Source: Bacillota bacterium
Lineage (GTDB): Bacteria; Bacillota; Limnochordia; DTU087
Direction of reading: 5' to 3'
DNA: 36,112 nt
NCBI GenBank assembly: GCA_012510855.1
Contig: JAAZHE010000024.1
Span: 1 to 36,112 of the forward strand
Below, piece after piece: positions 1 through 36,112 of the stretch. Under the pieces are notes generated by a model. It searched no databases and was not told the origin of the DNA. It was given only the letters and a program-made list of their open reading frames with translations. Within the stretch, counting starts at the first letter, position 1; each line of letters starts with the position of its first letter. The position numbers and the translations under genes were made by a program.

Positions 1-1127
1 ACCAAGGGCCAAGACTCCAGCATGGCCTCCCATTGAGGTAAGGCTGGACCGGTTTGAACTTGGATAGACTCTGTCCACAGGAAAGGCTCTCGCTCTTGCA
101 AGTCTCTAAGGCAGTAAAGCAGCTCATCTATTTCCTCTTCTGCACCTGTCAAGAGTTCGTGGACCGGGCCCCGGCCCGTTAAGACCCAGCGTACCAGATA
201 GCCTTCCGGCTGCCAGCCTGGATCGGCAAGGGGAATATCTGGCATTATCGTCTCTCCCTGAAGAAGCTCTTCCGCCCTTGCCACTAGGAGCCGCTCAAGA
301 TCCGACAGATTGCCAATGGGTTCGTTTTCCCACGGCTCATCCACAGCTACATCCAACTCCATCCATACAAAAGGAGAAATGGGTATGAATCTTATCTCCC
401 CAACCTTCCCCGGACCAAGCTCTACCAACAGACACCCTCCTACTCCCCGCTCACCGGGATGGCGTCCCTGGGGAGTACCGGGAAAGGCGATGGCCGGCAA
501 GCCGCTGCGAATAATCCACGGCTGATGAACATGGCCCAGTGCCCAGTAGTCCATATACTGCTGATGTAGAAGATCCTGGATGCTGCAGGGAACGTAATTG
601 CGGTTCTGAGGATCGAGGGCGGTATGCAAAAGTCCAATATTGATAACTGCGTCATCCGGCGGCCGCAGCATCGAATACAGCGGCCGACTCTCCCGGCGGG
701 ACTTATACGAGACTCCCAGTATCCTCGCTGCCGTCACGCCGCCTTTCTTGACTTCATACACACCAGGCTCATCGGCGGGGCAAGCGTGGAAATTCTCAGG
801 CATGTCCAAAAGCTCATGCCGCTCTCCCAGAAAATCATGGTTGCCGTACACGGCATATACCTCGATACCGGCCTCCCCTAAACGCCGGACCCCTTCTTGC
901 AGACACCGGGCCGCCTTCACCGACCGGGCTTCCTGGTGGTACACATCACCAGCTATCAAGACAAAATCCACATCATATGCCAGCGCTGCATCGCAGATCC
1001 TCCTCCAAGTCTCAAAGCTCGCCTGCAGCAAACGGCTTTCCAGTTCCTTAGACGCGCCGGAAAACCCTTGGACAGGAATCCCTAAATGCAGGTCAGCAGT
1101 GTGAAGAAACCTCACGGACGCAGACAT
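1..1127 (-). CDS. SbcD/YhaO-like DNA repair exonuclease (metallophosphoesterase), C-terminus outside window
   Basis: An open frame runs leftward from an ATG at 1127-1125 to the window edge without a stop, giving about 375 residues. The calcineurin-like phosphoesterase motifs appear in order: HTADLHLG (D12, H14) near the N-terminus, LIAGDVYH, VYGNHD, GLLHT and ALGHVH. These are the two-metal ligands of the SbcD/Mre11 family. The extended C-terminal part resembles the YhaO type of Bacillota rather than short phosphodiesterases. YhaO-type proteins usually pair with a YhaN/SbcC-like ATPase; the partner would lie left of the window if the operon is conventional. The start is supported by a GGGTGG-like ribosome site about 5 bases upstream. 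Family assignment is firm. Nuclease activity and DNA-repair role are inferred from the family. The protein is truncated only by the window edge. Confidence 0.88.
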   Translation of the reverse strand, partial: MSASVRFLHTADLHLGIPVQGFSGASKELESRLLQASFETWRRICDAALAYDVDFVLIAGDVYHQEARSVKAARCLQEGVRRLGEAGIEVYAVYGNHDFLGERHELLDMPENFHACPADEPGVYEVKKGGVTAARILGVSYKSRRESRPLYSMLRPPDDAVINIGLLHTALDPQNRNYVPCSIQDLLHQQYMDYWALGHVHQPWIIRSGLPAIAFPGTPQGRHPGERGVGGCLLVELGPGKVGEIRFIPISPFVWMELDVAVDEPWENEPIGNLSDLERLLVARAEELLQGETIMPDIPLADPGWQPEGYLVRWVLTGRGPVHELLTGAEEEIDELLYCLRDLQEREPFLWTESIQVQTGPALPQWEAMLESWPL

Positions 1128-1177
1128 ATTACCACCCTCTTTATCCCAATAACTTCTTCATCTGTCAGACAAATCCT

Positions 1178-1214
1178 ACCCGGCCTCTTGGTAAAGGCGC
1201 TCCGGGTCTTTTTT
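1178..1214 (+). terminator. Rho-independent terminator-like hairpin, no obvious plus-strand gene before it
   Basis: ACCCG-GCCT pairs with AGGC-(GCT bulge)-CGGGT, followed by CTTTTTT. It reads rightward, yet the DNA to its left is the 5' end of a minus-strand gene. It may be an attenuator in a leader for the caspase-like gene that starts at 1343, or a remnant terminator. Confidence 0.4.
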
Positions 1215-1342
1215 ATCACCGGACCCAACCTTTGGCAGGTCTAATTCCGCATGTGGACAAACCAGGGAAGAGTCTTACTAACGGTGAACCTCATCCAGGA
1301 ATAGAAGAGACTAATCCTCAGGAAGAAATGGAGGAGAAGGCT

Positions 1343-2498
1343 TTGAAAAAGGGCAAAAGGGCTTTGCTCGCTGTGTTAATCGGAATCATGGTGGCCATGA
1401 GCGGGTGTTTCGGGAGCGATATGCCACAGGGGGTGTGAGGGGAGTTGTATATGCCCCAAAAGAGGACGCCGATCTTCATGAGGCAGAGAGAAAGCTCCTC
1501 GTTAAGGACCTGGTTATTACTCCACCGGAGGGCTACGTTCCCCTGTCAGGTGCAGTTGTAAAGGTTGAGGGCACCAGTCAGTCTACTACCACTGACCACA
1601 AGGGACGCTTCACACTTACGGGTATTAGGGTTGGGCCCCAGACTCTAATCATATGGCACAAACTATACAAGCCTGTATCAATCAATGTTACCATTATTCA
1701 AGATCAAATAGTCCCTGTCCCCAGTAACAGTGTCAGACTCCACGGTAAAGGCTTCTATTTGCTGATTGGTGTCGGAGATTTCGATTACGAGAAGTGGGAA
1801 TTCTACGATCTTTACCCCCAAAGAATGAGTGCACCTGCAATGGACGTAACACTATTGAAGGGTGTATTGCAATGGGACAATGCTTTAGCAAAGGGAGCAG
1901 AAATCGCTGCCCTCATAGATACTGAAGCCACCATGGATAGAGTCCGAGATACTCTGGAGTCCCTGGTTAACGCCATGACAAAAGAGGACTACCTGGTAAT
2001 CTATTTCTCCGGACATGGTACCAGCCAGTATAGTCACGGATTTGACGCTATTGCCCTCGCAGATGGGCTAGTTACTGATGGTGAGTTGCGGGATTGGGTC
2101 ATAGAAAACCTATTTGATGCGAACGGCTTAGAGATAAATGACGTTACCCTGATACTTGATACTTGTTATAGCGAATCCTTTGCTGACGGGTCGCCAACCT
2201 TCTACGAGACGTTAAAACAAAAGCATTCAAAAAACCCGGTTACACAGTACTCGCTTCATCTCGTAATTACGAGGAGTCCTATACGCTAGGTTCTGAACTG
2301 AGTGTTTTCACCAATTACTTGATAGAAGCACTGGAAAGCGGATTAGGTGATATGAATCGAGATGGCCTGATTACGGCTTATGAATTGTATCGCTACGTCG
2401 CCCCAAAGGTACGACGCTACACCGATGAAAAACAGAACGTCTACTTGTGGCCTCCTTACAGCACCAACGTAATTGCCACCGATCCTTATAATCACTAG
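1343..2498 (+). pseudogene. Caspase-like (peptidase C14) lipoprotein, broken by two -1 frameshifts
   Basis: Three consecutive frames join into one protein. Frame one starts at TTG 1343, behind a GGAGGAG site seven bases upstream, and encodes a lipoprotein signal ending in the lipobox MSGC. It meets TGA at 1436-1438 just after a GGGGG run. The second frame carries a carboxypeptidase-regulatory-like beta domain (PLSGAVVKVEG to GRFTLTGI), then a caspase fold with the His motif YFSGHGT and the Cys motif LILDTCYS. It stops at 2287-2289. The third frame, entered after an AAAAAAC run near 2228-2235, continues the fold (ASSRNYEESYTLGSELS), has an EF-hand/dockerin-like loop DMNRDGLIT, and ends at TAG 2496. 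Both catalytic residues are intact. Each break is repaired by one extra base in a homopolymer. The gene is therefore either a recent pseudogene, a sequencing artefact, or recoded. A secreted, membrane-anchored protease-like function is inferred. Confidence 0.8.
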
Positions 2499-2512
2499 GA
2501 AGGGTGAATCAA

Positions 2513-3316
2513 GTGGCTAGAGTACAGCTGGCAGTAATATCTATCCTGCTCATGGTAAGCTTGCTTTCACCAAGAGCTCAAGGAAAGCTCCCGTTAACGC
2601 CTTCTCCCACCTTCCACGCCGTCGCCTGGGAGCAGCAAGGCAGGGTCAAGCTTGCCATCGCCAACGCATCCCCAGAGCCTAAAGAATTCTCGGCGGGGTT
2701 CGGCTACTACCTTTTGGGTCAGAGGATCCTGGAAGAGGTTCCCATTAACGTCCCCGGCAAAACCATCTTGGTAACCACCCATCCGATGGTGCGGGGCGAC
2801 AGCCAATCGGGGTACCGGATTGCGGACATGGTTTTTGTCAGTGAGGCGGATGGTCGGACAAGTGCGGCTATCCAGATTATAGGGGTGCGCCCGGCTACTG
2901 AACACTATGTAGCGGACAGCTTCATAGTGCCTGCTGGGCAAAACGCTGTCGTGTACATCAAGACCCCTGATCCTGAGCTGGGGATTGACACCACCGTCTA
3001 CCTAAGCATAGGAAAAACCTTCACCCTCGGATACTTTAAGGGTAAACTAAGGATAGACAGGGTCTATGAGGGCGGATTGAAAAAAGCCAGCAATCCGCCT
3101 TTAGGTGAAGGAGAAAAGCCTCAGGACTTCTACAATTACTCTTACGGCTGGCGTGGCCTGAAAGTCACGGCCTCAACTCCTAGATTGGAGGGCGTTGAGC
3201 GGCTGGACTTTGTCATTGAAGAACTTATTTCTACACCAGAGGGTACAGCCAGGCATGGTCTCAACGCACCGCCCATTCTCGTCTACGGCCCTGATATAAC
3301 CCTCATGGAGAAATAG
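2513..3316 (+). CDS. Secreted protein of unknown function
   Basis: The product is about 267 residues, with a clear Sec signal peptide (hydrophobic stretch LAVISILLMVSLL, probable cleavage after RAQG) and a soluble remainder rich in beta-forming residues and glycine. I do not recognise a family. The start chosen is GTG 2513, because AGGAAGG at 2497-2503 lies nine bases upstream. A GTG at 2504 is in frame but abuts the ribosome site. The gene begins 15 bases after the caspase-like gene and stops immediately before the CCA enzyme, so the three are probably co-transcribed. With the preceding lipoprotein it may form an envelope-located pair; that is inference from position only. Confidence 0.75.
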   Translation: MARVQLAVISILLMVSLLSPRAQGKLPLTPSPTFHAVAWEQQGRVKLAIANASPEPKEFSAGFGYYLLGQRILEEVPINVPGKTILVTTHPMVRGDSQSGYRIADMVFVSEADGRTSAAIQIIGVRPATEHYVADSFIVPAGQNAVVYIKTPDPELGIDTTVYLSIGKTFTLGYFKGKLRIDRVYEGGLKKASNPPLGEGEKPQDFYNYSYGWRGLKVTASTPRLEGVERLDFVIEELISTPEGTARHGLNAPPILVYGPDITLMEK

Positions 3317-4723
3317 ATGATGTTTGGTCTTTCTAAGAGAGTTCAAAATCGTATACCTCAGGCTGTCCTAGACGTCTGCCATACTCTAAGGGACAAGGGC
3401 TATCAGGCCTATGTTGTAGGAGGAGCGATCCGGGACAGCCTTCTGGGTGATGTGCCCGGTGATTGGGATGTGGCAACCGACGCCCAACCAGGCGAGGTGA
3501 TGTCCCTCTTTTCCAAGACAATACCCACGGGTATAAAGTACGGTACTGTCACTGTAGTCAAAGACATCTCGGTAGAAGTGACAACCTTTCGGTCTGACGG
3601 CATCTATCGGGATGCCCGTCGTCCCGAAGATGTAACCTTCTCCACCAGCATTGTAGAGGATCTTCAGCGGCGGGATTTTACCGTCAATGCCATCGCCTAC
3701 GACCCCATCGCCAGGAAATTCGTTGATCCCTTTGGAGGCATCCGGGACCTGCGGCGGCGGACCTTGAAAGCTGTGGGTGACCCCGAGGAACGCTTTGCCG
3801 AAGATGCCTTACGGATGCTGCGCTTTTTCCGTTTCCTTGCAACACTGGAGTTTAGGCCCTGCCAAAAAACCTTAGCCGCGGTTAAACCCAAACTGATCCG
3901 AAGGATCAGCGCCGAGAGGATCCGGGATGAGATGAGCAAGCTCCTCCTGGCCAAAGCGCCTGGTTCTACGCTGCTCCTCATGCACAGAGCTGGACTTCTC
4001 CAGGAGATCCTGCCTGAGGTCGCCGAGGGAGATGGAGTAATCCAGGGGAGCTTTCACCGCTTTGATGTCTTGCGCCACTCCCTGGAGGCAGTGGACAACT
4101 CCCTGCCCCGGCTGGAACTTCGCTGGGCAGCCCTGCTGCATGATGTGGCAAAGCCCAAGCTGCGCACTGAAGATGAACATGGAATCCACTTCTACCGACA
4201 TGATGTGGAAGGTGAGCAGATAGCCCGGGATATTCTCACCCGGCTTCGCTACGCCAAGAGGTTTGTCGAGAAGGTTGCCCTCTTGGTGCGCTGGCATATG
4301 TTTTCTGTTCACGCAGCATCAACGGATAAAGCTCTGCGACGGTTTATCCGCCGGGTAGGCAAAGAGAATGTCATGGATCTCTTGGAACTGCGCAGGGCGG
4401 ATATCTTGGCTCTAGGTAGGCAGACGACCTGCAATGCTTGGCAAAACTGGCGAACGCTCCGGGATCGTTTGCAAGAGATTTTAGAAGGTGATACTATCCT
4501 TACCGTCAATGACCTCGCTATTGGGGGGCGTGACGTAATGGCCGCCTTGCAGATCAAGCCTGGCCCCGCAGTGGGTGCCGCCCTGGAGTGGCTCCTGGAA
4601 AAGGTGCTGGATGACCCGTCCCTCAATGAGCGGGAAATATTACTGTCTCTCCTACAATCATATGAAAATCCGCCTTTGTTGCATAATCAACAGGAAAACA
4701 CGCCATTACAACGAAAACATTAA
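3317..4723 (+). CDS. cca: tRNA nucleotidyltransferase (CCA-adding enzyme / poly(A) polymerase family)
   Basis: This 468-residue class II nucleotidyltransferase would add or repair the CCA end of tRNAs. The head domain has VVGGAIRDSLLG (35-44), the metal-binding DWD (D49, D51), RRDFTVNAIAYD and DPFGGIRDL, followed by the neck motif RFAEDALRMLRFFRF and ERIRDEM. The C-terminal half carries an HD domain, with H275-D276 in LLHDVAKP and a second HDVEGEQIA segment, as in many bacterial CCA enzymes. Its length is normal for the HD-containing type. ATG 3317 directly follows the stop of the upstream gene, with GGAG six bases before it, suggesting translational coupling. Sequence alone does not separate CCA-adding from A-adding or CC-adding specificity. 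Confidence 0.9.
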   Translation: MMFGLSKRVQNRIPQAVLDVCHTLRDKGYQAYVVGGAIRDSLLGDVPGDWDVATDAQPGEVMSLFSKTIPTGIKYGTVTVVKDISVEVTTFRSDGIYRDARRPEDVTFSTSIVEDLQRRDFTVNAIAYDPIARKFVDPFGGIRDLRRRTLKAVGDPEERFAEDALRMLRFFRFLATLEFRPCQKTLAAVKPKLIRRISAERIRDEMSKLLLAKAPGSTLLLMHRAGLLQEILPEVAEGDGVIQGSFHRFDVLRHSLEAVDNSLPRLELRWAALLHDVAKPKLRTEDEHGIHFYRHDVEGEQIARDILTRLRYAKRFVEKVALLVRWHMFSVHAASTDKALRRFIRRVGKENVMDLLELRRADILALGRQTTCNAWQNWRTLRDRLQEILEGDTILTVNDLAIGGRDVMAALQIKPGPAVGAALEWLLEKVLDDPSLNEREILLSLLQSYENPPLLHNQQENTPLQRKH

Positions 4724-4760
4724 TAGAAGTTTTTCCAATACGGCACAGGGAGGTAGGCTA

Positions 4761-6263
4761 ATGCGTTCCACACCTATTGGATTAGTGCTGATGGATGATG
4801 AGCGGCCCCACGTGCATTCGCAGAACAAGGAACTCAACATGCGGGTGCTTAACCAGTGGGCTGACTTCATCCGCAACAACTTCAAGAACGTTGATGGTTC
4901 CGCTCCCGAGGTTATCGTCGGTTCGGATACCATCACCAACGTAAGAGTAGCTCAAAAGGTGGGAGAGGAACTAGCCCGGGCCAATGTCAAGCAGATAATT
5001 ATGTGCTACAATGTCTGGAACTTCCCATACTTGGCATGGCCCTTCTTAAACTCCATCGGACGTGACATTCCGATACTCAGCTTGTCCAATAATAATGGGC
5101 AGTTTCCGGGGAATGTGGGCCTTTTGGCAACCGATGGAGCCCTGCGGCAGGTAGGCCTTCGGACCCATCGGATTGTCGGGGACATGGATGATCCAAAGAC
5201 CCAGGCCAAAGTACTCGACTGGCTGAGGGCCAGCCAAGCGTATACCACTATGCAGAATGAAGTCTACGGTATCTACGGCGGTCATTCCATGGGTATGGAA
5301 ACCGGGTACTTCCACCTCACTCCCACCATCAAGTATCTGGGAACGACTGGCTATCAGGTGGACCAACTGCTCCTGGTAAAGATGATGGAGCAAAATGTAG
5401 ATGAAGCTGAAGTTGAAAAGGGACTAGAATGGTTCAAAGAACTCCTGGGACCCCGCCTCCTCTTTGACGGCAAGATGCTCACCGAGGAGACTCTCAAGAA
5501 CCAGATCCGTCTGTATCTAGCCATGCGGATGGTCAATGAGGAACTGGGATTCGATTTCTGCGGACTAAAAGGTCAGCGTGAGCTCACCGAGCATGTCTGT
5601 CTCGGAGATGTCGCAGAGATGTTGATGAACGACCCATATGACTGGAACGGACCTAAGGAGCCCATAGTCTGTGCTACTGAGGCTGACTCTTACGCTGCCG
5701 TTACCATGCAGATTCTCAAATACATCAGCGGCGGTCTACCAACCCTCTTCATGGACGTTAGGCTGTACCATCCTGACAAGGACCTCTGGGATTGGTGCAA
5801 CTCCGGTAACCACTCCAGCTACTACGCGGCCCGGAGCATGGATCCTAAGGACAACTTCGAGCGCATTACCTTCCATCCCGCCATGGAGCTCTATTTCAAA
5901 GCCGGCGGAGCTTCGGTGGAATTTGACGCAGCACCTGGCGAGCTGACCCTTGCCCGCCTCGGCCTGTGGAACAACGACCAGCTTTACATGGTCATCATGA
6001 AGGGCGAGGCTCTGGAGCTACCCGAGGAGGAAAGAAAAGCCCTCAACGCCCAGACCGATCCCACTTGGCCCCATGTCCATGCCAGGATCGAAGGCAGCTT
6101 TGAAGAGTTTCTCAATGTCTTCCCATGCAACCACATCTTGGGTGTGGAGGGCGACAGAATAGACGCCTTAGTATACTACTGCGAGATCGCAGGCATTAAA
6201 CCTGTTGTCCTTGGGCCTAAGGGTAAGGAACGGATTAGGCCCATCTGGGAGCTTTTGGCCTGA
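4761..6263 (+). CDS. L-fucose/L-arabinose isomerase-family sugar isomerase
   Basis: This 500-residue protein is of the FucI-like fold (COG2407 type), which interconverts aldoses and ketoses using a metal. Likely metal ligands are E307 in CATEADS and D332 in FMDVRLYH, which match the Glu/Asp pair of L-fucose isomerase. NSGNHSSYY and the C-terminal half fit the same fold. It is shorter than E. coli FucI (about 590 residues), so substrate identity is open: L-fucose, L-rhamnose, L-arabinose and D-arabinose are all possible. The start is ATG 4761, behind AGGGAGG at 4747-4753. It follows the CCA enzyme by 37 bases but functionally fits the kinase and epimerase encoded on the minus strand at 10.0-12.2 kb. 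A strong hairpin lies downstream. Confidence 0.82.
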   Translation: MRSTPIGLVLMDDERPHVHSQNKELNMRVLNQWADFIRNNFKNVDGSAPEVIVGSDTITNVRVAQKVGEELARANVKQIIMCYNVWNFPYLAWPFLNSIGRDIPILSLSNNNGQFPGNVGLLATDGALRQVGLRTHRIVGDMDDPKTQAKVLDWLRASQAYTTMQNEVYGIYGGHSMGMETGYFHLTPTIKYLGTTGYQVDQLLLVKMMEQNVDEAEVEKGLEWFKELLGPRLLFDGKMLTEETLKNQIRLYLAMRMVNEELGFDFCGLKGQRELTEHVCLGDVAEMLMNDPYDWNGPKEPIVCATEADSYAAVTMQILKYISGGLPTLFMDVRLYHPDKDLWDWCNSGNHSSYYAARSMDPKDNFERITFHPAMELYFKAGGASVEFDAAPGELTLARLGLWNNDQLYMVIMKGEALELPEEERKALNAQTDPTWPHVHARIEGSFEEFLNVFPCNHILGVEGDRIDALVYYCEIAGIKPVVLGPKGKERIRPIWELLA

Positions 6264-6311
6264 GGAAGAACTTGAACCCCCACGGATGTTAAAGCTATTG
6301 TACCAATCGGA

Positions 6312-6343
6312 AGACCCCTCCCTGACATGTCAAGGAGGGGTCT
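6312..6343. terminator. Long perfect hairpin between convergent genes
   Basis: Ten-base arms AGACCCCTCC and GGAGGGGTCT enclose TGACATGTCA, which can itself pair. The hairpin sits between the plus-strand isomerase and the minus-strand DUF4363 gene, so it probably ends transcription from both sides. Neither side has a strong T-run. Confidence 0.65.
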
Positions 6344-6357
6344 AGCCCTAAATGACC

Positions 6358-6705
6358 CTACTCTGCAAACCCCCACCATCTCTCCCTTAGGTGAGCTGCT
6401 TGGGCATAGGCACTGGCTCTGTCTTCCACCTTCGCATAGGCCTGCAGAAGTGTTAGGGTCCTGGCAAATTCCTGTATATCCAGACGGCTGTTGTTTATTT
6501 CAATTAAGAGCCTGCTCCGCTTCCATTCACGCTCTATCTTCTCAAGGGCCGATCTTGCCTTGGGCCACTCCCCTGCCAAGATAGCCTCTTCCACTTCCTC
6601 TAAGTACTCGTTCATCGGTGAATTGATAGGAAATACATTGTGCAAGAGAAATGCAACCACCATCGCTGCGATAATCCCCAAAGTGATCCAGATATTTGTC
6701 TTCAC
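6358..6705 (-). CDS. DUF4363 family protein
   Basis: A 115-residue protein with one N-terminal membrane segment (WITLGIIAAMVVAFLL) followed by a charged, helical external domain. The pattern matches DUF4363, a family of unknown function found in Bacillota next to DUF421 genes. Its ATG overlaps the TGA of the DUF421 gene (ATGA), indicating tight translational coupling. It is the last gene of the minus-strand operon, ending just before the hairpin at 6312-6343. A role together with the DUF421 membrane protein is inferred from this conserved pairing. Confidence 0.8.
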   Translation of the reverse strand: MKTNIWITLGIIAAMVVAFLLHNVFPINSPMNEYLEEVEEAILAGEWPKARSALEKIEREWKRSRLLIEINNSRLDIQEFARTLTLLQAYAKVEDRASAYAQAAHLRERWWGFAE

Positions 6706-7478
6706 CCTTCTCCCCCTTTCTCAGGGGGCTCTTTGATGGGCTCCTGCCCAGTAACTCGCGTCTCACTGATATCCTGTTCCTGGGGCAATCCATCCAAGTC
6801 GTCCCGGAGGTCTATATACACATTTCCTTGAGTGTCGATTTCGGCATAGTACACATCTTCTAACTTGTGGTTGCGCCTGGCTAGCTCCTCCAGCAGCCAC
6901 TCGCGGCTGAGATTGAGCTGGCTGAGGTTGGGTTCCACAATCCTCCCATCTACAATCAATTCTACTGACAAACCCTTGTAGTCTGTAGGTATTTGCAAAT
7001 CAGCCGGTGTAACGGGCCGTGCCTGGGATTTGACCAGCACCGACAGCATTCCATTTGGTTCAAGAAGTGCGAACTCAACATCGGCGATGCTAAACACATT
7101 GGCTTGGCGGAGCTGCATCATCAAGTCATCGATGGTATAGTTCATCTGCTGCATGTTCTTTTCCAGAATCTGTCCGTTCTGGATTACAACTGTAGGTTCA
7201 CCCTCGATTATTTTCGCCAGTTTCCGGCTATGGGTAGTAGCGATGCCCAGCACAACGGTCCCTAAGGTCCAAACGAGAAGGCCTGTCCACACAGGAATGA
7301 GCTGCAGGTCTACGTCAATGGTAAGGCTAGATGCAATACTGCCGATGGTAATGCCGGTAACGTACTCAAAGAAAGTCAGTTGGGACACTTGCTTTTTACC
7401 CATCAGATGTGTTAAGACCAGTAGGGATAGGAAGGAAAACAAACCTCTCAGGATGACCACAACAACCTCGGACACCAT
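6702..7478 (-). CDS. DUF421 (YetF/YcaP-type) membrane protein
   Basis: A 258-residue protein with three N-terminal membrane helices (about residues 5-90) and a cytoplasmic C-terminal domain holding the DUF421 patterns LTFFEYVTGITIGSIAS, RKLAKIIEGEPTVVIQNG and MLSVLVKS. The C-terminal tail, charged and Pro/Glu-rich, is longer than the minimal family. YetF-type proteins occur in spore-forming Bacillota, and some act on spore or envelope physiology; the molecular role is not settled. The gene is coupled by ATGA overlap to the DUF4363 gene. The Spo0E-like gene lies 71 bases upstream on the same strand. Confidence 0.85.
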   Translation of the reverse strand: MVSEVVVVILRGLFSFLSLLVLTHLMGKKQVSQLTFFEYVTGITIGSIASSLTIDVDLQLIPVWTGLLVWTLGTVVLGIATTHSRKLAKIIEGEPTVVIQNGQILEKNMQQMNYTIDDLMMQLRQANVFSIADVEFALLEPNGMLSVLVKSQARPVTPADLQIPTDYKGLSVELIVDGRIVEPNLSQLNLSREWLLEELARRNHKLEDVYYAEIDTQGNVYIDLRDDLDGLPQEQDISETRVTGQEPIKEPPEKGGEG

Positions 7479-7549
7479 CTACCAACTCCAGACCCAATGT
7501 CTAGAGTTAGCATGCACCATCAGTTTGCGGGACATACCAAACGCGAGAT

Positions 7550-7738
7550 TCAGTTGCCCTTCAGCCGCATGTATTCCTCCAGCAACGCATCAAATCTTTC
7601 CGCTACCCTCTGTACATTGGGATCCTGAATCCAACCGTCAGCATCGTCCAAAGCAGCATACAGCTCTCTGCGGAGGTTGTCCAAGGCTAATCGCAAACTG
7701 TGAAGCCGTCGTTCATAATTGAGAGCAGCATTTGTCAT
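7550..7738 (-). CDS. Spo0E-like small protein (putative aspartyl-phosphate phosphatase)
   Basis: A 62-residue, two-helix protein. The core, LRRELYAAL then DPNVQRVAERFDALLEEY, follows the Spo0E pattern: basic helix, Asp-Pro turn, then S-Q-E-L-D-x-L-I-x-x-Y. In Spo0E the SQELD motif dephosphorylates Spo0A; here it reads AERFD, so Asp is kept but Ser and Gln are not. Activity is therefore uncertain. The ATG overlaps the TGA of the upstream small gene by ATGA. If genuine, it supports a sporulating or Spo0A-regulated host. Confidence 0.5.
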   Translation of the reverse strand: MTNAALNYERRLHSLRLALDNLRRELYAALDDADGWIQDPNVQRVAERFDALLEEYMRLKGN

Positions 7739-7971
7739 AGTCTACCTTCCCTTCGCGAGAATTCCCGAGGCCGTAGCACCCTGGCCCTGTCAAACCGGTT
7801 CTTGGATAAATCTGTGACAGCCTCCCTCACCATATTGTGTGCAGATAGTTCCAGCTGGGACACAATACTCTTCGACAACCAGTCATACTCAGAAGGGTGA
7901 AGTCCAACATTGAGATTCTTAACATAATTGGACAGCAATGAGTTTACGTACGCGGTAAGCTGATTCACCAT
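7735..7971 (-). CDS. Small hypothetical protein upstream of the Spo0E-like gene
   Basis: About 78 residues beginning MVNQLTAYV, mostly helical, with a basic C-terminus (RPREFSRREGRL). No family is recognised. The frame stays open to an ATG at 8076, but the upstream portion is Cys/Gly-rich and unlike a domain start. I prefer ATG 7971, or GTG 7968 four bases after GGGGGGAATG. A GTG near 8055 behind GGAGGG is a further option. It is coupled to the Spo0E-like gene by a four-base overlap. Confidence 0.5.
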   Translation of the reverse strand: MVNQLTAYVNSLLSNYVKNLNVGLHPSEYDWLSKSIVSQLELSAHNMVREAVTDLSKNRFDRARVLRPREFSRREGRL

Positions 7972-8157
7972 TCCCCCCACTTCCCTACATCTTCCATTAT
8001 CCCACATACCTGTTCCATACCGGGATAAGCAGCTCAAAATCGTCACTTCATCTATACCCTCCGAAGACTTAGCCAAAACTATTATTAATCGTTTGAATTA
8101 TATTTAGGTTGTTTGGGGCGGTATTTCCCCTTGAACATAACATAAAGCGGGAAGACC

Positions 8158-8177
8158 GAGACACGAGTCCCTGTCTC
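8158..8177 (-). terminator. Weak hairpin downstream of the LarA-like gene
   Basis: GAGACA and TGTCTC arms (eight-base loop) lie about 36 bases beyond the stop of the minus-strand racemase gene. The reading downstream is GGTCTTCCC rather than a T-run, so it is only a possible terminator. The rest of 7972-8212 shows no convincing gene. Confidence 0.3.
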
Positions 8178-8212
8178 CCCAATTAGTGACTCACTCAATT
8201 GAGCTGCCGACG

Positions 8213-9487
8213 TTATTCTTCGACATAGGGAATGGTCATGGGACCTTCTGGCAGTACGCAGATGCGGACATTGCCGCCCCGCTCATCCACTAGTTCCTTG
8301 ACTAAAGCTGAAATGTCATGGCAGGGCTTTAGGTGAGCAGCCTTGACTTCTTCATCGGTCAGTCCATCGGTATAAAGATAGACATCTGCCTTGACCTGGA
8401 CCATTGCTTGAATCTGCACCTGCCAGCGGTCGGTGATATTGTACCGCTCTTCCCGCACGTGCTCCAAGAAGTGACACATGGACGGGGATTCCAAGAGAAT
8501 ATCCCGGTAGTTTCCGTGGTTGGGATAGCCATCACTGCACTCTGCCGCAGCTATAATCACGCCGCCCTCTCTTACGATCCGGGCAGCAGCAGACATTCCC
8601 TTCACCGTCTGATACAGGTTCTGATCCAGAGGATACCCGCTGTTGGTGGTAATCACGATATCATATGGTTCTGGAACTGCCTGCATGGCGGTCTTCCTCA
8701 CAAACTCTATACCAACCTGATGGGCCTCTTCCAAATCTCCGGCAAAGACTCCGGTGATCTCATGGTTGCGGTTCAAGGTCACATTTAGGCTGTAGGTAGG
8801 AGGACACATCCGGGCAGCTTCCATGATCGCTTGAGAAAGGGGATTGCCCTCTCGATAGGATAAGCCCCAAACGGAACGGGAATCGCCGATGAGATCCGCA
8901 TTGTGGAGATTCATGATGGTATCTCCACTAGCTACTCCCGGAGCAACCAGTTTGGGTCCTCCGCTAAAGCCAGCGAAAAAGTGGGGCTCAATAAACCCAG
9001 TTACAATCCGAACATCGGCCTCCACATACTCCTTCCGCAGTCTTATATCATAACCTGCTTTAGAAACCCCCACCTTGACGTAAGCATCTTGCTCTCCGAT
9101 GTAAGACTGGACGATCTTGTACTTCCGGGCAATTTCTGCACCTAAGATTTGGTCCAGTTCCTCTGGGGTGTTGCGCCGGTGGGTACCCAAAGCATTGATC
9201 AGGATGATCTCGATATCAGGTACAGTTTCCAGTTCCTCCAACAAGGGAGGCAGAACCCTGCTACTGGGCATGGGCCTTGTGCCGTCGCAAAATACGATAG
9301 CAACCGTATCCCCTGGTTTGACTAGTTCTCTAACCGGAGCAGACCCAATGGGATTCCGCAGTGCTTCCCTCAAGGCCTCCTTCTCATTGGGCACACCCTC
9401 AATGAACTTGGGTGTGACCACATCGGTGATGCCGTCAGGCAGCTCTACCGGCAGCCAAGTACGGCCGTATGCTAATTCAACCCGCAT
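8213..9487 (-). CDS. LarA family nickel-pincer lactate/2-hydroxyacid racemase
   Basis: A 424-residue LarA homologue. Lactobacillus LarA uses a nickel-pincer nucleotide bound covalently through Lys184, with His108, His174 and His200. Here the equivalents, offset by five, are H103 (GTHRRNTPEE), H169 (EPHFFAGFSGG), K179 (GGPKLVAPG) and H195 (NLHNADL). DGTRP (68-72) is the substrate/cofactor motif. All key residues are present, so a cofactor-dependent racemase or epimerase is likely. LarA homologues differ in substrate (lactate, malate, phenyllactate and others). The cofactor-making LarB, LarC and LarE are not in this window. The ATG at 9487 lies 14 bases after the cupin gene. It is the last gene of the sugar block and could process lactate formed from a deoxysugar. 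Confidence 0.85.
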   Translation of the reverse strand: MRVELAYGRTWLPVELPDGITDVVTPKFIEGVPNEKEALREALRNPIGSAPVRELVKPGDTVAIVFCDGTRPMPSSRVLPPLLEELETVPDIEIILINALGTHRRNTPEELDQILGAEIARKYKIVQSYIGEQDAYVKVGVSKAGYDIRLRKEYVEADVRIVTGFIEPHFFAGFSGGPKLVAPGVASGDTIMNLHNADLIGDSRSVWGLSYREGNPLSQAIMEAARMCPPTYSLNVTLNRNHEITGVFAGDLEEAHQVGIEFVRKTAMQAVPEPYDIVITTNSGYPLDQNLYQTVKGMSAAARIVREGGVIIAAAECSDGYPNHGNYRDILLESPSMCHFLEHVREERYNITDRWQVQIQAMVQVKADVYLYTDGLTDEEVKAAHLKPCHDISALVKELVDERGGNVRICVLPEGPMTIPYVEE

Positions 9488-9501
9488 CTAAATACCTCCA
9501 T

Positions 9502-9849
9502 CTAATAGAGTAGAATTGTTGCCATAATTTCCAAGGGTTCATCCCCGGTGTTGGCTATACTATGTCCAGCACCGTCGCCAGTTAGAATGGCATCACCGGC
9601 TCTCACGATTTCCTCCTTGCCATCGTCATCGACTGTGCCGGTACCCCGCAGAATATAGAAAAGCTCTTCTTCATTATCATGGTTATGAAATCCAATGGAG
9701 CACCCGGGCTGCAAAGTGATCTTGGCAAATAGTCGGGCGCGGCCTTTCAGCTCATCCTTTTTGAAAACATGCAGTAGTTCAACGGTGCCCTCTCCGCCCC
9801 GCATTCTCTCTCGAACTTCCTTGACCATCTCATCCGCCCTACGGATCAT
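9502..9849 (-). CDS. Single-domain cupin protein
   Basis: A 115-residue small beta-barrel with cupin motif 1 (GFHNHDNEEELFYILRG: His, His, Glu metal ligands) and motif 2 (GDGAGHSIANTGDEPLEI, with the last His). It resembles cupin_2 proteins often placed in sugar-catabolic operons, where some are sugar mutarotases, lyases or isomerases; the reaction here is unknown. The start chosen is ATG 9849; a GTG at 9858 in the same frame lies directly on the GAGGGAGAA ribosome site. It sits between AraD and the LarA homologue, 14 bases before the latter. Confidence 0.8.
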   Translation of the reverse strand: MIRRADEMVKEVRERMRGGEGTVELLHVFKKDELKGRARLFAKITLQPGCSIGFHNHDNEEELFYILRGTGTVDDDGKEEIVRAGDAILTGDGAGHSIANTGDEPLEIMATILLY

Positions 9850-9858
9850 AGCTACCAC

Positions 9859-10001
9859 TTCTCCCTCTATCCCAATATACAGCTTGTTAGTTCCTTTTGC
9901 AAAACCAAGATGCTTCTATCTCCACATCCCCATTTGCTTCCCCACTGGGGGCAATTCTCCTCCTTCTGGGAACACGGCCTCTGTTCTGCCGGTACCTCTA
10001 C
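9859..10001. other. Intergenic segment within the sugar operon
   Basis: A 143-base gap between the araD stop and the cupin start, with a small CCCC-AGT-GGGG hairpin possibility. I see no credible gene. The gap is large compared with the other spacings in this block, so a processing or attenuation site is possible. Confidence 0.25.
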
Positions 10002-10694
10002 CTACTTCCTCTGACCGTAATATGCGTTAGCTCCATGTTTTCTCAGGAAATGCTTATCCAGCAGCCGTTGGGGTATGGGTTCAATATCAGGCGCCAAAGA
10101 TACTGTAGCCAGTGCCATGAGAGCTACCTGTTCTAAGACTACGCTGTTGTGGACTGCCTCTGCCGGATCCTTTCCCCAGGTAAAGGGACCGTGCCCGGAC
10201 ACCAAGACCCCGGGCATCGAGAGAGGATCCCGCCCAGCAAGGGTCCTGACAATAACACTGCCGGTTTCCTCTTCGTAATCACCGGCAACCTCCTCTGCTG
10301 TTAGTGGACGGGTACAGGGGATCTCACCGTAAAAATAGTCCGCATGGGTTGTTCCCAAACAAGGTATTCCCATCCGGGCTTGGGCCCAAACAGTGGCATA
10401 GGTAGAATGGGTGTGTACAATGCCTCCCACCTCCGGCCATGCTCGATAAAGGGCGAGATGGGTGGGTGTATCCGATGAGGGACGTAGGTCTCCCTCCACC
10501 ACATTGCCCCCCAGGTCTACTACCACCATGTCCTCGGCCTTCATCTCCTCATAGGACACTCCACTGGGTTTGATTACCACCAAGCCCTGTTCCCGGCAAA
10601 TCCCACTGACATTACCCCACGTATATATAACCAGGCCCCGCCTCGGTAATTCCAGATTAGCGGCTAAGACTTCTTCCTTGAGCTGCTCCAGCAT
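10002..10694 (-). CDS. araD: L-ribulose-5-phosphate 4-epimerase
   Basis: A 230-residue class II aldolase/epimerase, nearly the length of E. coli AraD (231). Characteristic segments are [52 protein letters not shown] and a C-terminal [10 protein letters not shown]. Zinc ligands H94, H96 and H168, and the epimerase-specific catalytic residues D119 and Y226, are present; the latter two separate AraD from fuculose aldolases. The reaction converts L-ribulose-5-phosphate to D-xylulose-5-phosphate. It lies 44 bases after a RhaB-like kinase rather than a canonical AraB, so the true substrate may be broader. Identity as an AraD-type enzyme is strong. Confidence 0.92.
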
Positions 10695-10738
10695 GAATGC
10701 TCCCTCCCGCTTGAGTATACCATCACTATCTCCCAGGG

Positions 10739-12229
10739 TTAACTGACTACTAAGTCATTAAATTTGTCATAGACGTCGTCCCACGGCCCCTTGTCCTGGG
10801 GTTCATACATCTTGACAGGGAAGGAGCGGCGGACAAGCTGCCGAGCCTCGGCAAGAGAATTGATGTCTCCCAAGGCCATGGCCTGCATCAAGATGTTCCC
10901 CGTTGCTGTCGCTTCGATGGGGCCAGCCACTACTGTCAGTCCCGTGGCATCTGCAGCCAGCTGGCAGAGAAGTTCATTCTGCGTGCCGCCACCCACCATA
11001 TGGATCACCCGGGCCGGCCGACCGGTGATCTCCTCCAGCCGATCTACTGTCCAGCGGTACTTCAAAGCCAAGCTCTCTAAGCAGCAGCGGATCAGGGCAG
11101 CTTCAGTGTCTGGCACCGGCTGATTGGTCCGCCGGCAGAAATCCTGAATGGCCTCCGGCATGTCCGGGGGATTCATGAACTCATCAGCATCGGGGTCGAT
11201 AAAGGCCTGGAGCGGCTTAGCGGTTCTGGCCATCTCGGTGAGTTCATCATAGGAGTATTCGTTGCCTGCCCGGCGGAAGCTGCGGCGGCACTGCTGGACC
11301 AGCCAGAGTCCCATGATATTCTTCAAGAAACGATAGGTGCCGCACACACCGCCTTCGTTGGTGAAATTATTGGCCAGGCTTTGCTCGTTGACGATGGGCT
11401 CCCTGGACTCCACTCCCATCAGTGACCAGGTACCAGAGCTTATGTACACATAATCGCTCTCCTCTGTGGGCACAGCCGCTACCGCAGAGCCCGTATCGTG
11501 ACTGGCCGGGACGATTACCGGAATCTCAGCTCCTTCAATGCCCAGCTCTTGAGTAACAGCCGGTCTGACTGACCCAATTACAGTCCCCGGCTCCACGATC
11601 TCAGTCAGAAGCCCACGGCGAATAGAGAACTTGTCCAAGAGCTCAAAGGCCCAATTCCGGTGGTTTGGATCCAGCATCTGCGTGGTAGAGGCAATGGTAA
11701 ACTCGGTAACCTTGCGTCCTGTGAACCAAAAATCAAAGAGGTTGGGCATCAACAGCATGGTCTCAGCTTGAGCTAGGATGGGGGAGTCTATTCTTGCCAA
11801 GGCCAACAACTGAAACAGCGTATTAAAACGAATAAACTGATTGCCCGTCGCCCTAAACAGCTCTTCTCTGGGAACTACCTTAAAGGCCTCTTCCATGATT
11901 CCTTCGGTGTGGGGATCCCGATAGTGGATGGGATTACCCAAAAGCTCATCGCCGCGGCCCAAAAGGCCGAAGTCTACACCCCAGGTATCGATGGCCATGC
12001 TGGCGACATCGCTTCCGTATGACCGCACACATTGGGCTAATCCCTGTTTCATCTCATGGAAAAGTCTTAGGGCATCCCAATAGGTAGTAGACAACACAGT
12101 AACCGGCTGGTTGGGGAATCGATGCAAAACTTCCAGTTCTATCCGCTCGCCATCGAAATGACCAACTATAGCCCGTCCGCTTTCGGCGCCCAAATCAAAG
12201 GCTAGAAACTTCTTCCCTTTGTGAGCCAA
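10739..12229 (-). CDS. rhaB: Rhamnulokinase-type FGGY carbohydrate kinase
   Basis: A two-domain FGGY kinase of about 497 residues. The N-terminal ATP/phosphate motif [12 protein letters not shown] (8-19) is the rhamnulokinase form (DLGAESGR); then come [35 protein letters not shown] and the C-terminal [20 protein letters not shown]. It should phosphorylate a ketose, classically L-rhamnulose at C1. The frame extends to ATG 12253, but no ribosome site precedes that codon. AAGGAGG eight bases before TTG 12229 makes the TTG the best start; ATG 12235 is possible. The adjacent AraD points to an L-ribulose- or L-fuculose-like product, so the symbol reflects family, not proven substrate. Confidence 0.83.
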
Positions 12230-12452
12230 CCCCATTCCCTCCTTGCAGCTCATGTTAAGTCAGTAGAAGTAGTCAATTTATATGTAATTGTTCTTGCTAA
12301 ACAAGAAAAATCCCTTGCCCTTGAAGGGGTACTTCACCGACCATTTGGCTGCGGCATACCACCCAATCATTGCCCGGAGGGCTTCTATGTTATAAGATGG
12401 GGTTAGCAAATACTACCGTAGACAGGGACTACAGCGAAATGGAGGTCTTGAT

Positions 12453-12752
12453 ATGAGTTCAAATCCACTTGCCGTGATAGAGGCCAAGGATAAGAAGCTC
12501 TACGACAACCTCACAGCCACTAGGAAGATGATCTTTGAAGATGGAGCCCTAGGCGCTAGACACAAGCTGCTTATTGCTATGGCACTAGATGCTGCCCTCG
12601 GAGCTAGTGCAGGTGTAAAATCCTTAGCATTGCAGGCCATGGAGGCCGGTGCCACTGAGGAGGAGATCATGGAAGCTATACGGGTTGCCTACTATGTGAC
12701 CGGTGCAGCAAGTGTGTACACTGCTGCAGCGGGATTGCAAGATGTGTTCTAG
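12453..12752 (+). CDS. Carboxymuconolactone decarboxylase-like (AhpD fold) protein lacking the CxxC
   Basis: A 99-residue all-helical protein with the AhpD/CMD pattern: a lead-in FEDGALGARHKLLIAMALDAALG, then a helix, then MEAGATEEEIMEAIRVAYYVTGAAS. In AhpD-type peroxidases this fold has a CxxC-x3-H site after the ALG segment; here it reads GASAGVKSLAL, with no cysteine and no histidine. It is therefore unlikely to be a disulfide reductase and may be a decarboxylase-like or structural variant. ATG 12453 has GGAGG seven bases upstream. It stands divergent from the rhaB-type kinase. Confidence 0.78.
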   Translation: MSSNPLAVIEAKDKKLYDNLTATRKMIFEDGALGARHKLLIAMALDAALGASAGVKSLALQAMEAGATEEEIMEAIRVAYYVTGAASVYTAAAGLQDVF

Positions 12753-12784
12753 GGCTCCATCCCAGTTGATAGATGGTGAGACCA

Positions 12785-13222
12785 ATGACTAGTAGCGCTT
12801 CAGACCAGATAACCGACATTGCCGAGAAGTATAACCTCAGACTGTTGGTGTATTTCGGCAGCTATATGACAGAGTCCTATAGTGAGGAGAGCGATATTGA
12901 TATCGCCTACTTAGCTGAAAAACCACTGAACACCGCCGAAAAACTGGGCCTCCTTAGGGAGCTGATCGTGACCCACCGAAAAAGCGAAGTAGACTTGGTC
13001 GACCTTCAGACAGCCGACCCACTGCTGCGCTACGAAATCGCGACCAGCGGACGGCCATTCTATGAGAGGGAAAAAGGTCTGTTTGAGCAACTGAGCCTAT
13101 TTTACATCAAACAGATCTATGAGCTGAAGCCCGTCATACGTGAGAGAATCAAAACCATCCGCAGGGAGATTCAGGAGCTGATAACCGATGGTGACCAAGG
13201 CCATCATTTGCGAGAAACTTAA
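12785..13222 (+). CDS. mntA: MntA-type nucleotidyltransferase antitoxin
   Basis: A minimal nucleotidyltransferase of about 145 residues with the diagnostic GSx10DxD motif: G25-S26, then D37-I-D39 in GSYMTESYSEESDID, and a third acidic strand SEVDLVDL. In characterised MntA-HepT systems MntA transfers AMP units to a tyrosine of HepT and so silences its RNase activity. The start chosen is ATG 12785, behind GGTGAG; an in-frame ATG at 12773 adds four residues. The gene overlaps hepT by 35 bases, the normal tight arrangement. The C-terminal helical extension (ELKPVIRERIKTIRREI) is longer than that of the shortest family members. Confidence 0.88.
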   Translation: MTSSASDQITDIAEKYNLRLLVYFGSYMTESYSEESDIDIAYLAEKPLNTAEKLGLLRELIVTHRKSEVDLVDLQTADPLLRYEIATSGRPFYEREKGLFEQLSLFYIKQIYELKPVIRERIKTIRREIQELITDGDQGHHLRET

Positions 13223-13610
13223 GACATTAGCCCACTACTATTCTGAGCTTGAGGAGCTCGCTGCTGGGTTAACCCTAGAAAGGTATCTGTCCGACCTAAT
13301 GCGGAAACGAGCGATCGAGCGAGAAATCCAGCTAATAGTAGAGTGCGCCACCGATGTCAACAACATGATCCTCAAGCTCCTCGATCGCGGTCCGGCCAGA
13401 GACTACTTTAATTCCTTTATTGAACTGGCGGAGAGCGATGTGTTCGACATGGACTTTGCCCTGGCCATAGCCCCTTCGACAGGGTTACGCAATATCTTGG
13501 TCCACGAATATGAAGTCATTGATGATGCCATTGTTTTCCAGTCCATAGACAGCGTGCTTCGCTATTACAAAGAGTACCTCTCAGCACTCTCAGAGTATCT
13601 CGATTGCTGA
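13188..13610 (+). CDS. hepT: HepT-type HEPN ribonuclease toxin
   Basis: A 140-residue helical HEPN protein. The active-site motif Rx4HxY is intact as R101-NILV-H106-E-Y108; R and H are the RNase residues and Tyr is the site AMPylated by MntA in studied systems. Other HEPN features are the leading helix with LEELAAGLTLERYL and IEREIQLIVECATDVNNMI. ATG 13188 is inside the end of mntA, with AGGAG about ten bases upstream. Toxin and antitoxin both keep their catalytic motifs, so the module looks active. A strong hairpin follows four bases after the stop. Confidence 0.9.
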   Translation: MVTKAIICEKLKTLAHYYSELEELAAGLTLERYLSDLMRKRAIEREIQLIVECATDVNNMILKLLDRGPARDYFNSFIELAESDVFDMDFALAIAPSTGLRNILVHEYEVIDDAIVFQSIDSVLRYYKEYLSALSEYLDC

Positions 13611-13613
13611 AAG

Positions 13614-13652
13614 GGCTGGCTGACAAGATCCCGCGAATACTGTCAGCCAGCC
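13614..13652 (+). terminator. Rho-independent-like terminator after mntA-hepT
   Basis: Perfect 12-base arms GGCTGGCTGACA and TGTCAGCCAGCC with a 15-base loop, then TTCCTC. The stem starts right after the hepT stop. The T-tract is short, but the stem is long. Confidence 0.65.
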
Positions 13653-13708
13653 TTCCTCATGCAGCACAGGACGCCCAGGCGCAGCTCGGAGTGATGGGAC
13701 TAGGGAAG

Positions 13709-13954
13709 TCAAGAAGACTTACCGCTGGTCAGCACTTCCTTGAGTCTGCCTTTAGTCGGTACCATCCCAATAAACATTACCTTTTCGTCAACCACCAAAG
13801 CAGGGGTGACCATAACCCCATAACTAATAATCTCATTGGGGTCACCAACTTTCTCTATTTTGGCATCGAGTCCCTCCTCCTCCACCACCTCCCGCACTAA
13901 TTGTTCCACCTTACTGCACCGTGGACAGCCGGTACCCAGCACCTTGATGTTCAT
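13709..13954 (-). CDS. Small thioredoxin-fold redox protein (CPRC active site)
   Basis: An 81-residue thioredoxin-like protein of the thioredoxin_3 / redox-active disulfide protein type. The N-terminal beta strand MNIKVLGTG leads to C10-P-R-C13, and the cis-proline segment is VMVTPALVVDEKV. It probably reduces or shuttles disulfides in the cytoplasm. ATG 13954 has AAAGGAG nine bases before it; the frame extends upstream to 13993, but that part lacks a ribosome site. Family members often accompany arsenic or permease genes; none is adjacent here. Confidence 0.85.
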   Translation of the reverse strand: MNIKVLGTGCPRCSKVEQLVREVVEEEGLDAKIEKVGDPNEIISYGVMVTPALVVDEKVMFIGMVPTKGRLKEVLTSGKSS

Positions 13955-14335
13955 TTTCAACAGCTCCTTTGCTTGGTAGTTCAAATTCATCATACAGGCC
14001 GGAGTCTTCCCATAATGTTATCTTAGCAGCTGCTCAGCCGCTTGTTCCCATGAGTGCACCGATTGTCCGTGCCTCCGCCAGCTACCCGACTTAATGTCCG
14101 GATGGCTGCCGACTAGAGCCCTAATGGACACGCTCAATTAGCAACTCTATAGGTAGCATCTGCTGGACAATTCGGCAAAGAAACTTGATTACCTTTCAGC
14201 AAATTGGGCTTCCGGACTGAACGAAACCAGGGATTTGAACTCAACAAAAAAGCCCTGCCCGTATATGAGCAGGGATTCTGTTCCCCCCACACTCCATTAA
14301 GATCTTGAACAAGTCAAAAAAGGCAGCGATGGGAT
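13955..14335. other. Gene-free segment between thioredoxin and MFS genes
   Basis: This stretch holds the terminator at 14246-14274 for the minus-strand MFS gene. A 39-codon minus-strand open frame (14018-14137) has no ribosome site. I see no RNA gene or riboswitch consensus. Confidence 0.4.
14246..14274 (-). terminator. Rho-independent terminator of the DUF362-MFS operon
   Basis: On the minus strand, CCCTGC and GCAGGG arms enclose a ten-base loop and are followed by CTTTTTT. It lies about 60 bases after the MFS stop. Confidence 0.8.
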
Positions 14336-15613
14336 TTACGTCTCTATAGATGCCGGAAAAGACTTAGTAGGCAAGGAGCCTGCCTGTGCCAGTGCAGGCA
14401 GCGCCGCGGCCAAGATAAACACCACACCATAGCCGGCAGTTGTCACTATAAATCCCCCAACAAAGGGTGCTAGGAACAAGGGAATCTGCATCGTGCTGGA
14501 CAATGCTGTGTACACAGCAAGATCCTGAGGAGGGACTGTCTCCAGGATGCAGTTGGTTCCAACAGACCAACCGCTGGCCCCAATTCCGAGGAAAAAATAA
14601 GCCAACAGCATCAGAGTCAACCTTCCGCTGGTGAAAGGCAGCAAAGCTGCAGACAGTGCTGTCGCGGGTGCCAGGGCCTGGGCAATACCTACATAGCCTA
14701 TTACCATCCTATAGCCCCTGGAGTGCCCCATATAGCCCCAGAATAGACCTCCAACCACCGAACCCAAAGTCTGGGCAGAGATAAAATACCCTGCGGCACT
14801 GACTGGCAGTCCCAAGATCTCTTTTGCATAGACAACATAAAAGGGAAGGGCCAAGCCGCTTAACCCTATGAGAAAAATCTTAGCCACAATGCGCACAAAA
14901 ACCGGCTCTCTCTTCAGGTACTCAGGCAATCTTCTCAGAAACTGAGCAAAGGGTTCAGCCTCTTTGTACACCTTTCCCGGTGGTTCCTTCACCAAAGCTA
15001 TGGACGCGAAAGAACCCATAAAAAGGACAAAGGAAAGGATAAAGAGTATCCCGTAGTTAGCGGGAAAGCTTAGGGCGTCGCTTTCCAAAACCCTCGTTAC
15101 AAGAAAACCAAGGCAGAAGGCCCCGAGGCTGCCAAAGGCCTGCATCAGCCCAAAGAATCGGCCCCTCTGTCTCTCGGGTACGCACTTGCCGACAATATCA
15201 GTCCAAGTAAGTCCAGCACACCCCTCTCCCAACCAAAAGAGAGAATGGGTTATGAAAACCAAGGCGATGAGCAGCGCCGTTGGTATTCTATGGGCAAACA
15301 GCAGCGCCGCTCCCAAGAAACCAATGGGGATCCGGGCAAGGCAAGCATAGAGCAGCCACGGCAGCTTCCGCTCCCGGTGCTTGACGAAATTGGCCACGGG
15401 CAGCGCCGGAAGCCACATGCCGGCAAACCTCAAAGTTCCCAATAATCCCACCAATAAAGATGAGCCGGTGAGTCGATCCACCAAAAGGGGCATCGTTGTA
15501 GCTGGGTCGAACAGCGCTAAAGCCGGGATAAATAGGATTCCTTCCCCCAGCAGCGCCCAGAAGTTGCGACGTTGGATGGAATCACCTTTGGCGTTACTGA
15601 CCGAAATCCCCAT
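14336..15613 (-). CDS. Major facilitator superfamily transporter
   Basis: A 425-residue protein with about twelve hydrophobic segments and a central charged loop (VKEPPGKVYKEAEPFAQF, about residues 210-228) separating two six-helix bundles. The segment after helix 4 (VPERQRGRFFGLMQAFGSLG) is the usual MFS loop with basic residues. Substrate cannot be read from sequence; the general look is of the export-type MFS with no sugar signature. ATG 15613 lies two bases after the stop of the DUF362 gene, with GGAG eight bases upstream, so the two are coupled. Confidence 0.85.
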   Translation of the reverse strand: MGISVSNAKGDSIQRRNFWALLGEGILFIPALALFDPATTMPLLVDRLTGSSLLVGLLGTLRFAGMWLPALPVANFVKHRERKLPWLLYACLARIPIGFLGAALLFAHRIPTALLIALVFITHSLFWLGEGCAGLTWTDIVGKCVPERQRGRFFGLMQAFGSLGAFCLGFLVTRVLESDALSFPANYGILFILSFVLFMGSFASIALVKEPPGKVYKEAEPFAQFLRRLPEYLKREPVFVRIVAKIFLIGLSGLALPFYVVYAKEILGLPVSAAGYFISAQTLGSVVGGLFWGYMGHSRGYRMVIGYVGIAQALAPATALSAALLPFTSGRLTLMLLAYFFLGIGASGWSVGTNCILETVPPQDLAVYTALSSTMQIPLFLAPFVGGFIVTTAGYGVVFILAAALPALAQAGSLPTKSFPASIET

Positions 15614-15615
15614 GA

Positions 15616-16701
15616 CTATACTCCAATCGTAACCAGCTCATAGCGGCGGGTCCCCATTCCCATCCGTTCGGCATGGTCAAGCTGCGCATTATAGTCATTC
15701 TCCGGCCACATATCTTTGAACAAATCTTTCTTCGCAGCTTCAGCCAAAAGATCAACCGTCGCCTGGTCAATAGCCACCGGATCATAGGAGGCGAGGATCC
15801 CCACATCTCTGACTACCGCAGGTTGCGGCTTCCCAGCGCAATCACACTCTTTAGTCACATGGATAAGGAAGTTAAAGCAAGCCACTTTATCCCGCTTATT
15901 CTTAATGGCTCCCCACGCGTATTCCGCCATCTTCTCCTGCAGAGATCGGCTCGTCCCTTCCCAATTGACTTTGACGGCGCCGAATCGGCAGGTGGCAGTG
16001 CATTCTGCACACCCATAACAAACACTCTCATCAATCTGGGCTTTGCCCTCCACCATCCTAATGGCATCCACGGGACACCACTTTATGCAGAGGCCGCAGG
16101 CACGGCAAACATCCCGTAAGATCTGTGGTTTCACATCTGAATGCTGGTTCTGCTTACCGCTGCGGCTGGCACTGCCCATACCTATATTTTTAATGGCAGC
16201 GCCGAGGCCAGTACCTCCATGGCCCGTCGGATGGGACAAAACGAACAAGACATCGCTATGGAGAATATCATTGGCGATTTTTACACTCTTAAAGTGGACG
16301 CCGTCGATGGGCACTTCTTCATAGCTCTTGGAGCGGATCCCATCGGCAATGATTACCGGTATCCCCATGTTTTCAGGACCAAATCCGTGGGCATAGGCCT
16401 GCATCAAGTGATCCACAGAGTTTGACCGCTGCCCCCGGTAGAGGGTATTGGCGTCGGTCAAATACGGTTTTACGCCTTCACTCTTGAGCGCATTAATCAA
16501 TGGTTTTAGGTAATCCGGTTTTATATGGCCCGTGTTAAGCCTTTCACCAAAGTGCATCTTCATCGCCACCAGATCGCCTTCTTCAAGTATGCTGCGGAAA
16601 TTGGCGGCTCGATAAAGCTCCAGAGTCTTCTGAGCTACGTCTTCCTTAGATGGATTATCTTCTACAGGTGCAAACCAGACTTTGCTGACCTTGTCTTTCA
16701 A
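15616..16701 (-). CDS. DUF362 protein with two [4Fe-4S] ferredoxin clusters
   Basis: About 361 residues. The N-terminal DUF362 domain has GDLVAMKMHFGE, YLTDANTLYRG and LSHPTGHGGTGLGAAIKN. Two ferredoxin motifs follow: CRACGLCIKWCP and CYGCAECTATC, each with four cysteines for a [4Fe-4S] cluster. A C-terminal region, CDCAGKPQPAVVRDVGILASYDPVAIDQA, is typical of the family. The biochemical role is unknown; electron transfer is likely. The frame extends to ATG 16752, preceded only by a modest AAGGGA. TTG 16701, behind GGGGGG and directly before the conserved KVSKVWF strand, is my choice. It is coupled to the MFS gene. Confidence 0.8.
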   Translation of the reverse strand: MKDKVSKVWFAPVEDNPSKEDVAQKTLELYRAANFRSILEEGDLVAMKMHFGERLNTGHIKPDYLKPLINALKSEGVKPYLTDANTLYRGQRSNSVDHLMQAYAHGFGPENMGIPVIIADGIRSKSYEEVPIDGVHFKSVKIANDILHSDVLFVLSHPTGHGGTGLGAAIKNIGMGSASRSGKQNQHSDVKPQILRDVCRACGLCIKWCPVDAIRMVEGKAQIDESVCYGCAECTATCRFGAVKVNWEGTSRSLQEKMAEYAWGAIKNKRDKVACFNFLIHVTKECDCAGKPQPAVVRDVGILASYDPVAIDQATVDLLAEAAKKDLFKDMWPENDYNAQLDHAERMGMGTRRYELVTIGV

Positions 16702-16896
16702 TTTCTTGCCCCCCAATCTGGTGCAGTATAGCCCCTTCCTCAATGTTACCATCAGAACAATCCCTTAGATTTAGTGGCCATAAAGGAAGAAAGCCCAAAG
16801 GCTTTCCATATTCTATTATACGCAAAGATTAGATAACCTCCTTTCGCCCCAGAGGTAATATCAATCAGACTCCAATTCTTGGCTGAAAAACAGGAA

Positions 16897-16902
16897 TATA
16901 AT
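16897..16902 (+). promoter_or_regulatory. -10-like element TATAAT before the Gfo/Idh/MocA gene
   Basis: A perfect TATAAT lies about 60 bases before the start codon at 16965. No good -35 hexamer is seen at normal spacing, which would fit an activator-dependent or repressed promoter. Confidence 0.4.
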
Positions 16903-16921
16903 GGATGTGGGAGAAATTCGT

Positions 16922-16937
16922 TAATGTGCACACATTA
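16922..16937. promoter_or_regulatory. Operator-like palindrome TAATGTG-CA-CACATTA
   Basis: Seven-base perfect inverted arms separated by two bases lie about 20 bases after the TATAAT, where a repressor would block transcription. The regulator is not identified in this window. Confidence 0.5.
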
Positions 16938-16964
16938 TCGCCCAGACAAGAGGAGGAGGGTCTT

Positions 16965-18038
16965 ATGGAAACCATACGGGTCGGTATTATCGGTGCTGGT
17001 GGTATTGCTCAGTACGGTCATTTGCCTGCTTATAAGAACACTCCCGGTGTTAAAGTTGTAGCCATTGCTGACATCAACGAAAAGAAACTGGCTTATGTAG
17101 CAGACAAGTTTGGCGTTCCGCGGCAGTTTACCGATTACAAGGAGATGCTGGAACAGGCGGATATCGATGCTGTTAGTGTATGCACTCCCAATTCCTTACA
17201 CCGAGAAATGAGTGTAAACGCCCTCAATGCCGGTAAGCACGTGCTTTGCGAAAAACCGGTGGCGGTCACTGGTGCTGATGCAGAGGCTATTATAGCCGCT
17301 GCGGAAGCCAGCGGTAAGGTCTTTATGGGAGCCTTTTGCCAGCGGTTTTCGGGAGCCTCCCAAGTACTCAAGAAGTTTATTGAAGAAGGCAAGCTAGGGG
17401 ATATCTACTATGTAAAAGGCGGCTATATACGGCGCCGAGGTATTCCCGGCCTAGGGGGCTGGTTTACCACCAAGGCCCAGTCCGGCGGCGGTTGCATGCT
17501 GGATATCGGCGTCCACGCCTTGGATAGGATGTACTGGTTAATGGGAGCCCCAGAACCTGTAGCGGTATCAGGAGCTACGTACCAGGCATTTAAGGACAAT
17601 GCCGTAGATGGTGGCTGGCCTCCCTTTGACACCAGAATCGGTGATGTATATGCCGGCATCTTTGATGTAGAAGATATGGCAACGGGTTATGTACGATTTG
17701 CCAATGGAGCAACCCTGCTCCTTGAAGCTACCTGGGCAGGTAACTGTGAGCCCAGTTCATACATGCAGCTCTTTGGCACCAAGGCCGGTGCTCTAGAAGA
17801 CTCCCGGGGTCTAAGATTCTTCGGTGAAGAAGCCGGCAGCCTTTTGGACATCGAGCCCCATGTAGATACCAAGATCAACATATACGAAGCGGAAATCGCT
17901 CACTTTGTCGACTGCATTAGGACTGGTAAGAAGCCGATAACCACCGCCCAGGAGATCATTAATGTCGCCAAGATGATTGAAGCTGTGTACAGATCTGCTG
18001 AGAAAAACGGCCAGCAGATCAAGATCTCAGAGCTATAA
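16965..18038 (+). CDS. Gfo/Idh/MocA family NAD(P)-dependent oxidoreductase
   Basis: A 357-residue dehydrogenase. The N-terminal Rossmann fold has VGIIGAGGIAQ (6-16) and the catalytic motif CEKPVAVT with K97. The C-terminal domain has GGGCMLDIGVHALD, where D180 and H184 match the active site of inositol and glucose-fructose type dehydrogenases. The substrate is probably a sugar, inositol or their derivatives. Start ATG 16965 follows AGGAGGAGGG; the open frame reaches 16905, but that part has no ribosome site. The gene is alone between an operator-like palindrome and a strong terminator, suggesting its own regulation. Confidence 0.9.
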   Translation: METIRVGIIGAGGIAQYGHLPAYKNTPGVKVVAIADINEKKLAYVADKFGVPRQFTDYKEMLEQADIDAVSVCTPNSLHREMSVNALNAGKHVLCEKPVAVTGADAEAIIAAAEASGKVFMGAFCQRFSGASQVLKKFIEEGKLGDIYYVKGGYIRRRGIPGLGGWFTTKAQSGGGCMLDIGVHALDRMYWLMGAPEPVAVSGATYQAFKDNAVDGGWPPFDTRIGDVYAGIFDVEDMATGYVRFANGATLLLEATWAGNCEPSSYMQLFGTKAGALEDSRGLRFFGEEAGSLLDIEPHVDTKINIYEAEIAHFVDCIRTGKKPITTAQEIINVAKMIEAVYRSAEKNGQQIKISEL

Positions 18039-18101
18039 AGCCGCCTATTCCAAGGCTAACAACTGTAATTTGAGCTGCGCCAACCGCATCGGCAGAGACA
18101 C

Positions 18102-18140
18102 AACACTCGCCCAACCAGAAATCAGGGGGCGAGTGTTTTT
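18102..18140 (+). terminator. Rho-independent terminator after the oxidoreductase
   Basis: Eleven-base perfect arms AACACTCGCCC and GGGCGAGTGTT, the latter running into a TTTTT tract at 18136-18140. This ends transcription of the oxidoreductase gene 64 bases after its stop. Confidence 0.85.
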
Positions 18141-18242
18141 GTTCAGACTCAGAAGCTGCGAGAAGATGATCTTTCGCCGTTTGTCTAGATTGTCACACGT
18201 GGCAGACGGGCCCAAATGACACCTGTGGATTCTAACCGCTCT

Positions 18243-19097
18243 TCACGCCTGCTTCTGTGAGATCTTCCATACAGACAAGAAGAAAAATATCACCCCTACG
18301 CCAAGGAGGTACAAGGTACTCTCCAACGGAGTAATAATCCTGCCTCCCATCTCAAAGGCAACTCCCATAGCCAGGCGATAGCGCATTAATTCTGAGGACG
18401 GCGCTCCGGCAAAGGCCGCTATCTCTGCCGGTTCCATCATGATTCGGCGAAGCAGCATGGCGGCATGGGAAGGTGGGAATACCTTGATCACCGTTTGAAT
18501 AGGCGCCGGCAGGGACCCTATCGGTATGTAAATACCGGTTAGAAATCCAATTAGCGTTCCAATCAGGGTACTGGCAGTGGAGTAGGCACTGGCGCTCTTG
18601 AAAAGTGAGACCACGAAAAACAGCATGAAGGTGGCTGAAAGGCAGTTCAAGAGCACTACAGCCAATACCTTCCCCAAAGCCCTCGTCGTCAGCAGGTTTC
18701 CTCCGTTAACCTTAATGTACACCTCTGCGAGAGCTATAGTAACTAAGGTCATGGCAACACCGATAATGAAACTACTCACGATATACCCAGCAGCCAGAGT
18801 ACTTCTTCTAATGGGAGAGGACAGAAAATCTTTGCTAATCTTGTGCCGCTGATCATCGATCATGTTCCCCAGTGCACCCATAGCTGTGGTGATAGGGGTT
18901 ACGGCGATGACCCCAGCCATGATCCAATTATCTACCAGAGGTCCAGCACCTTCGAATCTCCTAAAGTCGCTTTTCATCGCATCTCCCAAAAACAGAAGAT
19001 ACAAACCTATGATGACAAGTACGCCGAGTAGGGAAAAGAACACCGCAGCCCTATCCCGAAAAAACAGCAGCAAATTACGCTTCACAAAGGCCCTCAT
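18243..19097 (-). CDS. ABC-2 type transporter permease
   Basis: A 284-residue membrane protein with about six hydrophobic segments and the ABC-2 pattern: a cytoplasmic N-terminus MRAFVKRNLLLFFRDRAAVFF, an amphipathic DQRHKISKDFLSSPI loop after the second helix, and LIGFLTGIYIPIGSLPAP before the fifth. It would form an exporter with the ATPase encoded upstream. Its ATG overlaps the TGA of that gene by four bases. The substrate is unknown; such pairs usually export drugs, lipids or peptides. Confidence 0.88.
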   Translation of the reverse strand: MRAFVKRNLLLFFRDRAAVFFSLLGVLVIIGLYLLFLGDAMKSDFRRFEGAGPLVDNWIMAGVIAVTPITTAMGALGNMIDDQRHKISKDFLSSPIRRSTLAAGYIVSSFIIGVAMTLVTIALAEVYIKVNGGNLLTTRALGKVLAVVLLNCLSATFMLFFVVSLFKSASAYSTASTLIGTLIGFLTGIYIPIGSLPAPIQTVIKVFPPSHAAMLLRRIMMEPAEIAAFAGAPSSELMRYRLAMGVAFEMGGRIITPLESTLYLLGVGVIFFFLSVWKISQKQA

Positions 19098-20008
19098 TCC
19101 CTCAACTCCCTGCCGGTAATCTTTATGAAGGCATCATCCATAGTACCCTGTATGACTTCAAATCCCCGAATTCTGTCTTTGCACTGCTCCAGTATAGGCA
19201 AGGCAGCTAAGGTGGTCTCCAGTTCGATGGTTAGAGTGTCAGCATATGCCTCATATGGATAGCCCATCTCTTTAACAATCTCTTCCAGCTCACTCCGATC
19301 CCATCCGTGAATGATTAGACAATCGGCGGTGTATTGTTCCTTTAAGTCGGACGGTGTGCCCTTGGCCGCTATCTTGCCGTGGTCAATTACCACTACATAG
19401 TCCGCCTTAGCCGCTTCCTCCATGTAATGTGTAGTAAGAAACACAGTCATCCCAGTATCCCCCTGGATTTGCCGGATAGTCTCCCAGACCCGCTGCCTTG
19501 TTTGAGGATCAAGTCCTGTAGTGGGCTCATCCAGGAACAAAATCTTAGGTGTGTTGAGCAGGGCCCTAGCGATATCTGCCCGCCTTCGTTGCCCCCCAGA
19601 CAGCTTTCCATAGGGCTGGTCCAAAAAGTCAGCAACACCTGCACACTCGGCGGCATAAGTAATTTTGGCTTCAAGCTCTTTACCCTTGAGGCCGTAAAAC
19701 CTTCCTCGCACCTCAAGGTTTTCTTTCACGGTAAGCAGCTTGTCCAAGAGACTATCTTGGAACACCAACCCGATCTCCGACCTAATCTTAGCATCATCCC
19801 GACCCAACAGATACCCGCCTACAGTCACCTTCCCGGCGTCTGGTTTCAGCAAAGTGCTTAGTATGTCAATGGTTGTAGATTTGCCGGCCCCATTTGGTCC
19901 CAAAAAAGCGAACAGAGTGCCTTCCTCGACGAAAAAGTCTATCCCTTTAACGGCCTCAATGGACCCATAAGACTTTTTCAGACCTTCTACTTCAATAATT
20001 CTCTTCAT
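19094..20008 (-). CDS. ABC exporter ATP-binding protein (DrrA/CcmA type)
   Basis: About 304 residues. Walker A is GPNGAGKST (37-45), the signature is KLSGGQRRR, Walker B is ILFLDEPTTGLD, and the H-loop is FLTTHYMEEA. A C-terminal extension after KGTPSDL (about 80 residues) is typical of antibiotic- or lipid-export ATPases. ATG 20008 has GAGGGG about seven bases upstream; the frame opens at 20023, but that start is less supported. It is coupled to the ABC-2 permease by overlapping ATGA. Confidence 0.92.
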   Translation of the reverse strand: MKRIIEVEGLKKSYGSIEAVKGIDFFVEEGTLFAFLGPNGAGKSTTIDILSTLLKPDAGKVTVGGYLLGRDDAKIRSEIGLVFQDSLLDKLLTVKENLEVRGRFYGLKGKELEAKITYAAECAGVADFLDQPYGKLSGGQRRRADIARALLNTPKILFLDEPTTGLDPQTRQRVWETIRQIQGDTGMTVFLTTHYMEEAAKADYVVVIDHGKIAAKGTPSDLKEQYTADCLIIHGWDRSELEEIVKEMGYPYEAYADTLTIELETTLAALPILEQCKDRIRGFEVIQGTMDDAFIKITGRELRE

Positions 20009-20359
20009 GTACCCGCCCCTCATCCCCTAATACGCTAAGTAAGATACCAACTCCATTTTTCACAAAAAGTCTATTCTAGAGCTAGTGAAGAATACCTTCC
20101 GCCCGGGACAACAGATGATGACATGCACTGTGACACCCCGGGCTCATACGATTCCTCATGTATCACCATAAACAACAAATCTTTTGTCTACGTAGGCATT
20201 CCATATAAAAGAATACTCTTATTCTCTTTTGAGACTCCTTTCACTAATTTCGTGTAGGATTGAGACAACTTGATAATCGGCATAAGGAGGTGAACGGGGA
20301 CAAACCCTAGAGGAGAACTCCGTCCATGAAACTACAAAGATGAAAATGAGGTGAATAAT
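20009..20359. other. Intergenic leader region upstream of the secreted protein gene
   Basis: It contains inverted GCCCGGG/CCCGGGC arms around 20102-20154, which could fold with a long loop. TATAAA-like elements lie near 20210. A GGAG-AA-CTCC mini-hairpin overlaps the ribosome site of a five-codon leader ORF. No riboswitch consensus was recognised. Confidence 0.35.
20326..20343 (+). CDS. Possible five-residue leader peptide (MKLQR)
   Basis: ATG-AAA-CTA-CAA-AGA-TGA follows GAGGAG by ten bases and stops five bases before the GAGGTGA ribosome site of the next gene. Such a tiny ORF may couple or tune translation. The evidence is only spacing, and chance is possible. Confidence 0.25.
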   Translation: MKLQR

Positions 20360-20851
20360 ATGAAAAGAATATTATGTTTTGCCCTTGTAGCAGTTTTTGT
20401 CTTGGCGTTTAGTATTGCAGCAGGCGCTGCATCCAAGACAAGCGAGACAATCGAAGCTAGACTCAATATCTTACCCTACGCCGATATCGTCGTAGGCAGC
20501 ACGGAGTTGGATATCGGAGATATCTCGGTTGTAGGTGCAAAATACCAGGACGAGACAACCCTTACCGTCAGGACTAATACGAATGCAACACTTACCTTCC
20601 ATTCGAGAGGTTGGAGTGGCGAATTGTCGCCGCTAAACACTGGTCTTGGATGGGATCTATACTTGGATGGCGCCAATAGACTAAGTGTCAAGGGGACTCA
20701 GACTCGTTCGACCACTTTTTCAAGAGGAGCTCATGAGGGCTCTCTGATCGTGCATTTCCACAGCCACTCCGGCGAGAACTGGAATTGGTGGCAGGTGGAG
20801 CAAGGCTCATATACCGACGTGCTTACCATCACAGTCTCCGCTGCCAGCTAA
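20360..20851 (+). CDS. Small secreted beta-rich protein of unknown function
   Basis: A 163-residue protein with a signal peptide (MKRILCFALVAVFVLAFSIAAGAA, cleavage likely near GAA-SKT). The mature part alternates beta strands with Thr/Ser-rich segments and ends YTDVLTITVSAAS, a closing strand seen in fimbrial or coat-type Ig-like sandwiches. It contains an aromatic/His-rich patch HFHSHSGENWNWW. No family is certain. Start ATG 20360 is six bases after GAGGTGA; the in-frame GTG 20351 overlaps the ribosome site. It is likely surface exposed or extracellular. It is monocistronic and followed by a strong terminator. Confidence 0.75.
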   Translation: MKRILCFALVAVFVLAFSIAAGAASKTSETIEARLNILPYADIVVGSTELDIGDISVVGAKYQDETTLTVRTNTNATLTFHSRGWSGELSPLNTGLGWDLYLDGANRLSVKGTQTRSTTFSRGAHEGSLIVHFHSHSGENWNWWQVEQGSYTDVLTITVSAAS

Positions 20852-20865
20852 GACGATGGACTCAA

Positions 20866-20902
20866 CCCAACCCTTACCCATCTAGGTAAGGGTTGGGGTT
20901 TT
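20866..20902 (+). terminator. Rho-independent terminator
   Basis: Thirteen-base perfect arms CCCAACCCTTACC and GGTAAGGGTTGGG, loop CATCTA, then GTTTT. It closes the secreted-protein gene and faces the end of the AEC carrier on the other strand. Confidence 0.85.
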
Positions 20903-20907
20903 CATCC

Positions 20908-21837
20908 TCATCCGAAGAAGCCCACCATCAACGGAATCGTCACGATGCTGAGCAGCGTAGTCACAAAGACCCCTGCAACGGCGAATTCGCTGTCTCCCCC
21001 GTATTTTTCAACCAAGACAGGAGTGCTAGCCATGCTGGGCATTGATGCAACCATGATGCTTATGGTCTTAACCAAGGGGTCCAGATTTAACGGCAGCATC
21101 AGAAGATAAGCCAGGAAGGGATAGACCAGAAGCTTACAGACTACCACAACGCCCAGCTCTAGGCTGACGGCATTGGAACCCACAGTCAGACCTGACAATA
21201 AATACCCCATCATCAGCATTGCTAGGGGTGTTGTGGCATTGCCCATGATCCTCAGGGGTTCTAGGATAAGCTGAGGCACCCTCACACCAGCCATATTGAG
21301 TACTAGAGCCGAAAAGGTAGCCATCAAACAGGGATTAATCAGTGCTTTCCAGCTGCCCTGTTCCCCTCTCCCCTCCCTAAGGGCAAGAATCGCCACCGTG
21401 CATAGGGCGGTTGTTACTCCCACATCATACAATACGGCATATGCCAAGCCCTCTTGGCCAAATACAGAAAGTGCCACCGGGAAGGCGATAAAACCAGAGT
21501 TGGGCATGGAACAAAGCACAATAAAGGTCCCTCGGCGCCAATCCGCCAGCGCCATGAGCCTGGAAAGCCCGATTGCAAGTCCCATCATCAGGAGGATGAG
21601 TACCAGACTGAGAATGGGGGCCACAGCTCCTAGGGCCAGCCTTTCCCAGGTTACATCGCTGGTCATGGAAGCGAATATAAGGGAAGGCAGACTTATATTC
21701 AATATGAGATTGGCGATTGTCGCCCTCGCTTCTTCCCTAAACCACCCAGCCCTTCTTGCCAATGCGCCAAAGATGCTCAAAGAGAAGATAATCAAAACCC
21801 GCCAAAAAATGCTCACAGTTGAAATAGAACTAGCCAT
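20908..21837 (-). CDS. AEC (auxin efflux carrier) family transporter
   Basis: A 309-residue protein with about ten hydrophobic segments in two halves. The N-terminal half has ILNISLPSLIFASM, and the centre has CSMPNSGFIAFPVAL, the family's characteristic N-S-G-F-I-x-x-P unfolding region; the second half has TTPLAMLMMGYLL and VASMPSMAST. AEC members in bacteria often transport malate, lactate or other small organic acids; the substrate here is unknown. ATG 21837 is preceded by AGGAG six bases upstream. It is a single gene, convergent to the secreted protein. Confidence 0.88.
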   Translation of the reverse strand: MASSISTVSIFWRVLIIFSLSIFGALARRAGWFREEARATIANLILNISLPSLIFASMTSDVTWERLALGAVAPILSLVLILLMMGLAIGLSRLMALADWRRGTFIVLCSMPNSGFIAFPVALSVFGQEGLAYAVLYDVGVTTALCTVAILALREGRGEQGSWKALINPCLMATFSALVLNMAGVRVPQLILEPLRIMGNATTPLAMLMMGYLLSGLTVGSNAVSLELGVVVVCKLLVYPFLAYLLMLPLNLDPLVKTISIMVASMPSMASTPVLVEKYGGDSEFAVAGVFVTTLLSIVTIPLMVGFFG

Positions 21838-22094
21838 ATCCTGCTCCTAATACCTGTATTTTGCGTTTTCCCGATTGCTGCCTCGGTACTTAATGCCAGT
21901 GAAACCTATTCTGCATCTAACTGCCTAGTCCTGTCTTCAACCTACTATCGTGGGAAGATATTATGCTCAGCCTTTGCGCTGTTGCGAAGTTCTGATCGCT
22001 TTCACCCCAATTATCTGTCTTTGTATATGCTTGATGGCTCTTTGGCTCAACTGTCACATAGTTTGATCTGTTCTCTCGCAATAGTGCTTTTTTA

Positions 22095-22110
22095 TACATT
22101 CCTGTATGTT
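22095..22110. promoter_or_regulatory. Palindromic operator-like site TACAT-N6-ATGTT
   Basis: It lies just upstream of the probable promoter and shares TTTTTATACATT plus a downstream TATGT with a site at 30272-30287 near the lysE/gdh region. It may bind a common regulator. Confidence 0.3.
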
Positions 22111-22132
22111 ACAGAAGGAGATTGCGATCATT

Positions 22133-22163
22133 TTGACGAATATACTAGTGGCAATTGTATAGA
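22133..22163 (+). promoter_or_regulatory. Putative sigma-A type promoter
   Basis: TTGACG (22133-22138) is followed by -10 options TGTATA at 17 bases or TATAGA at 19 bases. It lies about 105 bases before the start codon of the solute-binding protein. Confidence 0.4.
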
Positions 22164-22268
22164 AAGGGCTGCGGAGGTGATTATGGGTAGTAGTGGTTTG
22201 TTTGATGACAAAGCTGGGAAACGGTGACGCTTTTGGTCTGAAAGGGAATACATGAAGGAGGTATCAGT

Positions 22269-24233
22269 ATGAGGAGACTGCCCTGGTTTCTCACTGTATC
22301 GCTCCTTGTTGTCCTGCTGCTGGGAGGATCGGCATTCGCGTATAACGAGGCTCCAATGCTGGCTGAAAAAGTGAAGGCCGGTCTGCTACCACCCGTGGAA
22401 GAGCGTCTGCCCGAGAACCCGCTAGTAATCGAACCTCTAGAAGCAATCGGAAAATACGGTGGCACTTGGGTCCGGTGGAGCACACACCGCGAATGGGCAT
22501 ACACTCAGATGATGATGTATGGGGGATCTCCCATCCGGTGGGCTGATGATGGCCTTCGCATTGAACCAAACTGGGTTGAAAGATGGGAGTCCAATGAAGA
22601 TGCCACTGTTTGGACCTTCTATCTCCGCAAAGGAGTTAAGTGGTCTGATGGGCATCCTTTGACAACCGAGGACATCATGTTCTGGTGGGAGGACATGTGC
22701 AATAACCCAGAGATGTCTGACCCCATACCGGATCTGTTCATTTCCGGTGGCCAGGTGGCCGTTTTCGAAGCCCTGGATGATTACACGCTGCGGATCACTT
22801 ATGCTGCACCTGCTCCGCTGCTACCAGAGCGACTCTGCATGTGGCCCGGTGGCTGTGGTCAAGGTGAACGCTTGATTGTCCCCGCGCATTATCTAAAACA
22901 ATTCCACCCCGACTACTCTGACTATGAGGACTTTGAAGTTTTCGAAGAAAAAATGGAATGGTGGTTCAATCCCGAGTGTCCAGTGCTGACCGAGTGGATG
23001 CCGGTTGAACATGAACCAGCCCGACGGTTAGTCCTAGAGCGCAACCCCTACTACTACGCAGTAGATACTGCAGGCAATCAGCTACCCTACATTGACCGTG
23101 TCGAGATCAACTATGTCGAGGACCTTGAAGTAGTCAAGCTTAAGCTCCTCAACGGCGAAGCAGATATGCAGGTTCGTCCCTATGTCGCCCTTTCCGACTT
23201 AGCCATGCTCAAACGAAATGAAGCCAATGGAGGCTACAAAGTATATCTTTGGGATTCGGGTTCCGGAACTGGTCCCATCTACTATTGGAACTGGAACCAT
23301 CCCGAGCCTAAGAAGCAGGAGCTCTACCGCAAACCGGAATTCCGGCGGGCCTTGTCCCATGCCATCAACCGAGAGCGGATTCAGAGGATGCTGTTCTTTA
23401 ACCTGGGTGAGATAACCACTGGTACCTTCAGTCCCAAGGCCATTGAGTTCCACCGCACTGAGGAAGGGCGCGAGCTCTACAAGCGGTGGCGGGACGCATA
23501 TCTTGAGTACAATCCTGAAAAAGCCAAAGAGCTGCTGGATTCCATCGGCGTGAAGGACTACGACGGCGACGGCTGGCGTGACTTCCCCGACGGATCATCA
23601 CTGTTTGTCCGGATTGACCATGATGCCCTCATAAACAAGACCGACCAGCAGACCAACGAGATGGTCAAGGCTGACTGGGAGGCCATCGGTATCCGGACCA
23701 TATTGAACCCCGTAGACAGCTCGGCTCTGCAGATGATGGACCAGACTGCCACCTTCGATATTCGAGACAGCTGGGAGCTTGGTGACGGTCCCAACTTCCT
23801 GGTCTTCCCGCAGTGGATAGTGCCCATCGATCTGAGCCGCTGGGCACCGCTGTATGGTTCCTGGTACTCTGTCCAGGGTACTCCCGAGGCCGAGCTCGAG
23901 CTAGACCTAGCTCCTCGTGACAGGACTCCACCTCGTGAGGAACCCGTGCCGGGAGGTCCAGTGGATCGGCTCCACAAGCTGTACGACCAAGCTAAGGTGG
24001 AACCCGACCTTGAGAAGCGGGAGCAGTTGGTCTTTGAAATGATCAAGATCCACATCGAAGAAGGTCCATTCTTCATCGGTACCGTTGCCGACTATCCGCG
24101 GGTTGTCATCGTCAACGAGAAGATGAGGAATGTCCCGGATCACGATGACCTAGCCCTCGGCGGCTTCGTGAATCCGTGGATCATGGTCTATCCGGCCATT
24201 ACCCACCCAGCCACCTACTTCTTCGATAACTAA
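22269..24233 (+). CDS. Extracellular solute-binding protein, family 5 (SBP_bac_5)
   Basis: A 654-residue binding protein of an oligopeptide/oligosaccharide ABC importer, larger than typical DppA (about 530). The signal peptide (FLTVSLLVVLLLGGSAFA, cleavage before YNEAP) has no lipobox cysteine, so the protein is probably released to a periplasm-like space rather than lipid-anchored. Family signatures include WESNEDATVWTFYLRKGVKWSDG and PLTTEDIMFWWED, then RRALSHAINRERI and YNPEKAKELLDSIG. Many proteins starting with such an E-A-P-x-L-A-E stretch are oligosaccharide rather than peptide binders, but the substrate is not provable here. ATG 22269 follows AAGGAGG by seven bases. It heads an operon of permeases and ATPases. 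Confidence 0.9.
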   Translation: MRRLPWFLTVSLLVVLLLGGSAFAYNEAPMLAEKVKAGLLPPVEERLPENPLVIEPLEAIGKYGGTWVRWSTHREWAYTQMMMYGGSPIRWADDGLRIEPNWVERWESNEDATVWTFYLRKGVKWSDGHPLTTEDIMFWWEDMCNNPEMSDPIPDLFISGGQVAVFEALDDYTLRITYAAPAPLLPERLCMWPGGCGQGERLIVPAHYLKQFHPDYSDYEDFEVFEEKMEWWFNPECPVLTEWMPVEHEPARRLVLERNPYYYAVDTAGNQLPYIDRVEINYVEDLEVVKLKLLNGEADMQVRPYVALSDLAMLKRNEANGGYKVYLWDSGSGTGPIYYWNWNHPEPKKQELYRKPEFRRALSHAINRERIQRMLFFNLGEITTGTFSPKAIEFHRTEEGRELYKRWRDAYLEYNPEKAKELLDSIGVKDYDGDGWRDFPDGSSLFVRIDHDALINKTDQQTNEMVKADWEAIGIRTILNPVDSSALQMMDQTATFDIRDSWELGDGPNFLVFPQWIVPIDLSRWAPLYGSWYSVQGTPEAELELDLAPRDRTPPREEPVPGGPVDRLHKLYDQAKVEPDLEKREQLVFEMIKIHIEEGPFFIGTVADYPRVVIVNEKMRNVPDHDDLALGGFVNPWIMVYPAITHPATYFFDN

Positions 24234-24257
24234 CAGGCGAAATATGGGAGAGCACTA

Positions 24258-24286
24258 AGCGAGGGGGAGTGGTCATCCCCCTCGCT
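24258..24286 (+). terminator. Hairpin between binding protein and permease genes
   Basis: Eleven-base perfect arms AGCGAGGGGGA and TCCCCCTCGCT with a seven-base loop and no T-run. It likely stabilises or attenuates, giving more binding-protein mRNA than permease mRNA. Confidence 0.6.
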
Positions 24287-24399
24287 CACCCATTTCTTCA
24301 ACCCGCCTCAAGGTACGATAAAGCACGCTGGGAAAGAATTCAGTTGCTTCAAACTGATGATGCAGTAAACCATCATCCGCTGTAAGGAAGTGATCATCC

Positions 24400-25383
24400 A
24401 TGGCAGCCTTTATCGGTCGCAGACTTATTTCCATGCTGATAACCTTAGCACTGGTAGCCGTAGTGGGATTTATTGTGATCAATCTGCCCCCCGGCTCTTA
24501 CCTGGATGTCTACAGAGCTCAATTAATGGTGCTGGGAACCAGCACCGCGGAACAGCAGATCAAAGCACTGGAGCAGCGATACGGTCTAGATAAACCCCTG
24601 CACTACCAGTTTTACAAGTGGATTACAGGTTTTGTCCGAGGGGACTTCGGACGCTCTTTTCAGTATAACCGAGAAGTCTCCGAGCTGGTTTGGAGCCGTA
24701 TAGGCTTCACGGTGGTGGTTTCAGTCTGCAGCTTGATTTTCAGCTGGATGGTAGCCATACCCATCGGCATCTATTCAGCTACCCATAAATATTCGCTAGC
24801 TGACAATATCTTCACGTTCCTATCCTTTATCGGGCTCAGCATCCCGAGTTTTCTAATCGCCCTCGTCCTGATGGTTGTTTCTTCCCGCTATTTTGGCATG
24901 TCTGTAGGCGGCCTATTCTCCCGGGCATATGAGAATGCCCCCTGGAGCTGGGCCAAATTCGTCGATTTTCTCCAACACCTTTGGTTGCCAGTGGTGGTTG
25001 TGGGTCTGGCAGACACTGCTGGCTTGATGAGGGTAATGCGTGGTAACCTTTCGGATATTCTCAGCATGCAGTACGTGCAGACCGCCCGGGCCAAAGGTCT
25101 TTCGGAGCGGGTAGTTATTTATAAGCATGCGGTTCGCAATGCCCTCCATCCTCTGATCATGAACCTGGGGATGAGCTTACCCGGCATTATTTCTGGGTCC
25201 ACTGTGGTATCCATCGTCTTGAGCTTACCTACCTGCGGCCCGCTGTATTTCAACGCACTGAGGTCTCAGGATATGTTTCTGGCCGGTACATTCCTAGTGT
25301 TCATGGCCATTATGCTGGTGATCGGAAACTTCTTGGCCGACATCGCCCTAGCTATAGTCGACCCAAGAATCCGGTATGAGTAA
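24400..25383 (+). CDS. Dipeptide/oligopeptide-type ABC permease, DppB family
   Basis: A 327-residue inner-membrane permease with about six membrane segments. The N-terminus MAAFIGRRLISMLIT and the periplasmic segment GLDKPLHYQFYKWITGFVRGDFGRSF are DppB-like. The ATPase-contacting EAA-type loop is ARAKGLSERVVIYKHAVRNAL. It forms the channel with the DppC-like partner just downstream. ATG 24400 is preceded by AAGGAAG about ten bases away. It lies 166 bases after the binding-protein stop and overlaps the ribosome site region of the next gene. Confidence 0.9.
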   Translation: MAAFIGRRLISMLITLALVAVVGFIVINLPPGSYLDVYRAQLMVLGTSTAEQQIKALEQRYGLDKPLHYQFYKWITGFVRGDFGRSFQYNREVSELVWSRIGFTVVVSVCSLIFSWMVAIPIGIYSATHKYSLADNIFTFLSFIGLSIPSFLIALVLMVVSSRYFGMSVGGLFSRAYENAPWSWAKFVDFLQHLWLPVVVVGLADTAGLMRVMRGNLSDILSMQYVQTARAKGLSERVVIYKHAVRNALHPLIMNLGMSLPGIISGSTVVSIVLSLPTCGPLYFNALRSQDMFLAGTFLVFMAIMLVIGNFLADIALAIVDPRIRYE

Positions 25384-25396
25384 GGAGGTTTACATC

Positions 25397-26536
25397 ATGG
25401 CAGATACAGCGGTTAACCTCGAAGCTTCTCCGGCAATCCCCATCGATCAGGCCCGCAGCTCCCTTACCCAAAGACAGTTAATATGGCGCCGCTTCCTCCG
25501 CAATCGCTTAGCGGTAATCGGCGGAATCATCCTTATCATTTTCTACGTGGTCATGGTGCTGTTCCCTGGGTTTTTCAGCCCATACAACCACCTTGTCCAG
25601 CGGGAAGATTACCTGAGTGCTCCTCCTCAACTACCCCGCTGGTTCGATGAAAACGGCAAATTCCACTGGCGTCCCTTCGTCTACGGATTCACCACTGAAC
25701 TAGACATGGAAAGGTTTGAATGGGTGCATACCATAGACACATCGCAGAAATACCCCATCTACTTTATCACCCGTGGCGAGCAGTACAAGTTATTTGGCTT
25801 TATCCCCTGCAATGTGCACCTTTTTGGCGTGGAACCGCCGGGGACAGTCTTCCTCTTCGGCACCGATGAACTGGGCCGGTGTCTATTAAGCCGCATACTC
25901 CACGGCGGCCAAGTCTCATTGACAGTCGGCCTGGTCGGTGTCATTTTAACCATCATTCTTGGCTCGGTCATGGGCACCATTTCTGGTTATTATGGTGGAG
26001 TGATAGATAACCTCATTCAACGCCTCGTTGAGCTCTTGATGTCCTTCCCAGATATCCCCATGTGGGCGGCTTTATCTGCAGCTCTGCCGCCAGAATGGTC
26101 TCCGGCGAAGCGATTCTTTGCCATATCTGCCATTCTCTCCCTGCGCAATTGGACCGGGCTAGCCCGCCAGGTGAGGGCTAAAATTCTCGCTTTCCGGGAA
26201 GAGGATTATACCTTGGCTGCTCAGGCCATGGGCGCCTCCGACCGCCGAATCATCCTGGTGCATTTGCTGCCCAACGCTGCCAGCCATATCATCGTGGTCG
26301 CGACCTTGTCTATACCAGGCATGATCTTGGCAGAGACAGCCTTGAGCTTCCTCGGCCTAGGTATCCAGCCTCCGGTTGTCAGCTGGGGAGTACTTTTGCA
26401 GCAGGCTCAAGAGGTGGCAGTAGTCCTGGACCGCCCCTGGCTGCTTCTGCCGGGCCTGTTTGTAGTGCTGGCGGTGCTGTCATTCAACTTCTTAGGTGAC
26501 GGAATCCGCGACGCCGTAGACCCGTATTCCAATTAA
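25397..26536 (+). CDS. Dipeptide/oligopeptide-type ABC permease, DppC family, with enlarged periplasmic loop
   Basis: A 379-residue permease. After a first helix (IGGIILIIFYVVMVLF) comes an unusually long external loop of about 110 residues (PYNHLVQREDY to EPPGTVFLFGTDELGR) before the helices of the channel. The EAA-type loop is YTLAAQAMGASDRRIILVHLLPNA, and the C-terminus FNFLGDGIRDAVDPYSN is characteristic. Standard DppC is about 300 residues. The start chosen is ATG 25397, seven bases after AAGGAGG; an ATG at 25376 overlaps the previous gene and lacks a ribosome site. The enlarged loop probably contacts the oversized binding protein. Confidence 0.9.
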   Translation: MADTAVNLEASPAIPIDQARSSLTQRQLIWRRFLRNRLAVIGGIILIIFYVVMVLFPGFFSPYNHLVQREDYLSAPPQLPRWFDENGKFHWRPFVYGFTTELDMERFEWVHTIDTSQKYPIYFITRGEQYKLFGFIPCNVHLFGVEPPGTVFLFGTDELGRCLLSRILHGGQVSLTVGLVGVILTIILGSVMGTISGYYGGVIDNLIQRLVELLMSFPDIPMWAALSAALPPEWSPAKRFFAISAILSLRNWTGLARQVRAKILAFREEDYTLAAQAMGASDRRIILVHLLPNAASHIIVVATLSIPGMILAETALSFLGLGIQPPVVSWGVLLQQAQEVAVVLDRPWLLLPGLFVVLAVLSFNFLGDGIRDAVDPYSN

Positions 26537-26566
26537 GCGAGGCAGCAAGACGAAGGAGGGATAGCA

Positions 26567-27583
26567 ATGGCAGTTGAGCAAAGGGAGTTGGCAGTGAGCG
26601 AGGTTCTGCTTGAGGTTAAGGATCTGCGAACCCAGTTCTTTACAGAACAAGGCGTAGTCAAAGCAGTGGACGGCCTAAGCTTCACCATCGAAAAGGGGAA
26701 GGTCATCGGCATCGTAGGAGAAAGCGGCTGCGGCAAGAGCATCACTGCTTTGTCCATTCTGCGGCTTCTGCCGGAACCAAGGGGAAAAATCGTCTCAGGC
26801 ACCATCACTTTCTACCCGCCGGACGGTGGGATTGTTGACATAACTAAACTGGACCGCCATAGTCCGGAGATGAGGCGCATTCGGGGGCGGCATATCGCCA
26901 TGATCTTTCAAGAACCAATGACCTCTCTGAATCCGGTTTATACTGTAGGTGACCAGATTATCGAAGCCATTCAGCTTCACCAAAACGTTGACAAAGATAC
27001 TGCCAAGAAACGGGCCATCGAAGTACTCAATCAAGTGGACATTCCTGATCCCGAACGACGCATTAACGAATACCCTCACCAGATGAGCGGCGGCCAGCGG
27101 CAAAGGGCTATGATCGCCATGGCGCTTTCATGCTACCCCAGTATCTTGATTGCCGATGAGCCCACCACTGCCCTCGATGTGACCATCCAAGCCAAGATCC
27201 TGCGGAACATGCGAAAGCTGCAGCGGGAGTACGGAATGGCCATCATGTTGATTACCCATGACCTCGGGGTCATAGGCCAGATGGCCGATGAAGTGCTGGT
27301 GATGTATGTCGGCAGAAAAGTGGAGCAGGCGGGTGTCCGAGAGCTGTTCTTGAACCCGCTGCACCCTTATACCCAAGTGCTTTTGAAATCCATTCCCCTC
27401 ATCGGCCTGAGGGGTAAGAAGCTGGTGCCTATTGCCGGCTCAGTTCCCAGCCCATATAATCTCCCTCCTGGCTGCTATTTTGCCCCCCGCTGTCCCCAGG
27501 CAATGGACATCTGCAGTCGGGAAGCGCCACCAGAATATGAAGCTGAACCTGGACACTTTGTCAGCTGCTGGCTGTATAAGTGA
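26567..27583 (+). CDS. Dpp/Opp ABC transporter ATP-binding protein, DppD type
   Basis: A 338-residue ATPase. Walker A is GESGCGKS, the Q-loop is [12 protein letters not shown], the signature is MSGGQRQR, Walker B is [11 protein letters not shown], and the H-loop is LITHDLG. The C-terminal Opp extension ends [19 protein letters not shown], a cysteine pattern that in some members holds an iron-sulfur cluster. ATG 26567 has AAGGAGGG about six bases upstream. It pairs with the DppF-type ATPase that follows ten bases later. Confidence 0.93.
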
Positions 27584-27593
27584 GGTGTTTGCC

Positions 27594-28670
27594 GTGACGC
27601 AGCCAAAACAAGCTGTTGAAAACAAGAAAAATATTCTTCTGGACGTTAAGGGGTTGAAGAAATACTTTCCGATCCGACAAGGCTTTCTCCGGAAAGTCGT
27701 TGGCTATACAAAAGCAGTGGATGGCGTCGATTTATACATCAGAGAAGGAGAGACCCTCGGCCTTGTAGGAGAAAGCGGCTGCGGCAAAACTACCACTGGC
27801 CGGGCCATCCTGCGGCTGTACGAGCCAATAGCTGGAAGTGTTAAATTCCGCAGACAAACTGGTGAAATGGTGGAGATTACGGAGGTTAGTAGGCTTGAGC
27901 TCAAAGAGCTCCGCCGGGAGATGCAGATCATCTTCCAGGACCCCTTCTCCTCCCTGAATCCCCGCATGTCCATCGGCCGGTTGATTGCCGAACCACTGGT
28001 CATTCACAACATCGGCGATCAAGAATACAGAAGGGAGCGGGTTAAGGAGCTCTTGGAGGCAGTAGGTATGTCGGGCCAGATCGCCTCCCGCTACCCCCAC
28101 GAGTTCAGCGGCGGACAGAGGCAGCGAATCGGCATCGCCCGGGCTTTGGCATTGAATCCCAGGCTGATCATATGTGACGAACCGGTTTCTGCCCTAGACG
28201 TTTCCGTCCAAGCACAGGTACTCAACCTGATGGAGGAACTCCAAGAGAAGCTGGGGCTGACGTACCTGTTCATTTCCCACGACCTCAGCGTGGTGGAGCA
28301 CATCAGCGACCGGATCGGCGTGATGTATCTTGGCAGGATAGTGGAAATGACCCGTTCTGAGGATCTATATGCTAATCCCCGCCACCCATATACAGAAGCT
28401 CTGCTTTCGGCTATTCCATATGCGGATCCCGAAGTGGAAACTGAAGAAATCCTCCTAGAAGGCAACGTACCGGATCCAGCCAACGCACCGCCGGGGTGTC
28501 ATTTCCACCCCCGCTGTCGGTATGCTGTAGCAAAGTGCAGCAAGGAGATTCCGCCCCTAGTTCCTACCCGGGACAATCCTGAACATTTTGTGGCCTGCCA
28601 CCGCCACGAAGAGCTCAGCCTCACTCCCGTTAAGATACCGGAGCGGCTTCTGCGGCAGGCTACCAATTGA
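27594..28670 (+). CDS. Dpp/Opp ABC transporter ATP-binding protein, DppF type
   Basis: A 358-residue ATPase. It has the DppF-like lead [23 protein letters not shown], Walker [11 protein letters not shown]-loop [12 protein letters not shown], signature [15 protein letters not shown], Walker [13 protein letters not shown] and the C-terminal [17 protein letters not shown]. Start GTG 27594 lies six bases after GAGGTG; the frame is open far upstream inside the DppD gene, but those codons are overlap only. It is the last gene of the five-gene importer operon, followed by a bidirectional terminator. Confidence 0.92.
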
Positions 28671-28703
28671 TTGTAGGCTTAGTATGACCAGAATGCCTCA
28701 AAA

Positions 28704-28727
28704 AAGGGTGCTGGTGAAAGCACCCTT
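28704..28727. terminator. Bidirectional Rho-independent terminator
   Basis: AAGGGTGCT and AGCACCCTT arms with loop GGTGAA. On the minus strand the stem runs into TTTTTTG, an ideal terminator for the glutamate dehydrogenase gene. On the plus strand it follows the Dpp operon. Confidence 0.8.
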
Positions 28728-28776
28728 CCCTATTTCTCACCTATTGCTGTTGACTGCTGGGTCATACTACTGTTCA

Positions 28777-28805
28777 CTGCCCGGTTGGCCGCAAAAGCCG
28801 GGCAG
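28777..28805. terminator. Second hairpin in the dppF-gdh gap
   Basis: CTGCCCGG and CCGGGCAG arms with a 13-base loop, then CAAGTCTTTCT on the plus strand. It is probably a back-up terminator between convergent units. Confidence 0.45.
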
Positions 28806-28861
28806 CAAGTCTTTCTAGAGACTTCTCTCAATGGGGTAATCTGACCAGCAATCTGGGTTTT

Positions 28862-30112
28862 CTAAACCCAGCCTCTAGCTTTCATGGCAGCTGCCAGACG
28901 CTCAAGGGCAACTACATAGGCGGCAACTCTTAGGTCGACCTCTTCCCGCTCGGCGTAGGCCTTATAGACCGCCTGGAAAGCATCCACCATGATCCTTTCC
29001 AACCGCTGATCCACTTCCTCCGCAGACCAGTAGTAATTGTAGTTGTTCTGGACCCATTCAAAATACGATACAGTAACGCCGCCGGCATTGGCTAGAATGT
29101 CTGGAATCACCAAAACGCCCTTTTCTTTGAGGATCTCATCAGCTTCAGGTGTCGTGGGCCCATTGGCAGCTTCTACAACCCACTTGGCCTTTACGCTGCC
29201 GGCGTTCTTACCCGTCAGCTGGTTGCCCAAGGCAGCAGGAATGAGAATATCGCACTCCAAGGCCAACAGTTCCTCATTGGAAACTGGAGTTGTACCTGGG
29301 AAGTCCTTAACTGAACCAGTTCGCATCTCATGTTCCTTGAGAGAATAGGGATCAATGCCGTCTTTACAATAAACACCACCGAAGATATCGGTAACAGCGA
29401 TAATCTTGCAGCCTAGGTCATGCAAGAACTTGGCGGCATAGCTGCCGACGTTACCAAATCCCTGGACGGCTATTGTCGCTCCCCTTAACTCCAAGCCAAA
29501 GGCAGCTGCTGCCTCCCGGATCACATACATTACTCCCCGGCCGGTCGCTCCGTCTCGTCCCTCGGAGCCGCCGAGACCAATGGGTTTGCCTGTCACTACT
29601 CCCCGTTGGTAGCTTCCTCTAAGAACAGAATACTCATCGACGAACCAGCCCATGATCTTGGCATTGGTATTCACGTCGGGAGCGGGGATATCTTGCTCCG
29701 GTCCGATAATGGGGGCTATTGCTCGGATGAAGCCCCGGCTCAGCCGCTCAAGCTCACCCTCGGACAGCTCCCGGGGGTCGCACAAAACCCCGCCCTTGGC
29801 TCCACCGTAGGGAAGGCCCACCACGGCGCATTTATATGTCATCAGGGCGGCCAAGGCCTTCACTTCATCCTCATCGGCCTCTGGATGGAAGCGAATTCCG
29901 CCTTTGAAGGGTCCCAGCACGTTGTTGTGCTGGCAGCGGAAACCTTGAAATACCCGGATGCTGCCGTCATCCATCTTCACCGGGATAGACACCTTCAAAG
30001 TGCGCATGGGCTCCCGGAGAAGCTCCTTCACCCTGGGATCTAGCTTCATGGCGGCAGCCGCCTTTTGCACCAACTGAGAAACAACTTCATAATGGCGATA
30101 AGGCTGAGACAT
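28862..30112 (-). CDS. gdhA: Glutamate dehydrogenase (Glu/Leu/Phe/Val family)
   Basis: A 416-residue hexameric-type enzyme that interconverts glutamate and 2-oxoglutarate plus ammonia. The substrate site has FKGGIRFHP (K70), K94 in LMTYKCAV and catalytic K106 in LPYGGAKGGV. PAPDVNT carries the conserved Asp. The NAD(P) fold is VQGFGNVGSYAAKFL. The length and the GRDGATGRGV segment fit the bacterial/archaeal class of about 415-420 residues. ATG 30112 has GAGAGG about five bases upstream. A good promoter lies at 30183-30212. Strict glutamate versus leucine/phenylalanine specificity is inferred from overall resemblance only. Confidence 0.9.
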   Translation of the reverse strand: MSQPYRHYEVVSQLVQKAAAAMKLDPRVKELLREPMRTLKVSIPVKMDDGSIRVFQGFRCQHNNVLGPFKGGIRFHPEADEDEVKALAALMTYKCAVVGLPYGGAKGGVLCDPRELSEGELERLSRGFIRAIAPIIGPEQDIPAPDVNTNAKIMGWFVDEYSVLRGSYQRGVVTGKPIGLGGSEGRDGATGRGVMYVIREAAAAFGLELRGATIAVQGFGNVGSYAAKFLHDLGCKIIAVTDIFGGVYCKDGIDPYSLKEHEMRTGSVKDFPGTTPVSNEELLALECDILIPAALGNQLTGKNAGSVKAKWVVEAANGPTTPEADEILKEKGVLVIPDILANAGGVTVSYFEWVQNNYNYYWSAEEVDQRLERIMVDAFQAVYKAYAEREEVDLRVAAYVVALERLAAAMKARGWV

Positions 30113-30182
30113 AGGAACCTCTCTCCCTGCAAATTGACTAAAACACCTTAGTCCTTCGCTTTAAGGTTTAGCACTTTATGCA

Positions 30183-30212
30183 ATTATTGCACCCCCGGTG
30201 AAGGTTTGTCAA
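30183..30212 (-). promoter_or_regulatory. Probable sigma-A promoter of the glutamate dehydrogenase gene
   Basis: On the minus strand TTGACA (30212-30207), an 18-base spacer, then AATAAT (30188-30183). The match is strong, and the position is about 70 bases before the ATG at 30112. Confidence 0.7.
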
Positions 30213-30588
30213 CAAAGCAAAGGCCTGGAGCGAGCTATAATGCAGTATACTTTATCAGCAGGGACTTTTTATACATTGGTATATGTAGCCTTTCTGGGTC
30301 GGAGAATACTGGGGCGCCGATCACTACAACAAGGAAATCATCGTCCACAGTCTCAAAGGGGGGGCAGCCTGCGGGCCATACAACCTATAGAATGTCGGAG
30401 AAGCCCGTGCAGCAGGTGTCTCTGGGTGTATAGATCTGGAGTAGGGATCGCAATGAATTCGCGTCTACCCGGATCTTGAACATCAAGTCGAGAACGGGAT
30501 GCCTTGTTCCCCGCGGCACTTTTTGTTGGCAGGATTTGTCTAGCTTTCTGGTGAATTACCGCTGTATTACCTTGGAGGGGGATGTGCT
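30213..30588. other. Intergenic region between gdhA and the LysE-type gene
   Basis: This region holds a palindrome TACAT-N6-ATGTA (30272-30287). Short plus-strand frames here lack ribosome sites. A weak TGCC/GGCA hairpin before TTTTT (about 30500-30527) might be an attenuator for the next gene. No lysine-riboswitch consensus was recognised. Confidence 0.35.
30272..30287. promoter_or_regulatory. Palindromic operator-like site TACAT-N6-ATGTA
   Basis: It is preceded by the same TTTTTATACATT string as the site at 22095-22110. It lies between the divergent gdhA and LysE-type genes. Confidence 0.3.
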
Positions 30589-31257
30589 GTGGGTCTCGGA
30601 GCCATATTAGTCAGTTCTTTTCTGGTAGGCCTTTCTGGGGCCATGATGCCCGGCGGACTTCTAATTGTGAATATCAATGAAACCATCAAGCGGGGTCTTT
30701 TAGGGGGATTGCTGGCCATTACCGGCCATGCCTTGACAGAACTGCTGGTGGTCGGGGGGCTCGCTTTGGGGTTGGGAAGCATCCTGGGCCGTCCTGCAAT
30801 AGTCGGCACCATAGCCATTGTAGGCGGGGCTTTGCTAGCCTGGATGGCGGTCGGTACCGCCAAGACCAGTCGAGTGGCGGAACTTGCCATCACAGACAAG
30901 TCAGATGTTTCCACCAGTGACTCATCCTCCGGCGGCCGGTTGAGTTCATTAACCGCAGGGATCCTTGCCACCATCTCCAATCCCTATTGGATCCTATGGT
31001 GGACCAGTGTGGGCGCAACTTATGTTGCCATGTCCATGGAACAAGGAAGCGCCGCATTGGGCGCTTTCTATATCGGACATATTGCCTCTGATTACGGCTG
31101 GTATTTCCTCATCTCCCTTGCCCTAGTAACCGGCAAGCGGCTGATCAGCCAGCGGGTGTACAGAGGCCTGCTGCTGGTGGGCAGCATCTTCCTAGGTATC
31201 CTGGCTGTGTATTTCATCTGGTCAGGGGCAAGCCTGCTGATTAACCTCCAGCTGTAG
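30589..31257 (+). CDS. LysE/RhtB family amino-acid exporter
   Basis: A 222-residue membrane protein with about six hydrophobic segments. The LysE signature G-A-x-x-P-G is present as GAMMPGGLL near residue 17, followed by KRGLLGGLLAITGHAL. ISNPYWILWWTSVG is the family's second-half N-P motif. It likely exports an amino acid; lysine is not proven. Start GTG 30589 is seven bases after GGAGGGGG. It is convergent with the flavin reductase, with only two bases between stops. Confidence 0.85.
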   Translation: MGLGAILVSSFLVGLSGAMMPGGLLIVNINETIKRGLLGGLLAITGHALTELLVVGGLALGLGSILGRPAIVGTIAIVGGALLAWMAVGTAKTSRVAELAITDKSDVSTSDSSSGGRLSSLTAGILATISNPYWILWWTSVGATYVAMSMEQGSAALGAFYIGHIASDYGWYFLISLALVTGKRLISQRVYRGLLLVGSIFLGILAVYFIWSGASLLINLQL

Positions 31258-31259
31258 AC

Positions 31260-31763
31260 TTATTCTTTCTCATAGCAGGCGACGATCTCACCCACGTAGA
31301 AAGTGTGGTAATCCTTCTTTGGATACCACTCTTCACAGCTTTCGTGGAGGTTTTCAGGCTCTAGCCTCAATTTGGCCAGGATCCGGCATTCATAATACAG
31401 ATCGCAGCCGCCAATAACCGGCACCTGCACGGCCTGGCCGTCGATGGCGGTCAGATTGAGGGCCTCAAACTTGTCCACATCTCTCCCGGATTTGGTGCCG
31501 CAAAACTCCATCGCTTCCTTCATGGCGTCACTGAGCGGAATGCTGACGGTGAATTCTTTAGCCCTTTCCATCAGCTGATAAGTATAGCGGGAGTTCCTCA
31601 CCACCACCGTGAAGACCGGTTTGCCCCAGCAATAGCCAATGCTCCCCCAGCCGATAGCCATCGTATTCTTATCATCCCCTACCTTGGTGGTGAGAAAAGC
31701 CCCGTGTTTAGTCAAACCCGCAACAGCTTCTTTCATCTTCGCATCCCAAGCAAGTTGTTTCAT
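31260..31763 (-). CDS. Flavin reductase domain protein (FMN-binding split barrel)
   Basis: A 167-residue protein of the flavin reductase-like family. It has the N-terminal LTKHGAFLTTKVGDDKNTMAIGWGSIGYCWGKPVFTVVVR, where the short Thr-Met-Ala-Ile-Gly-Trp segment borders the FMN site. EFTVSIPL and ECRILAK continue the split barrel, and HTFYVGEIVACY is the closing strand. It probably reduces or carries FMN; the partner is unknown. ATG 31763 has AAAGGAGG about eight bases upstream. It is monocistronic. Confidence 0.87.
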   Translation of the reverse strand: MKQLAWDAKMKEAVAGLTKHGAFLTTKVGDDKNTMAIGWGSIGYCWGKPVFTVVVRNSRYTYQLMERAKEFTVSIPLSDAMKEAMEFCGTKSGRDVDKFEALNLTAIDGQAVQVPVIGGCDLYYECRILAKLRLEPENLHESCEEWYPKKDYHTFYVGEIVACYEKE

Positions 31764-31977
31764 ACCTGGAGCCTCCTTTCACTAAGCTTCATCGGTCTCT
31801 AGTTTCAGTCTGCGCCTTCCGATTCCTCTTTCGCTTGTCTGTTCTTTTTCCCTTTAGCGGGAATTTTCTCTGTTCGTTCGAATTGTTTATTTATGTCAGT
31901 AATTACGCACCTCTCAATCCTTAACCCAATCGTAGGGTTTGAAGCCATTGATTCCGCCAAAGCTAGGAGGAATCCTG
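31764..31977. other. Divergent intergenic region between flavin reductase and rbsA
   Basis: AT-rich upstream region (around 31870-31910) likely to carry the promoters for both units; no clear hexamer pair was assigned. Confidence 0.3.
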
Positions 31978-33489
31978 ATGGGCGGCATACTAGTCTCCAT
32001 GGAAGGAATCGAAAAAACCTTCCCCGGCGTCCACGCGTTAAAGAACTGCCGCTTTGAACTTAGGGCCGGTGAAGTACACGCCCTGGTGGGCGAAAATGGT
32101 GCCGGTAAGTCCACTTTGATGAAGATCCTCACCGGTGTCTACCACAAAGACGCAGGCCGCATCCTCTATAAAGGGCAGGAGGTGGAAATCCCCAATCCGA
32201 GAGCAGCTCAAGATCTGGGGATTGCCATCATCCATCAGGAGCTCAACCTGATGCCCCACCTGACAGTTGCCCAAAACATATTTATCGGCCGTGAACCCCG
32301 CAAAGCAGGTTTTATCCTCAATGACAAGCAGCTCAACCAACAAGCCCAAGAACTGCTGGACAAGATGAATCTGGATTTGGACCCAAGGGCCCGGGTCGGT
32401 GATCTTACCGTTGCCAAGCAGCAAATGGTAGAGATTGTCCGGGCACTGTCCTTCAAGTCGGAAGTACTGATCATGGATGAACCTACATCAATGCTCACAG
32501 AAACGGAAATCCAAGAGCTCTTCCGGATTATCCGGGAGCTGCGCAAACAAGGGGTCGGGATCGTCCACATTTCTCACCGCATGGAGGAGCTAAAACAGAT
32601 CTCGGACCGGGTGACAGTCCTCCGGGACGGTCAGTACATTGCCACGGTAAACACTGGGGATGTGACCATTGACGAAATCATCAGCATGATGGTTGGCAAG
32701 GAAATCTACGAAACAGCCCGCTCTTCACAGGTAGACCTAGATAGTGAAATCATCCTGGAAGTCAGAAACCTGAACAGGGGTCGGGAAATAATCGACGTCA
32801 ACTTTGAGCTTCGCAGAGGAGAGATCTTGGGTTTTGCCGGCCTCGTAGGAGCCGGACGTACCGAGGTTGCCCGGGCAATCTTCGGAGCCGATCCCGTGGA
32901 TTCAGGTGAAATCTACGTCCACGGCCAGAAAGTGCAGATTAGAAGTCCCCATGATGCGGTCCGACACGGAATCGGGTATCTTTCCGAGGACCGCCGGCGG
33001 TACGGTTTGCTCCCCACGTTAGATGTCAGTGTAAATATTACTGCTGCTGCCTTAGACAGCTTTACAGGCATCATGGGATGGCTGCAAAGAGCCCAAATCC
33101 AGAAAGTAGCCCAAGCCCAGGTAGATGACTTGAGTATTAGAACTCCCTCCCTAGAACAAAGGGTAAGGTATCTATCTGGTGGCAATCAGCAGAAAGTAGT
33201 CATGGCCAAGTGGTTAGTGCGGAACTGCGACATCTTAATCTTCGATGAACCAACTCGGGGAATTGATGTCGGTGCTAAGAGCGAGATCTACAGACTCCTC
33301 AATGACCTGGCAGAGAGCGGTAAAGGAATTATCATGATCTCGTCTGAGATGCCGGAGATCCTCAGGATGAGCCACCGCATCATTGTCATGTGCGAGGGCC
33401 AGATAACAGGGGAGCTCGCCGCGGCTGAAGCCACCCAAGAGCGGATTTTGCAGTATGCCACCAAACGAAAGAGCATTGCTCGCCAGTAA
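31978..33489 (+). CDS. rbsA: Sugar ABC transporter ATP-binding protein, RbsA/MglA type
   Basis: A 503-residue tandem ATPase for uptake of ribose, galactose, xylose or a related monosaccharide. The first half has Walker [11 protein letters not shown], Walker [12 protein letters not shown] and H-loop VHISHRM; its signature reads LTVAKQQ. The second half has the degenerate Walker [10 protein letters not shown] normal for this family, [12 protein letters not shown], signature YLSGGNQQK and Walker [12 protein letters not shown]. Start ATG 31978 is eight bases after AGGAGG; an in-frame ATG at 31939 lacks a site. It is followed by the RbsC-type permease 20 bases later. Confidence 0.9.
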
Positions 33490-33509
33490 GATGGAATGGA
33501 GGTATTACC

Positions 33510-34499
33510 ATGCAGCCTAAGCCGGCAGCTGCCGATGTAGAATTGGTACAGAGACCTTCCATTTTTCGGTCTGATACCACCCAGAAACTGCTGGCCTTTG
33601 CCAGTTTGATTGTACTTTTTGTAGGTTTTTCTTTGGCGTCACCCAATTTCGCCCGCTTCAACAACATTGTGGGGATCTTGCTTTCCACCGCGGTCAACGG
33701 TATCCTTGCCGTCGGCGTGTCCTTTGTAATAGTCACCGGCGGAATTGATCTCTCCGTTGGGACTGTGATGACCCTCTGCTCAGTCATGACCGGGGTGGTA
33801 ATAAGTTTCTGGGGGCTCCCGATACCTCTAGGCATCTTGGCGGGTCTTGCCACCGGCGCCCTCTGCGGCTGCATCAACGGCACCTGTGTGGCTAAACTGA
33901 GACTTCCGCCTTTCATCGCCACCCTGGGTATGATGATGGTGAGCAAGGGCCTTTCTTTGGTAATATCCGGCACTAAACCCATCTATTTTTTAGCAACGCC
34001 CACTTTCCGTCAGATTGCCATGGGAACGTTCTTCGGCATTCCCTATGCAGTATTCATTTTCTTCGGTGCAGCGATAGTCGCCAGCTTAATCCTAACCAGG
34101 ACTATTCTAGGTAGATACGCTTTTGCTCTAGGCAGCAATGAAGAGGCGGCTAGGCTTTCAGGAATTAATGTGGATCGTTGGAAAATTGGAATCTATACCC
34201 TGGAGGGGTTGTTTGTCGGACTTGCTGGTATTGTAATGGCGTCACGTTTGAACTCAGCGCAGCCGGCGCTGGGCCAAGGGTATGAGCTGGAAGCCATCGC
34301 CGCAGTGGTGATTGGAGGCACATCCCTAAGCGGCGGCGAGGGTTCCATCTTAGGTACCATTATCGGTGCCTTCATCATGAGTGTACTGACCAATGGACTC
34401 AGGATTCTATCTATCCCTCAGGAATGGCAGACCGTGGTCATCGGGGTCATCGTCATCCTGGCGGTATATACAGATATTCTCAGAAGGCAGGGGCGTTAG
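33510..34499 (+). CDS. rbsC: Sugar ABC transporter permease, RbsC type
   Basis: A 329-residue permease with 8-10 hydrophobic segments. Family markers are NIVGILLSTAVNGILAVGVSFVIVTGGIDLSVG, LPPFIATLGMM and the cytoplasmic coupling region GSNEEAARLSGINVDRWK. AAVVIGGTSLSGGEGSILGT is the C-terminal signature. It forms the channel for the RbsA-type ATPase. ATG 33510 is seven bases after GGAGG. Substrate is not determined by the sequence. Confidence 0.92.
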   Translation: MQPKPAAADVELVQRPSIFRSDTTQKLLAFASLIVLFVGFSLASPNFARFNNIVGILLSTAVNGILAVGVSFVIVTGGIDLSVGTVMTLCSVMTGVVISFWGLPIPLGILAGLATGALCGCINGTCVAKLRLPPFIATLGMMMVSKGLSLVISGTKPIYFLATPTFRQIAMGTFFGIPYAVFIFFGAAIVASLILTRTILGRYAFALGSNEEAARLSGINVDRWKIGIYTLEGLFVGLAGIVMASRLNSAQPALGQGYELEAIAAVVIGGTSLSGGEGSILGTIIGAFIMSVLTNGLRILSIPQEWQTVVIGVIVILAVYTDILRRQGR

Positions 34500-34570
34500 G
34501 AGATAGCGATGGTATTTCGTCCCCAACGGGACTGGAATACAGACCAATAGTGAAGGAGGAATGTCCAAGA

Positions 34571-35520
34571 ATGAGTCGCAGGTTCCTAGTAATGGTGCTG
34601 AGTGTGGTGATGCTTACAGCCCTCCTTAGCTGCTGGGCCTATGCTCAGGAGAAGCCCTACATCGCCATGATCTCCAAGGGCTTCCAGCATCAGTTCTGGC
34701 AGGCAGTGAAACTGGGGGCGGAGCGGGCAGCAGAGGAGTTGGTGTTGAGATTACCTTTGAGGGACCGGAAAGCGAATCTCAAGTTGACAAGCAGATTGAT
34801 ATGCTCACAGCTGCTCTGGCCAAAAATCCCGACGCCATTTGCATCGCAGCACTGGATAGCAAAGCAGTCATTCCCCTTCTGGAACAGGCCGATGCTGCCG
34901 GCATTCCCATCGTAGGATTTGACTCCGGAGTCGACAGCGACATTCCCATTGCCACAGCGGCTACCGACAACTACGCCGCTGGTGCGCTGGCTGCTGACAA
35001 TTTGGCAGAGCTCATCGGTTATGAAGGAGAAGTCGCTGTCATCGTCCACGACCAGACCAGCCACACAGGTATCATGCGCCGAGACGGGTTCGTCGACCGG
35101 ATCAAGGAAGCCTATCCCAACATCACTATCGTAGATATCCAATACGGCGGCGGTGACCACCTCCGCTCCACCGACCTAGCCAAGGCTATCATCCAAGCCC
35201 ATCCCAATCTAAAGGGATTCTTCGGCGGTAATGAAGGCTCTGCCATCGGGATCATCAACGCGGTAATCGAGACGAACATGCAGGGTAAGATCGTGATTGC
35301 CGGCTTTGACTCCGGTAGGCTCCAGTTGGATGCCATCCGGTCCGGGGTTATGGCCGGAGCTGTAACCCAGAACCCCGTAGGCATCGGCTATGAAGCTGTA
35401 AAGGCAGCCTACATGGCTATCAAGGGTGAACTTGTTGAGAAAGTCATTGATACCGGCTGCTACTGGTACACCAAAGACAACATGGATGCTGACCATATTA
35501 AGCCGCTGCTTTACGACTAG
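34571..35520 (+). pseudogene. rbsB: Sugar-binding protein RbsB type, with a one-base frameshift
   Basis: The first frame, from ATG 34571, has a signal sequence (FLVMVLSVVMLTALLSC) and a PBP type-1 start YIAMISKGFQHQFWQAVKLGAERAAEEL. Near 34740-34744 the frame changes: GAGTTGGTGTTGAG would read on in the family pattern (ELGVEITFEGPESESQVDKQ) if one more G were present. The second frame then covers the rest, with QIDMLTAALAKNPDAICIA, GFDSGVDSDIPIA, GYEAVKAAYM and stop at 35520. The full protein is about 316 residues. The transport partners are intact, so either the gene decayed recently or the sequence lost a base. LSC could be a weak lipobox. AAGGAGG lies about 11 bases before the ATG. Confidence 0.85.
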
Positions 35521-35550
35521 ACTCTAGTAACCAAGACGGACTGCAGCTGC

Positions 35551-35579
35551 CAGGCTAGCATCTAGAAGGTGCTAGCCTG
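35551..35579 (+). terminator. Terminator hairpin of the rbsACB operon
   Basis: Ten-base perfect arms CAGGCTAGCA and TGCTAGCCTG with loop TCTAGAAGG, then ATTCTGTT. It lies 30 bases after the stop. Confidence 0.7.
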
Positions 35580-35700
35580 ATTCTGTTGCAGCCCGCAGTA
35601 AACATCAGTACTTCCCAGCAGACGTTTTTGAGGACGCCCTTGTTGACATGGGCTCAGTAGGCATGTGTCCCCATATACATTTAGAAGGGAATGGTTTATC

Positions 35701-35946
35701 ATGGGAATGATAGTATCGTATGGCAGTGACCGCGTCTGGCAGGCTGACGGCATCGGTGGAGGGATCAAATTGTTCGGCGGTTTGGTTGTCGGCTTATTGT
35801 TCGCCTGGATTGGCTCATGGTTTGGTCTTGACCGCCTAATTATCCAAGGCATAATGGAGTTTACCGCATTGAATATCACCAGTGCGGGGTACTATACATT
35901 ATTTGCTTTCCTTGGCCTCATCGGCGGCCTTTTGGGAAAGCATTAG
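35701..35946 (+). CDS. Small membrane protein of unknown function
   Basis: An 81-residue protein with two to three hydrophobic stretches (LFGGLVVGLLFAWIGSW and LFAFLGLIGGLLG) and a Gly-rich lead GIGGGIK. It resembles small envelope proteins of about 80 residues with Gly-rich helices, but I cannot assign a family. The start is taken as ATG 35701, with GAAGGGAATGG upstream; ATG 35707 is possible, and the frame is also open to 35665. Confidence 0.6.
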   Translation: MGMIVSYGSDRVWQADGIGGGIKLFGGLVVGLLFAWIGSWFGLDRLIIQGIMEFTALNITSAGYYTLFAFLGLIGGLLGKH

Positions 35947-36042
35947 GGGCAGGTTTTGCGGGCTTGCTGTCGCCGGGTAGCTTCCGTTAGTGTAAAGTTA
36001 TTGTAGGTCATCCAGATAGGAAAATACTGGTGGGGAATAGAA
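35947..36042. other. Upstream region of the terminal structured element
   Basis: It contains a possible promoter TTGTAG (near 36001-36006) with AATACT about 16 bases later, which would start a transcript just before the inverted repeat at 36043. No gene was seen. Confidence 0.3.
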
Positions 36043-36102
36043 AAGAGATCTCACTGCCATTGCAGGTGGCAGAGCACAAGGCTCTAAGGAGTGAGATCTC
36101 TT
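36043..36102 (+). repeat. Large inverted repeat with predicted three-way junction
   Basis: Perfect 13-base arms AAGAGATCTCACT (36043-36055) and AGTGAGATCTCTT (36090-36102) enclose two small helices: GCCA/TGGC (36056-36070) and AGAGC/GCTCT (36071-36085). AAGGAG (36086-36091), a good ribosome site, partly overlaps the right arm and lies 11 bases before an ATG at 36103. It may be a translation-controlling leader or the end of a mobile element. Confidence 0.6.
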
Positions 36103-36112
36103 ATGAACATAG
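36103..36112 (+). CDS. Start of an ORF running off the right edge
   Basis: ATG-AAC-ATA-G is all that is seen. The codon is preceded by AAGGAG at 11-base spacing within the structured repeat. Nothing can be said of the product. Confidence 0.3.

Follow-up and report, generated by a model that had tools for sequence, protein, structure and literature searches.

A folded leader at the left end of an ISLre2-family insertion sequence may combine a read-through lock with antisense control of the transposase

The window studied here is a whole contig (C84) of 36112 bases from the 248-contig assembly of a Bacillota bacterium, and the contig is broken inside a repeat. At its right end an inverted repeat closes over a ribosome site, which raises the question of what genetic unit the structure belongs to and what it may do there. 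A preliminary description, made from the letters alone, had offered three readings: a mobile-element end, a transposase-silencing leader and an RNA switch. The first is now shown by comparison with other copies, the second becomes the best-supported function, inferred from conserved anatomy, and the third finds no support. The anatomy itself had been drawn correctly. The 13-bp main stem P1 is perfect, its arms AAGAGATCTCACT (36043-36055) and AGTGAGATCTCTT (36090-36102) being fully complementary, and two small helices lie inside it. The Shine-Dalgarno sequence AAGGAG (36086-36091) has its AAGG free of pairing at the junction and its last AG within the right arm; the ATG (36103-36105) follows directly 3' of P1. 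The edge position is literal, with the contig itself stopping at 36112. The minimum free energy of 36030-36112 is -31.2 kcal/mol, while shuffled sequences have a mean of -18.1 (sd 2.81; z -4.66) and 0 of 200 are as low. The features of the region are the following.

35701..35946, forward strand: 81-aa ORF (stop included), co-directional with the element and upstream of it; also listed as 35665-35946 from GTG
35977..35985, no strand: expected site of the 9-bp target duplication (GTAGCTTCC), present in 0 of the 4 right ends found
35986..36112, forward strand: leftmost 127 bp of an ISLre2-family insertion sequence, truncated where the contig stops
35986..36009, forward strand: left terminal inverted repeat, 24 bp, with its partner at the right ends of L034 and of contigs C72, C162, C226 and C119
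36016..36024, forward strand: sigma-H-like -35 (ATAGGAAAA), from the consensus match and family tests
36037..36043, forward strand: sigma-H-like -10 (ATAGAAA); native RNA start predicted at about 36050, the offset being assumed as for L034
36043..36055, forward strand: left arm of main stem P1, from fold and covariation
36056..36070, forward strand: helix P2, from the fold, adjoining P3
36071..36085, forward strand: helix P3, from the fold
36086..36091, forward strand: Shine-Dalgarno AAGGAG, from the junction into the right arm by two bases
36090..36102, forward strand: right arm of P1, from fold and covariation, abutting the start codon
36103..36112, forward strand: opening 10 bases of the transposase gene (ATGAACATAG), the remainder being absent from the contig

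The window-edge feature is almost certainly the regulatory leader at the left end of an ISLre2-family insertion sequence, whose transposase belongs to Pfam UPF0236. A complete element is found in a congener (G003, contig C28, locus L034), where the same ATG starts a 463-aa protein matching UPF0236 with an E value of 1e-74. The downstream gene, on which the preliminary description had made its reading depend, is thus found in the congener. The L034 element ends in 24-bp terminal repeats and carries the 9-bp duplication CAGGAAAGC on either side, 9 bp being the target duplication length of the ISLre2 family. In the genome of the window (G000), with contigs paired by eye, 9-bp duplications were also read by eye at C70/C72 (GTGGGCTTC) and at C139/C226 (TTTAGACGG, boundary shifted by one base), and at C51/C162 the duplication matches at 8 of 9 positions.

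The proposed search for further copies found the leader at five places in this genome, on C84 (the window), C139, C231, C51 and C123, and a left end without leader on C70. Contigs C139, C231 and C51 likewise stop in or shortly after the leader, as is expected because a repeat breaks the assembly; in the C123 copy the gene halts after 28 codons. The transposase search of the assembly gave no UPF0236 match at E<=0.001, which we read as collapsed-repeat loss since the leaders on C84, C139, C231 and C51 sit at contig ends. A contig scan with the L034 protein as query returned 2 loci only. On C70 (L011) the left end is fused to mid-transposase-like sequence, an internal deletion removing the leader. 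The copy at the end of C139 (L008) and on C226 (L171) lies among TGTTCCACGTGGAACA-like sites, which we take to resemble the parS consensus. C123 (L005, 1320-1390) also carries two repeats CGCTAACA(T/C)AAAAG(G/T)GATCCA(T/C)TTTGAC, presumably similar to IS21-type element ends.

The placement of the copies agrees with what has been described for the family. According to the accessible text of Guerillot et al. 2014 (PMC3942029), ISLre2 elements (p-MULT 3), which have a UPF0236 transposase as L034 does, insert some 15-17 bp ahead of sigma-A promoters and turn their right end towards the promoter. The same placement is seen here for L034 and for three of four right ends in the genome of the window. 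By eye, the L034 right end stands 15 bp before TTGCAG-N18-TATAAT, and the -35 of a -35/-10 pair follows the right ends on C72, C162 and C119 at 16, 16 and 17 bp; no obvious -35/-10 pair was seen by eye at the fourth right end, on C226. That accessible text treats promoters as insertion targets, has no occurrence of the word hairpin and does not describe the leader. Two decayed left-end remnants in genome G008 (L025, 1500-1830; L030, 1500-1760) stop just before promoter-like TTGACA/TACAAT and TTGACA/TATGAT pairs. The pair in L025 lies upstream of tRNA-Ser and tRNA-Arg genes, and the L030 remnant lies upstream of an ORF that looks by eye like alanyl-tRNA synthetase; in both, the element is gone and the target promoter remains. 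The window copy has a co-directional neighbour upstream, the 81-aa ORF (no Pfam match up to E 0.01), which ends 39 nt ahead of the left end at 35986 and makes read-through into the element plausible. Further upstream, 34801-35517 encodes a periplasmic sugar-binding protein domain (PF13407).

A UPF0236 match was found in 25 of the 72 genomes of the class and in 142 of the 398 sampled from the phylum. From these lists 90 transposase starts were picked, mostly the best-scoring, one or two per genome. One (L147) was skipped for too little upstream sequence, leaving 89 rows, and four rows (L164-L167) repeat L086, L080, L103 and L087, leaving 85 distinct places. Starts were set by a fixed rule that uses only the codon and the Shine-Dalgarno match, and a stem was called when it scored at least 10 and no more than 3 of 200 shuffles equalled it or, for 30 control starts under the nearest comparable rule, no more than 1 of 60. 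A stem ending 0-4 nt ahead of the start codon is present at 71 of the 85 places (72 of 89 rows) versus 2 of the 30 controls; the other 14 starts fail the rule. The P1-type arms differ in sequence between subfamilies (GAGACCTCAC, GACGAGAAGCC, GAGAATAACTCC and others), and in most leaders read the right arm lies on or adjoins the Shine-Dalgarno sequence. Many relatives have a plain AT-rich loop in place of the inner helices. Annotated plasmid copies (ISLre2, ISGsp3, ISLcr2 types and others) have the same fold in 6 of 7 cases; in the Lacticaseibacillus paracasei copy (L174) the stem is absent from the minimum-energy fold.

Pairing within each leader was then compared with pairing between leaders in a second set of 92 leaders, 71 of them nonredundant (L164-L167, L087, L103, L136 and L140 dropped; 11 loci added). 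Here the in-frame start with the best stem was taken, with that of L137 set by hand, so stem presence in this set is partly by choice and only the 71 of 85 places above test it; the starts of L080, L106, L108, L127, L137 and L141, and of the dropped L140 and L165, differ between the sets. In the 71 nonredundant leaders an arm pairs on average with its own partner at a score of 12.73, against 8.01 with foreign arms (0 of 2000 permutations). The own right arm ranks first in 26 of the 71 leaders and within the top four in 50, similar arms being common among the leaders; in 21 leaders, more than three foreign arms pair equally well. Compensatory changes, the other check that had been proposed, are present: among 13 close relatives, 4 of the 13 P1 pairs show two-sided changes and 95.9% of cells are paired, as counted for P1 only on a closer alignment (A2). 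A structure-blind alignment of distant leaders (A1) misplaced the helices and was not used for pair counts. Sequence comparison shows that an inverted repeat directly ahead of the transposase start codon, containing or adjoining the Shine-Dalgarno sequence, is a widespread family trait kept with differing sequences.

A later set comprised 35 starts from genomes unused before, with the match near the N-terminus and usually one per genome. The stem rule was passed by 16 of 35, and the antisense motif described below (at least 7 of 8 positions) was found in 11 of 35; 21 of the 35 are at least 80% like a known or earlier new leader. Among the 14 nonredundant starts, some of which are fragments or wrongly chosen starts, the stem rule is passed by 4 and the antisense motif present in 4, the latter exceeding the 5/837 background in what is a small set. 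With an alternative in-frame start a stem is found in L198 and L220, and a score of 10 is not reached with any in-frame start in L181, L201, L216, L217, L232, L238 and L239. Two further arrangements were seen in the family. In L090, L093 and L160 (family f98 genomes) the left arm GCTCCCTCCT, some 94 nt upstream, would pair with the Shine-Dalgarno sequence itself, to which it is complementary, across a long A-rich loop. In L075 and L078 a second very stable hairpin stands shortly upstream of the ribosome-site stem.

From this anatomy, RNA reading in from neighbouring genes would hold both arms, fold and hide the ribosome site, so that no transposase would be made by accident. Such a lock on read-through RNA is quite probable. 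It leaves the question of how the element's own RNA would be translated, and here the region around the left arm is informative.

The consensus sigma-70 promoter scan of the window end and the L034 leaders gave no hit. In AT-rich elements the loop opens with an extended -10 (L113 TGGTATAAT; L106, L137 and L152 TGGTAAAAT; L092 and L154 TGTTATGAT). A score of at least 9 is reached in 13 of 71 loops and on the opposite strand in 0 of 71, and a score of at least 8 in 16 versus 2. These loop-promoter leaders are AT-rich (mean GC 0.31 versus 0.46). The window's class has helices in the loop and no -10 there; AGGA-N18-GAA is found directly upstream of its stem. With a spacing of N17 or N18 this motif occurs in 18 of the 32 leaders that have the antisense motif (17 with N18) versus 4 of the 39 others, and shuffles of those 32 leaders, with N17 or N18 allowed, give a mean of 1.4 and a maximum of 5. 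Spacing is sharply defined, with 17 of 32 at N18 and at most 4 of 32 at any other distance from 8 to 27. The looser AGG form is present in 32 of 71 leaders (shuffle mean 6.6, maximum 14). Of 20 leaders in the window's subfamily, several being near-identical copies, 19 have the sense motif.

This pattern resembles the sigma-H consensus (A/G)(A/C)AGG(A/G)(A/T)3-N11-12-(A/G)(A/G)(A/C)GAA(A/T), as given in the accessible part of PMC4754846; promoter lists are found in the part of PMC7438776 that was available. In the window, ATAGGAAAA-N12-ATAGAAA (36016-36043) matches 14 of 16 consensus positions, a near match and not a full one, and weak alone since the two strands of the window hold 32 matches of equal or better score, itself included. 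L034 has near matches of 13/16 on the sense strand and 12/16, with GAAC, on the antisense strand. A sigH gene is found in 40 of 40 genomes searched (39 above cut-off), which permits, and does not show, sigma-H dependence of transposase transcription; that sigma-H would be the factor is an evenly balanced call. With the native start placed 7 nt past the motif by assumption, and with the motif nearest the arm used where there are several, all 31 leaders examined have their predicted start within the left arm, 3-10 nt from its outer end. The native RNA probably starts inside the repeat, a claim we hold with less assurance than the lock.

A second promoter-like pattern points the other way. A full -35/-10 score of at least 10 is reached on the antisense strand in 13 of 24 genes and on the sense strand in 2 of 24, and these higher antisense scores led to the motif tests; both promoter motifs were first noticed in the same set that was used for counting. 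In codons 4-12 of the window's class, ATTC lies mostly at +10 and TCCT mostly at +32, that is, antisense AGGA-N18-GAAT; in the window copy these codons lie beyond the contig end. At 7 of 8 positions or better, ATTC-N17/18-TCCT is found at 32 of 71 starts versus 5 of 837 windows from other parts of these genes, and the perfect motif at 22 of 71 starts versus 0 of 837 inner windows. Some form of it is present in 10 of the 11 leaders of the window's subfamily with enough sequence, and variants read GTTC in L034, L004 and L005 and ACTC in L022. The AT-rich class has TGTATAAT-like antisense sites, mostly at codons 3-6, which score at least 7 in 15 of 16 versus 12 of 55 others. Tested against codon choice, a sigma-A-type antisense -10 reaches p<=0.05 in only 3 of 31 nonredundant genes, and protein and codon bias explain much of these TGTATAAT-like sites.

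It could be that the read-through lock alone is real and that the antisense motif follows from protein or DNA constraints, with no antisense RNA made. This view takes its strength from the stem, the strongest part of the evidence, from the window element lying so close behind a co-directional ORF, and from precedent in Tn10 and IS200 (titles cited in the accessible part of PMC2965389). The AGGA-N18-GAAT motif speaks against it: in 20 of 71 genes it is stronger than synonymous recoding would give (p<=0.05), and N18 is kept where the motif is shifted, by 2 nt into another codon frame in L054 and L077 and by 3 nt in L124. The recoding and frame-shift evidence calls for a nucleotide-level reason, and we regard the lock without antisense RNA as unlikely, though the most credible of the alternatives. 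An antisense RNA is somewhat favoured on these grounds.

Where such an RNA would end is suggested by an A-rich tract. A makes up 66% of the 10 nt ahead of the left arm versus 34% at 15-25 nt before it, giving a U tract in the antisense RNA. The tract is richest in the AT-rich class (7.6 versus 6.3 of 10), whose sequences are AT-rich throughout; there it lies outside the proposed sense -10. The tract of the window's class overlaps the sigma-H-like -10 and so gives no independent sign of a terminator, and in the window itself it holds only 5 of 10.

Another reading is that AGGA-N18-GAA on both strands marks sites for the transposase or a host protein, with the stem acting in DNA as a subterminal site or cruciform. 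The motifs do lie close to the left end, and GTAGGA, near to AGGA, occurs in the terminal repeats of many relatives. A DNA-only site leaves unexplained the fixed place of the right arm at the start codon and, in most leaders read, its position over or beside the Shine-Dalgarno sequence, and the spacing and flanks of the motifs fit the published sigma-H consensus (accessible part of PMC4754846); we consider this reading improbable. Far less probable is a ligand-sensing RNA switch or a transcription attenuator in the leader, for which the three-way junction and stable fold speak: an Rfam search of six loci gave 0 matches up to E=1, relatives differ in the sequence, length and number of the inner helices and show no conserved junction core, no U tract follows the stem on the sense strand, and a scan for sense intrinsic terminators at the window end and in the L034 leaders called 0. 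A chance palindrome at a contig end, for which only the edge position speaks, is refuted by the genomic copies, the shuffle test, the 71 of 85 stems and the own-arm pairing, and can practically be dismissed.

The best explanation, which we consider reasonably probable as a whole, joins a lock on read-through RNA, an internal native start and an antisense RNA. The element's own promoter would be placed so that native RNA begins within the inverted repeat, either inside the left arm (window's class, sigma-H-like) or in the loop (AT-rich relatives, extended -10). This RNA would be missing the left arm, entirely or in its outer part, and would have a more open ribosome site. An opposing promoter in codons 4-12 (sigma-H-like AGGA-N18-GAAT; in AT-rich relatives a TGTATAAT-like site) would give rise to an antisense RNA beginning at about the start codon, which would copy the right arm, the loop and the left arm and may stop at the A-rich tract. 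In fold predictions for 16 loop-promoter leaders, the 16 nt before the start codon are unpaired at 0.14 in read-through RNA versus 0.52 in the predicted native RNA. For 31 other leaders the values are 0.17 versus 0.36, and in L034 the region goes from 0.20 to 0.35. This difference suggests that outside RNA would be the main target of the lock, and native RNA that of any antisense RNA made. The predicted native RNA of the window's class retains part of the left arm with P2 and P3, and little or no opening is gained in L099, L122, L123, L149 and L054; as modelled, the partial opening in the window's class is the weak point of the mechanism.

Comparable controls are known from unrelated elements. 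IS10/Tn10 has RNA-OUT antisense control and protection from external promoters, and IS200 combines a 5'-UTR structure with a cis-encoded antisense RNA. The proposed antisense RNA over the transposase start and the read-through fold hiding the ribosome site are as in IS10/Tn10, an unrelated element; here a single repeat would serve both, and the promoters of the window's class are sigma-H-like. A stem holding the ribosome site, with the antisense RNA proposed here, is likewise shared with IS200, whose transposase and ends are unrelated to ISLre2. The transposase 5'-UTR of ISPpu9 folds over the ribosome site and a complementary antisense RNA aids translation (PMC8450116, in the accessible part). 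Fold and proposed antisense RNA are alike, whereas there the antisense RNA helps, and the element and host group are others. 'Mobile attenuators' upstream of transposases are element-borne 5' structures thought to halt expression in transcribed regions (accessible part of PMC2965389). They share with the leader an element-borne 5' structure directed against expression after insertion into a transcribed region, but are sense terminators, whereas the sense target here would be translation; the passage of that text which lists families does not name ISLre2. Antisense RNA with a ribosome-site fold is therefore already known from IS10, IS200 and ISPpu9 (with opposite sign in ISPpu9). The ISLre2 leader would be a variant of these, set apart by the combination of both in one repeat and by the sigma-H-like promoter pair. 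The literature searched, largely without subscription papers, holds no report of such RNA control for ISLre2.

ISLre2 elements are common in the phylum, and how they avoid accidental expression is undescribed in the literature searched. Insertion beside promoters (PMC3942029, in its accessible part) and the window copy 39 nt behind a gene fit a read-through lock. Tentatively, and somewhat short of an even call, one repeat may do three jobs family-wide, as read-through lock, native-start site and RNA-OUT-like antisense body, and in a large branch including the window both opposing promoters may be of the sigma-H type, tying transposase and antisense RNA to entry into stationary phase or sporulation. 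Should the sigma-H reading hold, transposition would be coupled to a developmental switch of the host.
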